Below, one piece after another: positions 1 through 64,000 of a stretch of DNA of 64,000 nucleotides. The stretch lies in NCBI GenBank assembly GCA_026985075.1, contig JALSQX010000102.1:1-64000 (forward strand). Direction: 5' to 3'. The position numbers and the translations under genes are program-made. Origin of the DNA: Blastocatellia bacterium. GTDB lineage: Bacteria; Acidobacteriota; Blastocatellia; HR10; J050. Under the pieces are notes generated by a model. The model worked only from the letters and a program-made list of their open reading frames with translations, had not been told where the DNA came from and ran no database searches. The number at the start of each line of letters is the position of its first letter. Position 1 is the stretch's first letter.

Positions 1-364
1 CTTACTGGAATCGCCATCGCTATCCTCATGTGTGGGGTCGCCCCCAGCGGGTCCGCCTCATGGTGCCCCAAACCATGGTCCGGTCCACGTATCGGTTCGA
101 AATGGTGAATACATGGGTTTAGGAAATGGACCACTAATTCGTCTCTGCTAACTAAAAAGAATTTCCCTTCAAATCGAGCCAGCCGCATTCTAACATTTCT
201 TCGCCCATTTTGACCAGATGCTGAGGAGTTCCTGACCTTCAACTCAGGATGGTTATTGATACAGGTGGTGGAGCAAAAGATATAACGACCGCTGGGCTTG
301 GCGACAGAGCGGGCTAAGGGCTGCGTCCTCTGATGGGGCGCCAGGAGAACACCATCCGTCCCTT
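1..364. other. Gene-poor window edge
   Basis: No convincing gene. On the plus strand, frame 3 is open from the window edge to a TAG at 120-122 and could be the last 39 codons of a gene cut by the boundary. Its tail contains NRHRYPHVWGRPQR, which loosely recalls the C-terminal end of IS-type transposases, but this is too short to classify. The rest, up to the toxin stop codon at 365, shows nothing recognisable. Confidence 0.3.
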
Positions 365-769
365 TTACCAATGCCCCTTCTTCAGCAACTCAACTCGTCC
401 ATCTCTCTTCACCTTGGCGATGTATGGCGGAGGCGTTGGAGCAGCAAATCGTCGAATGGCCGGGAGCGCTCTCACGAAAATCGCAGCGATGTCCTCACCC
501 TTCAAATCACCGCGCGCCGCCAGGATGAATGCACGGACTCCTGCTTGCATCAGAGCCTCACGTTCGTTCCGCCGATAGCGAATTCTCCGGTCATGCGTGA
601 GGACAATCCACCCTCGCCGACCTACCTCGGTGAGCCACACCTCATCCTTTTCGTCAGGCCGAAAAATATCATCATGAACGCGCACATCAGCGCCTGCCTG
701 CTGAAGCGCCTGGGCGACCTTCTTCTTCCCGAGACTGCGATCGAGGAAGAAAACGAGCGGTTCAGGCAG
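365..769 (-). CDS. VapC45-type PIN-like toxin
   Basis: Predicted ribonuclease-like toxin of the PIN superfamily (VapC45 / DUF5615-like group) that would act on cellular RNA when not bound by its partner. The conserved segment reads FFLDRSLG near the N-terminus (first acidic residue of the PIN active site), then VHDD, DEVWL and GWIVLTHDRRIRYR, the usual order for this group. The first ATG/GTG/TTG in frame is a GTG at 685, which would delete the FFLDRSLG strand. The frame stays open upstream to about 793, and a CTG at 769 (inside the antitoxin's last codons, 8-nt overlap) gives 134 residues, close to the family length. I therefore extend to the CTG; the true start is uncertain. The antitoxin lies immediately upstream. 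A non-AUG start would keep toxin output low, which is inference. Confidence 0.72.
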   Translation of the reverse strand: MPEPLVFFLDRSLGKKKVAQALQQAGADVRVHDDIFRPDEKDEVWLTEVGRRGWIVLTHDRRIRYRRNEREALMQAGVRAFILAARGDLKGEDIAAIFVRALPAIRRFAAPTPPPYIAKVKRDGRVELLKKGHW

Positions 770-1478
770 CCATGACTTCGAGTTCGCATCGGATCACCTC
801 TTGGATGTCTTCCGACGAGAGGCCATAGTCTCGGGCTAATTCCTCGATCGACTCACCGGCCTTGTAGCGCTCGGCGATGACAGCGGTCGCAACCCCGGTC
901 CCGACCAGAACGGGCCGTCCAAACGAGACGGAGGGATCGATGACGACCACCTTCGGCTCGTCGAGTTCGCGCTCTCGGATGAACGGATAGAATCTCACCG
1001 GGAGGCCTTGGGGATCGCGTTCGATGCGACGGAGATGCGCTCGGATGATCTCCCGCATGGCCAATTGCCCTGATTGGGAGACATTGATCAGTTGACCATA
1101 CTTCTGAATGAACAGATTGAGCCCATCGGTCTCGAATTCCCGATCGGCCAATGGGTGTTTGGAGGGGAATTGTCGCTTGAGATAGTCCAGAGCCCTTCTC
1201 ACCTTGGGCAACGGAACGCGATGTCGGCGGCGGATGGCATTCAGGACGTGCGCCTCCACCAGGTTCATGAACGAGAGGAGTGGAGGGCTTTTCTCAGGGA
1301 TCACAATAACGGGCCGAAAGAATTTCCGCCCCCGGTCGGTCGGGTAGTATCGCCCCAGGACCCAGGATCGAAGCGTCGAAAGGGGGATCCGAAGATAATG
1401 GGCCGCCTCCCGGATCGTGTAGGCGGGGAGTTCTCGCGGATCTTTCCCGCTGTAGAGATCGTGCCGCTGTTTCCTCAT
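762..1478 (-). CDS. VapB45-type antitoxin with DUF433 domain
   Basis: 238-residue partner of the PIN-like toxin. The N-terminal part has a MerR-like helix-turn-helix (YTIREAAHYLRIPLSTLRSW, residues about 19-38), so it probably binds its own promoter. The C-terminal 60 residues are a DUF433 domain: IDPSVSFGRPVLVGTG, then an AGES-E-LA-DYGLS stretch and a final IRCELE helix. Mycobacterial VapB45 is also about 240 residues with a C-terminal DUF433-like part, and its toxin follows directly, so both architecture and order agree. The coding end overlaps the toxin frame. The start ATG at 1478 has only a weak ribosome site, but a plausible promoter lies just upstream. Confidence 0.8.
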   Translation of the reverse strand: MRKQRHDLYSGKDPRELPAYTIREAAHYLRIPLSTLRSWVLGRYYPTDRGRKFFRPVIVIPEKSPPLLSFMNLVEAHVLNAIRRRHRVPLPKVRRALDYLKRQFPSKHPLADREFETDGLNLFIQKYGQLINVSQSGQLAMREIIRAHLRRIERDPQGLPVRFYPFIRERELDEPKVVVIDPSVSFGRPVLVGTGVATAVIAERYKAGESIEELARDYGLSSEDIQEVIRCELEVMAA

Positions 1479-1977
1479 GTCAACATCATGCTCGTTGAAG
1501 TCAGAACTACACTACCACTCACCAGAAATGGAGTCAAGATAGGTGTGGGGCGTCAGTCGAAATTACCAGACCGGCGGATGGCGAGACATTAGATCAAAGA
1601 AGCCTGCGCAACATCGTGGCTGTCATATGGATGGACGCCCTGCGGCGTTGAACGATCGAATCGGTCCCTGCCCGTGGCGCCAAATCGTAACCAAAGCGAG
1701 ATGCTCGATCTCCTCTCCGTGCACCATGACCTCCATTCCCGAGTGGGATTGAGCATCTGCCGACGCCTTCGGTCTGACGAGCACGCTGCCACTGTGACCT
1801 CAACCCGTCGCTCGGCGATAGTATGGAGTGCCTCTGACGCTACAAGTCTTCTGAAAAGTCGACTCCCGCCAGCGTCGCGTCTCCTGCCGGGAGAGGTTAC
1901 CCATGTCCAGAGTCATCGGAGCGGCCGGGGTTGTGCTACACTTTGCTTCTGGAGATGGTGGCCGGACAGGTGACGCG
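1479..1977. other. Divergent intergenic region
   Basis: About 500 bases between the divergently transcribed antitoxin and hemW. Apart from the putative antitoxin promoter, I see no gene, repeat or RNA structure that I can support. Short open frames here lack ribosome sites and recognisable protein features. Confidence 0.5.
1509..1537 (-). promoter_or_regulatory. Putative promoter of the toxin-antitoxin pair
   Basis: On the minus strand, TTGACT (1537-1532) and TAGTGT (1514-1509) are separated by exactly 17 nt and lie about 30 nt upstream of the antitoxin ATG at 1478. The -35 box matches the sigma-70 consensus well; the -10 box matches at only three positions. Assigned by position and spacing only. 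Confidence 0.4.
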
Positions 1978-3162
1978 ATGACGATCCTGACGGGAGTCGA
2001 AAACCAGTCTCATTGGAATGGGCGCGCCCCTCGATGGGGACTATACGTCCATATTCCGTTCTGCCCCTATCACTGCATTTACTGCGATTTCGATGCCGGC
2101 GTTTACTCAGAGCGCTTGATCCCGCGTTACGTCGCGGCGCTCCGTCGTGAAATGGCCTTCGTCCATCAGAATGTCCCTCAACATGTCGTCGCCGACACGG
2201 TGTATTTCGGCGGAGGAACGCCTTCGCTCTTTCCCGTCGATCAGCTGGCCGAGATTCTCCGCTCCCTCGGCGAACACTTCGTCATTCTGGAAGGAGCGGA
2301 GATCACGCTGGAGGCCAATCCCGAGTCGATCACGCCCCAGAGGGCAGAGGCCTGGCGGCGCCTGGGCATCAATCGGGTGAGCATGGGCGTTCAGTCATTC
2401 ATCGACGAAGAACTCCGGATGCTCGGTCGAGGCCACACGGTCGAAGATGTGCGAGCCGCCTTCGCCGCCCTGCGCCAGGCCGGATTCCAGAACATCAATC
2501 TGGATCTCATCGGTGAACTTCCCGGTCAATCGATGGAGCGTTGGCTCTACACCCTGGACGCCGCGTTCGCGCTGCGGCCCGAGCATGTGTCGATGTACTT
2601 GCTGGAGGTTCACGAGGGAACGCCATTGGCCCGATGGCTCGCCCAGGGACGATGGCCGCGCCCCGATGATGAGCTGAGCGTGGAGATGTATTATGCCCTT
2701 TGCGATCGCGCTCGGGCGGAAGGGTATGAGCACTACGAGCTTTCCAATTACTGCTTGCCGAGATTTCATTCGCGGCATAATCTCAAATACTGGTCGGACG
2801 AGCCCTATTGGGGCTTTGGTTCCAGCGCGGCCAGCTACGATGGTCGCGAGCGGCGCGTGAACGTGAGGACGCCGCGCGCCTATATCGATCGCGTCCGTCA
2901 ATGTGGGCACGCCACGGCCGAGCGCATCGCCATGACGCCGGAGCGTCGGCGGCAGGAGGCAGTGTTTCTCGGATTGCGGCGCATCCGGGGCATCGATCTT
3001 CGGGAATTCCGAGCGCGCTACGGCATCGATGTCTGGAGCGCGTACGAAGCCGAGCTTCAGCCGCTGGTGGACGCCGGCCTGGTGGTCAGGGAAGATGGGC
3101 GCTTGAAGCTCACTCGTAAAGGATGGGTGCTATCCAATGAAGTGTTCGCCGTGTTCGTGTGA
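1978..3162 (+). CDS. hemW: HemW-like radical SAM heme chaperone
   Basis: Radical SAM protein of the HemW (coproporphyrinogen-oxidase-like) family, thought to bind heme and deliver it to apoproteins such as respiratory enzymes. The [4Fe-4S] motif is clear: C29-PYH-C33-IY-C36 within YVHIPFC..HCIYCDF. The SAM-binding glycine motif YFGGGTPSL follows near residue 80, and the family signatures GVQSF and LDLIGELPGQ are present. The C-terminal HemN-type domain runs from the NLKYW motif to the end. I chose the ATG at 1978, which puts the Cys motif about 29 residues in as usual for HemW; an in-frame ATG at 1903 would add 25 residues of non-family sequence. Length (394 aa) is normal. It stands alone. 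Confidence 0.88.
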   Translation: MTILTGVENQSHWNGRAPRWGLYVHIPFCPYHCIYCDFDAGVYSERLIPRYVAALRREMAFVHQNVPQHVVADTVYFGGGTPSLFPVDQLAEILRSLGEHFVILEGAEITLEANPESITPQRAEAWRRLGINRVSMGVQSFIDEELRMLGRGHTVEDVRAAFAALRQAGFQNINLDLIGELPGQSMERWLYTLDAAFALRPEHVSMYLLEVHEGTPLARWLAQGRWPRPDDELSVEMYYALCDRARAEGYEHYELSNYCLPRFHSRHNLKYWSDEPYWGFGSSAASYDGRERRVNVRTPRAYIDRVRQCGHATAERIAMTPERRRQEAVFLGLRRIRGIDLREFRARYGIDVWSAYEAELQPLVDAGLVVREDGRLKLTRKGWVLSNEVFAVFV

Positions 3163-3785
3163 GCCGATGGTGGAGCGATCGGTTGAGGCGCTCTCCCTGG
3201 CGGGCGAAAGCGGACCGTTCCGACAGGAGAATTCTCCGGCTGAACGGCTGGCCTCATTCGGTACCCCTCAGGAAGGGGGCTCGTCCTCAACCAGGTGATC
3301 GCCGTTCCCAGTTTGTTGAGAAGATCGCCGGCATCCTTTTTTCGCTCGTCCTCAACCAGGTGATCGCCGTTCGAGCGCCTCGTTGATGGGCGGGCTCTGG
3401 ACCATCACACAGGCTCGGTGGTTCGGAGCGAGCCACGCACTGATGGGCGATTCCGCATGGAGCCAGAGTCCCTCAATAGTTCGTGAACCAGCCGCTTCCT
3501 CTTTCTCGCCAACTGTGAACCTCTTCCTGGTTTCGCCATTGCGCCTCCTCTACGCTGGAACATGATGCGGATCGAACGGAAACCATATGGTGACCGGACG
3601 CTGCGTCACAGAGAGAGAAAGAGAGGCGAACCTCATATGGATCGGTTATCTGAAGATTCCCCAGCTCCTGGTCGGGAAGCTGGAGCCGGTCTCCTTGCCG
3701 GAGCAGAAGCTCGAACCGCGGCGCGTTCATCCCGCGAGGCAATCAATGGAGGAGTTTCCTCATCTCACTCATCGGGAAGAGTGAA
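3163..3785. other. Intergenic region with a direct repeat
   Basis: 620 bases between hemW and the VTT-domain gene. It contains a perfect 29-bp direct repeat (listed separately). Several short open frames exist, but none has a ribosome site together with recognisable protein features. Confidence 0.5.
3279..3372 (+). repeat. 29-bp direct repeat, two copies
   Basis: The same 29 bases (beginning GCTCGTCCTCAACCAGG and ending GATCGCCGTTC) occur at 3279-3307 and 3344-3372, 65 bases apart start to start. The DNA between them is unrelated. Possible remnant of a duplication or slippage event; no function is apparent. Confidence 0.85.
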
Positions 3786-4409
3786 ATGATGATGGATGCA
3801 CTGGCCAAAAGGAGGCTCAAGCCGGTAGTGGCCGTCATCTCCTCGCGCCTCCTGCAGTGGGCTCATCGAGGAGAGCCACTCGGCGTTCTGTTCGTTTTGG
3901 CCTTCATGGGCTCGGCTTTGGTGCCCCTCCCGGTGGAGCTGATGTTGATCGCTCTGGTCCATGCCGTTCCTCATCGATGGATCAAGCTCAGCGCGACGAT
4001 GGCGGCCGGCTCGTTCATCGGGGGCATCGTGACCTACTTGATCGGATACTTCCTTCTCGGCCTCATCGAACCCTCGGCGGCGACGTCTTGGGGCCTGACG
4101 GCCGATTGGCAAAGGGTCTGGTCGTTATATCGCAGCGGATGGGGAGCCACCGTCATCGCGGCCGTGGCCTTCGGTGGCGGTCCGTATAAGATCGCCACCA
4201 TAGCGGCCGGAGCCACGCGCATGGATTTCCTCCTGTTCGCCCTGGTCTTAGGTCTGGGACGCCTGGGGCGGTTCCTTCTGGTGGCGGCATCGGCCAGGCG
4301 AGGCGAGTCGCCGTCGATCCTGAGGTGGTCTCGCTCAGTTCGGGTGGTCGCTCTCGTCGTGCTGGGTGTGACCGCCGTTTCGGCCATCGGGTTCGCCGCG
4401 TTGTTCTGA
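3786..4409 (+). CDS. VTT (SNARE-associated/DedA-like) inner-membrane protein
   Basis: 207-residue polytopic membrane protein resembling the YqaA branch of the VTT/DedA superfamily, whose members are linked to lipid (undecaprenyl-phosphate or phospholipid) scrambling. Visible features are a hydrophobic N-terminal segment leading into ALVPLPVELML, a second helix (AGSFIGGIVTYLIGYFLL) with the family's glycine-rich turn, a GGGPYKIATIAAG re-entrant-like segment, an arginine-rich loop (GLGRLGRF) and a final C-terminal helix. The exact substrate cannot be told. Three consecutive ATG codons (3786, 3789, 3792) follow a purine-rich GGGAAGAG; the first is reported. It converges with the pentose-phosphate operon. 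Confidence 0.75.
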   Translation: MMMDALAKRRLKPVVAVISSRLLQWAHRGEPLGVLFVLAFMGSALVPLPVELMLIALVHAVPHRWIKLSATMAAGSFIGGIVTYLIGYFLLGLIEPSAATSWGLTADWQRVWSLYRSGWGATVIAAVAFGGGPYKIATIAAGATRMDFLLFALVLGLGRLGRFLLVAASARRGESPSILRWSRSVRVVALVVLGVTAVSAIGFAALF

Positions 4410-4487
4410 ATGAGGGCGCTCCCATCGGCATGTCAGGGACCACCTCGATTTCTGTTCACACTCTCCGCCTCTGATACTATGGATGGA

Positions 4488-4508
4488 GCGCAAGACGGCA
4501 TCTTGCGC
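4488..4508. repeat. 21-nt palindrome (copy 1)
   Basis: Arms GCGCAAGA and TCTTGCGC around a 5-nt centre, lying between two convergent genes. One of at least seven copies of the same palindrome in this window. The position would suit a bidirectional terminator, but no T-run follows. Confidence 0.85.
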
Positions 4509-4545
4509 TGCGGCTCCTCCCAGGATTGATTGAGCCTTTCACGGC

Positions 4546-5298
4546 TCACTCCAGGCAGTACCCCGATTCTGCAAGCGCCGCTCGATCCACGAACCAGACG
4601 ACCGATCCTCGCGGGCGAACCATCGCCGCCGGATAGAGCGTGCGCGCTCGCTGAGGATCGTCCAGAAGCATGCGCATCGCCGGTCGCTTTTCCGCTCCGG
4701 AGACGAGAAACATGACCTGATCCGCCGCGTTGATCGCCAATAGAGTGAGCGAGAGCCGCATGCGCGGCTCCACCGGAGCCTGCGTAGCAATGACCCAGTG
4801 CGCGCGTTCTCTGAGCGCCGACGATCCCGGAAACAGCGAGGCCGTATGGCCATCAGCTCCCACGCCCAGCAGCACCAGATCGAATGTCGATCCGGCATCG
4901 CCAAAAAAAGACCGTAGCGTCCGCTCGTACATTCGGGCCGCCTCTTCCGGAGGCGATATGTGAGTGGGCATGGGGTGAACGTTCTCCTCGGGCAGAGGAA
5001 TCCGATCCAATAGCGTTTGACGAACCATGCCATAGTTGCTCTGTGGATCGTCCAGTGGCACGTAGCGTTCATCTCCCCAGAAGAGATGAATCCGACTCCA
5101 GGGCAAGCTGCGTCCATACTCCTCGGCGAGCCGATGATACACGGGGCGCGGCGTCTGCCCGCCGGCCAGAGCCACGGCGCACCGTCCCCTGAGCGCGATG
5201 GCCCGTCGCATTCGATGCGCGATCTCCTCGGCCGCTCGGCGACTCCAGGATGACCGGTCGGAATAACACCGCACTTCACGGCTCACAGGATCGTCCAT
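4546..5298 (-). CDS. pgl: 6-phosphogluconolactonase
   Basis: Hydrolyses 6-phosphogluconolactone to 6-phosphogluconate, the second step of the oxidative pentose phosphate pathway. The 250-residue cytosolic protein has the family motifs: [15 protein letters not shown] (phosphate-binding loop, near residue 45), [21 protein letters not shown] (substrate-binding acidic region, near 90) and [17 protein letters not shown] (near 140). Last gene of a six-gene operon; its start overlaps the end of zwf by 16 nt. The start ATG at 5298 gives a normal length (DevB/Pgl type, 230-260 aa). Confidence 0.93.
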
Positions 5299-6749
5299 GC
5301 GTCATCCATTCGGCTCAGCAGGTGGTCCGCCTCCGTCGGTCCCCAGGTCCCCGCCGGATAGAGGTGGACGGGAAGGCGTTGTTCCAGCAGCGGCGTGTAC
5401 AATCGCCAGGAGGCTTCCACCTCGTCGGCGTGGACAAAGAGCGTCTGATCGCCGGTGAGGATATCCAGGAGCAGGGTCTCGTAGGCATCTGGCAATGGAC
5501 CGAACACCTCGGCGTAACGAAACCGCATGCGGTGAGACTGCAACGCCATGGTCTGTCCGGGCGCTTTCACTTCGAACGAGAGATCGAATCCTTCGTCCGG
5601 CTGGAGCGTGATGACCAGGATGTTGGGGCGGATGCCGGGCCCATCCGAGGGTTGAAAGAGAGAGACCGGCGGGCAGCGAAAGGTGACCACAATTTGCGTC
5701 ACCCGGCGCGACAACCGCTTGCCGGTGCGCAGATAGAAGGGAACGCCCTGCCACCGCCAGTTGGCGATCTCCAGTCGCAGGGCGACGAAGGTCTCGGTGC
5801 GCGAATCGGGCGCCACGCCCGGTTCCTGGCGATATCCGGGCACGGCGTGACCGTCGATGTGACCGGACGCGTACTGGCCCAGCACGACGTCTTCGGGCCG
5901 AATGGGCTCGACCGAGCGCAGCACCTTGATCTTCTCGTAGCGAATGGCGTCGGCTTCGAACGCTCCGGGCACCTCCATGGCCGTCAGCGTCAATAGTTGG
6001 GTGAGATGGTTCTGCACCATGTCGCGCAGAGCGCCGGCTTGCTCGTAGTACCCGGCGCGACTCCCCACGCCCAACTGCTCGGCGACGGTGATCTGAACGT
6101 TCTCCACCCGATCGCGATTCCACAAGGATTCGAACAAGGCGTTGCCGAAACGAAAAGCGAGCAGGTTCTGGACCGTCTCCTTCCCCAGGTAGTGATCGAT
6201 GCGATAGGTCTGCGATTCGTCGAAGTACTGGTGAACGAGGCGGTTCAATTCCCGAGCCGAAGCCAGATCCCGCCCGAAGGGTTTTTCGATGACCAGCCGC
6301 GTCCAGCCGGCACTGCGATGGAGTCCCGTTTGACCGAGCGCGGTGATCGTCCCAGGGAAGGCGACCGGCGGCAACGCCAGATAAAGTACCCGATTGCCCG
6401 GCAAATGATGCGCCCGTTCCAATTCCTCAATGCGGGCGGCCAGGGCCCGGTAATCCTCCGGCCGCCCTCGACCAATCGAGTGATAGTGCAGACACTCGTC
6501 GCACCAATGGGTGCAGCGATCATCCACGGTCAATCCGGCAGCGGCCAGAGCCTCCCGGGCCATCGCCCGAAACGCTTCGTCATCCCACTCGGCGCGACGC
6601 GCAGCGCCCAGAATCCGGCAGTTTCGACCGAGAAGCCCCTGCGCGGCCAGATGGTAAAGAGCAGGGAGCAACTTCCGCCGCGTCAAATCGCCTGTGGCTC
6701 CCAGAATGATGAACAGACAGGGTTCAACCCGCGTCTCGGACATGGTCAT
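5283..6749 (-). CDS. zwf: Glucose-6-phosphate 1-dehydrogenase
   Basis: Oxidises glucose-6-phosphate to 6-phosphogluconolactone with NAD(P)+, the entry step of the oxidative pentose phosphate pathway. The Rossmann motif [18 protein letters not shown] is near residue 15 and the active-site signature [13 protein letters not shown] near residue 185. EKPFGRD and [12 protein letters not shown] are also family hallmarks. Length is 488 aa, as expected. The ATG at 6749 overlaps the gnd stop (ATGA). A second in-frame ATG at 6743 sits at better spacing from a GGGAGG ribosome site and may be the true start. Fifth gene of the operon. Confidence 0.95.
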
Positions 6750-7654
6750 TCCTCCCGCTGGATGGGATGACCGCCGAACTGGTGTCTCAACGCCGCCAGC
6801 AGCTTATCGGAGAACGATTCTACATCTCGGGAGCGCAATCGCGCGATGAGCGATAGCGTGATGACCGGAGCGGGCACATCCAGGTCGATGGCTTCAAAGA
6901 CAGTCCACCGCCCCTCGCCGGAATCGGCCACATAAGGTGCGATGCCGCTCAGAGTGGGATTCTCCTGGAGCGCGCGCGCGATGAGATCCAACAACCAGGA
7001 GCGCACCACGCTCCCCGAGCGCCAGATTTCGGCCACCTGGTGCAGGTCGAGCGCGAATTCTTCCTTGCGCCGGAGCAGAGCGAAGCCTTCGGCATACGCC
7101 TGCATCAGGCCGTACTCGATACCGTTGTGGACCATCTTGACGAAGTGACCGGCGCCGCTGGGACCGACGTGTCCCCATCCCCGGTCGGGAGCTGGAGCCA
7201 GCGTCTCCAGCAGAGGCCGCAGGCGCTCGACGACCTCTCGTTCGCCTCCGACCATCAGACTGTACCCTTCTTGGAGCCCCCAGATGCCCCCGCTGGTACC
7301 TACATCCACCAGGGAGAGGCGTCGCGCTTTGAGCCTGGCAGCCCGGCGCTGCGTATCCTTGTAGTTGGAGTTGCCTCCATCGACGATGATGTCTCCCGGT
7401 TCGAGATGCCCGGCGAGCGCCTGGATGGTCTCATCCACCGGATCGCCGGCGGGAACCATCAGCCAGACGATCCGGGGCGGCGTCAATTTATCGACCAGAT
7501 CTTGAAGAGACGTCGCCCCTTCAGCGCCTTTTTCGACCACGCGCCCGATGGCCTCTGGATCGCGGTCATAACCAACGACGCGATGGCCGCCCCTGAGCCA
7601 TCGCTCCGTCATATTGGCGCCCATGCGCCCGAGCCCAATCATACCGACGTCCAT
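6746..7654 (-). CDS. gnd: 6-phosphogluconate dehydrogenase, short form
   Basis: Oxidatively decarboxylates 6-phosphogluconate to ribulose-5-phosphate. The N-terminal dinucleotide motif is [34 protein letters not shown] and [20 protein letters not shown] (catalytic and substrate-binding loops) and [21 protein letters not shown] (catalytic Lys) follow in order. At 302 residues it belongs to the short, YqeC-like class rather than the 470-residue class, and such enzymes are often NAD-preferring; cofactor use here is inference. A clear AGGAGG site precedes the ATG at 7654, and the 3' end overlaps zwf by 4 nt. Confidence 0.93.
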
Positions 7655-7669
7655 GACGTGTCCTCCTGG

Positions 7670-8290
7670 CTATGGAAGCTCCAACCCCACGCCGTGGCGG
7701 CGAAGTTCCCGCCGGAGTTGCGTGGGATTCTGATAATGAATGGTGCGGATGCCCAACCGGTGAGCGCACTCCACATTCAACGCCCGGTCATCGATGAACA
7801 GGCACTCTTCCGGAGTCCGCTGAGTGACCTGGAGCGCGATCTGATAGATGGCGCGATCGGGCTTCCGTACGCCCAGAAAGCAGGAACTGAAGAAGAGGGC
7901 GAAGAGATTCTGCAGCCCAAACCGCTCGATGCGATAGTGATTCAACTCCAGGGACTCGTTGTTGAGCGTCGCCAGCAGGTAGCGCCCCGAGCGCGCCAGT
8001 CGTTCAACGATGGCCAGCGTCTCCCGAATCGGTTGGGATTGCGCCCACATGAAGGCTTTGAACCCCTCCCGGGTGAACGGGCGCGGTCGATAGAAGATCG
8101 TCCGCTCCAGATATTCCTCTAACGTGAGGCGCCCGGTCTCGAAGTCGGCGATGACCAGTTCGTGCCGGTCCTGGAAATCTTCCCAGTCCAGATTGAACTG
8201 CTGGGCCGCTCGATACCGTGATGTCCGGTCCCAACCGTTGGTCAGGAGCACGCCACCCACATCCCAGAACAGAGCCGTGATCTCCATCAT
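7670..8290 (-). CDS. HAD-superfamily hydrolase (YihX-like)
   Basis: 206-residue HAD subfamily IA phosphatase-like protein. Motif I is LFWDVGGVLL, with the nucleophilic Asp but Gly in place of the second Asp, as is common in the glucose-1-phosphatase-like YihX group. Motif II is in LLATLNNES, motif III is the Lys in GVRKPDRAIYQ and motif IV is LFIDDR. The substrate is not predictable from sequence; a sugar phosphate is likely from its place in a pentose-phosphate operon. Its ATG overlaps the stop of the tal-pgi gene (ATGA), and gnd follows after 15 nt, so all three are probably translated together. Confidence 0.85.
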   Translation of the reverse strand: MMEITALFWDVGGVLLTNGWDRTSRYRAAQQFNLDWEDFQDRHELVIADFETGRLTLEEYLERTIFYRPRPFTREGFKAFMWAQSQPIRETLAIVERLARSGRYLLATLNNESLELNHYRIERFGLQNLFALFFSSCFLGVRKPDRAIYQIALQVTQRTPEECLFIDDRALNVECAHRLGIRTIHYQNPTQLRRELRRHGVGLELP

Positions 8291-11037
8291 GCGAGCACCT
8301 CGGCCAGCGCGTTCAATCCCTCGATGACGTCGCGCCCCAGATTGACCCGGAGCACGCGTCGTTTGCGCTCGATGAGCGCTCGATAATCTCCTACGGCTTG
8401 AGCGCGAATGAGCGTCCCGAAGCTATAAGTGGTCTCCGGCACCGGCAGGTCATCGGTCGGTTCGTCCACCAGTTGCAGGAACAATCCCGTGTTGGGCCCG
8501 CCCTTGTGCAACTGACCGGTGGAGTGGAGGAAGCGAGGTCCATACCCCAGAGTCGTCGCCAGCAGGAGTCGATCGCACAATCTCTTTCGCACCGTTTGCA
8601 GATGGTGGGTCGTCGCTGGCGTCGGTGCCAGATAAGCCTGTATGGCCACGTAATCTCCAGGCCGAGCTGCGCTCAACCAATCTGACATGGCGCGCCTCAA
8701 TGTCTCCCGTTCTCCGGCAGTGACTTCATGGATCGCATTCGCCTCCCGGCCCGCCTCGCCTCTCGGCGTCATCGCCTCCCGGGCCAGCCTCTTGGCCAGT
8801 TCCACATCGGGCTGATTGAACGGATGAATGCCCAGCACCGAACCGGCGGCGGCCACGGCGACTTCCCAGCGGAAGAATTCCTGCCCGAGATCGGTTTTCT
8901 CGGTCAACCGAATCCGGGCCACGGGATGACCCGCCGCCTCCAGCGCTGCCCCCCGTCTCTCCCAATCGTCCTCATCCCCTTCGAGAGCCACGGAGATGAA
9001 GAAACGATCCGCTCCATAAGCTTCCGGAGGCAGTGGTGGTTCATCGATGATGGGAACGATGCCCTTACCCTCTTTGCCCGTGCTCTCGGCGATGAGTTGT
9101 TCCAGCCAGGCGGGGAACGCCATCAGTGACGACGAGGCCAGGAACGTGACCTTATCCCGACCGGCCAGCGCCAACTCTCCCAGCGCCGCTCCCAACACCA
9201 GGCAGGGATTGTTCGACTCGGCGACGCAAAACGCACAGGCTTCGGCCATGGTCCAGGCTCGGTCCAGCACTCCCGTGACATCCACGCCGATCAGCGCCGC
9301 CGGAACCAATCCGAAGGCGGTGAGCGCCGAGTATCGTCCGCCGACGTCTGGCGGAGCCGTGAACAGGCGGCGAAAGCGGCGCTCTCGAGCCAATGCCGCC
9401 AATGGCGTCTCCGGATCGGTGATGGCGATGAACTGGCGCCCCGGCGCGCTCGTCCTTTGACTGAGGCGGTGCCAGAAATAGCGAAACAGCGAGAGCGTCT
9501 CCACCGTCGTGCCCGACTTGCTGGAGACGAGAAAGAGCGTGCGCGCCAGATCGAGCTGAACTTCCACAGCCCGCACGGCCGCCGGATGCGTGCTGTCCAG
9601 GACGATCAACCCGGGAAATCCCGGCGCGTGGCCGAATGTGCGTTGGAAAACCTCCGGAGCCAGACTCGAGCCGCCCATGCCCAACAGGACCACGTGACGT
9701 ATCCCTTCCGCCTTCACCGCCTCGCCGAAGGCGAGCACGTCGTCCAGTTGTTCGGGCATCGTTTCGGGCAGAGTCAACCAGCCCAGGCGATCCCGGAGTT
9801 CGGGCAGCGGTTCGGGCGACCAGAGCGTATGATCCTTCTGCCAGAGTCGACGGGCGAATCGGGCCGCCTGCCACGTTCGCACTCGCTCATCGACGCGATC
9901 CCGATAGCGACCCAGGCTCAGACTCTGGCGATCCACCTGGTTTTTCAAGATGGCTTGGCGTTTCTCTTCCAGCACCACCAGGAGCTTGTCGAAGGAGGCG
10001 GCGAAAGCGCGCACGCCCTCGGTCTGCAACTGCTCGGTGATGGCCTTCAGGTCGATGCCCAGTTCGTTCAGACGAGCGAGAGCGGCTCTGGCTTGTTCCA
10101 GGCCCTCCTGGAGCGAGGGGCGTACCCGGCCGTGGTCGCGAAAGGCGTAGAGCGTGGTCGGGGGCAAAGTGGTGACCGTATCCGGTCCGATGAGTTCTTC
10201 GACGTAGAGCACGTCAGAGGCGTTCGGATTCTTGGTGCTCGTGCTGGCCCACAGTGGACGTTGAACGCGCGCGCCGCGCCGACGCAAGGCGTCGAAGGTC
10301 GATCCATAGAAGATCTCGCGGAAGCGCTCATAGGCCAGTTTGGCGTTGGCGATGGCGATCTTGCCCTGCAGGCGCCGGGCCTCCTCCGTCCCGATGGCCT
10401 CCAGCGCGCGATCCACCGCCGCGTCCACCCGGCTCACGAAGAACGAGGCCACGGAGGCCACTCGATGGGGTTGAGGACAGCGCTCCAGCCCGCGCAGATA
10501 GGCATGTGCGACTGCTTCGTAGTGGTCGAGAGAAAAGATGAGGGTGGCGTTGACGTTGATGCCTTCGGCGATGAGCGTCTCCAGAGCTGGCATCCCCTCG
10601 GGCGTGGCCGGGACCTTGATCATCACGTTCGGGCGGTCCACGGCTCGCCACAATCGTCGGGCATCGGCGACCGTCTTTTCGGTATCGTGGGCCAGATGCG
10701 GCGAGACCTCCAGGCTCACGAACCCATCGGCTCCATCGGTGTCCTCGTAGACGGGGCGGAGAATATCGGCGGCCATTCGAATATCCTCGATGGCCAGCTG
10801 CTCGTAGAGCATTTCGATTTCCGGGCGTGGATCGGCGCTCAGGCTGGCGCCAAGCGTCTCGTCGTAGTCGGTGCTGCCAGCAATGGCTTTCTCGAAGATG
10901 GAGGGATTGCTCGTTATGCCTCGCAGCCCGTCTTCCTCCACCAGACGACGAAGCTCGCCGCTGGTGATGAGCTGGCGACGGATGTAATCCAACCAGACGG
11001 ATTGATGATGCTTCTGCAATTCTTTCAATGGATTCAT
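8287..11037 (-). CDS. tal-pgi: Bifunctional transaldolase / glucose-6-phosphate isomerase
   Basis: 916-residue fusion linking the non-oxidative pentose phosphate branch to glycolysis. The N-terminal 370 residues are a transaldolase: [13 protein letters not shown] near residue 40, the Schiff-base Lys in [12 protein letters not shown] near 140, and [11 protein letters not shown] near 200. The rest is a phosphoglucose isomerase: [34 protein letters not shown] (sugar-phosphate loop) and the C-terminal [16 protein letters not shown] carrying the catalytic His/Lys region. Tal-Pgi fusions are known in several bacterial lineages. Both halves keep their key residues and there is no frame break. It overlaps both neighbours by 4 nt, placing it second in the operon. 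Confidence 0.93.
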
Positions 11038-11522
11038 GATCGCTCCTCGGCCTCGCGCGAGATCTCCATCTCGCTCGAATGACGGGTTTCCAGTGCCCGG
11101 ACTTTCTTCAGGCGACGCACGTGGCGCTCCTCTCCGGAGAACCTCGCCGCCAGGAATGTCCGAACGAGTTCCCGGGCCAGCGCCGGACCGATGACGCGCG
11201 CTCCCAGCACGAGCACATTCATGTCATCATGTTCGACGCCCTGACGCGCCGAGTAGGTATCGTGACAGAGCCCGGCGCGGATGCCCGGCAACTTGTTGGC
11301 CGCCACCGAGGCCCCGACGCCGCTTCCACAGATGAGAATCCCGCGATCGACCTGCCCCCTGAGAACGGCCCGTCCCACCGCTTCGGCGTAATCCGGATAG
11401 TCGACCGGCTCCGTCCCATGCGTGCCCAGGTCCAGGACGTCATGTCCCAACTCGCTCAGGTACGCGACGAGATCCTGCTTGAGTGAAAATCCGGCATGGT
11501 CAGCGCCGATGGCGATGCGCAT
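11034..11522 (-). CDS. rpiB: Ribose-5-phosphate isomerase B
   Basis: Interconverts ribose-5-phosphate and ribulose-5-phosphate. Motifs include [16 protein letters not shown] at the N-terminus, [32 protein letters not shown] (catalytic Cys and phosphate loop) and the His in [18 protein letters not shown] start at the ATG at 11522 because a strong GGAGGA ribosome site lies 8-9 nt upstream and the protein begins at the usual [11 protein letters not shown]. An upstream TTG at 11600 would add 26 unrelated residues. Length is 162 aa. First gene of the operon, so the promoter should lie between 11523 and about 11700. Confidence 0.92.
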
Positions 11523-12324
11523 GATCTGTTTCCTCCTGAGTGGCACCCGCGCGATGGCGTCTCTGTTCCGTCCCTGAGGCGAGAGGGCGAAGTCTGTCAA
11601 TGGCGTGGCGCGAGATCATGATCCCGTCTCCCTCATGAGAGGGTGGCCGCTTCGCCGCCTCTCAGTGATCGCGGGGCGTTCGGGAAAAAGCGCGTCCGGG
11701 CGCGTAAGAGCGATCGGAGTGTCAACACACTCTGCGTTCGATGCTCCCAACCATGAGAGCCTCTTCACGACCGTGGAGCATTCATGGCGCGATCGGAAGG
11801 ATGCGAGCGGCTTTTCCCCCTGCTGATCAACATCTCGTTGTCTCCCTGGCGGGCGTCTCTGGTGGTGGGTCTTCTCCTTTCGCGCTCGGAAGAGCCTCAA
11901 TCCCCAGCCTGGCTGTGAAAGCGACTCGTAGGGTCCCTCCACACCGGATTCCTCCACATCAGTGAGACATTAGCCTACCACTTCGAGAATGCGCCTGGCA
12001 ACCAACCGATCGCCTCGGTGAGAATCGAGTGGGGTGCGAGCTGACGGTTTGCGCGCTTTGTCGGTTCTCATCATTTCATTCGTCGTGAGTTTGGAACCCC
12101 ATGAGCGATTTCCTGGAAAAAGATCGCCGACGGGACCGCGACGATGAGGCGTGGCGCTCTCTCGGCCTCCCGTCGGCCTATCCAGGGGAGAAGAGAATGC
12201 CAATGATCTCATCGCTCATTGACCGGGAGCGGTTGGGTTCGTCGTTCTGCTTGACGCCCTCTCTGTAACCCGATACCTTTGCTGATCTGAACGAATGACG
12301 CCGAGATCCATAAAGGAGTGAACG
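11523..12324. other. Divergent intergenic region, rpiB / threonine aldolase
   Basis: 800 bases between divergent genes. It must carry the promoter for the pentose-phosphate operon and one for the threonine aldolase gene, but I cannot single out a convincing -35/-10 pair. A degenerate copy of the 21-nt palindrome lies at 12034-12054. Short frames such as 12101-12268 (plus) lack a ribosome site and look non-coding. Confidence 0.45.
12034..12054. repeat. 21-nt palindrome (degenerate copy)
   Basis: GTGCGAGCTG followed by ACGGTTTGCGC. It aligns over 21 nt to the intergenic palindrome family (arms GCGCAAG / CTTGCGC) with a few substitutions. Intergenic. Confidence 0.55.
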
Positions 12325-13365
12325 ATGAAACTCATCGATCTCCGCAGCGATACGGTGACGCGTCCGACGCCAGAAATGCGTCAGGCCATGGCTCGGGCCG
12401 AGGTCGGCGATGACGTGTATGGGGAAGATCCCACGGTCAATCGCCTGGAGGAGCGGGCGGCGGAAATCTTCGAGCGGGAGGCGGCGCTATTCGTCCCTTC
12501 GGGGACGATGGGCAATCAGATCTGCGTCAAGCTCCATACGCAACCCGGCCAGGAAGTGATCATCGAACAGAACGGGCACATCTATAACTACGAGATGGCA
12601 GCCATGGCGACGATCTCCGGCACGCTGGCGCGTCCCATCCCCAGTGAGAACGGCATCGTGGACTGGCCGACCATCGAGGCCGCCATTCGCCCGCCGGCCT
12701 ATTACATCGCCCAGACCGGGCTCATTTGTCTGGAGAATACCCATAACATGGCCGGTGGCGCCGTCATGCCCAGGGAGCGCATGGCCGAGATTTGCCAGAA
12801 AGCGCACGCTCGAGGGCTTCCCGTCCATCTGGATGGAGCGCGGATTTTCAATGCCGCCGTCGCCCTGGGAGAATCGGTGGCCGAATTGACGCGACCGTTC
12901 GATTCGGTGATGTTCTGTCTGTCCAAAGGATTGGGGGCGCCGGTCGGCTCGATGATCGTCGGCGATCGCGATTTCATTGAACGAGCCCGCATCGTTCGCA
13001 AGATGCTCGGCGGCGGGATGCGCCAGGCGGGCGTTCTGGCGGCAGCCGGATTGATCGCTCTGGAGAAGATGCCCGAGCGATTACACGAAGATCATGCCAA
13101 CGCCAGGTTGCTCGCCGAAGGGCTCGCCGAGCTGCCGGGCATCGACATCAATCCAGAAAACGTGCCCACTAACATCATCATCATCGACATCGCCGGTACG
13201 GGGATGGAGGCGGTGGAGTTCACCGAGAAGCTGAAACAACGAGGAGTCTTGGCCTTGGGGATCAGTCGATACCAGGTGCGGATGGTCACGCACTATGATG
13301 TCACCCGCGAGGATTGCCTGCGAGCGTTGAAGGTGATGAGAGATATCGTCACCGGTAAGTCGTGA
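12325..13365 (+). CDS. ltaE: Low-specificity L-threonine aldolase
   Basis: PLP enzyme cleaving L-threonine/allo-threonine to glycine and acetaldehyde. The N-terminus [19 protein letters not shown] is the family signature. [39 protein letters not shown] (PLP-binding Asp) and [16 protein letters not shown] (Schiff-base Lys) follow in order. Length is 346 aa, as expected. An AAGGAGTGA ribosome site sits 5-6 nt before the ATG. The cytidylate kinase gene follows after 66 nt, so they may share a transcript. Confidence 0.94.
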
Positions 13366-13431
13366 GTCGTCATCCCACCCTCGACATCATCGGCGTCCAT
13401 CCGCTGGTGATGTCAGCGTCATGAGCGAAAG

Positions 13432-14100
13432 ATGAAAAAATTGATCATCGCCATCGATGGACCGGCGGGCGCCGGAAAGAGCACGGTGGGTAAACAATTG
13501 GCCCAGAAGCTCGGCTATACCTATATCGACACCGGCGCGATGTACCGCGCGCTCGCCTGGAAAGCGCTCCAGTCAGGAATTCCCCTGGATGATGAGGCGC
13601 GGTTGACCCGGCTGGCCGAGACCACGCGCATCACGCTGACCGGAAGGCCGGATGCACTTCGCGTGTTCATCGACGGTGAAGAGGTCACCGAGGCCATTCG
13701 TACCCTGCGGGTCGGCGAGGCAGCATCGCGCATTTCCGCCCTCTCCGGCGTTCGTCAGGCCATGGTGGCCGAGCAGCGGCGGATGGGGCGTCGGGGTGGT
13801 GTGGTCCTGGAGGGGCGCGATATTGGCACCCGCGTGTTCCCCGATGCCGACGTGAAATTTTATCTGGATGCCGATCTGGAAGTGCGCGCCCGTCGCCGCT
13901 GGAAAGAGGAGAGAGCCCGTGGTCGCCGCGTCTCGTTGGAGGAAGCGCGCCGCGAGATCCAAGCGCGCGACGCGCGGGATCGAGAGCGGCGCGATTCCCC
14001 ACTCCGCCGAGCCGAGGATGCGATTTATATCGACTCATCCACCAGGACGATCCAGGATGTGGTCAACCAAATGCTCGCATTCATACATCAGAAGAACTAA
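13432..14100 (+). CDS. cmk: Cytidylate kinase
   Basis: Phosphorylates CMP and dCMP using ATP. IAIDGPAGAGKSTVGKQLA (P-loop, residues about 5-23), YTYIDTGAMYRALAW (NMP-binding) and VVLEGRDIGTRVFPDADVKFYL are diagnostic. The arginine-rich LID region RARRRWKEERARGR is near residue 150 and the terminal YIDSSTRTIQDVV near 205. Length is 222 aa, which is normal. The ATG at 13432 follows GAGCGAAAG, a modest ribosome site. Confidence 0.95.
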   Translation: MKKLIIAIDGPAGAGKSTVGKQLAQKLGYTYIDTGAMYRALAWKALQSGIPLDDEARLTRLAETTRITLTGRPDALRVFIDGEEVTEAIRTLRVGEAASRISALSGVRQAMVAEQRRMGRRGGVVLEGRDIGTRVFPDADVKFYLDADLEVRARRRWKEERARGRRVSLEEARREIQARDARDRERRDSPLRRAEDAIYIDSSTRTIQDVVNQMLAFIHQKN

Positions 14101-14343
14101 CCATAGCGGTGAAGGCGTTGCGGGCCGAAACGATAATGGGTATTGTCCGGAGAGGTGACATCACCCACAAATGGACGCCATCGAGAGCGGGATGAGGTGA
14201 GATGTTGTCTGTTTCTTCATCTTCTGAGTGGAGACGAGGGCGCTGTGATGGGTATCCCTCCGACCAGTTCCCCCCGCGCCTGCGGATCATGGATGAGTCG
14301 TCAACCGCGAACGAAGACGGGGGGACAACGCCCGAGGTGAGTG

Positions 14344-17300
14344 ATGTCGCGTAAAGCTCGAGTCATCAACCTGGGTTTTCTCGTCATCCTCGTGGGCGCC
14401 ATAACGCTCCTCGGGTGGCTAGAGAGTGCCTCGTTCGATCGCTTCGTCGCGCGACGTCTCACCCGTGAGCTGGCCAAACGTCATATTCGCGCTGAAATAG
14501 GATGGCTCGATGTCCATCCCTTCCAGCTTCGCATGGAGATCCACCACCTCCGACTTTATGCTGGTCGAGCTTCGATCCCTTTCTTTCAGCTCACCGATCT
14601 GGATGTGCAGGTGCGGATACGCGCCTTATGGAAGCGTCAGTTTGAACTGCAACGGCTGGACCTGCGGGAGCCCATCGTTCGCCTCTCTTTCGATGAGCGC
14701 GGGCGATCCAATCTGAACGGACTCAGCCTGGCCACTTTCAAGGAGAGAGGACCATCGGGCGGCGGGCGACTTCGGATCGGGCGGTTGTCCGTCGAAGCGG
14801 GCACTATCATTTACCATCACGCGCGCCATCACACTACCGGTCAGGTTCAGCACCTGGTCGTTCGCGTCCGGCCGGAAGCCGGGGCCACGCGCGTGCGCGT
14901 GCACACCGATCGCATTGACGCCCGATGGGATCATCGTCGGATCGAACGGGCGAGCTTGGACCTGGACGCCGTGATGAAGGGTGATGAGGCCGAGATTCGA
15001 GCCGCGCGAATCACCACGCCGTTCGTCGATGCGCGCATCCGTGGCCGCGTCGAGCGCTGGTCCGCACCGGCGTATGACGTTCGGTTGACCTCGACGCTGG
15101 ATCTGGCGCGTCTCACCGCGGATCTTCATCCGGGCGTCACGCTCGCCGGCATCGCCGAACTGACGGGGCGAGTCACCGGCCAGGGGAAGCGATTTCGCCT
15201 CACCGGTCAGATTCGCGCGCCGAAGATGCGCGTGGGTGGCGTCCGGTTATCGGCATTTCAATTCCAGGCGCGAGGCGGGCCGGCCGGCGACATCGAGTTG
15301 AGGAAACCGGAGAGTTCGTCAGGATTCACCGTTCGTGGCCTCCTGCGATTAGGGCGGATTCGACCCGGAATGATCGAGCTCACCAAATTCCAGAGCCCCG
15401 TCCTCATCGAGTCTGAGGGCATCGCGCTCCCGTCGTTCTCGGCCGCCACGTTGCGCGGCACGATCATCGGTCGCGTCAATATTGTTTTCCGGGGAACCTC
15501 TACCATTGAGGCGACCTTCCAGTCGATCGATGTTCATCAAGCTGTGGCCGCCATCGCCGGCCGCGCCTATCCGGTGGCTGGCAGAGTCCACGGTCAGGCG
15601 CGATTCCAGTGGCCGGCCACGAAATTCGGCGAAATCGCTGGCCGCGCCCGGGTGAACATGGAGTCTCCGCTCACCGAGGTCGGCGATCTTCTTCCCGCCC
15701 GGGGAACGGCCATAGTGGCCATCGATCGGCGAGGGATCGAGATTCGAACGTCACGCCTCATCGTCGGGACGGCGCGCATTCGGACGAGTGGATGGGTCAC
15801 CTGGAAGAAGGAATTGGATCTGCGCATCCAGACGGTGTTTCCCGATCTGGCCGAAGTGGAACCCTTCCTCGATGTGCTGGCCATCGACCTCGGCAAGCTC
15901 TCTCATGGGGCCGTCAAGTCTCTCTCCGGCGCCGGTCGGTTCACTGGTCGCATCCAGAAGACGCGTGAGGGCGTGAGCCTCACCGGCGCGGGTCGCGTTC
16001 GCCACCTCGATGTGACGCCCGGGACGCTCATCTCTGGCCGGGCGCGCATCGCATACCGACATGGCGTCGTCACGCTCACCGATGTCGATGCTCGATTCGA
16101 CGATGGCTCGCGCGCCGTGGTGACGCTGTTCCGCCATGACTTCGGTGCGGCCGAGAGCGCCGTGAAGGGGCGGGTGTATCGAGCGAACTTGAGCCAGTGG
16201 TGGCGTCGGCTCGATTTTCAATTGCCCATCACCGGGATCGTCACGGGCGATTTCGACCTCAGGGGATTGCCGGGAGCGCCGCAGGGGCGAGCGACGGTCG
16301 TCATCACCGGGGGCGAGGTGGAAGCCCCTCAATTCACCATCGCCTTCGATCGGCTGAGCGGAGAGTTGATCGCCCGGGATGCAACCTATCAGTGGCGCAA
16401 TGTCAAACTGGAGATGGGGCCGAGCGAGATCGTCCTTTCGGGAACGTTCTCCTCGCCGACGAGGGCCTACACGCTCGCCGTTCGAGGACGGAACCTTGAT
16501 CTCTCCCGGTTCGATGGGGTGCTGGAGAGGCGCGGCCTACCCCTCGGTGGTCGGCTCTCGTTTCGACTCTCGGGGGCGGGAACATTGACCGAGCCGCAGC
16601 TCGACGGCGAGATCGAGGTCCGCCAGCTCACCATTGCCGGACAACGGGCGGGCGCCGTCAGTGGAGAGGTTCACAGTCAGCGGGGGAATATTCGCTGGAA
16701 ACTCGTAGCGCGACTCTTTCAGCAAGAGCACATCGTCACCGGAGGACTCGATGTGAGCGATCCGGCGCAACCGCTCACGCTCCAGGCCGATCTTCACGAT
16801 CTTCCGCTTCAGCCGTACCTCGGGTTATGGATATCGGTGCCTTCGGGAGTGCGCCTCCTGGCCAGCGGGCACGTCGATGTCGTCTGGCCGCTCGTTCGGC
16901 CCGAGCGTCGGCACTTCACGGTTCGCCTCGATCGCCTCGCGCTGCGCATCGGCGAGTACGTGCTGCGCAATGAAAATCCGCTGATCGTGCGTCTGGAAGG
17001 ACCGCGGGTGACCGTCGCCGAGACGGGGTTCACTGGCGATAGCACGCATCTGACCGTGGGCGGTGTGATCGACATCGGGTCTCAACGTCCTCTGGCGCAG
17101 GCGCCACTCGATCTGTCCATTCGGGGGCGCGCGAATCTGCAGATTGTGCGCCTGTTCTATCCCAACCTGTTCGCCGGCGGAGAGGCGACCCTTCGCGCCA
17201 CCTTGCGGGGCACATTGGGCGCGCCCCGGTTCAGTGGCATCGCCGACGTGAAAGAGGCCACCGCCCGACTCCTGACCTTCCCCGTGGCCTTGGAGCGCGG

Positions 17301-18390
17301 GGAGGGGCGAATTCGCTTCACCGAGGACAAGGTCCTGGTCGAAGAATTCCTGGGGACGGCCAATGGAGGAACGCTGCGGGTCGATGGCGGAGTGCTCATG
17401 AAACGTTTCGCTCCCGATCGCTGGCGATTCAACATTCGCATCGAGGGGGCGCGCGTTCAATATCCCGAAGGATTGCGTTCGGTCGTCGATGGAGAACTGA
17501 TCTGGCGCGGGAGCCGGCGGTTACAAATGCTGAGCGGCTTCATGAACGTCCGGCGGGCCGAGTATGTTCGGGATGTGGATGTCGTCCAATTGCTCATCAA
17601 ACGGGAGCAGTTGTTCATCCCGCCGGCGAAGGCGACCGGGGCGTCGGGAACGCCGGTGACGCTCGATATTCGCGTTCAGGCGCTGGATACCGTGTTCGTG
17701 CGCAACAACCTGGCCGACGCTCAAGCCAGCGCCTGGCTCCATCTCGGAGGGACGCTCGATCGGCCCATCCTGTCGGGGCGCATCGCCGTCAGCCGGGGCA
17801 TCCTCCGGCTTCGAGATCGAGACTATGAGCTCACCATCGCCGCCTTCGATTTGCCGGAGCGCCCCGATGGCGAGATGCGATTCAACGTGGAGGCCAAGAC
17901 CAACATCAGCGGATATGAAATCACCATCGGCTTCACCGGCACGCCGGGTCGCTTCAAACCCACGCTGCGATCGGAGCCGCCGCTCCCTCCCGAGGACGTC
18001 ATTTCGCTCATCGCCACGGGGCGCGCGACGACCATCAGTCAGGAGACGCAGGTGCTCGCTCAATCCAGCGTGGGCATCGCCACCAGTTTGATCTCCGAAG
18101 CCCTGTCTCAACAGCTCGAGCAGCGCATTGCCCGGCGCCGATTCTTCGGCATCAATCGATTTCAGATCGAGCCTCTCCTTCAGGGGCGCGGTTCCGACCC
18201 GACGGCGCGCATCACGCTGGGGCAGCAAATCACCCGGGAACTCTCCATCACCTATTCGGTGAGCGTGGCGTCGAACGAAGAGCCCGTCGTCATTCTCGAA
18301 TATCGGTTGAGCGATCGCTTTTCGCTGGTGGGCGCTCGGGATGAGAACGGAGAATTCAGTGTCGATTTCCGCATTCGGAAAAGGTTTTAA
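14344..18390 (+). CDS. tamB: TamB-family translocation/assembly protein
   Basis: 1348-residue envelope protein of the TamB/AsmA-like superfamily, which span the periplasm as a beta-taco groove and help move lipids or assemble outer-membrane proteins. An N-terminal membrane anchor (FLVILVGAITLLGWLE) is followed by more than 1000 residues of repetitive beta-rich sequence. The conserved C-terminal TamB domain ends with RITLGQQITRELSITYSVSV and LEYRLSDRFSL. It ends in an aromatic-terminated strand (FRIRKRF), as in partners of TamA. I chose ATG 14344 (GAGG 6 nt upstream) over the adjacent GTG 14341. The next gene, an Omp85 protein, starts 50 nt before this one ends, supporting a TamA-TamB pair. 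Confidence 0.88.
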   Translation: MSRKARVINLGFLVILVGAITLLGWLESASFDRFVARRLTRELAKRHIRAEIGWLDVHPFQLRMEIHHLRLYAGRASIPFFQLTDLDVQVRIRALWKRQFELQRLDLREPIVRLSFDERGRSNLNGLSLATFKERGPSGGGRLRIGRLSVEAGTIIYHHARHHTTGQVQHLVVRVRPEAGATRVRVHTDRIDARWDHRRIERASLDLDAVMKGDEAEIRAARITTPFVDARIRGRVERWSAPAYDVRLTSTLDLARLTADLHPGVTLAGIAELTGRVTGQGKRFRLTGQIRAPKMRVGGVRLSAFQFQARGGPAGDIELRKPESSSGFTVRGLLRLGRIRPGMIELTKFQSPVLIESEGIALPSFSAATLRGTIIGRVNIVFRGTSTIEATFQSIDVHQAVAAIAGRAYPVAGRVHGQARFQWPATKFGEIAGRARVNMESPLTEVGDLLPARGTAIVAIDRRGIEIRTSRLIVGTARIRTSGWVTWKKELDLRIQTVFPDLAEVEPFLDVLAIDLGKLSHGAVKSLSGAGRFTGRIQKTREGVSLTGAGRVRHLDVTPGTLISGRARIAYRHGVVTLTDVDARFDDGSRAVVTLFRHDFGAAESAVKGRVYRANLSQWWRRLDFQLPITGIVTGDFDLRGLPGAPQGRATVVITGGEVEAPQFTIAFDRLSGELIARDATYQWRNVKLEMGPSEIVLSGTFSSPTRAYTLAVRGRNLDLSRFDGVLERRGLPLGGRLSFRLSGAGTLTEPQLDGEIEVRQLTIAGQRAGAVSGEVHSQRGNIRWKLVARLFQQEHIVTGGLDVSDPAQPLTLQADLHDLPLQPYLGLWISVPSGVRLLASGHVDVVWPLVRPERRHFTVRLDRLALRIGEYVLRNENPLIVRLEGPRVTVAETGFTGDSTHLTVGGVIDIGSQRPLAQAPLDLSIRGRANLQIVRLFYPNLFAGGEATLRATLRGTLGAPRFSGIADVKEATARLLTFPVALERGEGRIRFTEDKVLVEEFLGTANGGTLRVDGGVLMKRFAPDRWRFNIRIEGARVQYPEGLRSVVDGELIWRGSRRLQMLSGFMNVRRAEYVRDVDVVQLLIKREQLFIPPAKATGASGTPVTLDIRVQALDTVFVRNNLADAQASAWLHLGGTLDRPILSGRIAVSRGILRLRDRDYELTIAAFDLPERPDGEMRFNVEAKTNISGYEITIGFTGTPGRFKPTLRSEPPLPPEDVISLIATGRATTISQETQVLAQSSVGIATSLISEALSQQLEQRIARRRFFGINRFQIEPLLQGRGSDPTARITLGQQITRELSITYSVSVASNEEPVVILEYRLSDRFSLVGARDENGEFSVDFRIRKRF

Positions 18391-21259
18391 ATGCCTCGTC
18401 GCTTCGCCAGGGGTGATCAGTTGCCTGTTGGTCTTGGTCTGTGGGCCATGGTCCTTCGTTCTCGGGCGTTCTCGGCCAGCCATCATCGATGAAGAGCGTC
18501 AAGCGCTCGGGCCGCGCCTCACGGCGTTGACCCCCTACTTGGGGCATCCCATTGCCAAAGTCGAGATTCTCTACGGTGGCGCGCCTCCTCGCGGGGAAGA
18601 TGTCCGGCTCGTCGATGTGATCGGCATTCGCGCCGGCGAGAAGCTCGATCTCGCTCGCATTCACGATGCGCTCATCCGGCTCTATCGATCGGGAGAAGCG
18701 GCCAATGTGGTGGTGACCGCCTCGGGGCCGCCGACGGCGATGACCCTGCGATTCGACATCACGCCACAGCCTCGCGTGGCCGATGTCATCTTCGCCGGAG
18801 TGGAGAGCGCGGCGATCCGGGACGAATTGCGTCGCCGACTTTCGCTCAGCCGGGGGGCGCTGGTCAGGCGCGGACAACTGAATCGAGCGGCCGATGAGAT
18901 CGTGGACTATTACCATCAACTCGGCTATTTTGACGCTCAGGCCATTCCGGAGGTCGCCCCGCAGGCGGGCGGGCGGGAAGCGACGATCATCTTTCATATC
19001 ACTCCCGGCGAACAGGCCACGATTGGGTCGGTTCGATTTCGAGGCACGTTGAAGTTGCCCGTGGCAGAGGCGCGACGGGTTCTGAATCTCGACCCGGGAA
19101 GCCCCTACAGCGCTCGTCGGGTGCGAGATGGCGTCGAGCGATTGCGCCGCTGGCATTTGGAACGAGGGTATCTGGCCGTGCATATCGGGCGCGCCGAAAT
19201 TGCTCGTCGGCCGGAGAAGAATCAGGTGCGCATCACCATCCCCATCGACTCAGGGCCGACGGTTGAGATCCGCGTCGAGGGCATCGATCTCCATCCCGAG
19301 CAGCAGAAGCAGTTGTTGCCCACTCTTGACGTGGGCGGCATCGATGACGCGACGCTGGAAGAAGGGCGGCTCAATATCCTGGAGGATCTCCAGCGCCGAG
19401 GCTATTTCTTCGCCGAGGTGAATTATCAACGCCTCCAGCCCAGCGACGATCATGTGGTCATCGTCTATCGAGTCGCTCCCGGTCGGAAATACACTCTGAA
19501 AGAGATTCGCATCGAGGGCTTGCCCGCCGACGTTGTGAAGGAAGTGATCGCCCAACTCCATTCGCGGCCCGGGGGGCTATTCAGTCGCGGGCTGACCAGT
19601 CGAGAGCTCATGCGCGAAGATCAACGGGCCATCGTTCAATACTTGCGAGTTCGCGGATATCTCAGCGCTCGCGTGACCGAGAGCCGATTGGCCGTGGGGT
19701 TGAATCGCGAGGATTTGATCATCATCTACGTCGTCGATACGGGTCCGCAGAGTCACATCGACGAGATCGTCTTCCGGGGGAACGAAGCCTTTTCCGATGA
19801 GGAGCTTCAGGCTCAGCTTGAGATCGCCGCGGGTCAACCGCTCTCTCAACCGCACATCAGCGAAGAGGCGGCGCGGCTGAGCGCCTTCTATAGTGCCCAC
19901 GGGTACGCCGAATCCACCGTCGATGCCAGCATCGAATTCGTCGATGGACACGCGCCCGACGTGCGCGTGATCTTCACCATTCGCGAAGGGCGGCAACTCC
20001 GCATTCATCGTCTTCTCTTTCGGGGGAACGAGATCACCCGTGAGCCGGCCATCAGGAAATACCTGCAGTTCCACGAGGGGCAGCTCCTCATCAACGAGCG
20101 CCTCCAGGCCAGCGAGCAAAACCTCTATAGCACCGGCGCGTTTCGCCGCGTGACGATTCACCCGGTCACCGCCGGCGCGGGCTCGGAATACGCCAATCGG
20201 CGAAATGTCATCATCGAGCTGGTCGAGGCCCCTCGCTTCCTCCTCACCTACGGTGGCGGATTTCGGACCGATGATGGACCGCGCGGACTGTTCGAGATCA
20301 CGAATACGAACCTTCTCGGTCGGTTGTACACGGGGTCATTTCGCATTCGCGCCAGTCGGCGGGAGCAATTGGGTCAATTGTCGTTCACCAACCCTCGACC
20401 CTTTGGTTCTGCGTGGCCGCTTTTGGCCTCCACCTTCTTCCAGCGCGAAGAACGAGATGCCTTCGATGCCAGTCGGCTCACCGGGCTGGTGCAGCTTGAG
20501 CGACAATTGCCCGGCAACAGCCTGTTGATCCTGCGATATAGCTTCAGCAAGGTCATCATCTCGGATGTCACCGAGCCGGAACGTCTGCGACGGCAGGATA
20601 CGACGGCGCGCCTCGGGCGACTGTCGGGCTCCTTCTTGCGCGATCTGAGGGATTCGGTCTTCGAGCCGACGCGCGGCTCGTTCACCTCGTTGGATCTCTC
20701 CATCGCCTCCAGCGCGCTCGGCGGCGAAGAGAATTTCGTTCGATTCTTCGCCGAACATCAACGGTATTATCGGGTTCTCGGTCTCCGTTCCGTGGTGTTC
20801 GCCCTCGACGCCCGATTGGGCGTGGCCAAGCCGTTTGGCGCGACCAGGAGCATCCTCATCAGCGAACGCTTCTTCGCCGGGGGCTCGACGACGCTTCGGG
20901 GCTTCGGTTTCGAGGAAGCCGGACCGCGGGGACTCAATCCCAATCGGCCGGGGCAGACGCAGCCGTTGGGAGGAGATATGCTGGCCATCCTCAACGCCGA
21001 GTTGCGCTTTCCCATCTGGAAGCGCATCGGCTTGGGGGGGACGCTCTTTTACGATGGGGGAAACGTGTTCATCAAGTTCTCCGATATCAAGGCCGAGGCG
21101 CTGCCCGGGACGCGACGCCATTTCACGCATACGCTCGGATTCGGGTTCCGCATCAAGACGCCCGTGGGGCCCATCCGACTGGATTTCGGCGTGCTCGTTC
21201 GGCGCGAGCCGCTCGTTCCGCGAACGCAATTTCACGTGAGCTTTGGACCGTCGTTCTGA
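18341..21259 (+). CDS. Omp85 outer-membrane protein (TamA/BamA-like) with about seven POTRA domains
   Basis: 972-residue outer-membrane assembly factor. After an N-terminal signal-like hydrophobic stretch (about residues 18-40), I can segment roughly seven consecutive POTRA-like units of 75-85 residues, each with the beta-alpha-alpha-beta-beta pattern (for example VADVIFAGVES, YTLKEIRIEGLP, SHIDEIVFRGNEAFSDEEL, LRIHRLLFRGNEITREPAI). The C-terminal 350 residues are the 16-strand Omp85 barrel, with the lid-lock loop motif FFAGGSTTLRGF and a final strand ending HVSFGPSF. E. coli TamA has three POTRAs and BamA five. Overlap with tamB argues for a TamA role; seven POTRAs and a SurA-like neighbour leave a BamA-like role open. 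The start codon (ATG 18341) lies inside tamB. Confidence 0.88.
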   Translation: MRTENSVSISAFGKGFKCLVASPGVISCLLVLVCGPWSFVLGRSRPAIIDEERQALGPRLTALTPYLGHPIAKVEILYGGAPPRGEDVRLVDVIGIRAGEKLDLARIHDALIRLYRSGEAANVVVTASGPPTAMTLRFDITPQPRVADVIFAGVESAAIRDELRRRLSLSRGALVRRGQLNRAADEIVDYYHQLGYFDAQAIPEVAPQAGGREATIIFHITPGEQATIGSVRFRGTLKLPVAEARRVLNLDPGSPYSARRVRDGVERLRRWHLERGYLAVHIGRAEIARRPEKNQVRITIPIDSGPTVEIRVEGIDLHPEQQKQLLPTLDVGGIDDATLEEGRLNILEDLQRRGYFFAEVNYQRLQPSDDHVVIVYRVAPGRKYTLKEIRIEGLPADVVKEVIAQLHSRPGGLFSRGLTSRELMREDQRAIVQYLRVRGYLSARVTESRLAVGLNREDLIIIYVVDTGPQSHIDEIVFRGNEAFSDEELQAQLEIAAGQPLSQPHISEEAARLSAFYSAHGYAESTVDASIEFVDGHAPDVRVIFTIREGRQLRIHRLLFRGNEITREPAIRKYLQFHEGQLLINERLQASEQNLYSTGAFRRVTIHPVTAGAGSEYANRRNVIIELVEAPRFLLTYGGGFRTDDGPRGLFEITNTNLLGRLYTGSFRIRASRREQLGQLSFTNPRPFGSAWPLLASTFFQREERDAFDASRLTGLVQLERQLPGNSLLILRYSFSKVIISDVTEPERLRRQDTTARLGRLSGSFLRDLRDSVFEPTRGSFTSLDLSIASSALGGEENFVRFFAEHQRYYRVLGLRSVVFALDARLGVAKPFGATRSILISERFFAGGSTTLRGFGFEEAGPRGLNPNRPGQTQPLGGDMLAILNAELRFPIWKRIGLGGTLFYDGGNVFIKFSDIKAEALPGTRRHFTHTLGFGFRIKTPVGPIRLDFGVLVRREPLVPRTQFHVSFGPSF

Positions 21260-21393
21260 TGATGGCGCAGGCGAGGAGAGGCAATCGAAGCTCGGGGTTC
21301 ATCCTCCGCGATGAGGCCTTCGGACGCTGCCAGGCGGGGGGCAAAAGACGCCGGGCGCGGCACAAACCGGACATGGGATGGGGGGAGAGAAGA

Positions 21394-22203
21394 GTGAACG
21401 TATCACACTGGATCGCGACCATGGGCGTGCGAGTCGTGGGATTCCTCCTGGCGCTCCTCCTCGTCTCTGCGGGCGGCCCATGCTGGGCCCAGCAGCGCGC
21501 GCCCTCTTCATCGCCATCGGGGGTGATCGTTGACCGGCTGGTCGCGCTGGTCAACGATGACCCGATCACCGAGAGTGATATTCTCTGGTTCCTGGCCCTC
21601 GCTCCCGATGTGCCCGAAGGGCCGTTCACCGACCAGATGAAACAGCAGGCGCTCGAGCAGTACATCGACCGTCAGCTCCTCTATCAGGAAGCGCAAAAGT
21701 TGCCCACCATCGAGGTCACTCAAGAGGCCATCGCTCAGTACATCGCCGAGTTGGTGAAACAATTCCCCTCGGAATCGGCATTCCGGCGGCGATTGCAGGC
21801 CGTGGGGCTCGATGAGGCGACGCTCAACCAGATCGTCCGACGACGCTTGATCATCCTCCAATTCATCGATTTTCGCTTTCGTGCGTTCGTCCTGGTCGGC
21901 GATGAGGAGATTCAATCCTACTACCGACATCGCGTCGTTCCTTTGGCCGAAGAGCGCGGCCAATCGCCGCCGCCCCTGGAGGAGGTTCGGGAATTGATCG
22001 AGAAGAATCTTCTCGAAGAAAAAGTCGCCTCCGAGATGACGCTCTGGTTTGAAGAAGCGCGGCGCCGAGCCGACATCGTGTACCTGGTCAACTACTCGGG
22101 GCCCACCCGGTCACCGGGGCCGGACGATCGGGGGATTGGCCATCGGCGAACGGGACACCGCGCGTCATCGAGCCGCTCGGGAACTCGCCGATCACCGTCA
22201 TGA
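21394..22203 (+). CDS. SurA N-terminal-domain periplasmic chaperone
   Basis: About 269 residues. A signal peptide (VVGFLLALLLVSAGGPCWA) is followed by a SurA/PrsA-type chaperone N domain: VDRLVALVNDDPITESDI, then QALEQYIDRQLLYQEA, helices with ESAFRRRLQAVGLDEATLNQIVRRRLI, and the swapped C-terminal helix EIQSYYRHRVVPLAEE...VRELIEKNLLEEKVASEMTLW. No parvulin PPIase domain is present, so it is likely a chaperone only. I choose the GTG at 21394, seven nt after GGAGAG, because it begins directly at the signal peptide; an ATG at 21259 overlapping the Omp85 stop would add 45 polar residues. The position after tamB and the Omp85 gene suggests a role in guiding outer-membrane clients. The last 35 residues are low-complexity R/S/G. 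Confidence 0.82.
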   Translation: MNVSHWIATMGVRVVGFLLALLLVSAGGPCWAQQRAPSSSPSGVIVDRLVALVNDDPITESDILWFLALAPDVPEGPFTDQMKQQALEQYIDRQLLYQEAQKLPTIEVTQEAIAQYIAELVKQFPSESAFRRRLQAVGLDEATLNQIVRRRLIILQFIDFRFRAFVLVGDEEIQSYYRHRVVPLAEERGQSPPPLEEVRELIEKNLLEEKVASEMTLWFEEARRRADIVYLVNYSGPTRSPGPDDRGIGHRRTGHRASSSRSGTRRSPS

Positions 22204-22285
22204 AATCACGGTCGCCAGGAGGCCCGGGGAGCGATGAACCATCCGCGATCCCCCTCGCTTCCTGCCGCCTTCGGTGGCTTTCATC

Positions 22286-23467
22286 TCAGGGGCCGATGAG
22301 CGTCCGAATGATTCCCTGAGCATCGACCCAGCGAATGCGATTGTTTCCGGTATCGGCGATGAAGACGTTTCCCGCTGTATCGGCCACCACATCGAACGGT
22401 TCGTTGAGTCGAGCGCGAAGGGCTGGTCCGCCATCCCCGCTGAAACCACCCTGTCCCGGGCCCACCGGTCCGCTTCCCGCCACAGTCGTGATGAGTCCGT
22501 CGGGGGTCACCTGGCGAATGCGGTGATTGAGCACATCGGCGATGAACAGCGCCGGTGAGGGCCGCGTGCGAATGGCCAGACCGGCGGGAAGGAAGAGACA
22601 AGCGCGCAGCGCCGGTCCGCCATCACCGCACAAACCCCGTTGGGCGCCGCCGATCACCGTCTCGATGAGCTCGTCCACCACTCGCCGGACGCGATCATTG
22701 TTCTTATCGGCGATGAACAGCGCGCCGGTGAGGTCGATCACCACATCGGTGGGCATATTCAAGCAGGCATCGGTCGCCCGCTGACCATCGCCGCAGAACG
22801 TCGGTAATCCATTACCCGCCACCGTGGAGATGATCTCCAGGGCATCGTCGCCGGTCACGGCGTGATCGCTTCCGGCGGCGACCCGGCGAATGACGTTGTT
22901 CCCCGCATCGGCGATGTAGAGATTTCCCGCTCCATCGAGAGCCACGCCGGTCGGTTGGCGCAAGCAGGCGCGGGGAGCTGGTCCGCCATCGCCGCAGAAT
23001 CGAGCCAGGCGATTGCCGGCCACAGTGCGAATGACGCCCTGTCGATCGACGAGGCGAATGCGATTGTTTCCCGTATCGGCGATATAGACATTCCCTCGCG
23101 GATCGACGACGAGGCCGGTCGGACGATTCAGTTCCGCCGCCGTCGCCGGTCCACCATCGCCCCCGAAGCCCGGCGCTCCCGTCCCGGCGATCACCAGCAG
23201 GCGCGGGCGACGACCAGTGGGATTCTCGACGAGGAGAACGCGATGGTGTCCCGTATCCGCCACGTAGAGATTCCCGCCCAGGTCCAGGGCCAGACCGGCC
23301 GGACGACTCAACGAAAGGCGCTGAATGGGCTCCGAACCCTGTTCATCAGACGTGGTCCCGGGTGCTTCATCCGGCGCGCTGGCACTCTGGACCACCGGAT
23401 CGCGGCCCACCATCCAGGAGCACAGGATCACGCACAAGGCATAGAGTACAAGACGCATATTCATCAT
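22286..23467 (-). CDS. Secreted six-bladed NHL-repeat propeller protein
   Basis: 393 residues with a signal peptide (LVLYALCVILCSWMV). Six NHL repeats with the consensus RPTGLVVDPRGNVYIADTGNNRIRLV are visible, separated by VAGNG.P.FCGDGGPA linkers, so a six-bladed propeller is expected. NHL proteins bind proteins, sugars or other ligands; no catalytic residues are seen. It begins at ATG codons 23467/23464 just after AGGAGGAG and lies 9 nt downstream of the TonB-receptor gene on the same strand, so the two are likely co-transcribed and may act together at the cell surface. Confidence 0.82.
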   Translation of the reverse strand: MMNMRLVLYALCVILCSWMVGRDPVVQSASAPDEAPGTTSDEQGSEPIQRLSLSRPAGLALDLGGNLYVADTGHHRVLLVENPTGRRPRLLVIAGTGAPGFGGDGGPATAAELNRPTGLVVDPRGNVYIADTGNNRIRLVDRQGVIRTVAGNRLARFCGDGGPAPRACLRQPTGVALDGAGNLYIADAGNNVIRRVAAGSDHAVTGDDALEIISTVAGNGLPTFCGDGQRATDACLNMPTDVVIDLTGALFIADKNNDRVRRVVDELIETVIGGAQRGLCGDGGPALRACLFLPAGLAIRTRPSPALFIADVLNHRIRQVTPDGLITTVAGSGPVGPGQGGFSGDGGPALRARLNEPFDVVADTAGNVFIADTGNNRIRWVDAQGIIRTLIGP

Positions 23468-23476
23468 CTCCTCCTG

Positions 23477-26400
23477 TCAAAACGAGTATTTCAAAGCGAT
23501 TTGAATGGTCCGGGCCGGAATCGTTGTGTTGACGGATTGACCAAAGGCGGGGGCTTCCAGGATGCGCACCGGCGTGCCCCAATGAGTCCGATTCAGGAGA
23601 TTGAAAATTTCCGTGCGAAAGAGGAGACGGTGGCGATCCGTGATGCGGAATTCCTTGCTCACCGCCAGGTCGAGCGTGGCCACCGGAGCTTTCCGGAATG
23701 TGTTCCGGCCAATCGCTCCGCTCCGGCCGGCGGAAGCCAACAGGCGTTCCGGCCTGACGCCCGGCGCGAGGCGGAGGCGCGTACGACCGTTCGCTTGCGT
23801 GACCAATCCGCTGGTCGTGTTGAGCCGGTCTGTGGGATTGCCATCGCGATTCACATCCACGGCGGTATTGACCGTGTACGGTTGACCCGACGCGGCGATG
23901 AAAATACCGGCCAATTTCCAACCGCCGAACAACCAGTGGCGCTCGTGGAAGGGGAGATCCCAGAGGGCGCTGATGGCCAGTCGAACGCGCTGGTCGAAAT
24001 CGGCCGAAGCCCGTTCGGCGGCCAGATTCAAGCTGTTCTGAGGGAGGGCGAAAGAACTGCCGGTATCGAAAATGTCCGACACATCATCAATGGCGTGCGA
24101 ATAGGTCAGCGCGGCGCTCAGTTGCCAGCCCCGGCGGTATCGCCGACGCACTTCCAGTTGCCATGAGTGGTAGGTGGAGGCGGCGCTGCTCTCGAAGACG
24201 CTCAATCCCCCCAGAAAAGGCACCGGTCGCTGATCGGCGTCCGGGCAGACGCGCTCCACCAGTGGCGTGTCCCGGGGACATCCCGGCGACAACGTCGTCC
24301 CGGTGAGCAGTGGCAAAAATCCACCACCGTCGATCGGGATGAGCGGCTCGATGGTATCTACCTCGATGAGGCTGCCCAGGCCCAGATTGGGCGTCGTCAA
24401 TCGCAGCAGTTTGATGCCCCGCGTGCCCACGTAAGCGAGAGAGAGGAGATACGCGGTGCCCAGCTCGCGCTCCACGGCCAGGCTGTACTGCTGGGAGTAC
24501 GGCGCTTTGAGATTTCGACTGGGAACGAGCACCGTGGGTCCCGTGCCACTCACGCTGACCAGGTTGAGCCACTCGCGAATGAGGTTCAATCGCGGGTTGA
24601 GCGTATTCAACGTGCCGGGCAAAACCAGACCACCACTTCGCCCTCTTTCGGGACTGAGCAGCAAACCGCGGGTGCGCACCACCGGGGGGAGTTCCAGATC
24701 GACGTTGCCGAAATCGGCCAGATTCAAGGGAGCGAAGTCCGGAGGGAACATTCGGGCCTGACCAATAGCCGTCTCCAGGAACTGATCGAAATAAATGCCG
24801 TAACCCCCACGCACCACCGTCTTCCCCGAACCGGTGGGGTCCCAGGCGAAGCCGATGCGCGGAGCCACATTGTTGCGATCGCCGGCGAAGGCGGCACGAA
24901 ATGTGACCAGCAATGGTTCCAGGAGTTCCGGGTTGGCGAACAAGCGGCTCAGCGTCTCGCTCGTCTGACGAAAACGATTCTCCAGGCGCCCGCCCACGGT
25001 GCTGGGAACGGTATTGACTTCGTATCGCACGCCGAGCGTCACCCGGAGCGTCGGCCAGAGCCGCAATTGATCCTGGAAGAAGAAATTCAGTTGCGTGGAA
25101 CGAATGCCCAGCGTGGCGTCGGGCGCAAACGAGGTGGGCGAACCAGCGAAGCCGGCAGGGAGCGCCGCCAGCGTCTGGAAATATCCCGTGGGCACGCCGG
25201 CGGCGGCCAACGTGGTGCTGGAAAGGAGCGGCGAGGTCGTTTCCGGCTGGACGCCGGCAATGGGCTCGGAACCGATCATGCCCACGAAGCTCATCAGCGG
25301 CCGGAAGTTCCGATTGACGGCACTATTGATCTGCGTCCGCCGCAGATCCATGCCACCGGTGAGAATGTGGCGGCCACGAATGTGCGTGAGCGTGTCAGCG
25401 ACCTGGATGGTGTTGTTGGCTCGCCGCTGGGGAAAGTTGAACACATCGACGCCCACCGGGCTGAAACCGGCCAGACGCACCTGTCCGAGCGGTCCGGTCA
25501 ACGTTTCTGTGTCCACGATCCCGTCCAAGCCGAGGCCCGCCAGGAGCGATTGCGCTTCCGCCGCCGATGCCGAGACGAACCGTGGGGGACCGCCGGGCGT
25601 CGTGAGATTCAGAATGAGTGGCGCATTCAGGAGAAAGGGGACGTCGGGCGTCGTTGGTGGCAGGTGGGAAGGGAGGAGGAATGGATCGCTCACCCGAAAG
25701 AAATTCAGGCTCGTCCGGCCGTAGGAGAGGCGAAGAGCGTTGGCCGTGCGACCCGAGGGCGCGCTGCCCAGGGAGACGACGACGTTTTGCGTTCGCACCT
25801 CGGGGCGCAGGGAAGAGAACAGCGCGCCACCGGTCACCGGCAGGATGCTCTCATCATCGGTGAAGTTGTATCGCCCGCTCAGCCGATGCGTCCAGTTCCT
25901 GATCCAGCGGAAATTATGATCGAGCTTCACCGAGAAGAGCGTGCCTCGCCCATCGGCGGGAAGCACGGCGGTATACGTATGGCGGCCATAAGGACCCAGT
26001 GGATTATTGGGGAAAGGAAATAAGCTGAAGATGGCATTGCCGGGCAGCGATGTCGGTACCAGGGCCACGGGGGACTCGCCCCCACCTTCGATCAGCATCC
26101 CGCGATCGCCGGTCCCGAACAATCCCCGTTCGGCTAATGTGGGCACGGCGAAATGCGATTCCCGACTGGCGTGAATCTCCTGATGCTCCAGGGAGGCGAA
26201 AAAGAAGGGACCGGTCGCGCCAAGCGGTCCACCGACGACGAATCCAGCCTGAAGGCGCGTCAGTGGATTTTCACCGGCGACCGGATTGGGACGCTCTATC
26301 GGCCGACCATCCAGCAGCGCCGGCGCGCCATCGGTGAGGCGCATCAGCGGGAAGCTGGCCGGCCCGCCTTCGTCGGTGAGATCGAAGACATCGCGTGCTT

Positions 26401-27808
26401 TGAGTCGACGGTCGGTGAGAAACCCGTAGGCCGTGCCGTGCAGTTCCCGGCCGCCATACTGAGAGACGGCGTTGACCTGAGCGCCCAGATTCCGCCCGAA
26501 TCGCGCATCGGCCAGCGCGGTGATGATCTGGAACTCCTGGACGCTCTCGATGGATTGGGGAACGAGCGTGATGAACCCCTGTCGGCGAACGCCGACGTCA
26601 CCCTGATTGTTATCGGCGCCATCCACGGTGAAGTTATTCGTCCGGCTCCGCAGTCCATTGACTGAGAATTGACCGGATGTCCCCACGCCCGGACTGATGC
26701 CCGGCCCTTGCGTGCCGAGACTGGCCGGCGCCGGAAAGACGCCAGGGGCCAGGAAGGCCAGCGAATCGAACGTGCGAATGCCGGGCAGAGGCAGGGAAAC
26801 GAGTTCGCGTTCGGAAAAGATGCGTCGTCGCATGGTCTCGGCCAGAGCGCGGCGCGGCGCTCGAGCGACTCGCGCTCCGCGTTCGACGGTCGGCTCGAGA
26901 CGAAGGGGAGCCAGTCGCTTGACCATCTCCTGAGGATCGAGGACGAAGCTGACGCGCCTCTCCTCATACTGACGGGCGACGGCCATCAGCGAATAGTGAC
27001 CCGGCGTGGGCAGGGCGATGGTGAAGCGCCCTCGTTCATCGGTCGTGCCGGAGTAGACGGCGTCAGAATCGTCTGACAGGACATAGACCTCCACGCCCTC
27101 GAGCGGTCTTCCCTGTCGATCGACGATGCGGCCAGTGACGGCGCGCTGTCCCGGTTGAATCTGCACCGGTGATGATGCATCAGTTGGTGATTCAGCGCTC
27201 GAAATGCGCGCATCGAGGAGCGCAAACCGAGGATCGGGAAGCGAGCGATGACCGGCCAGTGGCGATGTCAGGCGCTCGGAGGTCGCCGTATGGAGCACGA
27301 TCCGGATGAAGCCATCCGGCTCTACAGTGAGCGAGGTGCGACGAGACGCGCTGACGCGACGGAGAGGAATGGGATTCGGTTCGGGCACATCGATGCGATC
27401 ACCGTGAATTTCCAATCGCGGTTGATAGACGGGCGCTCCGGTTCGGCTGTTCCTCCGGCAGACGATTTCCACCTCGGCTCGATAGCCATCTTTGATCACT
27501 TGAAGGCACCAGACGCCGATCTGCAGGCCGGCGATCTGGAACATGCCGCTGGCATCGGTTTTGACCGGTTTTTCGCGAAAGCCCGTCTTCCGGTTGATGG
27601 GACGAATGATCACATTGGGGACGCCCTGACCCTGTTCATCGACGACCTGTCCTTCGGCGACGTAGCCGGCAATGAGGTTCTGACTCCGGACGGTCGTGGC
27701 GATGAGCAGAAAGCCGAGCAGGAGGAAGGAACCACACACCCTGCCGCCGATATGCGAGTGGATGAGCGTTTCGGTTTCACTCACTCGGGTGCTGCGTCGT
27801 TCCTGCAT
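23477..27808 (-). CDS. Oar-type TonB-dependent receptor with carboxypeptidase-regulatory domains
   Basis: 1443-residue outer-membrane receptor of the large Oar/CarboxypepD_reg class that is especially abundant in Acidobacteriota and Bacteroidota. After a signal-like segment (residues about 27-45) come two beta-sandwich CarboxypepD_reg-like domains: GYVAEGQVVDEQGQGVPNVI near 50 and VTGRIVDRQGRPLEGVEVYV near 225. A plug-like region follows (FSVNGLRSRTNNFTVDGADNN, about 395) and then a long barrel ending in IPARTIQIALKYSF, with the terminal aromatic expected for barrel insertion. The ligand is unknown. No frame breaks. Downstream is the NHL protein (9 nt), upstream the Ser/Thr kinase. The start ATG 27808 has no strong ribosome site. 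Confidence 0.88.
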   Translation of the reverse strand: MQERRSTRVSETETLIHSHIGGRVCGSFLLLGFLLIATTVRSQNLIAGYVAEGQVVDEQGQGVPNVIIRPINRKTGFREKPVKTDASGMFQIAGLQIGVWCLQVIKDGYRAEVEIVCRRNSRTGAPVYQPRLEIHGDRIDVPEPNPIPLRRVSASRRTSLTVEPDGFIRIVLHTATSERLTSPLAGHRSLPDPRFALLDARISSAESPTDASSPVQIQPGQRAVTGRIVDRQGRPLEGVEVYVLSDDSDAVYSGTTDERGRFTIALPTPGHYSLMAVARQYEERRVSFVLDPQEMVKRLAPLRLEPTVERGARVARAPRRALAETMRRRIFSERELVSLPLPGIRTFDSLAFLAPGVFPAPASLGTQGPGISPGVGTSGQFSVNGLRSRTNNFTVDGADNNQGDVGVRRQGFITLVPQSIESVQEFQIITALADARFGRNLGAQVNAVSQYGGRELHGTAYGFLTDRRLKARDVFDLTDEGGPASFPLMRLTDGAPALLDGRPIERPNPVAGENPLTRLQAGFVVGGPLGATGPFFFASLEHQEIHASRESHFAVPTLAERGLFGTGDRGMLIEGGGESPVALVPTSLPGNAIFSLFPFPNNPLGPYGRHTYTAVLPADGRGTLFSVKLDHNFRWIRNWTHRLSGRYNFTDDESILPVTGGALFSSLRPEVRTQNVVVSLGSAPSGRTANALRLSYGRTSLNFFRVSDPFLLPSHLPPTTPDVPFLLNAPLILNLTTPGGPPRFVSASAAEAQSLLAGLGLDGIVDTETLTGPLGQVRLAGFSPVGVDVFNFPQRRANNTIQVADTLTHIRGRHILTGGMDLRRTQINSAVNRNFRPLMSFVGMIGSEPIAGVQPETTSPLLSSTTLAAAGVPTGYFQTLAALPAGFAGSPTSFAPDATLGIRSTQLNFFFQDQLRLWPTLRVTLGVRYEVNTVPSTVGGRLENRFRQTSETLSRLFANPELLEPLLVTFRAAFAGDRNNVAPRIGFAWDPTGSGKTVVRGGYGIYFDQFLETAIGQARMFPPDFAPLNLADFGNVDLELPPVVRTRGLLLSPERGRSGGLVLPGTLNTLNPRLNLIREWLNLVSVSGTGPTVLVPSRNLKAPYSQQYSLAVERELGTAYLLSLAYVGTRGIKLLRLTTPNLGLGSLIEVDTIEPLIPIDGGGFLPLLTGTTLSPGCPRDTPLVERVCPDADQRPVPFLGGLSVFESSAASTYHSWQLEVRRRYRRGWQLSAALTYSHAIDDVSDIFDTGSSFALPQNSLNLAAERASADFDQRVRLAISALWDLPFHERHWLFGGWKLAGIFIAASGQPYTVNTAVDVNRDGNPTDRLNTTSGLVTQANGRTRLRLAPGVRPERLLASAGRSGAIGRNTFRKAPVATLDLAVSKEFRITDRHRLLFRTEIFNLLNRTHWGTPVRILEAPAFGQSVNTTIPARTIQIALKYSF

Positions 27809-27853
27809 GATCGATGTGATCGGCCGGGCTGGCGATGACCATTGAGGCGAGGC

Positions 27854-29719
27854 TCATTTATTGTAACCGGTCCGGGTTGTGTTGACAACGGGCTGGCCAA
27901 AGGCTCTGTCCCCCTCTGGTTCGAGATTCGGGAAGTGGACGTCGAGGATTGTGGATCGCGCGACGAGCTGCGCATGGCGTCGCCCCGACTTCGCCGAGTG
28001 ATGGCCGACCTCCGATTGAGGAGCCACCGCCTTGATGAGGACGTATTCGATCTTGAGCGCTTCTCCATCGGAGAGACGCCCGAATCCGATGGTGCCATAG
28101 GCGTACTTCCGATCGCGTGGCTCGGGTTCGAGTCGAATCGTATACGGTCCGTCGATGCGATCCGCTTCCTCGCTCGCCGGATTGATCGTATCGCGAGTGA
28201 ATGTATATTCGAACAGGTGGCCGACGGCTTTGACCTCGATCCAGTATTGATCGCCTTTCCGGGGCGGACCGAAGGGAATTGTCCGCGCATTGGGACTGAA
28301 CGGATGGGGTTCATCGTACTGGGGAGCATAGACGTACCCCTGAATCTCGGCGCTCTCCTGATCGGTCTCTGGAAAGGTGAGTTCGAAGAAGTAATACCGA
28401 TCGGGTCCCTGGACGCGCAAGGCCCAGGTGATTCTTCGGCCTCCTTCGAGGGTCACGGGGAATTGAAGCCAGAAATCGTAGAGCGCCGTTCCGGCCGGCG
28501 GCCGCAGCGTACCCAGCTCCGAGCCTCGAACGAGCAACGCTCCATCGCCAGGCCATTGTTTGCCGGGAACGAGACGCCAGGTGGATGGCGCGTTCCACAG
28601 CCTGGCGTTCGGTCGACCATCCCGGCTGAGGGCGAAGTTCTCGCGCTGGCCCGCCTGATCAACGATCACCCAGGGCTGGGGCTTCGGTTCTTCTCGGGGA
28701 TAGAAATGGAACGTCACGAGCAAAGCCAGCACCAGCAGCGCCCCGCCCATCACCAGCGACCACGGGCGGCGAACGATGGACCATGGGCGGCGAACGGCGG
28801 ATGAGATGACCGTCGTCCCCTCCAGCGAGACGTGGCTGGGATGTCGTATCGCCTGTTCCAATTCGTCGCGCAGCTGGAGCGCCGTCTGCTGCCGCTTGAC
28901 CGGATTTTTGGCCATCGCTCGGCAGATCACCCGTTCGACGCTGGCGGGCAGGTCGGGGCAGACATCCCGGATGCGTGGTGGCGGCGCGTTGATGTGCTGG
29001 GTGAGAATGGCCAATGGCGTGTCCCCGGTGAACGGAACCCGACCGGCGAGCATTTGATAGAGAATGACGCCCAGGGCATAAATATCGGATCGCGCATCGA
29101 TCGGCTGGCCGGCGCACTGTTCCGGCGAGAGATACTCTACCGTTCCCAGGATCATACCGCTCTCGGTCACTGGATGCGCGCGCGTGCCCGAAGAGGTGTA
29201 CTGTTCGGTGAACTTGGCCAGACCAAAGTCGAGGACCTTGGCGATTTCGCCTTCTCCGGAGAGACGCTGCACGATGATATTTCCCGGTTTGAGATCCCGA
29301 TGAATGATGCCCCGCTCGTGGGCATAATGGACCGCCGAGCACACGCATTTCATGATCCGGAACGCGCGCGCGAGCGGCAATCTCTCTTCTACGGCCAAGA
29401 TATCGCCGAGCGAGCGACCTTCGATGAATTCCATGACCAGGTAGGGATTGGCCTCCTCCGTGACGCCCACATCGACGACGGCGACGATGTAAGGATGATC
29501 GAGTTCGGCCAGCGCGCGCGCCTCCATCTCGAAGCGCTGTCGTCGATCCGGGCTGATGTGCCGGAGCACTTTCACCGCCCGGGGCTTTCCCAATCCGATA
29601 TGCGTCGCTCGGTAGACGACGCCGAATCCTCCTTCGGCGATCTGCCGCTCAATGCGATATTTTCCGCCGAGGACCCGACCAACCAGTGAATTGTGAACAA
29701 CGGGCTGATTCATCGCCAA
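27854..29719 (-). CDS. Transmembrane Ser/Thr protein kinase (Hanks type)
   Basis: Kinase domain at residues about 17-285: glycine loop IAEGGFGVVYRATH, ATP-binding Lys in RAVKVLRH, catalytic loop IIHRDLKPGNII, DFGLAKF, and the activation-segment end GTVEYLSPEQC. All catalytic residues are present. A single membrane helix (VMGGALLVLALLVTFHFY) near residue 330 is followed by about 280 residues outside the membrane, rich in beta strands (TLEGGRRITWALRVQGPDRYYFFEL), resembling concanavalin-like/3-keto-disaccharide-hydrolase-type lectin folds. That suggests an external sensing domain. The start is TTG 29719 or ATG 29713; GTGAGG lies a few bases upstream. The TonB receptor gene follows after 45 nt. 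Confidence 0.88.
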   Translation of the reverse strand: MAMNQPVVHNSLVGRVLGGKYRIERQIAEGGFGVVYRATHIGLGKPRAVKVLRHISPDRRQRFEMEARALAELDHPYIVAVVDVGVTEEANPYLVMEFIEGRSLGDILAVEERLPLARAFRIMKCVCSAVHYAHERGIIHRDLKPGNIIVQRLSGEGEIAKVLDFGLAKFTEQYTSSGTRAHPVTESGMILGTVEYLSPEQCAGQPIDARSDIYALGVILYQMLAGRVPFTGDTPLAILTQHINAPPPRIRDVCPDLPASVERVICRAMAKNPVKRQQTALQLRDELEQAIRHPSHVSLEGTTVISSAVRRPWSIVRRPWSLVMGGALLVLALLVTFHFYPREEPKPQPWVIVDQAGQRENFALSRDGRPNARLWNAPSTWRLVPGKQWPGDGALLVRGSELGTLRPPAGTALYDFWLQFPVTLEGGRRITWALRVQGPDRYYFFELTFPETDQESAEIQGYVYAPQYDEPHPFSPNARTIPFGPPRKGDQYWIEVKAVGHLFEYTFTRDTINPASEEADRIDGPYTIRLEPEPRDRKYAYGTIGFGRLSDGEALKIEYVLIKAVAPQSEVGHHSAKSGRRHAQLVARSTILDVHFPNLEPEGDRAFGQPVVNTTRTGYNK

Positions 29720-29971
29720 TTCAGCCTCACTTTTTTGCCTCCGGTCGTCTCGCTAATGCGCTAACTCACAGATACCCGAATCCTTATCTCATGCCAATAG
29801 CATAGCACAGTCGATGAGGAATTCAAGCAAAATCCCCCCTCCCCCCGACGTGCGACGGGTCGCCGGGTGATGTCCCCCAGGAGAGCGAGCCGCCGATGGC
29901 CTCGCCTCGATCGCCGTGACCGTTGAGAGCGAGCCGCGCCTCTTCTCGATACGGGCGCTTTGCTCTCCGGG

Positions 29972-32125
29972 TTACTGCCTCTCGCCGACGGCGATCGCTC
30001 CGGCCTCTACGGCATGATTGAGAAACTCCTCAACAGCGTCCAACGAGACGTGGCCATAATAGTACTCGCCGACGGACAGGCTCTCGGCTTGCACCGCTCT
30101 GAAGATATCCAGATAGCTGTTCCGACCGTCGACGAAGTTCAGGATCTCGAATCGCATGATCGGATGCAGAGCGGGCACGGGGCGAATGCGTCGTACGGCC
30201 TGGAGATATTCGCCCACCGTGCCGATCTTCCGGGGAACGCGCCCGGCCAGTTGGCGCTCTCGCTCGGTGAGAGCGAGCGACGGTGGAGCCGCTCCTCCCG
30301 ATACCTGCCGATAGAACTCATCGAGCAGGTTCATCCATTTTCGCTCCTGCTCAGCGAGCGATTGCACGAATTGCTCAATGAGTGACTCCGGCTGGCCGTC
30401 GGTGGCCAGAACGGCGATCGAGCGCACCGCCTTCTGTTCGCGTATGACCGCCTGGTGGATGAGGTGATGCGCCGTCTTGTACGCTTCGGCTCGCTCTTGA
30501 GGGGCGCTCGATTCGATGAGATGAAGAGCCGTTCGCCCATCTCGCCCAATCCGCTCGCAGGCCCGCCCGTAGACTTCAGCGGCCAGTCGAGGGATATCCC
30601 GGTCCCCGGCATTGGCGATGGCCAGCGCGCTGGCCGCCACGATGAAGGCATTGCGTTTCAGTTGCGTCGCATCGATGTTCCACAAATCGTCATCGGAGGA
30701 GTGAATGTACTCGTCGGGCCAGTTGGTGAGCGTCACGCCGGGGATGCCGATGATGCTGTCGCAGAAGACGAGATGATCAGTGGAGTCGAAATAGGGAACG
30801 ACCATGGCGTTATACCGATCGCGCGTGCCCAGGCGCGACAGGATGGGTCGGGAGAAATTGGTGCCGCGAGCGATATGCTGCGCCTGTCGAACGGAGAGGA
30901 ACGCCGAGTTGCCGAGGATGACCAGTTCGGTGATCGATTCCACCACATCGCTCAAGAAACTGGGCAGCGAATAAGGCGTCCGCGTGATGTGCTGCACGCG
31001 GCTATCCTGCGATTGGTTGGCGCCGACCATATCCTGGTTGATGTTGACCAGTATCTGCTCGCGCTCTTCCGGGTGATCGGCGAAATATCGATATTCGCTG
31101 GCGATCTCCGTCGTCCACCAGAAGCGAATATCGCGGCGCGGGCGGGGCAACTTGCCGGTCTCGATGAGATGGGTGAGCGCGCGGGCGATCTCCAGCAGAT
31201 TCATGCACCCACTGCCATCATCGTTGGCCGAGAATTTTTCTTCCTGAAGGTGTGCCGTGAGCACGATGTCCTGATCGTGAATCTCGCTGCCCGCAATGAC
31301 GTACTCGATCATCTCCATCCATGGTTGAGGAGCGAATTCGGAGTTGACGATGGCGTGGAGCACGATCTTCTCCGGCTTCTGCGGTTGACCGGTGCCGAAG
31401 ATGCTGCGATTGGGTTCGCCCGAGAGCCGTCCTCGCAACCATAATCCCATGCGCGGAGAGATCATGAAAGCGAACGTCGGCTCCTGACCATCGGGGCCGG
31501 GCGTCGCCGGCACGCGCGACCAGGCGATTTGATCGGCGCTGTCGGTCAGCGGATTGAGTCGCGTGGAATAGTAGGACACGATGCCTACGGCGCCGCGCTC
31601 CCAGACGGCTTCGCGCATGACCGCCGTTGGCGGTCCATAGGCGAGCACGATTTTCCCTTTCACGTCCTTGCCGTCATAATCGCTATCGCGGTCGCCGGCG
31701 CCCACGTCGATCAATTCCGCCCGCACATCCGCCGGTCGAGAGTAATCGGCGAGCGAGACGGCCACCTCCATGTTGTCGGCGAGTTTGATCTCTTCGGGTT
31801 CAACCATCCACAGTTGCGAATGTTTGGGCGTCCAGCTCGGCGAGTCGCTCTTTTGGCGAATGAGATGGATGCCCTCCAGTCCATATTCTTTCGCCTTCTG
31901 CATGATGAATTCGGCCGCTTGATGAAATCCGCCCGATCCGCCCGGACGGTGAAATCGCGTGAGAATGGCGAGATTATCCTTGGCGATATCGCCGGAGAGT
32001 TCGTTGTCGAGCACGGTGAACGTGCGGTCGTCGACAAACGGTGACTGTTGGGCTGAGGCGATCCTCGCCAAACTGAACGAAGCCAGGAGTGAGATGAATA
32101 AAACGTACGAGACCCGTTTCCTCAT
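29972..32125 (-). CDS. Secreted M28-family zinc aminopeptidase with PA domain
   Basis: 717 residues. I start at the ATG at 32125, which has a GGAGG site 5 nt upstream and leads directly into a signal peptide (YVLFISLLASFSLARIASAQ). A PA-type insert (KGKIVLAYGPPTAVMREAVW) sits near residue 150. The M28 metal ligands are recognisable: VLTAHLQEE with SANDDGSGCMNLLEIARAL (His and bridging Asp), WWTTEIASEYRYF (Glu), NINQDMVG (Asp) and the distal His near YIHSSDDDLWNID. Likely removes N-terminal residues from extracellular peptides. The C-terminal 200 residues are helical and unassigned. Upstream it is divergent from the BNR-propeller gene. Confidence 0.85.
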   Translation of the reverse strand: MRKRVSYVLFISLLASFSLARIASAQQSPFVDDRTFTVLDNELSGDIAKDNLAILTRFHRPGGSGGFHQAAEFIMQKAKEYGLEGIHLIRQKSDSPSWTPKHSQLWMVEPEEIKLADNMEVAVSLADYSRPADVRAELIDVGAGDRDSDYDGKDVKGKIVLAYGPPTAVMREAVWERGAVGIVSYYSTRLNPLTDSADQIAWSRVPATPGPDGQEPTFAFMISPRMGLWLRGRLSGEPNRSIFGTGQPQKPEKIVLHAIVNSEFAPQPWMEMIEYVIAGSEIHDQDIVLTAHLQEEKFSANDDGSGCMNLLEIARALTHLIETGKLPRPRRDIRFWWTTEIASEYRYFADHPEEREQILVNINQDMVGANQSQDSRVQHITRTPYSLPSFLSDVVESITELVILGNSAFLSVRQAQHIARGTNFSRPILSRLGTRDRYNAMVVPYFDSTDHLVFCDSIIGIPGVTLTNWPDEYIHSSDDDLWNIDATQLKRNAFIVAASALAIANAGDRDIPRLAAEVYGRACERIGRDGRTALHLIESSAPQERAEAYKTAHHLIHQAVIREQKAVRSIAVLATDGQPESLIEQFVQSLAEQERKWMNLLDEFYRQVSGGAAPPSLALTERERQLAGRVPRKIGTVGEYLQAVRRIRPVPALHPIMRFEILNFVDGRNSYLDIFRAVQAESLSVGEYYYGHVSLDAVEEFLNHAVEAGAIAVGERQ

Positions 32126-32281
32126 GGCATCCTCCGTGAAGTGGATTCTGAACCTGGCATCTTTAACAGATTTGGTGCGGGAAGGCAAGCTCCCTCGGAT
32201 ACGCTCACCGGACGGCGCTTGCTCCCGAAGGTGACGCTGTGATGTGAGACTCGCGCTCATGCGTCTTTCTCATACGGTATC

Positions 32282-32325
32282 TTGACAGAGGACGTTCGCC
32301 AGCCTATAAATGCCCGAGTGAGGAG
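32282..32325 (+). promoter_or_regulatory. Near-consensus sigma-70 promoter with ribosome site
   Basis: TTGACA at 32282-32287, a 17-nt spacer, then TATAAA at 32305-32310, followed by AGGAGG at 32320-32325 seven nt before the GTG start at 32332. The -35 box matches 6/6 and the -10 box 5/6. The predicted leader is only about 15 nt. This is the best promoter I see in the window and indicates strong constitutive expression of the BNR-repeat gene. Confidence 0.75.
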
Positions 32326-32331
32326 GTTCTT

Positions 32332-34176
32332 GTGTTCGAGCGATTGACCCATACGTTGAGCGCCATGACCATCGCCATATGGTTCCTCGTCCTTTCGCCG
32401 GCGGGGTTATCGCAATCCGACGTCGTGTGGCAACAGACCGGTGGGCCGGAAGGAGGAAGAGTGAACGCGCTGATGGTGGGGGCAGACGGGACGATCTTCG
32501 CCGGGACGGCTCGGGCGGGCGTGTTCCGTTCGACCAATCGGGGCCGAAGCTGGATGCCGGTCAACGGGGGACTGACCAATCTTTCGATCCGCGCGTTTCT
32601 GATCGATGCGTCCGGTGAGATCTTCGTCGGAACGGATGAGGGCCTGTTCCGCTCGCCCACTCGAGGCGAGCGCTGGATTCCTTCCGGACTGCGTACTGAG
32701 AGCATCACGGCGCTCGCCGTGAGCCCGACGGGGACCATTCTGGCCGGCACGTTCACCAGTGGCGTACATCGTTCCACCGATGAGGGGTGGACCTGGGAAC
32801 CGGCGAATACGGGATTGCCCAGTCGCGTGCTGGCGCTCGCCGTGGATGCAACGGGTCACATCTTTGCCGGAACCTCGTTCGGCGGCAGCGTCTACCGCTC
32901 GACCGACGATGGACGGAGCTGGGAGTGTATGAATGGAGGACTGTCCAGCACTATCGTCTACGCGCTGGCTACGGGTGAATCGGGTGAACTCTTTGCTGGA
33001 ACGGATGAGGGGATCTATCGTTCTGCCGACCATGGAGAGACGTGGACGCCTCTCAACGAAGGATTGCCCCGGATGGCCGTGCGCGCGTTGCTGGTCACCG
33101 CCGAGGGAGAGATATGGGCGGGGACGGATGAGGGCGTGTTTCGCTCCGCCGATCGCGGTCAAACGTGGGCGTTTCATGGACTGACCGGCGAGCGCGTTTT
33201 CTCGCTGACCGACGACGCGACGGGGGGCGTGCTGGCGGGGACCAGTGGGGGCGTGTTCCGCTCGTCCACTGAGGGGACCGGTTGGGAGCGCCTCAATGCC
33301 GGATTGATCGCCACCCGGGTCACGGCGCTCGCCGTGGATGCTTCCGGAGGTCTCTATGCGGGCACCGATGGAGGCGCGTTTCGCTCTCTGGATGGAGGGT
33401 GGACCTGGGAGCCGCTCTCGACTGGATTGCTCAATCGGCGTATTCGCGCTCTCGTGTTGAGCCCGACCGGCACTCTTTTCGCGGCGACGGAGGGAGGCGG
33501 GATCTTCCGATCCACCGATCGGGGAGACACCTGGGAGGCGATCAACGCCGGATTGACCGCGCTTCGCGTCTCAGCGCTCGTGGTGAGCGAGCGTGGGGCC
33601 ATCTTCGCCGGGACGCACGGCGGAGGGGTATTTCGCTCGACGGATGGAGGTGATTCCTGGACGCCGATCAATGAGGGTCTCACCAATCCCTATATTCGAG
33701 CCTTGGTCATCGATGTTTCGGGAACGCTGCTCGCCGGGACTGACGAGGGCGTCTTCCGGTCCACCGATGGGGGCCGGACCTGGGCGTCATCGGGCCTCGC
33801 TCATCGGCGCATCCTCTCATTCGTGGCTCGGCGTCGAGGCGATGTCTTCGCCGGGACACTTCGGGCCGGCGTCTTCCGATCCACCGATGGGGGACGGACG
33901 TGGGCGTCATCGGGCCTGAACAACTTATCGCATGGCGATATTCGGGCCCTGACGGTGAATGCTTCGGGACATCTGTTTGCCGGAACCCAGGGTGATGGCG
34001 TGTTTCGCTCGATTGAGGATGGGCGCACCTGGCAACCGATCAACGAGGGGCTCGATAATCCATTCATCCTCTCTCTGGCCGTCGACGCCGGAGGGCACCT
34101 GCTGGCGGGAACGCAAGGGGGAGGCGTATTTCGTAGCCTCGCATCCACGGAGGTGGAACTCGGCTGGCGTCCGTGA
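32332..34176 (+). CDS. Secreted BNR/Asp-box beta-propeller protein (14 repeats)
   Basis: 614 residues. An N-terminal signal peptide (SAMTIAIWFLVLSPAGLS) is followed by fourteen repeats of about 40 residues, each containing a GT.EGVFRSTDGGRTW-like Asp-box and a spacer such as W.PINEGL....I.AL.V...G.LFAGT. Fourteen blades would suit two seven-bladed propellers, similar to photosystem-II-assembly-factor-like or sialidase-like propellers. No sialidase catalytic residues were recognised, so binding rather than catalysis is likely. It starts with GTG, supported by AGGAGG just upstream and a near-consensus promoter. Repeats 11 and 12 are almost identical, showing recent internal duplication. Confidence 0.85.
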   Translation: MFERLTHTLSAMTIAIWFLVLSPAGLSQSDVVWQQTGGPEGGRVNALMVGADGTIFAGTARAGVFRSTNRGRSWMPVNGGLTNLSIRAFLIDASGEIFVGTDEGLFRSPTRGERWIPSGLRTESITALAVSPTGTILAGTFTSGVHRSTDEGWTWEPANTGLPSRVLALAVDATGHIFAGTSFGGSVYRSTDDGRSWECMNGGLSSTIVYALATGESGELFAGTDEGIYRSADHGETWTPLNEGLPRMAVRALLVTAEGEIWAGTDEGVFRSADRGQTWAFHGLTGERVFSLTDDATGGVLAGTSGGVFRSSTEGTGWERLNAGLIATRVTALAVDASGGLYAGTDGGAFRSLDGGWTWEPLSTGLLNRRIRALVLSPTGTLFAATEGGGIFRSTDRGDTWEAINAGLTALRVSALVVSERGAIFAGTHGGGVFRSTDGGDSWTPINEGLTNPYIRALVIDVSGTLLAGTDEGVFRSTDGGRTWASSGLAHRRILSFVARRRGDVFAGTLRAGVFRSTDGGRTWASSGLNNLSHGDIRALTVNASGHLFAGTQGDGVFRSIEDGRTWQPINEGLDNPFILSLAVDAGGHLLAGTQGGGVFRSLASTEVELGWRP

Positions 34177-34454
34177 GGTCAATGAAGGCCGGAGGGAGCC
34201 GAGCGGAACGGTTGTCGCTTTCTGCTCGTTCGGCGCCTCCGTGGGTGGTAACAGCCCGTCAGTTGACTGCTGCTTTGGACATCTCGCCGCGTTCGTGATG
34301 AGCTCGCCCCGGATAGAAATAGGCTTGGTTGACCTCGGGTGTTTGCAAACAGCTTGACGGTAGCGATGGCGTGCCGATCGAATATGTTTGGGGGGGACAT
34401 CGCTTCGAATTGAGCAGCATTTTGAATTAGACGTCCACAGGGCCTTGGCCGGTC

Positions 34455-35189
34455 TCACTTGACGAACTCTTTCAGCCGTTGCGCGTTCTGGATGGCGTAG
34501 CCTTCAAAGTCATTATTGAAGTAGGCGAACACGTCGCGCTTCTGCCGCTTCCAACGGCGGATTTTGCCCGCCCACTCCCGGAGCACGTCATCGCTGTACG
34601 AAGAAGCATAAAGCGGCCCGGGTCCGTGAAATCGAAGATAGACGAAAGGGGCGGTGACGAATTCGGCCGTGGGATAGCGTCCGCCGGAATCGGCGATGCA
34701 CCAGGCGATGTCATACCGTTGCAACACCTCGGTGGCCGCATCGCTCAACCAGGATTTATGGCGCGCCTCGAGCGCATATCGTCGCTTCCGGGCGCGACGG
34801 CGCAGTTGCTTGAAGAATGCGGCGACGCGTTCCACCTCCAATGCGAAGCTCGGCGGGAGCTGAATGAGGACCACGCCGAGTTTCTCGCCGAAGCTTCGGG
34901 CGATGGCATCGAAGCGCTCCAGCGATTCCTCGACGTTCTCCAACCGCTGGTAGTGAGTAATGGCCCGGTGCATCTTGACGGCGAACAGGAAATCATCGGG
35001 CGTGTGCTCGATCCACTGGGCGATGGTGCTCGCCCGCGGCTCTCGATAGAACGTGGCATTGACCTCTACGGTGTCGAAGTGGTGGGCGAAATAGGGCAGC
35101 CACTCCGAAGGCTTCAGCTTTTCCGGATAAAACCGCTGACGCCAGTGACTGTAATGCCAACCGGATGTGCCAATGCGCACCTCAACCAT
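34455..35189 (-). CDS. DUF72 family protein
   Basis: 244-residue TIM-barrel-like DUF72 (YecE) protein. The N-terminus VRIGTSGWHYSHWRQRFYP and the TVEVNATFYREP, FLFAVKMHRAITH, VLIQLPPSF and AYFNNDFEGYAIQNA motifs identify the family. Its function is unknown; some members have been linked to metal-dependent or nucleic-acid-related roles without firm proof. It starts 13 nt after the stop of the selenoprotein gene on the same strand, so the two are probably one transcript. Confidence 0.9.
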   Translation of the reverse strand: MVEVRIGTSGWHYSHWRQRFYPEKLKPSEWLPYFAHHFDTVEVNATFYREPRASTIAQWIEHTPDDFLFAVKMHRAITHYQRLENVEESLERFDAIARSFGEKLGVVLIQLPPSFALEVERVAAFFKQLRRRARKRRYALEARHKSWLSDAATEVLQRYDIAWCIADSGGRYPTAEFVTAPFVYLRFHGPGPLYASSYSDDVLREWAGKIRRWKRQKRDVFAYFNNDFEGYAIQNAQRLKEFVK

Positions 35190-35202
35190 GGGTAACGCCC
35201 CT

Positions 35203-36009
35203 TCAGGGAATTTTGGCCAGCTCGTCCAGGATGCGCTCGGGCCGCACGCGAATCCGCCAATTAGTGGTCAGGTTGCGCCAACTGATGACGCCATGGCGAT
35301 CGATGATGAACGTGGCCGGGCGCGCGATGTCTTGACCGTCGATGCCCGCCCCTCGGTGCCGAACTCCATAAGCGTCGATGACGGTCAGTTTCGTATCGGA
35401 GAGCAGATCATAGGCCAACCCCAGATCGGCGGCCAGTTTTCGATTGACGGTGACCGGGTCCACGCTGATGGCCAGAACCTCGGCGCCGGCGCGACGAATC
35501 TCATCGATGTGCGACTGCAAACCTTGCAGTTCCGAGAGGCAGAACGGTCACCAGAAGCCACGATAGAAGACGAGGACGACTTTCTTCCCTCGGTAATCGC
35601 GTAACCGCACGGGCTGTCCTCGCTGATTGGTCAGCGTGAAGTCTGGCGCCGGCGTCATCGCCTGCGGCGCGTCGGGCGAGGCGGGAAGTTGATAGGAGAA
35701 GTAGAAGATGTAGGCATTGAAAAAGACGGTGACGATCAGTGAGAGAACGAAGCCGAACGCGCCCGAAATCCGGCCCCGGTAGATGAGAGGCTGTTTGATC
35801 GTTCGCCGGAATCCAATAGTCGAGAGGGCGAAGCCGAGGAGAACCAGCGGAAGGTTGATCCAGGGAAAATCCCGAAATTCGGGGAATCGAGCAAAATACA
35901 TGAAGTAGCTCAGCGCCCCACCCACCGAGAAAATGAGTCCCAGCCAGACGGCCGGATTGGGGCGGGGGTGTGGTGTCTTCCTCGATATTGGCGGCGCCAC
36001 CTGACTCAT
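35203..36009 (-). CDS. Membrane-anchored peroxiredoxin-like selenoprotein (in-frame TGA = Sec)
   Basis: Read through the TGA at 35548-35550, this is a 268-residue protein. Residues 20-40, 50-67 and 83-106 are three membrane helices. Residues about 119-268 form an AhpC/TSA-type thioredoxin fold: APDFTLTNQRGQPVRLRDY, then VVLVFYRGFW-U-PFC, and AEVLAISVDPVTVNRKLAADL. The TGA (residue 154) stands exactly where peroxiredoxin-like relatives have the peroxidatic Cys, three residues before Cys157, giving a U-x-x-C redox motif. A 7-bp hairpin begins 17 nt after the TGA (see SECIS feature). The start ATG 36009 has a GGGAGGGA site; an upstream start at 36042 is less likely. Probable role: reduction of peroxides or disulfides at the outer face of the inner membrane. 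Alternative: a sequencing error or nonsense mutation of a Cys codon. Confidence 0.82.
35514..35550 (-). promoter_or_regulatory. Putative bacterial SECIS element
   Basis: Just 3' of the in-frame TGA (35550-35548), ACTGCAA (35530-35524) pairs perfectly with TTGCAGT (35520-35514) around a GGT loop (35523-35521). The loop lies 24 nt after the TGA and begins with G. Both features agree with the known bacterial SECIS pattern (short stem-loop soon after UGA, G in the first two loop bases) recognised by SelB. All paired bases lie within the coding frame. Confidence 0.72.
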
Positions 36010-36196
36010 CGCTGCTTCCCTCCCGATGGACTTCAGGCCCATATGGTATCAATTTTGTTTCCGAAAAGCTATCCGCGCCGTACGTGGGGCGTGCCGGGAG
36101 CCTCGAAGAGACGCCAGGAGAGAGCCCAGGGTGCGCGCTCCCGGAGCTCTGTTTCTTCATTTCCACGATCCCTGAACGGGCAGCCTCAGGGGAAAC

Positions 36197-38032
36197 TCAC
36201 CCGGAGGAGAAAGCTCTCTCGAAGAATTCGGCCAGGCGGAGATAGAGCGTCTTTTGATTCTGAGGGCGACGAATGCCATGCCCTTCATCTTCGAACGTGA
36301 GAAGCTCATACTCGATACCCGCCTGCTCTAGAGCCGTTTGTACGGCACGAACGTTCTCCGGAGTGACGTTGGGATCTTGCAGGCCTTGAACGATGAGCAA
36401 TTTTCCTTTGATCCGATGAACGAAATGAAGAGGGGATCGCTCTCGATATCGCTCCGGCACCTGTTCGGGAGAGCCGCCCATCATTTCTTCGCTGTACGGG
36501 CGCAGATCTGGACGGGTGGTCTCATAATCGACCACCAGATCGGTCATCCCGCAGATGGGAGCGGCCGCCGCCACCAGTTCCGGAGGATAGCGCGTGATGG
36601 CGCACCAGGACGAGTAGCCGCCATACGATGTTCCCGTCACCCCCACTTTACCGGGCTCGGCGATGCCCGCCGCGATGAGCGCTTCGATGCCCGTTCGGAT
36701 GTCCTCCTGCTCGCGGCCGCCCCATCCGTCTTCCTTGATGGCCTCCTGGAAGGAGAGACCGAAGCCGGTGCTTCCGCGATAGTTGGGGTCGAGCACGTGA
36801 AAGCCTTGGGAGACGAAAAATTGAATCTGTGGATTGAGATGATCCTGACTGTGCGCCGTAGGACCGCCGTGGATGTAAACGATGGTGCCTTTGGCCGGGC
36901 CTCGCGTTCGATAGAGCCATCCTTGAATGGGCAATCCGTCGACCGATGTCCAGCGGAAATCTTCCGCCGGTGTCAAATCCTCGGGTCGGAGCGGCGTGCG
37001 CTCCCACACTCTGGTGAGACTGGTGAACGATTCGGGGCGCACCTCATTGAGCGAGAACCGGACCAGATCGGTCGGTTGACGGGCGCTCGTGTATTGTCCG
37101 ATCCACTCTCCCTCGCTCGCCGGAGCCAAGGGGGTGAGGTTACCAGGGATCGACGGCAGACGGCGTTCCTCGCCAGTCTCCAGATCGAGCAATGAAGCCC
37201 GGACTCGCGCTTCATCAATCTCGATGATCACCGCGTGACGACTGCGATGGGGAACGAACGCGTCTTCGATATTGCGCGTCGGATCGTCCACCAGCCAGCG
37301 GATCGTCCCATTCCCCATCTCCCAGACGCCCACCCGGCGGTAATTGTCCATCTCAGCGAGAAAGAGAATGCGTTGGCCGTCGGGGAACCAGGAGGCGAAC
37401 ACTTTGGCCGAGGGGCCGAAATTGAGAATTTCGCGATCTTCCCGCCCATCAATATCGACCAGCCAGATTTGCTGCCCAGCCGGGTGACGATCGCGTCGGG
37501 GGTAAAGGACGTGCGTCCCCGTATCGTTCAAGTGGGGCCAGCAGAACGCCGCTTTCTCAGGACGCGCCAGTATGCGGCGCTCGCCCGTTGCCAGATCGTG
37601 GCGGTAGATCCACGTCGGTTCGATCTGTCGACCGCCGGTGACGTCCAGATTGGCACCGTATACGAGCCAGCGCCCGTTCGGGTGGAGCTGGCCACCGCGC
37701 AGAAAGTAATGAGGGTCGGGCTCGGTGAGTGGCATCATCGTGCCCGGCTGAGAGAGGTTCACGCGGAACAGTTGCGCCCGTTCATTCCCGTGGTGGTCCT
37801 GTTCGACCAGTACAGCCTGGCTGTCGGGCGTCCAGGAGACGAGCAACGTATCCTCGGGCGTCTCCGTGAGTCGAATCGGAGGCATTGATCCATCGGTGGG
37901 CGCCACGTAGATATCGGCTCCCGGCCCAACGCCGAACCAGCTCCATGCGACCCATCGCCCGTCGGGTGAGACTTCCGGACCGATGAGACGAGGGAGCGAG
38001 AGGAGCGCGTCCAGAAACTGCTCGGCATTCAT
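36197..38032 (-). CDS. S9-family prolyl oligopeptidase-like peptidase
   Basis: About 611 residues. The N-terminal beta-propeller (SPDGRWVAWSWFGVGPGADIY and later WFPDGQRILFLAE repeats) gates a C-terminal alpha/beta-hydrolase. Catalytic Ser is in VGVTGTSYGGYSSW (GxSxGG), Asp in LLIVQGLQDPNVTPENVR and His in EDEGHGIRRPQN. Such enzymes are acylaminoacyl- or dipeptidyl-peptidases acting on short peptides. I start at ATG 38032, where family similarity begins (MNAEQFLDALLSLPRLIGPEVSPDG); the open frame extends to 38440, but that part overlaps repeat DNA. No signal peptide is seen, so it is probably cytosolic. Confidence 0.88.
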   Translation of the reverse strand: MNAEQFLDALLSLPRLIGPEVSPDGRWVAWSWFGVGPGADIYVAPTDGSMPPIRLTETPEDTLLVSWTPDSQAVLVEQDHHGNERAQLFRVNLSQPGTMMPLTEPDPHYFLRGGQLHPNGRWLVYGANLDVTGGRQIEPTWIYRHDLATGERRILARPEKAAFCWPHLNDTGTHVLYPRRDRHPAGQQIWLVDIDGREDREILNFGPSAKVFASWFPDGQRILFLAEMDNYRRVGVWEMGNGTIRWLVDDPTRNIEDAFVPHRSRHAVIIEIDEARVRASLLDLETGEERRLPSIPGNLTPLAPASEGEWIGQYTSARQPTDLVRFSLNEVRPESFTSLTRVWERTPLRPEDLTPAEDFRWTSVDGLPIQGWLYRTRGPAKGTIVYIHGGPTAHSQDHLNPQIQFFVSQGFHVLDPNYRGSTGFGLSFQEAIKEDGWGGREQEDIRTGIEALIAAGIAEPGKVGVTGTSYGGYSSWCAITRYPPELVAAAAPICGMTDLVVDYETTRPDLRPYSEEMMGGSPEQVPERYRERSPLHFVHRIKGKLLIVQGLQDPNVTPENVRAVQTALEQAGIEYELLTFEDEGHGIRRPQNQKTLYLRLAEFFERAFSSG

Positions 38033-38492
38033 GAGCGCAATATTAATGAACGCCCGAACAAGGGTCAAGAACGACGATACATTGACCGACTGGCGGGGAG
38101 AGCTCATACTCGTGGCCAGTTGGGGGCTCACCGCTCTTTCTTTGGGGAGGCTCTGCGGCTGGACGGCGGGGAGGCTCACGCCCTGTCTTCTGAGCGAGAA
38201 ACGTAACGATCCCCGGTGACCCGCTCCGGGGCATTCAGAGGAAGGCGATGTGGCAGAGAAGCAGGGCGAGCGTCGGGGACCTCGGAGCATGAAGCGAGGA
38301 GTGAGAGCGGCGAGACACGTTTGCGTTTTGAGTGCCAGTCCCGGAGGCACATTCACCGGCCGGAGAAGGGACTGACCGGTCGAACGCATCTCCGGCGTTC
38401 GGATTGGCGTCTCGTCGTTTCCCATTGCATTCTCGCCCATGATTTGATAGGCTCAAGCCGCGTTTGGAAAACACACTCGCAGGGAGGTCAAC
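38033..38492. other. Divergent intergenic region with P/Q hairpins
   Basis: Separates the S9 peptidase (minus) and the alpha/beta hydrolase (plus). It holds a short cluster of the P/Q hairpin repeats (38091-38231). A GGGAGG ribosome site at about 38481 serves the hydrolase. No other gene is apparent. Confidence 0.55.
38091..38231 (+). repeat. P/Q hairpin repeat cluster C
   Basis: Three diverged units in the plus orientation. A half-P (TGGCGGGGAGAGCTCA) lies at 38091-38106 and a P-like unit at about 38145-38180 (CTGCGGCTGGACGGCGGGGA). A Q hairpin at 38211-38231 has arms CCCCGG / CCGGGG and the same GTAACGAT lead-in as the Q copy near 51806. Same families as the larger arrays at 41.1-41.7 and 51.6-52.1 kb. 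Confidence 0.65.
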
Positions 38493-39767
38493 ATGACGAA
38501 AAGGTCACTGTTACTCGCACTGGTGGCATTGCCGCTTCTTTTTGGAGGGCAAGGTTCACAGACCGTCGTTCCGGCGCAGGGCGAGGCCATGGAGCTGGAA
38601 GGCGTGCTCAATGGCGCTCCCTACAAGATTCGCGTGCCCGCCGATTGGAATGGCACGCTGCTGGTTTACGCCCATGGGTATCGAGACAAAGCCGACCATC
38701 CGGGCGAAGAGGATGATCGGCACGCCGATGCGGCGCCGGGAGGGAAACCGCTGGAGGATTTCCTCCTCTCACAAGGATATGCGGTGGCCGGATCGGCCTA
38801 TCTGGATAACGGGTGGGCTGTGAAAGAAGGACTCTCCGACACGCTGGCGCTGGTGAGCTTCTTCAAAGGTCGGGTCGGCGAGCCCCGACACACCATTCTC
38901 TGGGGATTCTCCATGGGCTCGCTCATCGCTCTGAAAAGCGCCGAAGACCTGGCCAACGTCTATGATGGCGTCATCGCCGGCTGTGCCGTCGGCGCGGGCG
39001 CTCCACTCACCTGGGACGGAGCCGGAGTCATCGCTCTGGCCTACGATGTCGCCTTCGGTATTCCCGCATCCTGGGGAACGTTCGCCGATGTTCGAGACGA
39101 TCTGGATTTCGACACCGAGGTGGTTCCCGTCCTCATCAATCAAGTCACCAATCAGGCGAACTTCGGGCGCTTCGAGTTCATCCGGCTGGTCAATGATCTT
39201 CCCGCTGAGGAGTTCTACGATGGATCGAACTGGCTGTTCACCGATATGTTTTTCGTCTTCGAGGCCCGAGCCGAATTGGAGCGGCGCGCTGGCGGTCCCA
39301 TCGTGCAAAATGTTGACCACGTCTACTCGTTGACCGATGAGGAGAAAGCCTACCTGGCGTCGCTGGGCGTCGATGCCGATGCCTTGCTCGCTGAGATGAA
39401 CGCGCGAACGAACGTCTCAGCGCCACCGTCGGCTCGACGCTATCTGGAGAACTACGCCGCTTATACCGGTCGCATCGCCGTTCCCGTCCTCACTCTGCAC
39501 ACGACGACTGACGGATTGGTGCCCGCGGCGCATGAATCGGTCTATCGAGAACTCGTGGCACGAGCGGGACGGGAAGCCCTCCTCCGACAGGTATACACCG
39601 ATGCCGTGGGTCACTGTGCTTTCACACCCGAACAGTTGGTGACCGTGGTCCGGGCTATGGAATTCTGGTTGGAGACGGGAGCGTCGCCCGGTCCGGAGTT
39701 CTTCCCCGAAGATTTGGGATTCGTTCCCGATTTCGTGCCACCGCGTTGGCCCTACGGGCTGCAGTAG
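38493..39767 (+). CDS. Secreted alpha/beta-hydrolase
   Basis: 424 residues with a signal peptide (SLLLALVALPLLFGGQGSQT). Alpha/beta-hydrolase features: LLVYAHGYRDKAD (oxyanion strand), nucleophile elbow ILWGFSMGSLIAL (Ser), the acid in LTLHTTTDGLVPAAHES and the catalytic His in DAVGHCAFTPEQL. The central insert of about 150 residues is a probable lid. Substrate unknown; esters or polymers outside the cytoplasm are plausible. The ATG follows GGGAGGTCAAC. Lower confidence in the exact enzyme class than in the fold. Confidence 0.8.
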   Translation: MTKRSLLLALVALPLLFGGQGSQTVVPAQGEAMELEGVLNGAPYKIRVPADWNGTLLVYAHGYRDKADHPGEEDDRHADAAPGGKPLEDFLLSQGYAVAGSAYLDNGWAVKEGLSDTLALVSFFKGRVGEPRHTILWGFSMGSLIALKSAEDLANVYDGVIAGCAVGAGAPLTWDGAGVIALAYDVAFGIPASWGTFADVRDDLDFDTEVVPVLINQVTNQANFGRFEFIRLVNDLPAEEFYDGSNWLFTDMFFVFEARAELERRAGGPIVQNVDHVYSLTDEEKAYLASLGVDADALLAEMNARTNVSAPPSARRYLENYAAYTGRIAVPVLTLHTTTDGLVPAAHESVYRELVARAGREALLRQVYTDAVGHCAFTPEQLVTVVRAMEFWLETGASPGPEFFPEDLGFVPDFVPPRWPYGLQ

Positions 39768-39780
39768 CCCGAAATGAGCT

Positions 39781-40749
39781 TCACTGGTAGAACTCGGGCA
39801 GATGCTTGAGGCGCGCATCGACGTCAGGATCGTGTCCGGGAATGATGGTGATATCGGGAGCGAGTTCGGCGAGTCGGTGAATGCGCCACAGGTTCTCCCA
39901 GACGGCGCGCTCATCGTACTCGCCGAGGCGGCGCACTAATCGGCTCTTGGGAGCAGGCCGTCGATAGTTGTCCGCCACCCAGGCCGTATCGCCGGCGAGA
40001 AAGAATCGTCGGCCCGATGGAAGATTCACAAACACGCCTTGACTGCCGGCGGTGTGCCCCGGCGTGCTCACCAGCACGATGGAACCGTCACCGAAGAGAT
40101 CGTAACTCTGTTCGAAAGGACCGTAGGGCGTGTGCGGCCGATAGGCGACGAATACAACGCGATCGGCAATGCCATCGAGCTGCTCGGGAATGAATCCATG
40201 CCAGGCCGCCGACCAGTCTCTCGTCGCATAGTCCCATTCGGCTCGGGGCATGAAGATCTTGGCTCGAGGGCAATCCTGAATGCCGCCGGCATGATCATTG
40301 TGGGCGTGCGTCAACACGATATGCGTGATGTCTTCGAGCCGAACGCCGATGCGAGCCAGTTGCCGGTCTAAGGACCAGTCGGGGGGCACTGTCGGTCGAA
40401 TGAGCTTGAACAGGAGCCAGGAAGGGAATCGCGTTCGCAACTGCTGGAATCGACGGCCATAGCCGCTATCGATGAGCACCTTTCCGCGTGGATGATCGAC
40501 GAAAAAGACGAGCGTGGGCAGATCGGCCCGTCTCGCCTCGCCACCTTCGATCACGTCGCGATAATCAACATCGGCCGAATAACCGACTTTGATGACATAG
40601 AAGCGGATGGAAGCTTGAGGCACGACCACTCGGCCACGAAAGTGGTGGGGGAGTGCGGGCACGGAGTCGTCCATCGGCCAGAAGAACCAAATCAGTCCGC
40701 TCGCTACGATGGCCAGAATGGCGCCGGCTATCGTCTTCGGCCATGACAT
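39781..40749 (-). CDS. Metallo-beta-lactamase-fold hydrolase (lactonase-like), membrane-anchored
   Basis: 322 residues. An N-terminal membrane helix (AGAILAIVASGLIWFFW) anchors an MBL-fold domain: ITHIVLTHAHNDHAGGIQD (HxHxDH), the distal His in LVSTPGHTAGSQGVF and the bridging Asp in FFLAGDTAWV. The arrangement resembles the N-acyl-homoserine-lactonase (AttM/AiiA-like) branch, but substrate cannot be assigned from sequence. It converges with the alpha/beta-hydrolase gene (13 nt between stops). Upstream is a long repeat-rich non-coding stretch. Confidence 0.82.
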   Translation of the reverse strand: MSWPKTIAGAILAIVASGLIWFFWPMDDSVPALPHHFRGRVVVPQASIRFYVIKVGYSADVDYRDVIEGGEARRADLPTLVFFVDHPRGKVLIDSGYGRRFQQLRTRFPSWLLFKLIRPTVPPDWSLDRQLARIGVRLEDITHIVLTHAHNDHAGGIQDCPRAKIFMPRAEWDYATRDWSAAWHGFIPEQLDGIADRVVFVAYRPHTPYGPFEQSYDLFGDGSIVLVSTPGHTAGSQGVFVNLPSGRRFFLAGDTAWVADNYRRPAPKSRLVRRLGEYDERAVWENLWRIHRLAELAPDITIIPGHDPDVDARLKHLPEFYQ

Positions 40750-41096
40750 GAGATCGAATCAGTCCTCCGAAATCGTGCCAGGTTCCTCGACTCCAACGTC
40801 GGCAGATTGTAGCCATTCGGAGGGCATTTTGGAAACCGATTTATCATTGGACGGTATGTCCGGTGAAAATTCATCGAGGAAAGTTCGCTGGCCACTCCAG
40901 AGCAGTCGTTCATTCTGGATTCCAGGAATGAGCATCGGCGTTTTGAAGAGCATGGATCTTGGAGATCACCCGCTTCCCTCGCAGCTCCACATGGAACGGA
41001 ATCGCACGCTTCTTCGCGATGGGTGATGCTGACTCACATCCTCCCCTGTTTTGGGGCTCTGGAGGATGGTCACGCCTAATAGGATGGAGCGTGGCC
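40750..41096. other. Non-coding region upstream of the lactonase-like gene
   Basis: Leads from the gene's start into the P/Q repeat array A. A GGAGGATGG motif and short GC-rich inverted repeats recur near 41040-41075, probably further decayed repeat units. No gene seen. Confidence 0.4.
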
Positions 41097-41684
41097 CTCC
41101 CCGCGGACGAGCCGCGGGGCTTCCCGAGGGTGGGTGGGCCGCCACACTAGCTGACAAGTGATGCCTCCCCGCTGACCAGCAGCGGGGCTTCCCGAGGATC
41201 AGACCGCAGAGCTGATCTCCGGGGATGGTGACGCTTCTGGCGAATACCCGGAACCGTGATGGTTCCCCGCTGCCAAGCGACGGGGGTTTCCCGGTGGAGT
41301 GGATAAGCTCTCGCACTCGCCGACACCTGACCCCTCTCCGCTGGCGAGCAACGGGGCTTCCCAAAGGAGATGGCTTCCCCCGAACTAGCCGACAATTGAC
41401 ATCTCCCCGCCACCGAGCGGCGGGGCTTCTCCGGAGCGCATCATTCAGGGGGGATGACATTGGCAGGCGACTCACCGGGTCCGCTTCAAGCCCCGGAGCT
41501 GGTCTCCAGGGTGGGTGATGTTGCCAGCTAGTCAACGTGCCATCCATCCCTCTTTTATGAAAGCCCCGGAGCTGGTCTCCGGGGTGGGTGATGTTGCCGC
41601 CAGGCGAGTTCTCGCCGGACATCTCCCCGCCGCCGAGCGGCGGAGCTTCAAGGGCCGAGTCGCGGAGCTCGTCTCTGGGGTCCC
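41097..41684 (-). repeat. P/Q hairpin repeat array A (minus orientation)
   Basis: At least six P hairpins (arms like CCCCGCTG / CAGCGGGG) at 41099-41119, 41167-41187, 41265-41286, 41337-41356, 41405-41425 and 41625-41643. At least three Q hairpins (arms like CCCCGGAG / CTCCGGGG) lie at 41491-41511, 41564-41584 and, degenerate, 41661-41680. Read on the minus strand, P is preceded by GAAG and followed by AGG...TCA.TTGTCAGCTAG; Q is preceded by GTTGACTAGCTGG..ACATCACCCAC. Spacing between units is irregular. The array fills the gap between the SDR stop codon and the lactonase-like gene and is in the opposite orientation to arrays B and C. Confidence 0.8.
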
Positions 41685-41717
41685 TGACGCTCGCCGGCTC
41701 GTTCTCATGCACCCACT

Positions 41718-42554
41718 CTAGGATTCATCATCGCGCCAGCGAGCCTGACGCGCTCGGCCACGCCATCGAAAGATCGGCACGAGTAAAGAAGCAGCACTGG
41801 GAAACAGATCCACGAATCGCGCCAACCAACCTCGCCGCCGGGGAATGAACACTTCTCGTGGCCGGCGCCGAAGCACGCGGTTCAGGACGATGTCGCTGAT
41901 CTCTTCCACGGTGAACACGCGAGGCGCAGAGAAAGTGAGCGCCGCTTCTTCGAATTCTTTTTGTCGCTCGAACATCGGCGTGCGCACGGCATCCGGACAG
42001 ATCACGGTGACGAAAACGCCATGGGGACGCAACTCCTCGGCGGCGGCCAACGAGAAGGCTCGCACAGCGTATTTCGAGGCGCTGTAGAGGGCGAGCCCGG
42101 GGATGGGCGCTAAGGCGGCCATGGAAGCGAAATTGATGATGTGCCCTCGCCGTTGTTCGACCATCACCCGAGCGGCGGCTTGCGTCCCCAGGATCGCGCC
42201 TTTGGCATTGATGTCCAGATGGCGATGCACTTCTTCTGCATCGAGTTCGTGAATCCACCCAGGCTGAATGTACCCGGCGACGTTCATGAGGACGTCAATG
42301 CGACCGAATGCCGCGACGACATCGGCGAGCAATTCTTCCCAAGCCGCTCCATCGCGCACGTCCAGCCGCCGCACCCACATCCGATCGGAGGAACCGAGGG
42401 ATGTCTCGCTCCACCTTCGAGCCTGTTCCTGGAGCTTCTCCAGATCGATATCGGTGGCGATGACCACATGACCGCGGGCGATGAGCGCCTCGGCCAGTTG
42501 TCGACCGATGCCGCTGGCGCATCCGGTGAGCATGACGACATCTGCCTGATTCAT
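41718..42554 (-). CDS. Short-chain dehydrogenase/reductase
   Basis: 278-residue classical SDR. The cofactor motif TGCASGIGRQLAEAL (TGxxxGxG) is near residue 9, NVAGYIQPG (NNAG-equivalent) near 90, the catalytic Ser in INFASMAALAP, and Tyr/Lys in YSASKYAVRAFS. The Asp in VIATDIDLE after the second strand suggests NAD(H) preference. The C-terminus (VEEISDIVLNRVLRRRPREVFIPRRRGWLARFV) is basic and amphipathic, common in SDRs acting on lipid-like substrates. I start at ATG 42554; the preceding MBL-fold gene stops at 42562, so the two form an operon. Confidence 0.88.
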   Translation of the reverse strand: MNQADVVMLTGCASGIGRQLAEALIARGHVVIATDIDLEKLQEQARRWSETSLGSSDRMWVRRLDVRDGAAWEELLADVVAAFGRIDVLMNVAGYIQPGWIHELDAEEVHRHLDINAKGAILGTQAAARVMVEQRRGHIINFASMAALAPIPGLALYSASKYAVRAFSLAAAEELRPHGVFVTVICPDAVRTPMFERQKEFEEAALTFSAPRVFTVEEISDIVLNRVLRRRPREVFIPRRRGWLARFVDLFPSAASLLVPIFRWRGRARQARWRDDES

Positions 42555-42561
42555 ATCGCTC

Positions 42562-43650
42562 TCACGCCGCTCGCCGATGGAGCTGACCAAACTCTAGCGA
42601 TCCGAATGTGAACGTCGGCACGATGCCGGGAAACAACCAGTAGGCGGTCAGTTCGGAGGAGGGGACGACGTTATAGAAATCGGAATTGCGCGGTGACGGT
42701 CCGGCGATCTCGCGCTCTTGAATCATCGAGATATACTGATCCAGGCCACGCTCCAACGTATTACCGTTGAGCACGACTTCCATGCCCGTTTCGCGCACAT
42801 ACTTCTGGAGCCCGGGGATGCGCGAATGCCGGGGCGCATAGGCATCGGCGCCCACGCCGTTTTCGCTGGTCACCAGCAGCCCTTCCGGCGTATGGACGAT
42901 GATGGAGTGGTTGCCTTCGGTGTGCCCCGGCGTGCGGATGAGCGCCACGCCTTCGCCGAGCATGACATCATGATCGAGCAAAATGATCTTTTCCGGCAGG
43001 ATGCCCGCCGTGCCATCGGGACAGTACCAGTCCGCTTGCGGCGGGAGTAAGGCTCGAGCCGAGATCCATTCCTGACGCATCACCAGCAGTCGGGCGTTGG
43101 GGAAGTAAGCGGGTCGCTCTTCGGTCCCCAACCAACGGCGCAGATCTTGCGTGTGAAGATGATCATAGGTGATGTAATCGACGTCTTCAGGTCGCAGACC
43201 GACGCGCGCCAGACAGTCTTCGACCGTGCTCAATTCCGGCGCGAGCAGCGATTCCATGTTCACGCCAAATCTCATGAATCGCTCGGCCAATCGCTTGAAA
43301 AACGGCGTCTCTCGATTGGCGCGAACGTCCGATGGAGAGATGAGCAGCGTCTTGATCCCGTCGGCGCTCTCAAATTGCACGATGAACAGCCGATTGAGAA
43401 TGTGAACATATGGTGTGGGCACGGTGCAAGCATCGCGCAGCGCATAGCGCGTGGGATAAGGCACGCGAATGAGGTCGAACGAACGATAGTAGACGACCGG
43501 CCGACCGGCGAGCATCTCGTCGCGGAATCGTCGCGCCTGAGCGCGCACGCAGGCGAGACGCTCCTGGGGCGCCGCGTGATCGCGCGCGCCATCAAAATGA
43601 TGAATCGGTCGCAGGATGGGATCATCATAAAGCAATGTCGAGCCCTGCAT
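42562..43650 (-). CDS. Metallo-beta-lactamase-fold hydrolase
   Basis: 362 residues with an MBL fold. The metal motif is TYDHLHTQDLRRW (HxHxxD in variant form, last His of HxHxDH missing), the third ligand is in LIRTPGHTEGNHSI, and the Asp-equivalent region is LVTSENGVGADAY. The substitution of HxHxDH by HLHTQD, and Glu in place of the usual bridging Asp region, make a canonical dinuclear site uncertain. It may be a mononuclear or divergent enzyme. It precedes the SDR gene by 7 nt, so both probably act on the same small-molecule pathway. Start ATG 43650. Confidence 0.75.
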   Translation of the reverse strand: MQGSTLLYDDPILRPIHHFDGARDHAAPQERLACVRAQARRFRDEMLAGRPVVYYRSFDLIRVPYPTRYALRDACTVPTPYVHILNRLFIVQFESADGIKTLLISPSDVRANRETPFFKRLAERFMRFGVNMESLLAPELSTVEDCLARVGLRPEDVDYITYDHLHTQDLRRWLGTEERPAYFPNARLLVMRQEWISARALLPPQADWYCPDGTAGILPEKIILLDHDVMLGEGVALIRTPGHTEGNHSIIVHTPEGLLVTSENGVGADAYAPRHSRIPGLQKYVRETGMEVVLNGNTLERGLDQYISMIQEREIAGPSPRNSDFYNVVPSSELTAYWLFPGIVPTFTFGSLEFGQLHRRAA

Positions 43651-43749
43651 GATGTCTCCTCCGGGACGAATCTCGCCTTTCGCTCATGACGGCGCCGCCA
43701 GACGCTGCAACTCCACGGACGACCCTTCGATGAAGCTTCACATCATGGT

Positions 43750-44811
43750 TCAATCGAACAGCGAGAGCTGGGCGCCCGACGGGCGTCGGAAAGCCTCCGT
43801 CGAAAGCTCCGGGCCGCGTCGATCCAGACCCGCTCGGCGACAGGCCATGGCGAACAAGTCTTCGATCAGCTCGGCGAAAGCGCCTTCTCCTCTCATCCGA
43901 TGGCCGAAGCGAGGATCATTCAGCTTTCCTCCTTTCATGGCGCGAAGGCGATTGAGGATTTTGTTCTTCTTGTGTGGGACGTGCTGTGCGAGCCATTTTT
44001 CGAATACCGGCGCGACGGTCGCCGGAAGTCGGAGCAACGTATAGCCGGCGAATTGTGCCCCGGCTTGAGCCGCCGCCGCGATGATGGAGGGAATCTCGTG
44101 ATCGGTGAGTCCCGGAATCACCGGCGCGACGAGAACGCCCGCGGGAATACCGGCACGAGTGAGCGCTTCCAGGGCAGCCAGTCTCCGTGCTGGCGTCGAG
44201 GCGCGCGGCTCCAGCAGGCGCGTCAAGCGCGGATCGAGCGTGGTCACTGAGAGGATGACCGCCGCCGCTTGGTGACGCGCCAGTTCTCCGAGAAGGTCGA
44301 GATCTCGCGTGACCAGATGGTTCTTCGTCACGATGACCACCGGATGGCGAAACGCGACCAGCACCTCCAGACATCGTCGCGTGAGTTTCAGCCGTCGCTC
44401 CACCGGTTGATAGGGATCGGTCACGCCACTGAGGGCCACCGGTCGCGGCGTCCATTTCGGAGAAGAGAGTTCGCGTCGCAGCAACTCGGGCGCGTTTTCC
44501 TTGACCATGATCTTGGTCTCGAAATCCAGGCCGGCGGAGAATCCGAGATATTCGTGCGTCGGTCGCGCGTAGCAGTAGGCGCAACCGTGCTCACAGCCGC
44601 GATAGGGATTGATGCTCACATCGAAGCCCACGTCGGGACTGTCATTAGAGGCGATGATCGTCCTCGATGTGTCGGGCAAAAATTGCGTCGACGGTGAGGG
44701 GGCATCGGCATCGAGAACATCCGGATCGGGGACGTACGAGTAGGGCTGGAATCGGTTGGGCGGATTCTCGCTCGCGCCACGACCGAGGATCGGTTTTCGT
44801 TTTCTCTTCAT
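43750..44811 (-). CDS. PA0069-family radical SAM protein
   Basis: 353 residues related to spore photoproduct lyase-like radical SAM proteins (PA0069 / Rv2578c group) of unknown function. The cluster motif is NPYRGCEHGCAYCYARPTHEY (CxxxCxxC) near residue 70. Downstream FETKIMVKENAPELLRREL, LSGVTDPYQPVERRLKLTR and VVIVTKNHLVTRDLDLL are family signatures. The last residues, QLSLF, resemble a clamp-binding peptide (Q-L-S-L-F), suggesting contact with the DNA sliding clamp; this is inference. ATG at 44811. Confidence 0.88.
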   Translation of the reverse strand: MKRKRKPILGRGASENPPNRFQPYSYVPDPDVLDADAPSPSTQFLPDTSRTIIASNDSPDVGFDVSINPYRGCEHGCAYCYARPTHEYLGFSAGLDFETKIMVKENAPELLRRELSSPKWTPRPVALSGVTDPYQPVERRLKLTRRCLEVLVAFRHPVVIVTKNHLVTRDLDLLGELARHQAAAVILSVTTLDPRLTRLLEPRASTPARRLAALEALTRAGIPAGVLVAPVIPGLTDHEIPSIIAAAAQAGAQFAGYTLLRLPATVAPVFEKWLAQHVPHKKNKILNRLRAMKGGKLNDPRFGHRMRGEGAFAELIEDLFAMACRRAGLDRRGPELSTEAFRRPSGAQLSLFD

Positions 44812-45194
44812 CGCGCCACCCGGAAGAGAAAATCTACCATAGATAACCGTAAAGAGACATGGAGAAGCAAACAGCCGGCGCAGGAGCGATGAGTGGATGG
44901 GAGGTCATTGGTCGCCGCGGCTCTCTCGCTCGGTTGAGGCCGGTGGGGAGGAGAACCGGTGCCTGGGAGCGTGCGTTCCGGGTCAAATCCTCCCCCGAAA
45001 AGACGTGGCGCAAGCTGCCAGCTTGCGCGCCTTTCCCCGGTGAACCCCTTTTCATTCTTGCCCGGGCCATGGATGACTCCCTCGGCGTCCGGTCGATGCG
45101 CCGATCGAGGAGGACGTCGAAGCCGGAGACCGGCTCGCCCTGAAAACGAGTCACGGCAAAACCAGAGCGTCTCGCATCACAGCGCCCTCGATGA
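44812..45194. other. Intergenic region with one palindrome
   Basis: About 380 bases between the radical SAM gene and the end of the YVTN gene. It contains one perfect copy of the 21-nt palindrome (45008-45028). The weak GGAGACCGGCTC segment near 45125 could be a decayed Q unit. No gene seen. Confidence 0.5.
45008..45028. repeat. 21-nt palindrome (perfect copy)
   Basis: GCGCAAGCTG-C-CAGCTTGCGC, perfect apart from its single central base. The most symmetrical member of the family; intergenic. Confidence 0.9.
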
Positions 45195-46271
45195 TCAACG
45201 ATTGGGAATGATGACCACATCGAATGCATCGCGCTCGCCGAGGGTGAGCGTGACGATCACCGTATGAAAATCTTCGCTCTCCGGATTGACGTCAACGACC
45301 AGGACGCGATTGGGATAAGAGCTGGCCACATAAGCGCGCTGACCATCCGGCGTGAACGCCACGGCGCTCAACGCTCCCGCGCCGGTATCAATCCTCTGCA
45401 TCGGCGAGTTGAAAAACGGCGACGTGGGATCGGTGTTGATGACGAGGATGCGATTGGAGCTGGTGTACGTCACGTAAGCTCTCCTCCCGTTGGGCGTGAT
45501 TCCCACAAAGGTCACCGGCGCGGCGGCGAAGCTCACCGGGACGAACGCGATGAGCTGGCGAAACGTGGGCGAATCGGGATCAATGTCGAAGGCCATGACC
45601 GATCGGTCGGGACCGCGATTGGCGATGTACGCGCGCGTGCCATCGGGCGTGATGGCGATGCCCGTGGGACGCGAATCGCTCACCGGAATAGACGTCGTGA
45701 CCGTGTTGGTCTCCGTATCGATTTCAACCAGCGTCCCCGAGCCACGATTGGTGACGTACAGGCGACGTCCGTCCGGAGTGATGGCCAGGCCCATTGGGCC
45801 GAACGGATCATCGCCGGGAATAGTGATGCTGGCATCCACGGTATTGGTGGCCGTATCGATCACGTCCACGCGATTGGCACCACCGGAGATGACGTCGCCG
45901 AGCCCTTGAGAGACGGCGACGTACGCGCGACGCCCGTCGGGCGACAGCACAATTTGAAAGGGGAAGCCGATATCCAGCGCGATGTCCGTCACGACCGTAT
46001 TGGTCGCCGTATCAATGACCGAGACGCTCCCTCGATTATCCAGGGCCATATCGCCGCGATTCACGACGTAGAGGCGCGCGCCATCGGGCGTGGCGGCGAG
46101 ATAGAGGGGACGGCGACCCACCGGAATCGCGCTCACGATGGTGTTGGTGGCGATGTCGATGACGGTGACCGTATCGGCATTGGGATTCGTCACATAAGCG
46201 AGAGGAGCCGCTTCGGCGGTGACCAGCATGAACAGCGAAGCGCACACCAGACCGAATATTTTTGCCCACAT
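45195..46271 (-). CDS. Secreted YVTN-repeat beta-propeller protein
   Basis: 358 residues. A signal peptide (IFGLVCASLFMLVTAEA) is followed by YVTN/lactonase-like propeller repeats: AYVTNPNADTVTVIDIATNT, RLYVVNRGDMALDNRGSVSVI, RLYVTNRGSGTLVEIDTETN, RAYIANRGPDRSV and others, roughly seven blades. Such proteins are surface-layer or binding proteins; no catalytic residues were identified. ATG 46271 is chosen for its AAGGAGG site 6 nt upstream. A palindrome lies just upstream of the ribosome site. Confidence 0.82.
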   Translation of the reverse strand: MWAKIFGLVCASLFMLVTAEAAPLAYVTNPNADTVTVIDIATNTIVSAIPVGRRPLYLAATPDGARLYVVNRGDMALDNRGSVSVIDTATNTVVTDIALDIGFPFQIVLSPDGRRAYVAVSQGLGDVISGGANRVDVIDTATNTVDASITIPGDDPFGPMGLAITPDGRRLYVTNRGSGTLVEIDTETNTVTTSIPVSDSRPTGIAITPDGTRAYIANRGPDRSVMAFDIDPDSPTFRQLIAFVPVSFAAAPVTFVGITPNGRRAYVTYTSSNRILVINTDPTSPFFNSPMQRIDTGAGALSAVAFTPDGQRAYVASSYPNRVLVVDVNPESEDFHTVIVTLTLGERDAFDVVIIPNR

Positions 46272-46287
46272 GGAATGCCTCCTTATC

Positions 46288-46304
46288 GAGTTGACGGTCA
46301 ACTC
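46288..46304. promoter_or_regulatory. Perfect palindrome upstream of the YVTN gene (possible operator)
   Basis: GAGTTGA-CGG-TCAACTC, a 7-bp-arm perfect inverted repeat located 8 nt upstream of the AAGGAGG ribosome site. A second imperfect inverted repeat (ATGGA..TCCAT) lies at 46319-46335. The position suits an operator or an RNA hairpin affecting translation. No regulator can be named. Confidence 0.45.
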
Positions 46305-46371
46305 CAATCTATCGAGTATGGAATCTTACTCCATGTTGGACGAGATCACCAGATGTCTCCAGTGCGGGGAT

Positions 46372-46392
46372 GCGCAAGCTGACGATTTGCGC
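46372..46392. repeat. 21-nt palindrome (copy)
   Basis: GCGCAAGCTG ACGATTTGCGC, with arms imperfect in the inner part. Paired with another copy 103 nt away (46475-46495) in the same intergenic gap. Confidence 0.75.
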
Positions 46393-46474
46393 CCCGTTGC
46401 CCTTCCCAGGCGCGCTTTCTCATGGAGAATTGGTCATGGGACGACGCAGGCCACGACGGATGAAGAGTGAGGGA

Positions 46475-46495
46475 GCGCGAATCGACGACTTGCGC
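46475..46495. repeat. 21-nt palindrome (degenerate copy)
   Basis: GCGCGAATCG ACGACTTGCGC. It ends 7 nt before the CHAT gene's stop codon, so it could act as a 3'-end structure of that transcript. Confidence 0.65.
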
Positions 46496-46501
46496 CGCCT
46501 T

Positions 46502-49354
46502 CTATTGATGAAGTGATCGCGTCTCGTCCTGGCTGATCGGGCGATCGATCAGTATGAATGGCGCCCAGAAGTACGGGAAGCGATAAGCGGGAATATCCGA
46601 GTTCATCATAGCCAGCTTGGCCCGGCGCAGAGCCTCGGCGCGACTGTGTCCCGCCCGCAGATATTGATAAAAGCGCTTCATGAGGTCCGCCGTGGAGGCA
46701 TCGCGAACGTTCCACAGGCTCACGACGAGGCTTCGCGCCCCGGCGTAGAGGAAAGCTCTGGTGAGCCCGATGAGACCCTCTCCTTTGACGAGCGTCCCCA
46801 ATCCCGATTGACAGGCCGAGAGCACGACCAGATCGGCGTCCAGATCGAGATTGAATACCTCATTCATCTGCAGGACGCCGTCTTCGTTCCGTTCGCCGAT
46901 CAGGGAGAAGATCAGTCCCGAGCGCGCCGGTATGCGTTCGTCGATGAACCCATGGGTGGCGAAGTGAACGCAACGGGCGTGAAGCGTCTCTCGCTTGACC
47001 GCCGACTCGGTGGCCGCTCGTCCCAGATAGATTCTGGTGGCCTGCCGGGGAAATAGTCTGGCGATGCTGTTGACCTCCACGCGGGTGTAGGGAAGCGGCT
47101 CCAGGCTCATGCCTCGCTCACCGTAACGATGGCGGGTGATGTCCACCAGCGCGCCGTCCGGAGACATGAGCTCATGAGCGGGATGCGAGCGTCGAGGGCG
47201 TTCAACAGAGCGCGTGGTGCCGTTGCGGGTCTCGGGTCGATGAGAAGCGCCGGTGAGAACCGGATCGGCATAGGCGATGAAGGCCTTCTGTCGGTCGGCG
47301 CGCCGCCGCTCCCTCTGCATGAGACCGAGCACGGAGGCCGAGGGCGCATAACTGATGCGGTGATGGGCGAGCAGCAGGGGCAGGTGAATGGTCTCTCGGG
47401 TCACTCGTCGAGTCAGCAGGACCTCGAAGGGAAGATAGTACAAGATGCCATCGGGCACGATGATGAGCCGATCATATCGGGCGACCATCCGCCCGACGGG
47501 CGCGAGCAACAGGCGATAGAGACGGTGAGCGCGATAGACGTAACGATCGAAGGCATCGGCGCTCGACGGCGGCGCCGCGATCGCCTGGCGACAGCGCTCC
47601 ACCCATCGAGCGATCTCCTCTCTTCCCGGCAGAGCGACCATCCGGCATTCCGCTTTGGACACTGCCCAGAGAAACGATCGCTCCTCCCCCAGCCGGTACT
47701 CGATGAGCAGCGTTCGAGCATCCAGAACCTCTCGCTGCACCCGCTCCACATCATAGGGCTCCGGATAATGCAGCGCCGCATAAGCCGGATACTTCAGCCG
47801 CAGGCGCTGACGAAACTCACTCAGCCGCCGCTCGGTCTCCAGCAGCGCCCGCTCCAGCCGCCGCCGCTCCCCCTCGGCCAGCGCTTCTCTGAGCAACCGT
47901 CGGCCGATCCGGGTCAGCTCCCCGAACAACGCCCGCTCCTCCTCGATCACCCCCGGCTCGAGTCCGCGCCGGATGCGAATCCGCCCCTCGGCCAGCGTGT
48001 CCAGCAACGCCCGGGCGCGCGCCCGTTCGGCATAGGCGAACGCCCGCCTCCCGTGACCGGCCCCCGGCTCCTTCTCCTGCCGCCGGTAGAGCAACGCAAT
48101 GGCCCGCGCGAAGATCTCCTGCTGCTGCCGCCAGAACCCCATCTTGCGCTCTTCGGAGAGCACCTCCAGATGGACGCGATCGATCTGATCGATGGCCTTC
48201 CGATAATACCGCGCCGCTTCCCCCTCATCGCCCCGGGCTTCCTCGGCTTCGGCCAGCCCCGCGTAGATCCTGGCCTGCACGTCGGCCGACAACGTCGCGC
48301 CGCCCACGGCCAATGCGCTCAGGAAATACCCCCGCGCCACCTCCACCTCACCCCGTTCCAGCTCATCCCAGCCCAACTCGGCCAGCGCCAGAGCCATCAA
48401 CGGCTGCAGATGCGCCTCCTCGCTCACCGCCAGCGCTCCCTGATGACGGGCCACGGCCGCCGCCATCTCCCCGGCGTCGCGGGCCAGATTCCCCAGGTTG
48501 AGGAGACTGCGGGCGATCAATCGCCGCACCCCCAACTGCCGACTGAGCGCGAGCGCCTCCCCGAGCACCGCCCGCGCCCGCTCGACCATCTGCTGCTGAC
48601 CGTACAGCATCCCCAGATCGTTGAGCACTTCGGCCAGATAGGCCCGATTGTAGGGATACCGATAGGCCGTCCGCCCCACGGCGGCGGCCTTCTCATACCA
48701 TCGGAACGCCGCCGTCCGATCGCCCCAGAGCCGCTCCAGATTCCCCAACTGCCGATAGGTCCGCGTCTCGTTCATGGGATCGTTGAAGTGAGGACTCTGC
48801 TCGGCCACCCAACGCAGGTAGGTGAAGGCCATCGAATAGTTGCCCAGAGCCGCGTACACCACGCCCAGATTGGTGAGAATCGTCCCTCTCAACCACGGCG
48901 GCCACTCGACCCCTTGCTCTTCATCCGATGGGGTTTCGATGGCGCGTTTGGCTCGTTGCAGATAGTCCAAGGCCCGGACATAATCGCCCTTGAGATAGAG
49001 CACCCAACCGACGTTGTTGAGGGCATCGGCGAGTTGACGAGGTTCATCACCATGGCGTTCGTGCATGCGTAGCGCCTTCTCAAACAGAGCCAGCGCCTGA
49101 TCCAGTTCGTCCAGGTACTGGTAGCACAGGCCCTCGTATTTGAGACTGAGGAGGCCCGCGTCTCCTTCGAGCAAGTGGGCCTGGTGGAATTTTTCCCGGG
49201 CGGCGGCGAAGCGTCCCTGGTAGTAGAGGCGCCGTCCCTCTTGGAACAGGGCTTCCCCCTTCTTCACCGGAGACTCTTGGACCTCTTGAGATGGGCTTCC
49301 CGGACTGGCGACGATGAGTAACCCCAGTATCATCAATAAGCCCAGCAGTGACAT
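46502..49354 (-). CDS. Exported TPR-CHAT caspase-like protease
   Basis: 950 residues. The N-terminus has a hydrophobic export signal (LLGLLMILGLLIVASPG). Residues about 30-430 are tetratricopeptide repeats (for example GEALFQEGRRLYYQGRFAAAREKFHQA). A coiled, Arg/Glu-rich linker runs at about 430-560, and the CHAT peptidase domain is in the C-terminal 300. The catalytic dyad is visible: His in ARCVHFATHGFID and Cys in LVVLSACQSGLGTLVKGEG, with FLYAGARSLVVSLWNV after it. Fold and dyad are those of clan CD (caspase-like) proteases. It lies downstream of an ECF sigma / anti-sigma pair on the same strand, with a 345-nt gap. A role in cleaving a regulatory partner is an attractive inference. No SD-like site was checked beyond the weak AGGATG before the ATG. 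Confidence 0.88.
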   Translation of the reverse strand: MSLLGLLMILGLLIVASPGSPSQEVQESPVKKGEALFQEGRRLYYQGRFAAAREKFHQAHLLEGDAGLLSLKYEGLCYQYLDELDQALALFEKALRMHERHGDEPRQLADALNNVGWVLYLKGDYVRALDYLQRAKRAIETPSDEEQGVEWPPWLRGTILTNLGVVYAALGNYSMAFTYLRWVAEQSPHFNDPMNETRTYRQLGNLERLWGDRTAAFRWYEKAAAVGRTAYRYPYNRAYLAEVLNDLGMLYGQQQMVERARAVLGEALALSRQLGVRRLIARSLLNLGNLARDAGEMAAAVARHQGALAVSEEAHLQPLMALALAELGWDELERGEVEVARGYFLSALAVGGATLSADVQARIYAGLAEAEEARGDEGEAARYYRKAIDQIDRVHLEVLSEERKMGFWRQQQEIFARAIALLYRRQEKEPGAGHGRRAFAYAERARARALLDTLAEGRIRIRRGLEPGVIEEERALFGELTRIGRRLLREALAEGERRRLERALLETERRLSEFRQRLRLKYPAYAALHYPEPYDVERVQREVLDARTLLIEYRLGEERSFLWAVSKAECRMVALPGREEIARWVERCRQAIAAPPSSADAFDRYVYRAHRLYRLLLAPVGRMVARYDRLIIVPDGILYYLPFEVLLTRRVTRETIHLPLLLAHHRISYAPSASVLGLMQRERRRADRQKAFIAYADPVLTGASHRPETRNGTTRSVERPRRSHPAHELMSPDGALVDITRHRYGERGMSLEPLPYTRVEVNSIARLFPRQATRIYLGRAATESAVKRETLHARCVHFATHGFIDERIPARSGLIFSLIGERNEDGVLQMNEVFNLDLDADLVVLSACQSGLGTLVKGEGLIGLTRAFLYAGARSLVVSLWNVRDASTADLMKRFYQYLRAGHSRAEALRRAKLAMMNSDIPAYRFPYFWAPFILIDRPISQDETRSLHQ

Positions 49355-49380
49355 CCTTCCACTCCTGTGAAAATCAGGTC

Positions 49381-49401
49381 GCGCAAGCTGTCGGCGTGCG
49401 C
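49381..49401. repeat. 21-nt palindrome (degenerate copy)
   Basis: GCGCAAGCTG TCGGCGTGCGC, lying 26 nt upstream of the CHAT start codon on its template side. The inner right arm is degenerate. Confidence 0.65.
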
Positions 49402-49461
49402 GACTTCATTCTTCGTGGCGTGCTTTTGCACATGAGCGATTCCTCTGAACAATAGTGAGTG

Positions 49462-49482
49462 GCGCAAGATGGCGTCTTGCGC
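49462..49482. repeat. 21-nt palindrome (copy)
   Basis: Arms GCGCAAGA and TCTTGCGC around TGGCG. Same outer arms as the copy at 4488-4508, 45 kb away. Confidence 0.85.
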
Positions 49483-49699
49483 TCCATTCCCTCGATGTCC
49501 TCTTTCATCCCTTCGGTGTGGTGCTCTGACACCATGGCGAGCCCTTCAAGACATCACCGCAGAGAACGCAGGGGGGAGAAGGTTCAACGATCTCGGCGGC
49601 TTTCGTCTTCATCCCTCATTGAGGGGCATCTCCGGGCGACGGATGGCCCCCAGTCGACCCCGCCCGAAGACGCCATCATCTCCGCGGACATCGGGATCT

Positions 49700-50539
49700 T
49701 CACTCCATCACGAACGAGAACCGAAACGTTCTCCTCACCGCCTGCGTCGTCCGATTGACTTCCTCCACCCGCAACTCATATTCTCCCGGCGAGAAGAGAT
49801 CGCGCCGACAGAGGAGCAGGAAGTTTCCCAATCGATCTTGCGGTCGAGCCTCTGCCTGGCGGGCGATCAGCTCTCCGCCACGGTCGTAGATCTCCACTCG
49901 ATAGACGAACTCCGGGCGCTCGCTCACCGGGACGAAAAAGGCCAGGATGAAGAACGGGACCTCGGGTGAGAGTCGGATGCTGGGAGGTGACGCGCCGGCA
50001 GCCCGGATACCCGCTTTCAGCTCCACCCGCGGTACGGTGGCGATGTCCACCGGCGGTTTCTCCACGGTCACGATCTCTTTCTGAGGGACGATCTTGGTGA
50101 CGACCTGAGGTTTGCCGAACAATCCGCGATACGCCGGATAGAGGAGAGCGGCGATGAGGAGATAGGCCAGCGCGGGGTGTAAGGCGATGTTCTTGATCCG
50201 ATTCCAGAATGACGTCGATGTGCTCTCGGGGCGCGCCGGCTTCTGCTGCTCCAGGAAGGCGTGGAATCGGCTCCGCAATCGCTGGCTCACGTCGGGCCAC
50301 TCGGGCGGTTCGGGTAACGTTTCTGATTGGCATTCGTCGAAGCGTTGGAGCACGCGGATGGCATCCTGACAGGTCGTGCAGAGAGTGAGATGCGTCTCAA
50401 TCCGTTTGGCGTGGTCGGCGGGGAGCTTCTGCTCGTGGAACGCGATGAGCGTCTCATCGTCGGGACAGGGTCCGCGTTTCTGCCGCAGGTAATCGATGAA
50501 GTCTCGTTCGATCTCTGAAGGCGTTTTCCGGTCATTCAT
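49700..50539 (-). CDS. Transmembrane zinc-finger anti-sigma factor
   Basis: 279 residues. A cytoplasmic N-terminal anti-sigma (ZAS) domain carries the H50-LTL-C54-TT-C57 zinc motif. One membrane helix follows at residues about 117-137 (ALAYLLIAALLYPAYRG), and then roughly 140 residues outside. The outer part ends in a beta-sandwich-like domain (FVYRVEIYDRGGELIARQ, GEYELRVEEVNRTTQAVRRTFRF). It would hold the partner sigma factor at the membrane and release it on a signal. The start ATG 50539 overlaps the sigma stop codon (ATGA), indicating coupled translation; an upstream in-frame start at 50605 would lie inside the sigma gene. Confidence 0.87.
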   Translation of the reverse strand: MNDRKTPSEIERDFIDYLRQKRGPCPDDETLIAFHEQKLPADHAKRIETHLTLCTTCQDAIRVLQRFDECQSETLPEPPEWPDVSQRLRSRFHAFLEQQKPARPESTSTSFWNRIKNIALHPALAYLLIAALLYPAYRGLFGKPQVVTKIVPQKEIVTVEKPPVDIATVPRVELKAGIRAAGASPPSIRLSPEVPFFILAFFVPVSERPEFVYRVEIYDRGGELIARQAEARPQDRLGNFLLLCRRDLFSPGEYELRVEEVNRTTQAVRRTFRFSFVME

Positions 50540-51078
50540 ATCACTAGTTTCTCCAGGCGTTCTCGTGCCGTGTTGAGGAGGCTTTCCACTCTTCGTGTCG
50601 TGCACCCCAGGGCCCGGGCGATCTCGGCATAGGAATACCCCTCGACGTGGAACATCAGCCAGGCCCGTTGGTGCTCTTCGTCGAGCTTCCTGAGTTCGCT
50701 CTCCAGGAGCACAATGAGCTGTTGGGGATTGTGGGAATGATGAGGGCCCTGTTGGCGGACGGTCTTTTCGTAATCCTCACGTACTTTGATGCGGCGATAT
50801 TCCCGGAAGCAGAGATTGCGGGCGATGACACAGAGCCAGGCTTTGAACCGGCTGTCCGGATTTCGTTCATTGAATTGCTCGATGCGCGTATAGGCTCGCA
50901 TGAACGTCTCCTGCGTGAGATCTTCGGCCAGGGCCTGATCCCCGATCAGCTTGCGGCAGAGCGCGTAAACGTCTCGCGCGTAGCGCATGAACAACGACTC
51001 GAACCAGACGGGATCGCGCGTCTTCTTGAAGCGCTCGATCAGCGTCCGATCATCCAGATCATCGGCCCCTACATACAT
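50536..51078 (-). CDS. ECF sigma-70 family RNA polymerase sigma factor
   Basis: 180 residues. Sigma region 2 (FESLFMRYARDVYALCRKLIGDQALAEDLTQ plus ETFMRAYTRIEQF and RFKAWLCVIARNLCFREYRR) recognises the -10 element. Region 4 (AWLMFHVEGYSYAEIARALGCTTRRVESLLNTARERL) is a helix-turn-helix for the -35 element. Region 3 is absent, as in ECF factors. The next gene is its probable anti-sigma factor (4-nt overlap). The upstream non-coding DNA carries tandem repeats, and no clear promoter (including an autoregulated one) was recognised. Target genes unknown. Confidence 0.92.
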   Translation of the reverse strand: MYVGADDLDDRTLIERFKKTRDPVWFESLFMRYARDVYALCRKLIGDQALAEDLTQETFMRAYTRIEQFNERNPDSRFKAWLCVIARNLCFREYRRIKVREDYEKTVRQQGPHHSHNPQQLIVLLESELRKLDEEHQRAWLMFHVEGYSYAEIARALGCTTRRVESLLNTARERLEKLVI

Positions 51079-51358
51079 ATAATGCTTCAGACCCCCCTTT
51101 TTCTGTGCTCACGAAAAAAAAAGTCACGCTCCTCATCTCGTCCAGGAGCATGGTTGATGGAAACGCATGTCACATCAGCGCCCTCCCATCAGGTACGTAC
51201 ATCTCAACCCCAGTTCTACTGACTGGTTGCGAACTCCCTCTCGCTGGGCATTATATCTCAGAATGACAGAAAGTGTAAGCATTATTCCGCAGACGTGAGG
51301 GAAACGTCCGGTGGGGTACTTTTGGTGAGCGAATGCCGGGTCTACATCATGAGAAAGA
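51079..51358. other. Upstream region of the sigma gene
   Basis: About 280 bases without a gene. AT-richer than the surroundings around 51100-51300. It probably carries the sigma promoter, which I cannot pinpoint. Confidence 0.4.
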
Positions 51359-51514
51359 GCTCGCCGAGTTCGCTGGAATTGTTGCTGAGGTAAATACTGC
51401 TTTGGGGGAGCACGTCATGGGAGGGGGCTCGTTGAGTTTGTTGGAGTTGTTGCCCGGGTGAATACTGCTTTGGGGGAGCACGTCATGGGAGGGGGCTCGT
51501 TGAGTTTGCTGGGA
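51359..51514. repeat. 68-bp tandem repeat, about 2.3 copies
   Basis: A 48-nt block starting AATACTGCTTTGGGGGAGCA and ending TCGTTGAGTTTG is identical at 51393-51440 and 51461-51508 (period 68). The flanks before and after also match, with a few substitutions. Non-coding; unrelated to the P/Q family next to it. Confidence 0.85.
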
Positions 51515-51587
51515 CTGGGGACGATTTTTCTCTGCGTCCTCTGTGGTGAGTTTTCTGGGGTGCTTTCTGCGCCAGGAGCACAGTGAT

Positions 51588-52143
51588 CCTCGGAGGCGAG
51601 CTTCGGGAGCCTGAGGAAACCCCGCTGTTCATCAGCGGGGAGAGATCAGTTGTGAGCTGGCGAGGGGCAGCGCTTAACGCTATGGCCAAAGCGCTACGTG
51701 GCGGGGAGAGATCAGTTGTGAGTTGGCGAGGCGGCCCATTCCTCCCCAGGGGAGCCCCGCAGCCGGTCGGCGGGGAGGGGTCAGTTGAGGGCTTGAGTAG
51801 CGGGTAACGATCCCCGGAGGCGAGCTTCGGGGCTTTCATGAGTGGAGTGGGTGGGGCGTTGACTAGCTGATCACATCACCAAGCGAGACACTTGGGGGCG
51901 GGGCTGGGAATAGCCGTGGGGCGTTGACTAGCTGATCACATCACCCACCCCGGAGGCGAGCTCCGGGGCTTGAGGAAGCCCCGCTGCTCGTCGGCGGGGA
52001 GGGGTCAGTTGTGAGCTAGTGGGACGGCGCATCTCCACCTCCCGGGGAAGCCCCGCTGCTCGTCAGCGGGGAGGGGTCAGTTGTGAGCTAGTGGGACGGT
52101 GCATCTCCACCTCCCGGGGAAGTCCCGCGGCTGGTCGGCGGGG
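51588..52143 (+). repeat. P/Q hairpin repeat array B (plus orientation)
   Basis: Q hairpins (arms CCCCGGAG / CTCCGGGG, loop GCGAG) lie at 51588-51607, 51812-51832 and 51948-51968. P hairpins (arms CCCCGCTG / CAGCGGGG) lie at 51620-51640, 51755-51775, 51979-51999, 52051-52071 and 52123-52143, plus a half-P at about 51709-51730. Every P is followed by (A/G)GGG(A)TCAGTTGTGAGCTAG-like sequence. A GCGTTGACTAGCTGATCACA block occurs at about 51857 and again 64 nt later at about 51921; the second leads directly into a Q. Structure and flanks match array A read on the other strand. Confidence 0.82.
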
Positions 52144-52158
52144 AGGGATCAGGTGTCG
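51975..52158 (+). repeat. 72-bp tandem units within array B
   Basis: Three successive P units start at 51979, 52051 and 52123, exactly 72 nt apart. The first two differ at only two or three positions over 72 nt, including the tail TGGGACGG(C/T)GCATCTCCACC; the third is more diverged. This indicates recent local duplication of a P unit with its tail. Confidence 0.88.
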
Positions 52159-52335
52159 GCTCATGGATCACGATGCATCTCCTTGTCGAGCATGAAGATA
52201 AAGGCTTTCATCGTGGATTTTGCCGGTCACCTCATGAGGAGAAAAATTTTCAAAAAATTTTTCCGGTCACAGGAATTCGGCCCTTCTGGTGAATTGTACA
52301 TGGTAGGGGGAGGGGATACATCGAGGAGACCGGAC

Positions 52336-53220
52336 ATGATGTCGAGAGCCAGCGAGCACGGTTGGCCACAGAGCGGCAGCTTGGGCGATTTCGCCCGGCG
52401 ATGGGGCGTTCGAATGATCGTCGCGCTCATCGTCATCGTCCCGGGGCATCGGATGATGGCGCGAGCGGCGCCTCAACAGGGCGACGTCATGACCAACGAG
52501 ACGATCGTGGAGTTGGTCCAAGCGAAGACGGGGGAGAAATTGATCATCGATCTCATCAAGCGCTCCCGGACGCAATTCGATGTCTCGCTGCAGGCCATCC
52601 TTCGGTTGAAGAAAGCGGGAGTGAGCGATGCCATCATCGAAGCGATGATGGCCAAACGGCAGGGTGAGCCGATCGAGGCAACCTCCACGACGGATGGCTC
52701 GAAAGAGTCACCCCCTGGGGCGTCCTCGGGCCTCCCGACCGAGATAGGGGTCTATGTGCGCCGGGGAGATCAGTGGACGGAGGTTCTCCCGGAGGTGATC
52801 AACTGGAAGACGGGCGGGGTGCTCAAGAGCATCGTCACGGCGGGAATCGTCAAAAGGGACATCAACGGTCGGCTTCGGGGCCGGCACAGCCAGACGAAGA
52901 TCACCTTGCCTGTGGAATTCTTGATCCTGGCGCCCGAGGGAGTGGCCATCACCGAATATCAACTGGTGAAACTCCACGTGAAGAAGAAGGCCCGGGAGTT
53001 TCGCACGGTGACTGGCGGAGTGATTCACGCCTCTGGTGGCGCTCAGCGGAATCTGGTTCCCTTCAAGTGGGAGAAGATCGCCGCCCGCACCTATCGGGTG
53101 GTGTTCGAGGCGTTGCCGCCGGGGGAATATGGATTCCTGCCTCCCGGGCAGTATACGTCGGCCAGCGCCTCGGCTCAGTTGGGCAAGATGTACACGTTTC
53201 GTGTGGCAGAGCTTCAGTAG
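52336..53220 (+). CDS. Putative exported protein of unknown function
   Basis: 294 residues, not assigned to a named family. The N-terminus has a hydrophobic segment (MIVALIVIVPGHRMMARA), probably a signal peptide. Then come TIVELVQAKTGEKLIIDLIKR and AILRLKKAGVSDAIIEAMMAK, a small helical module seen at the N-terminus of many Acidobacteriota exported proteins. The C-terminal 170 residues look beta-rich (IGVYVRRGDQWTEVLPEVI, FRTVTGGVIHASGGAQRNLVPF, YRVVFEALPPGEYGFLPPGQY). I chose ATG 52336 for its GAGGAG site 7 nt upstream; the frame is open to 52099, but that part lies in repeat DNA. Confidence 0.7.
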   Translation: MMSRASEHGWPQSGSLGDFARRWGVRMIVALIVIVPGHRMMARAAPQQGDVMTNETIVELVQAKTGEKLIIDLIKRSRTQFDVSLQAILRLKKAGVSDAIIEAMMAKRQGEPIEATSTTDGSKESPPGASSGLPTEIGVYVRRGDQWTEVLPEVINWKTGGVLKSIVTAGIVKRDINGRLRGRHSQTKITLPVEFLILAPEGVAITEYQLVKLHVKKKAREFRTVTGGVIHASGGAQRNLVPFKWEKIAARTYRVVFEALPPGEYGFLPPGQYTSASASAQLGKMYTFRVAELQ

Positions 53221-53376
53221 CGTTTCGCTTAAGCAGGGAACCAATAGGTGCTTATGAAGATGAGCCAATGCCATGTCGCTCAATCAGAATTTATGCACGG
53301 TCATGCCGAAGATGGGAAGCCGAATCCGCCTCATCCACGGTCAAGGGCTTACTGGCAGACAAGTGAAGCCGAAACA

Positions 53377-53973
53377 TCATTTACTGAGCCAATCCCAATC
53401 GGCGTAAACCTCAATGGCTCCTGTGTCGAAGTCGGCCATGCTCTCGGCTGTTGTATTGCGGCTGCGGAACCGCAAGCTCAGGGTGGGATAGAAATCTCCA
53501 GAATAGACGGTAGGCGACCACGGTGTGGCTTCCTCAATGGCCAGCAATTGATCCTGAATAAAAAGAAGCGGCAACTTCCCCGTGCGCTGACAGAGGTTCA
53601 ACAACTCTTCATCCGTTGGATAGTTATCCAGTGTCGCCCCGTGAACCATCACTTGACCATCAACGACCAGGAGCCAACCGGCGCCCAACTCTTGACACTT
53701 CTGCTGCAGCCAGTCTCGATTCCGTTCCTCCAGTTCATTGAGCGCTTGTTGGCGCTCCTCCGGACTCATTCGGGCCGCCTCCTCAAACGGCGGATTCTCG
53801 CCCTGGAACACGACCGCCTGTCTTCCTGCGGTCGGAGTTTCGCTCATGTGGGTTGCGTCGGGCGTCTCTTGTTGGCTGACCAGGTCCAGCGCTGCATCCA
53901 CTGCCGCTCTGGCCTTTTCATCCAGCGGCCCGACTCGTTTTTCCAGTTCGTGGAGGAGTTCTTCTCGAGTCAT
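53377..53973 (-). CDS. Hypothetical protein, 198 aa
   Basis: Not recognised with confidence. The N-terminal third is helical and acidic (TREELLHELEKRVGPLDEKA). The middle is a Glu/Arg-rich helix (SPEERQQALNELEERNRDWL). A compact module, AGWLLVVDGQVMVHGATLDNYPTDEELLNLCQ, follows, which recalls short domains that state whether a value or object is carried forward (DUF5678-like); this likeness is tentative. No signal peptide or membrane segment. A purine-rich GAAGAAAGAAG precedes the ATG at 53973. It converges with the gene at 52336. Confidence 0.55.
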   Translation of the reverse strand: MTREELLHELEKRVGPLDEKARAAVDAALDLVSQQETPDATHMSETPTAGRQAVVFQGENPPFEEAARMSPEERQQALNELEERNRDWLQQKCQELGAGWLLVVDGQVMVHGATLDNYPTDEELLNLCQRTGKLPLLFIQDQLLAIEEATPWSPTVYSGDFYPTLSLRFRSRNTTAESMADFDTGAIEVYADWDWLSK

Positions 53974-54351
53974 CTTCTTTCTTCACCCTCGCTCTCTGAC
54001 ACACTCAGATGTTAGCACAAGCGGAGGGTGCTCACCAGGCACAAACCCGGCGACCAACCCCTCGCCGATGATGCCGGTCAAACCATTGAGCCGGAGGACT
54101 CACCATGGCGTGACAAGGCAAAGCATCGCTCCAACTCGAGTCGGCGATGAACGGAGCCGATGGTGCCACACTGATCGCTTCCGAGTTCTTCAAGGCCTTG
54201 GCGCAGTGATTCGTTCCAGAGCCTCGTTTCAGTATCCAGAGGTCGTTGGCAATTCCCTTGGCCTGAACTCCTTTTTTCGAAAAAGCCTCGGACTCATCCA
54301 TCCTCATTGTGTTGAGCACTGAATGTCAAAATTAAACTTGGGAGGGAAACC
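53974..54351. other. Divergent intergenic region
   Basis: 378 bases between the hypothetical gene (minus) and the M23 peptidase gene (plus). Open frames across this stretch lack ribosome sites and family likeness. GGGAGGGAA just before 54352 is the ribosome site of the peptidase gene. Confidence 0.5.
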
Positions 54352-55977
54352 ATGCTTCGAACACTCTATCTTTCGATCGCATTCTCACTGGTCTTCTTGC
54401 CCGGTCTGATTCAGGGAGCAAGGGCATCGAAAACTCAATCTCAGCAAGCACTCTCAGCCGGTCTGTTCACGGCGCCGGTGGCTGGGCCGATACGGTACTC
54501 TCGCGTGCCGGTCGACAGTGGAACGGCCTTCGACCCAAACGATCCGCGGACTTGGTACACCATGGTCTGGGCCGGCCGTTACAGTGGACCCGCAGCCCAA
54601 CGCGCCGAAGGCTCCGGTGGTCATCCTGGAGTCGATATCCGGGATCGCTATGGAGAGATGACCGGTGATCTAGGCGTGTATGCCATCGCCGATGGCATCG
54701 TCATTCGTCGGAGAATGGCGAGCGGATGGGGAAATTTTGTCGCTATCAGGCATGATGATGTGGGTGGTCTTGGAACGATCTATTCCGTCTACGCTCACCT
54801 AGACAGTTTCGATCCCAGCATCGCGAGTGGCCAGGAGGGGCACATTCGGGTGGCTCGGGGACGGAGAATTGGCACAATGGGAAGCACGGGATTGGATAAT
54901 CCTGCTGCGCGTCATCTCCATTTCCAGATCGATAAGACCTGGCCGGAAGACAAAAATGCCCCTTTCTGGCCAACCTACACCGACAATGGCAACGCTGTTC
55001 CCTATCCCGCTGGAAATGATGCTCAGCTCACCCAATCTCAGCTTCGAGAGGCCGCCGCCGCAGTCAAGGCCAACACCCTGAATCCGATGTTACTGGTCGA
55101 GACCGGTTCTGCCAACGGTCAGAATAAACCTCAAGTCAGCGTAGAGCCTGATTGTGGTGCACCTGGCACATTGTTCACCCTCCAGTGGACTGGATTCACA
55201 CCAAACAGTACGCTGACCTCTCATCTCCGTAAACCCGATGGAACGGAGTTCCCCATACTGCAGTTCAATACGGATGGCCAAGGTAATGCCACTTTCATCA
55301 TTGATAGTTCCGAATTCGTCCCTGGGACGTACCAGCATTTCGCCGTGGATGACGTCACCGGGGCTCAATCGAACGTTGTGTCTATTCTGGTTCGTCCATT
55401 GTCAGAAGGGATGCGAGCAATTACTTTTGGCCAGAATGTGGGGCTCAGCAGGGATACAGAGCGTTTCGAGTTCTGCGCAAATGTTTTTGATGTCCTATCA
55501 ATTTGGTCTCCGTATAATGACCTCTTGCTTTTTGATCCCACAGGTGAGCCCGTCGCGACAGACAACGGGTGGCTGTATGTACCTTTGCTGCGCAGTGGAA
55601 ATTATACGTTGCAGGTCGAGGGTGGTGGTGTTAGTGAGTTCGTTAACGTCCAGCGCGTCAACCGACCGGCATTGGCCAGGCCGATTCGCTGTGGTCAAAG
55701 CTTGCTCATGATTCTGAACGGACGTCAGAGGCATACCTTTATCTTTCATGGATCTCCGGGCCAACAGATCACACTAACAGTGAATGGAGATCTCCGTGTA
55801 GCGGAGATCGAGTTATACGATCCATCTGGCAATCCGCTCGCTATTGAGTGGCCAGACTCAGCTTCGTTCAGGATTAGTGAGATCACTTTGCTTGAGGAAG
55901 GAATCTATACCATCCTCGTGAACAGTGATTGGCTGAGCAGGTCAATACAATACACGATTAGCGTGTCGTGTCAGTGA
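54352..55977 (+). CDS. Secreted M23-family (LytM-like) peptidase
   Basis: 541 residues with a signal peptide (LYLSIAFSLVFLPGLIQGARA). The M23 zinc-peptidase domain is at residues about 60-230: GHPGVDIRDRYGE (His and Asp ligands), IADGIVIRRRMASGWGNFVAI, SVYAHLDS and ARHLHFQIDK (HxH ligand). Typically such enzymes cut peptidoglycan cross-links. The C-terminal 300 residues consist of immunoglobulin-like or pre-peptidase (PPC-like) modules (FTLQWTGFTPNSTL, FVPGTYQHFAVDDVTG, ITLTVNGDLRVAEIELYDPSG), probably for substrate or surface binding. GC content is lower than the backbone genes, consistent with an accessory region. Confidence 0.85.
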   Translation: MLRTLYLSIAFSLVFLPGLIQGARASKTQSQQALSAGLFTAPVAGPIRYSRVPVDSGTAFDPNDPRTWYTMVWAGRYSGPAAQRAEGSGGHPGVDIRDRYGEMTGDLGVYAIADGIVIRRRMASGWGNFVAIRHDDVGGLGTIYSVYAHLDSFDPSIASGQEGHIRVARGRRIGTMGSTGLDNPAARHLHFQIDKTWPEDKNAPFWPTYTDNGNAVPYPAGNDAQLTQSQLREAAAAVKANTLNPMLLVETGSANGQNKPQVSVEPDCGAPGTLFTLQWTGFTPNSTLTSHLRKPDGTEFPILQFNTDGQGNATFIIDSSEFVPGTYQHFAVDDVTGAQSNVVSILVRPLSEGMRAITFGQNVGLSRDTERFEFCANVFDVLSIWSPYNDLLLFDPTGEPVATDNGWLYVPLLRSGNYTLQVEGGGVSEFVNVQRVNRPALARPIRCGQSLLMILNGRQRHTFIFHGSPGQQITLTVNGDLRVAEIELYDPSGNPLAIEWPDSASFRISEITLLEEGIYTILVNSDWLSRSIQYTISVSCQ

Positions 55978-56224
55978 CTGATCTCAATTAGGTGTTCCGA
56001 GTAGACTTATACCGACCGAAGCGTATCTTCGGGCAGTGTGGCTCGGCCTCTACATGTGCTAGACGGGGCCAAGGCTGAGCCTTGTCTTCTCGGTGTCCCG
56101 ATCGTCGTCCGAGGGAGAGAACGGGACTTGCGAGCATGAGACGTCCCTACAAAGTTCCTTGGACGTTGCCATGAGGCTGTGTGTGGTAATTTTGAACAAT
56201 TGACCTGATGTCCATGTTCTTTCG

Positions 56225-57283
56225 GCTCAAGTCAACATCACTAAGACAAACTCGCCGTTGGCGTTGCGAGATACGCGTATTTTAGATAGTAGTGTGGTCA
56301 TAACGTTTGAGCAGCACTAAGTTGCACGGTACGCGCCCGGACAAGTGCTCATCGGCTTAGTTCCAAACAAACTCGATGGAGGCAAACTCTAGTGCATAAC
56401 TGAGAAACGGGTAGACATGCAAGCGCGAACTCGTCGCGTTGAATGCCCTCACCATCTGGCGCTTGTAGATGGGAGCATAGTCCTAGGCCTGACCCAGCGA
56501 CGCCGCGTGGGGGAGGAAGTCCTCACCATCTGGCGCTTGTAGATGGGAGCATAGTCCTAGAGCAGGATCATTGGCCACGAATACTGGCCAGCTGTCTTTG
56601 CAAGAAGGCGAGGACATATGTGCTGTTCAGGTTCACCGCATGGCTCATAGCCCATCGTCGGATAGCTTGTTCACCTGACGTGATACGCAACGCGCGAATT
56701 ACATTCAGTCGCTGATGCGGTTCAGACTAGTGTAGGCATGGGGCGTCTGAGCACGCGGCATCCAGATGGATGTGAACGACGACATCAGCGAAAACTGCCT
56801 TCGTCCAGAACAACCGGTGTTGCACTGAGTTCACACCACCTCTTTATCTTGGGCCGGACATAGCATTGCCAGCGACGCATCGCCATCCTACTCCAGAGCG
56901 CCCGCTGGGGCCGCTGCTTGCTCCGACCCAGGTGACACATCAGATGCCAGATACCGTTGCTGGTGTAACGCACGTCGAACAGCGTCATAGGTCATGCGCG
57001 CCATGCGGTCCAGCATCCAGTGCTTGTCAGTATCTCCGTGGCATAAGCTCCATAAGAAAGGTCATGTGCTAGTTTCCACACCTGCCGTGCCGAAAGCTGA
57101 CAGACTCGCCAGGTCACCGCCTGGATTCTTGAGGCTTCGTGCGGCCTTCCTCCCGTCGTTGATCATTTGTCGCGGAACGCCGATGGGCTGCGCCACGAAG
57201 GTTACGCTCTGACCTTGGCGCAACAGTTTCAACGCCCGGCGCGTCTAGCGACGAGTTGCCTGTTCGTTCTCTTGGGTCTTCAT
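56225..57283 (-). pseudogene. Decayed IS630-family transposase
   Basis: Reassembling minus-strand frames gives a near-complete IS630-type transposase broken by several stops and frameshifts. It starts MKTQENEQATRR, then RRALKLLRQGQSVTFVAQPI (N-terminal helix-turn-helix), TSNGIWHLMCHLGRSKQRP (winged helix), VVLDEGSFR shifting into FSLMSSFTSIWMPRAQTP, NVIRALRITSGEQAIRRW and finally RLHVYPFLSYALEFASIEFVW with a DDE-like tail. No single intact frame covers the whole protein. A 74-bp internal tandem duplication interrupts it near 56447-56560. Clearly non-functional. Confidence 0.8.
56447..56560. repeat. 40-bp perfect direct repeat inside the IS630 remnant
   Basis: The same 40 nt (starting CCTCACCATCTGGCGC, ending GCATAGTCCTAG) occurs at 56447-56486 and 56521-56560, period 74 nt. 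It lies within the degenerate transposase, so it arose after or during its decay. Confidence 0.88.
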
Positions 57284-57397
57284 GTATACATCATGCTGAG
57301 TCCTTCATACTAACTAACATCCGCTGTAGCCCACCTATCTCTGGCGGGTGGCCGAGCTTGATCATTGAGTGGAAATTATGAATGAGGGAGGCGCAGT

Positions 57398-57742
57398 ATG
57401 AAACTTTACATTGCAAGGGATCAAGCAAAGGGATTGCTTGGAGGAGTCAAATTTGAATTAAGGGCACGCGTAGAGTTAACTCATGAAGAAGCGGGATTGG
57501 TCAGAAAATACAAAGCTGACAAAGAAATGCTTCTTCAAAAGGAAGTCAAAATTCCACTAACTGGCAGATCCATTGTCCTTAACCTCACTATTGGTAGTCT
57601 CATGAATGGTCAGACTTTTCGGTGCAATGACATCGCAGAGATACTAGAGTATGAAAGAAACGTTAAGGAATCCTGTGAAGCGTTTAAAGAATATCTAGAG
57701 GTGATGAAAAATTTTGGTGGCGAAGAAATAATTGAATACTGA
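57398..57742 (+). CDS. Hypothetical small protein, 114 aa
   Basis: Unrecognised. It starts with ATG after GAGGGAGGCG. Composition is charged and mixed alpha/beta (MKLYIARDQAKG, VKFELRARVELTHEE, LVRKYKADKEMLLQ, VLNLTIGSLMNGQTFRC). The C-terminal half looks helical (VKESCEAFKEYLEVMKNFG). Codon and base use are clearly AT-richer than genes before 53 kb, suggesting recent arrival. It lies between two IS remnants, with the small Cys-rich gene 195 nt downstream on the same strand. Confidence 0.65.
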   Translation: MKLYIARDQAKGLLGGVKFELRARVELTHEEAGLVRKYKADKEMLLQKEVKIPLTGRSIVLNLTIGSLMNGQTFRCNDIAEILEYERNVKESCEAFKEYLEVMKNFGGEEIIEY

Positions 57743-57937
57743 TTTTTGGGTTATGAAGTAAACAAGTGAGTAATCGAATTTCCTGACTCCCCAGATGAGG
57801 GTGGAAGTCCACCGAAGAATTCTTGCACAGATAGTTGGTGCTCGATGTCGACGCAGGTGGGCGTTCTCAGCCCAGGCTAAGTTGGAGTGAGGACTTGTCT
57901 CTCTCACTTAGCAAAGCTCATTATAGGAGGTTTTGAT

Positions 57938-58096
57938 ATGCCAAAAAGAATTTGTGACGTTTGCGGGAAAGAAAAGAATGTGAGTGGTGGAAAAACATGT
58001 GAAAAGGGACATTTTGTTTGTTCTAGTTGTGTTGATTTAGGTTTCCTTGGAGGGAGACGCACCAAGTGTCCAATATGTGAAACGAAGTTGAAATAA
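57938..58096 (+). CDS. Small RING/zinc-ribbon-like protein, 52 aa
   Basis: Short Cys-rich protein. The pattern C-D-V-C near the N-terminus, TCEKGHFVCSSC in the middle (C-x3-H-x2-C-x2-C) and CPIC near the end gives the eight-ligand spacing of a treble-clef/RING-like double zinc site. A GGAGG site sits 8 nt before the ATG. It may be a partner or nucleic-acid-binding accessory protein; function unknown. AT-rich like its neighbour at 57398. It ends 14 nt before the left edge of the IS5 remnant. Confidence 0.7.
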   Translation: MPKRICDVCGKEKNVSGGKTCEKGHFVCSSCVDLGFLGGRRTKCPICETKLK

Positions 58097-58109
58097 CATT
58101 TACCCACGA

Positions 58110-58929
58110 GGCCATCTCAAAACCTCCTCCGGTTTGTGGTAAACAGTAGACATGGCCTGGGGACATTTAAGGGATGAGCAGTGAGAGAAGTTGGACGTCC
58201 ATTCTAAGCTTCGCTCCCAAGGGGCCGACCTTGGGTGGATGACTACCGCTGCGTTGAAGGCATCCCTCTTGATTCTCCGGACCGGAGCCCCGTGAAGCCG
58301 GCCATCCCGGCGGTGTGGCTGTCCCTCCACCTGTTGGCAGCATCTCAAAGAGTGGGGGGAGACGCAGTGCGGCTTATGCTCTGGCGGACCTTCCTCGCCT
58401 AACTCAACGACCAGGAGAAGATTCGTTGGGATGAGGGCTCTGTCGATGGCTGCTTCTCTCTGGCGAAGAAGGGAGGCCGAAGATAGGCTAGGCCAAGCGG
58501 GGCGCGAGGACGAAGGGGATGGTTCTGGTCGATGGCGTGGGTCCTCCGCAGGGAGCAGACCGGACGCGGCCTCCCCGGCGGAGGTGAAGCTTGTGGAGAA
58601 GATCCAGGACACGGTGGGTCAGGCGGGCCAGCCCAGGCGACTACACCAGAAACTGGAATGGCTGATTGCGGACCGGGCCTTCGCTAGACATCTTCTCTGT
58701 TGGCGGCTGAAGCGGCGAGGGATCGAGCCGATCATCTCGGTAGAGCCACCAGTGATGACCGGGATGGACAAAGGCAGCTGCGCGTCAAGTGGCAGAAGAT
58801 TGTGAAATGAACGATAGCCGAGCTGAAGAAGTTCTCCGGCGATTAGTGGTGTGTTATGAACAGCTATGACGACTTATGCGGGATCCTTTTATCGGGCCCT
58901 CGCCTTACTCATCCTGCGGGAGGATTGAA
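58110..58929 (+). mobile_element. Remnant of an IS5-family element
   Basis: Left end resembles an IS5-family terminal repeat (GGCCATCTCAAAACCTC at 58110-58126). A GAGTTTTAAAGATCAC segment at 58965-58980 could be a decayed right terminal repeat, which would place the first codons of the SIR2-like gene inside the element. The transposase reading frame between them is broken (see pseudogene). Confidence 0.6.
58152..58928 (+). pseudogene. Decayed IS5-family transposase
   Basis: Plus-strand frames reassemble into an IS5-type transposase: MAWGHLRDEQ, SLLILRTGAP, LWRTFLA, then the diagnostic KIRWDEGSVDGCFSLAKKGG, LLCWRLKRRGIEPI, QLRVKWQKIV with TIAELKKFSG, RRLVVCYEQL and a C-terminal TTYAGSFYRALALLILRED. 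At least five stops or frameshifts separate these. It ends with TGA at 58926-58928, one base before the start codon of the SIR2-like gene. Confidence 0.8.
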
Positions 58930-60864
58930 ATGAGTTCCATGGAAAACATGCAAATTTTGCTCAAGAGTTTTAAAGATCACAATGCTCGGCGGATTCTCTT
59001 TGTGGGATCGGCAATTTCAATGTTTCCGCCGGCGAATTTGCTTTCCGGTGCACAAATAACTGAATTGATAAGGAGAGAGTTACAACGGGAATCGCCTTGG
59101 CAAGTGATGGATCCAAAGCGCCTTGAGAAAGCTTGGCGGGATATTTCACTCGAGGAGATTCTTGAACTCTACTTGGAGTTGTTGGGGAGTGAAAGAGCGA
59201 GGAGGAATAGATTGATACAGTTCCTACAAAAGCTTTACGGAAAGGCTGGGCTTGAACCCAATGCTAATCACTTGCTACTTGCGGAGCTTCTCAGGAAGGG
59301 GCATGTATCAGCCATTGTCACGACAAACTTTGATCGGGCTATTGAAATCGCCTATAAGAGAACCCTAGGCTGCTCACCACCGGTTGTCTGGCAGGAGGCC
59401 CATCATCGTGCCATTAATTCGGGAGATCCTCACATATTTAAGTTGCATGGCCATATAGGTGATGAGAGTAGTCTCATTTACAGTATTAGACAGGAAGGGA
59501 AAGGACTTAGTAATTGGAAGATTGATAGGCTCAGGAAGATTCTCAACCAGGGGATTGTGATTTTCGTGGGCTATAGCGGGTTGGATTTTGATATATGTCC
59601 TGAGCTTCATGAGATGCCACTGAAAGCAGTATATTGGTGCGTGCGTAAGCGATCGGAGCTTTCTGATGATGCTAAGGCCGTGATTGAGAGGGTTAGAGGC
59701 CACTATCTGGAAATTGACATGCGGTCAGTGTTCAAGGAGATTGCAAGCAATTTAACTTTAAGTTATACACAACCTTCTGATCCTGAGTTGGAAGAGTGGG
59801 AAAGAGCAAGCCGGTTGTTTCAGACAATCTTCAATGACGAGTATGAAAAGCTCACATGGTTGACTAGAGTCTTAACTGCAATAGGCGCGGGTGAAGATGC
59901 TCTGAGAGAATGCAATAGCTTGCTAGCGAAGGAGAAAGACTCCGGCAATAAGATGGGGCCTTTACAGATAGCAAGACTCTGCACAGAGAGGGCGCGAGCA
60001 TCATTTCTTCTAGGTCGCTATAGTTCGTCAGCTAAATTCTATAGAAATGCCATCAAAAGCTATAGACAAGCCCACATCACTGATGAGGATAAAAGGCACA
60101 CTGATGATTTCTGGTTAGAAATAGAGCTGGTCGAGGCAATAAGATGTCAAAGGCGATACTTGACCTATCGAAGGAAACTAAGAGCTTTGGAACAGAGAGT
60201 TCCTAACTCTAACTCGCTAAAGGCACGATTTGAAGAGCGAAAGAGTCAACTTTTATTAGACCTTGCTGATATTCTACGGAGAAGTGGCTTGAGATTTCAT
60301 CAGCTATGGGAACTCGTTCTCTGTTTAGACAAAGAAGCGGCATTACTATTGAGAAGGGCGAGGCAGTTATATGGAGGAGATGGAAACTTACGTAGTCAGA
60401 GGGATGTGGAGTACAGATTAGAAAAGTTGGGATATAATTACAACGTATCTGAACTGTACAAGCGAGTCGGGTTCATGGGCGGAAGAGTTAATTCCATTCG
60501 GATATTGGCCCAGAGGGCTTTTAAGGATAATAAGTTATGTGATGCAACAAAATATATAAGCAAAAGTATTGGGCTAGCGGAGTACATAAAGGACTATCCC
60601 GGATGTGTAAAAGGATATGAGTTGTTGAGCAAGATCAAGCAGAAGGAGGGGAATCACTATCATGCTAAGCTCTTTGAGCGTGAAAGCAACCGATATAAGA
60701 AGTATCTTGAAGGGATTAAAATCAGGGTGCTGGATACTAAAGGCATGACTTTTCTAGGATGTCTCGAAACTTCGATCTTTGTCCTATGTTTTGTCTTCAA
60801 ATCATGGTTAGTAAAAGGAGGGCGATGGGCATCTGAGCGAGCGAAATTACGAGACAGGAGGTAA
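58930..60864 (+). CDS. SIR2-like protein with helical repeats and C-terminal membrane segment
   Basis: 644 residues. The N-terminal 270 residues are a SIR2-like (sirtuin-fold) domain: Rossmann-type start RRILFVGSAIS (about residue 21), VTTNFDRAIE (T131-T132-N133-x-D135), KLHGH (K171, H173) and IFVGYSGLDFD (about 213). These are the positions found in bacterial defence SIR2 proteins that destroy NAD+. The middle is a long helical, TPR-like region (about 290-590). A possible membrane helix (FLGCLETSIFVLCFVF) lies near 608. The start ATG with GGGAGGATTGAA is 1 nt after the IS5 transposase stop. AT-rich. Likely an NAD+-depleting abortive-infection effector or sensor, but this rests on fold likeness only. 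Confidence 0.72.
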   Translation: MSSMENMQILLKSFKDHNARRILFVGSAISMFPPANLLSGAQITELIRRELQRESPWQVMDPKRLEKAWRDISLEEILELYLELLGSERARRNRLIQFLQKLYGKAGLEPNANHLLLAELLRKGHVSAIVTTNFDRAIEIAYKRTLGCSPPVVWQEAHHRAINSGDPHIFKLHGHIGDESSLIYSIRQEGKGLSNWKIDRLRKILNQGIVIFVGYSGLDFDICPELHEMPLKAVYWCVRKRSELSDDAKAVIERVRGHYLEIDMRSVFKEIASNLTLSYTQPSDPELEEWERASRLFQTIFNDEYEKLTWLTRVLTAIGAGEDALRECNSLLAKEKDSGNKMGPLQIARLCTERARASFLLGRYSSSAKFYRNAIKSYRQAHITDEDKRHTDDFWLEIELVEAIRCQRRYLTYRRKLRALEQRVPNSNSLKARFEERKSQLLLDLADILRRSGLRFHQLWELVLCLDKEAALLLRRARQLYGGDGNLRSQRDVEYRLEKLGYNYNVSELYKRVGFMGGRVNSIRILAQRAFKDNKLCDATKYISKSIGLAEYIKDYPGCVKGYELLSKIKQKEGNHYHAKLFERESNRYKKYLEGIKIRVLDTKGMTFLGCLETSIFVLCFVFKSWLVKGGRWASERAKLRDRR

Positions 60865-61184
60865 GGTACTGGAGCCAGAAGAGACAAATGGCGCACATCT
60901 GTCTACAAGATGCTCACGTCAGGAATCAGACACTATTCTTAACGCATTAATAGAATGATTGGCTTTCATCTCGCCACCGTCTTTGCTATCGCGGGTTTCT
61001 TCTTACAGCCCGACGGTAGGTTCGATCTGGGTAACTATCTGAGGTGAAATCGGATGCCACCCTTACTGGACTCTTACTTCTCATACCGATCTTGAATTCA
61101 CTCCTTTTGATTCGCCTCGTCTTTACTTATACATTCTCGCCACGGCAAAATATCTGATATACATATTAGTCCACGTCTTTCAGC
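60865..61184. other. Gap between the SIR2-like gene and the second IS630 remnant
   Basis: About 320 AT-rich bases. A 30-codon open frame from 60956 (ATGATTGGCTTTCATC) has no evident ribosome site or family likeness. Nothing else seen. Confidence 0.4.
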
Positions 61185-61196
61185 TCTAGTACCCCA

Positions 61197-62311
61197 TCAA
61201 GAAGATTCTGATGAGTTTGGGTGGAACCGTTCCAGCTTCAGACGCGCATCGGATAGGCTGAAGTGCCAGTTGATCGTGGCCCATTACTCATTGCGGGCTG
61301 TCTCCAAAGCCCGGATTTGCCGACGCAGAGTCTGTTCATCGGGAATCCGATCATTCAGACATTGCTGGCAGAGGATGCTCAACCCAATCTCGACCATGTT
61401 AAGCCAACGGCTATGTTTGGGCGTGTAATGGAACTCCAACCGATCCAGGATGCGCTTGGTTCTGCTGCTTCGAAAGCTTCATACAACACTGCCGGCGTAT
61501 GGGTATTCAGGTCATCCTGCACCACCACGACTCTCTCTGCCTCGGAGCAGAGTTCATCCGCCAGAGAGCACAGTGCATGGGTGTAGTCCAGCTTGGTGCG
61601 CCACTCCGTAACCGAGATGTGCCGCCGGCTGACCAGGAGCTGGAAGAAGATAAACAGGTTGCGCGTGCCCTGGCGCTTATACTCGTAGTCGAACCGCTCG
61701 GGCTGATCCGGTCGGGCCGGGCGAGGATGTGCGCGTCTCGGTAATCAGTTGTACCAGCAGTTCGTCCAGACGCACCTGAGGGCGTTTCCGGTCATGGGGC
61801 CGGGCATAGACGTCCAACACATCCTCTATGCGCCACACACACTCAGTGCCCACCTCGGGAATTACCTATCGCTTCCTCATCCATGGCCTCCGTCGCTTTT
61901 GTTAACGCCTGGCATACTGTCTCGTATGAGATGTTGTCCATCACCTTCAACGCCACCAACCGGTCGGCCAGCAGTTGTAACGTCCAGCGCTGACGATCCT
62001 CCGGTGGTGCGCTCTGGGCCAGCATGTGCAGCACGGCTTGCCCCTGGGCATCCAGTTTTCGACGTCCCCCAGGCCGCGGATCCTCATTCAGTGCTTGCTC
62101 CAACCCGCCTTCCACAAACTGCCGCCACGTGCGCTGCACCGTGGGCCCACTGGTGTGCAGCGCCGCCACGATCTTGCGATCCGGCTGGTCCTCGTCAGAC
62201 AGCAACAGAATGTGGACCCGCTTCAGCTGACGCCGTGCCCCGGTTGATCAGGTCAAGTGAAAATGTGCGTTCCTCTTCGGTCAAATCGATCCTATATCTC
62301 TTGTTGGCCAT
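61197..62311 (-). pseudogene. Second decayed IS630-family transposase
   Basis: Minus-strand frames reassemble into a different IS630-type transposase: MANKRYRIDLTEEERTF, then ARRQLKRVHILLLSDEDQPD (helix-turn-helix), GRRKLDAQGQAVLHMLAQSA, QLLADRLVALKVMDNISYET, VTEWRTKLDYTHALCSLAD, VVVVQDDLNTHTPA (DDE Asp), LDRLEFHYTPKHSRWLN and a C-terminal WATINWHFSLSDARLK. Four or more frame changes make it inactive. Outer edges are probably near 61185 and 62346, where CT(A/C)TAGT sequences occur in inverted arrangement, suiting the TA target of this family. Not the same subgroup as the copy at 56-57 kb. Confidence 0.8.
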
Positions 62312-62559
62312 CGTTCTCCTCCAATAACGGGTCAACTTGACTATAGCTTGCCTTAAAAGAAGAAGTTATCCAAATCAATCTGATGAGGAAATACTTTGTT
62401 GCAGTGCCAGCGCTCGATCTGTCTGGGTTGCATTTCTGGCTGATGGCTCTAGCTCTCTATGCCACTTCTTGAGGCTCGGGATGGATATTCGTTTTTTTCG
62501 TTCATTCGTACAAGTCAGACCGGAAACCGTTTTTCAGGAACCTGCCCAGAATACCAGGC

Positions 62560-63331
62560 GTGCGGGCAATAGCGTTGCTGACATTTCTCCTTGCTCTGGT
62601 ATCTGTGGGTCTAGCCGCGTTCCAGCTTCTGGATTGGGATACCTTGAGCATCTTGATTCCTGTGGGCGTCATCTCCCTCTTGAATGCCGTCTCTATGGAA
62701 TACATTCCTCGGAGTCTCAGGGAAGAGGAGATCGCTCCAAAACTGGTGGCGCTCCCTAGGCCGACATTTCCCGAGGTCTCGAGAGGATATCGTCCGGAGA
62801 TTCGAGTGGAGGCGTGAAGGACGCGCCTACGACCTGAAGCTGGTGATTCGTCGGTATAAAGTATTCTATTCCTGGAGGTGCGTCCATGACAACGAGTGGG
62901 CGCAGGAATATGTGGCCGGCGGCATCTGTGGAGAGGCTCGAGCCCTCGCCTATAAGCTCCTTGAAGCCGGACGGCCTTATGGAACCTATAAAGAAGTGGT
63001 GTTCGTTCTTTCCTTCGTCCAGCAGGTGATCCGCTATGAAGCAGAGAAAGAGAAGTGCCCGAAATATCCGGTAGAAGCCTTGGTGAATGGGACTGGAGAT
63101 TGCGAAGACTTCTTGATTCTCGGGGCGTCGATCCTGAAGGTGATCGGGTATGATGTAGCACTCCTGTTTATGCCGGGGCATTGTACGCTCGGTGTGCCCG
63201 GAGTGGCGGGGATCCTTAGCACGTGGGTGGAGCATGACGGTCGAAGATACTATTACTGTGAGATGAGGGCCAGAGGATGGGCGATCGGCAAACTGCCTGG
63301 GAAATATGAGGTTAAAAACAATCGGGGTTGA
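62560..63331 (+). pseudogene. Transglutaminase-like protein interrupted by one frameshift
   Basis: Two overlapping open frames in plus 1 relation form one gene. The first (62560-62817) has a signal/membrane region (IALLTFLLALVSVGLAAF and ILIPVGVISLLNAV) followed by a linker. The second supplies FEWRREGRAYDLKLVIRR, then a transglutaminase-like core: YPVEALVNGTGDCEDFLI (catalytic Cys), VALLFMPGHCTLGV (His) and the later WVEHDGRRYYYCE. Similar membrane-anchored transglutaminase proteins occur in archaea and bacteria. The shift must lie near 62790-62817. It may be a sequencing error, a decayed gene or, less likely, programmed frameshifting. Function as protease or cross-linker unknown. Confidence 0.6.
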
Positions 63332-64000
63332 TCCGGTTCCCAGCTTCGTCGTGCATACGGATCTTGTAGCTTCCGGGCAGTGAAGCTGTCCTCCAGTTCG
63401 TCCCTAGTAAAGGCCCCAAGTGCATTATAGCTGGTTGCGCGGGTTTCACTGCTGGCGACAATGACGTCACATCCTGGTTTCGTGGGAGGATGAAGGAAAC
63501 ATCACGATTTGTTCCATGAGCGGGCCTTCTCTAGGGTTTCTTGAGAGGCTCGCACGAACTCCTCTAATCGAGACCACAGAGGATTTCGCTCTCGATCAGA
63601 AGCGAAATTTTCTTTACGCGAGTGTTTGGTTTTTGATAAAATAAGCACCGAGGTGTGATGAAGGGTAGTTGTAAGTTCGAGTCGGTGATAATCTTGGTGT
63701 GAGTGTTCATTAGCGCGGGCGCGAGTGGTCAGTAACGAAAATATCATGATGAGCTTGAGTTGACCGGTGCTTCTTTTGCTTGGCTGAGTCAAGGGTTCGC
63801 GCTACCCTGATCGGGCTATGCTAAATGCCCAAGAGATGGTGATTGAGGAGGGGGAAATCTTCCGGAAGGAACCAGAGAGATAAATCTCAACTGAGGCATT
63901 CGTAGAAAGTGAGAGTTCCGATTCTTCTCCTTCCTTCTCCTCATGGGCTGGTTGAGAAGTTTTGATGATCAGTCAAGCCCCAGTGCGATGAAGGATTGAG
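63332..64000. other. Gene-poor window edge
   Basis: 670 bases without a supported gene. A minus-strand frame at 63502-63792 (96 codons) ends NPLWSRLEEFVRASQETLEK, which looks protein-like, but its upstream part (about 50 residues) does not, and there is no clear ribosome site. It could be the C-terminus of a small, decayed antitoxin-like gene. Terminators or RNA genes were not recognised. Confidence 0.3.

Follow-up and report, generated by a model that had tools for sequence, protein, structure and literature searches.

Hairpin arrays in an acidobacterial genome as probable REP-like substrates of a fused two-domain Y1 protein

Hairpin arrays in the window

The window, that is, the whole stretch of 64,000 nucleotides analysed here, belongs to a Blastocatellia draft genome of 105 contigs (98.7% complete) and carries two arrays of short hairpin units. 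Array A (41096-41694), which is flanked by two minus-strand ORFs, has six minus-strand P hairpins and four plus-strand Q hairpins, with decay in several of them, and array B (51616-52164) is in better condition (Table 1). A preliminary description of positions 41097-41684 had reported two hairpin types in alternation, with P in minus orientation. The array is real, with the sequences as given and P on the minus strand, and both types are present. With the units arranged as P P q P P P Q Q P q, orientations are mixed as described, but the alternation is not strict. Nor is Q a hairpin unrelated to P: it is a unit of the same kind, placed on the opposite strand, and Q-like stems split genome-wide into two specificities, types A and B, the Q of array A being type A.

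All types share a common plan, composed of a tetranucleotide (here termed the guide), a hairpin, 4-5 nt, a second tetranucleotide (the cleavage tetranucleotide), about 8 nt and GCTA. The hairpin comprises 21 nt, with an 8-bp stem and a 5-nt loop that mostly reads CTNGN. The two tetranucleotides are GAAG and TCAG/TCAC/TCAA in type P, CAAG/CAGG and TGAC in type A, and AAAG/AATG/AAGG and TTAC in type B; types A and B follow the same plan as P on the opposite strand.

Table 1. Hairpin units of arrays A and B (window coordinates)
Array	Unit	Position	Strand	Guide	Hairpin	Cleavage	Tail	Remark
A	P, decayed	41096..41123	-	GAAG	41099-41119	not recognisable		
A	P	41146..41191	-	GAAG	41167-41187	TCAC	GCTAGT	ssDNA fold beats shuffles, z -2.6
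A	type A (Q), decayed	41200..41235	+		41204-41224	TGAC		
A	P, decayed	41250..41289	-	AAAC	41265-41285	TCAC		
A	P	41315..41360	-	GAAG	41336-41356	TCAG		
A	P	41384..41429	-	GAAG	41405-41425	TCAA	GCTAGT	
A	type A (Q)	41487..41532	+	CAAG	41491-41511	TGAT	GCTAGT	
A	type A (Q)	41560..41600	+	AAAG	41564-41584	TGAT		ssDNA fold beats shuffles, z -3.3
A	P, decayed	41610..41649	-	GAAG	41625-41645	lost		
A	type A (Q), decayed	41657..41694	+		about 41661-41681			repeat family D3, 66% to reference copy
B	P	51616..51661	+		51620-51640	TCAG		
B	P	51751..51796	+		51755-51775	TCAG		
B	type B	51800..51836	-	AAAG	51812-51832	TTAC		
B	type A	51927..51972	-	CAAG	51948-51968	TGAT	GCTAGT	
B	P	51975..52020	+	GAAG	51979-51999	TCAG	GCTAGT	
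B	P	52047..52092	+	GAAG	52051-52071	TCAG	GCTAGT	
B	P	52119..52164	+	GAAG	52123-52143	TCAG		

The hairpin population of the genome

Further copies are found throughout the genome. The P pattern GAAGCCCCG..GCGGGGAGG has 85 exact matches, and 243 copies with up to three mismatches, whereas the reversed pattern has none at either setting, so that the population is not due to chance. P arrays, with a spacing of 70-72 nt, lie on about 20 contigs, mostly outside genes and with different flanks, which rules out one large segmental duplication, the source considered in the preliminary description. Long ORFs are avoided, with 25 of 396 units, taken from 18 genome stretches and the window, lying inside ORFs of at least 300 aa. 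Within the arrays, the succession of units and the distances between them are fixed, in a grammar that reads P> 71 P> ... P> 61 <B 70 <A 33 P> (arrowheads for orientation, numbers for spacing in nt). The smallest composite that stands alone is P> <B <A, in which the 3' sides face each other at the centre, the place taken in this genome by a transposase gene.

The stem is selected for pairing, since variable positions show an excess of Watson-Crick pairs: among 184 copies picked irrespective of the inner stem, pair 5 is Watson-Crick in 170 (117 expected) and pair 7 in 131 (51 expected). Structured RNA sites, the other possibility raised in the preliminary description, gained no positive support, as an Rfam search matched no family; stem covariation alone decides nothing against RNA. 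A CRISPR-like array was considered and rejected, given units on both strands, a variable hairpin interior and semi-conserved spacers.

Another near-palindromic repeat, CACAGAT...CACAG...GGCGGGATGNNCACAGAT...ATCCCGCC, is also dispersed in this genome, with copies at L027 799, 1917, 3404, 4459 and 8120-8781, L020 4314-7159 and L026 5336-6549. Several P/B/A composites lie in or next to its copies, and a search of this host family for empty sites gave no clean case.

Guide and cleavage tetranucleotides

The guide tetranucleotide of IS608 lies at the foot of the hairpin and base-pairs with the cleavage tetranucleotide; the two pairs are AAAG/TTAC and GAAT/TCAA (PMC5934647). The pairing rule read from them joins guide 1 to cleavage 2, guide 2 to cleavage 1 and guide 4 to cleavage 4. 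Guide 1 matches cleavage 2 in 269 of 284 units (128 expected), a count that reflects only three subfamilies and thus few independent events rather than 284. Each subfamily has the right partner, and by base the match holds in 48/54 units for A-T, 49/53 for C-G and 172/175 for G-C. Cleavage 1 is no test of pairing, because the search fixed a T at this position, and guide base 3 varies freely. Almost all A and B units have a G-C pair at guide 4 and cleavage 4; this pairing fails in most P units, which have TCAG.

A two-domain Y1 gene within the arrays

The preliminary description had noted the lack of a nearby transposase gene, which is true of the window but not of the genome, whose one Y1 gene lies amid the same hairpins on another contig. 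This gene (G000:C95:24052-24912, 286 aa) is the sole PF01797 match in the genome, encodes two fused IS200/IS605-type Y1 domains and sits within a P/B/A array that reads P> P> gene <B <B <A. Among the partners envisaged earlier (RAYT, TnpA or TnpB), the IS200-type enzyme has thus been found in two-domain form. The TnpB zinc ribbon (PF07282) had no match in the genome, and the RAYT model NF047646 scored 44.1 bits, below its cut-off of 80. In contrast, the IS200/IS605 model NF033573 scored 120.6 bits (cut-off 55), with both domains matching, and recognises 7/7 proteins from the same class. By these model scores, the protein falls on the IS200/IS605 side. Together with the guide-hairpin-cleavage layout and the hundreds of extragenic copies, a Y1 gene within such arrays supports the earlier reading of the hairpins as IS200/IS605-end-like or REP-like, non-autonomous and putatively mobile units.

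Alignment of nine two-domain proteins yields only 23 invariant columns, the catalytic residues among them, and this catalytic set is invariant down to 25% identity. Domain 1 lacks HxH in 9/9, with THLR, AHVQ, DHLR, DQFR, NQVR, NSVR or DNLR at its position and no equivalent in the distant G173 homologues, and has an invariant Tyr115, Gln119 and His123 (9/9). Domain 2 contains the invariant HUH histidines His200 and His202 (9/9), and its Tyr is replaced in 8/9, being kept only in the protein of the window genome. The IS608 active site is built in trans, one monomer giving the Tyr, which lies on its C-terminal helix, and the other the HUH motif (PMC5934647). We infer that the motif split is the pattern to be expected if a fused dimer had retained one of its two trans sites. 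An AlphaFold model (five sequences) was weak (pLDDT 58.7), so that trans assembly is not readable from it; both halves have their helices and strands in the Y1 order, and Foldseek ranked ISDra2 and IS608 TnpA first.

The final codons of the gene extend into a type-B hairpin unit (L028 4860-4912), so that the unit supplies the C-terminal tail of the protein.

Homologues in other Acidobacteriota

The nine aligned two-domain proteins come from seven acidobacterial genomes, the window genome included. Genome searches found homologues in G340 (JACQDB010000036) and G260. Contig searches added JAMQPH010000123 (Pyrinomonadaceae), JAHFUG010000161 (Blastocatellia), a frameshifted homologue on QHXL01000663 and two gene copies on JAIQFY010000019 (L072 3983-4801 and L073 3983-4801). 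G173, a genome outside the class, has two more distant homologues (25% identical). Of 396 genomes of the phylum searched with a profile, four have full-length two-domain proteins, and a search of viral contigs found no relative.

All nine genes sit among hairpin units of their own sequence type. In the same-class homologues, the units on either side point towards the gene, are spaced 64-70 nt apart and read AAT[CA]-hairpin-ATNG-TTCA/TTAA...CCTAC; being AA/TT, homologues' units carry no contrast for guide/cleavage matching. In G173, one gene has an inverted unit pair on each side and the other has units upstream; these units retain the GCTAG tail, and a guide/cleavage match sought in them was not evident. 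The counted hairpin families are genome-specific, with P additionally present in a sister species. The type shared by G340 and G260 reaches 92 matches per strand in the former and 35 in the latter but has none in the window genome (G000); the G173 type, with 53 matches per strand in G173, is missing from both G260 and G000; and P, absent from seven other genomes of the family, order or class, has 22 matches in the sister species G001 of the same genus, in whose 480-contig draft no two-domain gene was detected.

Some minor observations concern these loci. The proteins of the JAIQFY010000019 copies are 79% identical, and the genes lie about 9 kb apart, each with its own hairpin units. G260 has a second copy (L066 8804-10101, on G260:C3), broken into two reading frames, whose flanks still carry hairpins of a third sequence type. 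A short fragment at G077:C5:167409-167600 (L042/L089) resembles the linker and the start of domain 2 (40% identity) and may be what is left of a two-domain gene. At L074 5237-5817, about 3.4 kb from a two-domain homologue, lies an unrelated hairpin array (GCCCTCCGTTAGGAGGGC, spacing about 48 nt).

Proposed mechanism and alternative explanations

We consider it likely that the hairpins are REP/BIME-like single-stranded DNA substrates of the two-domain Y1 protein, with IS608-like pairing of guide and cleavage tetranucleotides, one composite trans site, and spread by nicking and strand transfer. In the proposed model, units would be exposed in single-stranded form, as on the lagging-strand template, and the guide at the 5' foot of the hairpin would pair with the cleavage tetranucleotide 4-5 nt 3' of it, with specificities of GA/TC in P, CA/TG in A and AA/TT in B. 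The protein, a putative fused pseudo-dimer of IS200/IS605-type TnpA, would have one trans active site, to which domain 2 contributes the HUH histidines and domain 1 the helix with Tyr...Gln, the mirror-image site having presumably decayed. It would bind the hairpin and nick 3' of the paired tetranucleotide, and strand transfer beside other units may then spread the units and build arrays. Binding, nicking position, trans assembly, movement and array growth are predictions of the model. Counted against it are the P matches of G001 in the apparent absence of the gene, the domain-2 Tyr retained in the window genome's own protein and the guide 4-cleavage 4 mismatch in most P units.

Alternatively, the units could be relics of a former IS200/IS605 element that now survive and are amplified only passively, by slippage and recombination between tandem copies, with the two-domain gene as a decaying passenger. 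The partial decay of array A, a head-to-tail period of about 71 nt that suits slippage, the broken gene copy in G260 and the hairpins of G001 without a detected gene would all fit. We regard this as unlikely, however, given that single units and composites are dispersed over about 20 contigs with different flanks, that the catalytic set has stayed invariant across such divergent proteins, and that stems and guide/cleavage pairs still match. A quite improbable alternative, although not mutually exclusive with a role as enzyme substrates, is that the hairpins are mainly host RNA or DNA control sites (terminators, mRNA-end protectors, or gyrase or nucleoid-protein sites) that the Y1 gene merely created; extragenic position and conserved stems are in line with it, as are the host roles described for E. 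coli REPs (PMC6006769), whereas the units match no Rfam family, conserve their unpaired guide, cleavage and tail motifs as well, and occur in arrays on both strands rather than one per transcript end. That another Y1/HUH enzyme, missed in the 105-contig, 98.7% complete draft or from a related element, serves the units while the two-domain protein does something else is very improbable, as the genome has neither a second PF01797 match nor a TnpB zinc-ribbon match, and the gene-among-units plan recurs with the homologues in six other genomes.

The two-domain protein may well be a new HUH transposase-like enzyme, an asymmetric fused Y1 pseudo-dimer whose single trans site combines HUH of domain 2 with Tyr and Gln of domain 1. 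It would serve, within one genome, three guide/cleavage specificities arranged by a fixed grammar, and would have been retained, with hairpins of its own, in more than one acidobacterial class; we lean towards this view. IS608-type TnpA acts as a dimer and has two trans sites, and E. coli TnpA-REP acts as a monomer. A single-chain, one-site form would, if confirmed, separate end cleavage from strand exchange. With likely substrates known from the same genomes, the spread of REP-like elements would become directly testable, and one genome supplies three natural contrasting guide/cleavage pairs. Within the literature collection covered, a term search gave no paper on fused or tandem Y1 TnpA, which does not prove that there is none.

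Relation to known systems

The closest analogy in organisation is with REP/BIME/REPIN elements and their TnpA-REP (RAYT) genes, or REPtrons (PMC2817692, PMC3116915, PMC6006769, PMC8266576), which likewise have extragenic hairpins by the hundred, oriented either way and divided into several subfamilies per genome, and one Y1 gene flanked by hairpins, the cognate repeats around the gene being inverted both in REPtrons and in the window genome and the homologues. The regularly spaced units in alternating orientation are also a feature of BIMEs. By analogy, the system would work like a REPtron, with one Y1 gene and a dispersed hairpin population. In contrast to REPtrons, the GTAG/GT[AG]G foot tag is absent, being replaced by the P, A and B guides; the guide varies jointly with the cleavage site; and the protein has two domains and is class-1-like (Y---Q--HH, not the class-2 Y---NP). 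Lacking the tag and the class-2 motif and scoring below the RAYT cut-off, the system does not belong to the described GT[AG]G-REP/RAYT groups.

With IS200/IS605 elements (IS608 and ISDra2) it shares the guide-hairpin-cleavage layout, with putative pairing of the two tetranucleotides, and a protein above the IS200 cut-off, and their trans active site is a precedent for the composite site proposed here. It differs in having no TnpB, a single gene copy, no defined insertion sequence with left and right ends, and hundreds of gene-less units. Its protein is fused and half of the catalytic residues are gone: each IS200/IS605 TnpA unit has both HUH and Tyr, whereas here they are divided between domains 2 and 1.

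Class 3 TnpA-Y1 proteins, found in Planctomycetes and Acidobacteria, resemble the system in being acidobacterial and in having atypical high-copy hairpins, and differ in a CnGA foot and a single core with a 155-position profile and about 178 aa (PMC6006769). TnpA-Y1 subclass 1.2 shares the low copy number and the Y---Q--HH signature, present in domain 1 of 7/7 same-class proteins. It was described by Quentin et al. (2018; PMC6006769) as comprising proteins of about 148 aa, mostly from Cyanobacteria and Bacteroidetes and reported without REPs, in a survey that excluded unexpectedly long (fusion) proteins. Probable hairpin substrates are now offered for relatives of a group reported without any. 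Single-domain Y1 proteins with Y---Q--HH are common in the phylum (L039, L041, L043-L059 and L081) and extend the range of this signature beyond the Cyanobacteria and Bacteroidetes reported in 2018.
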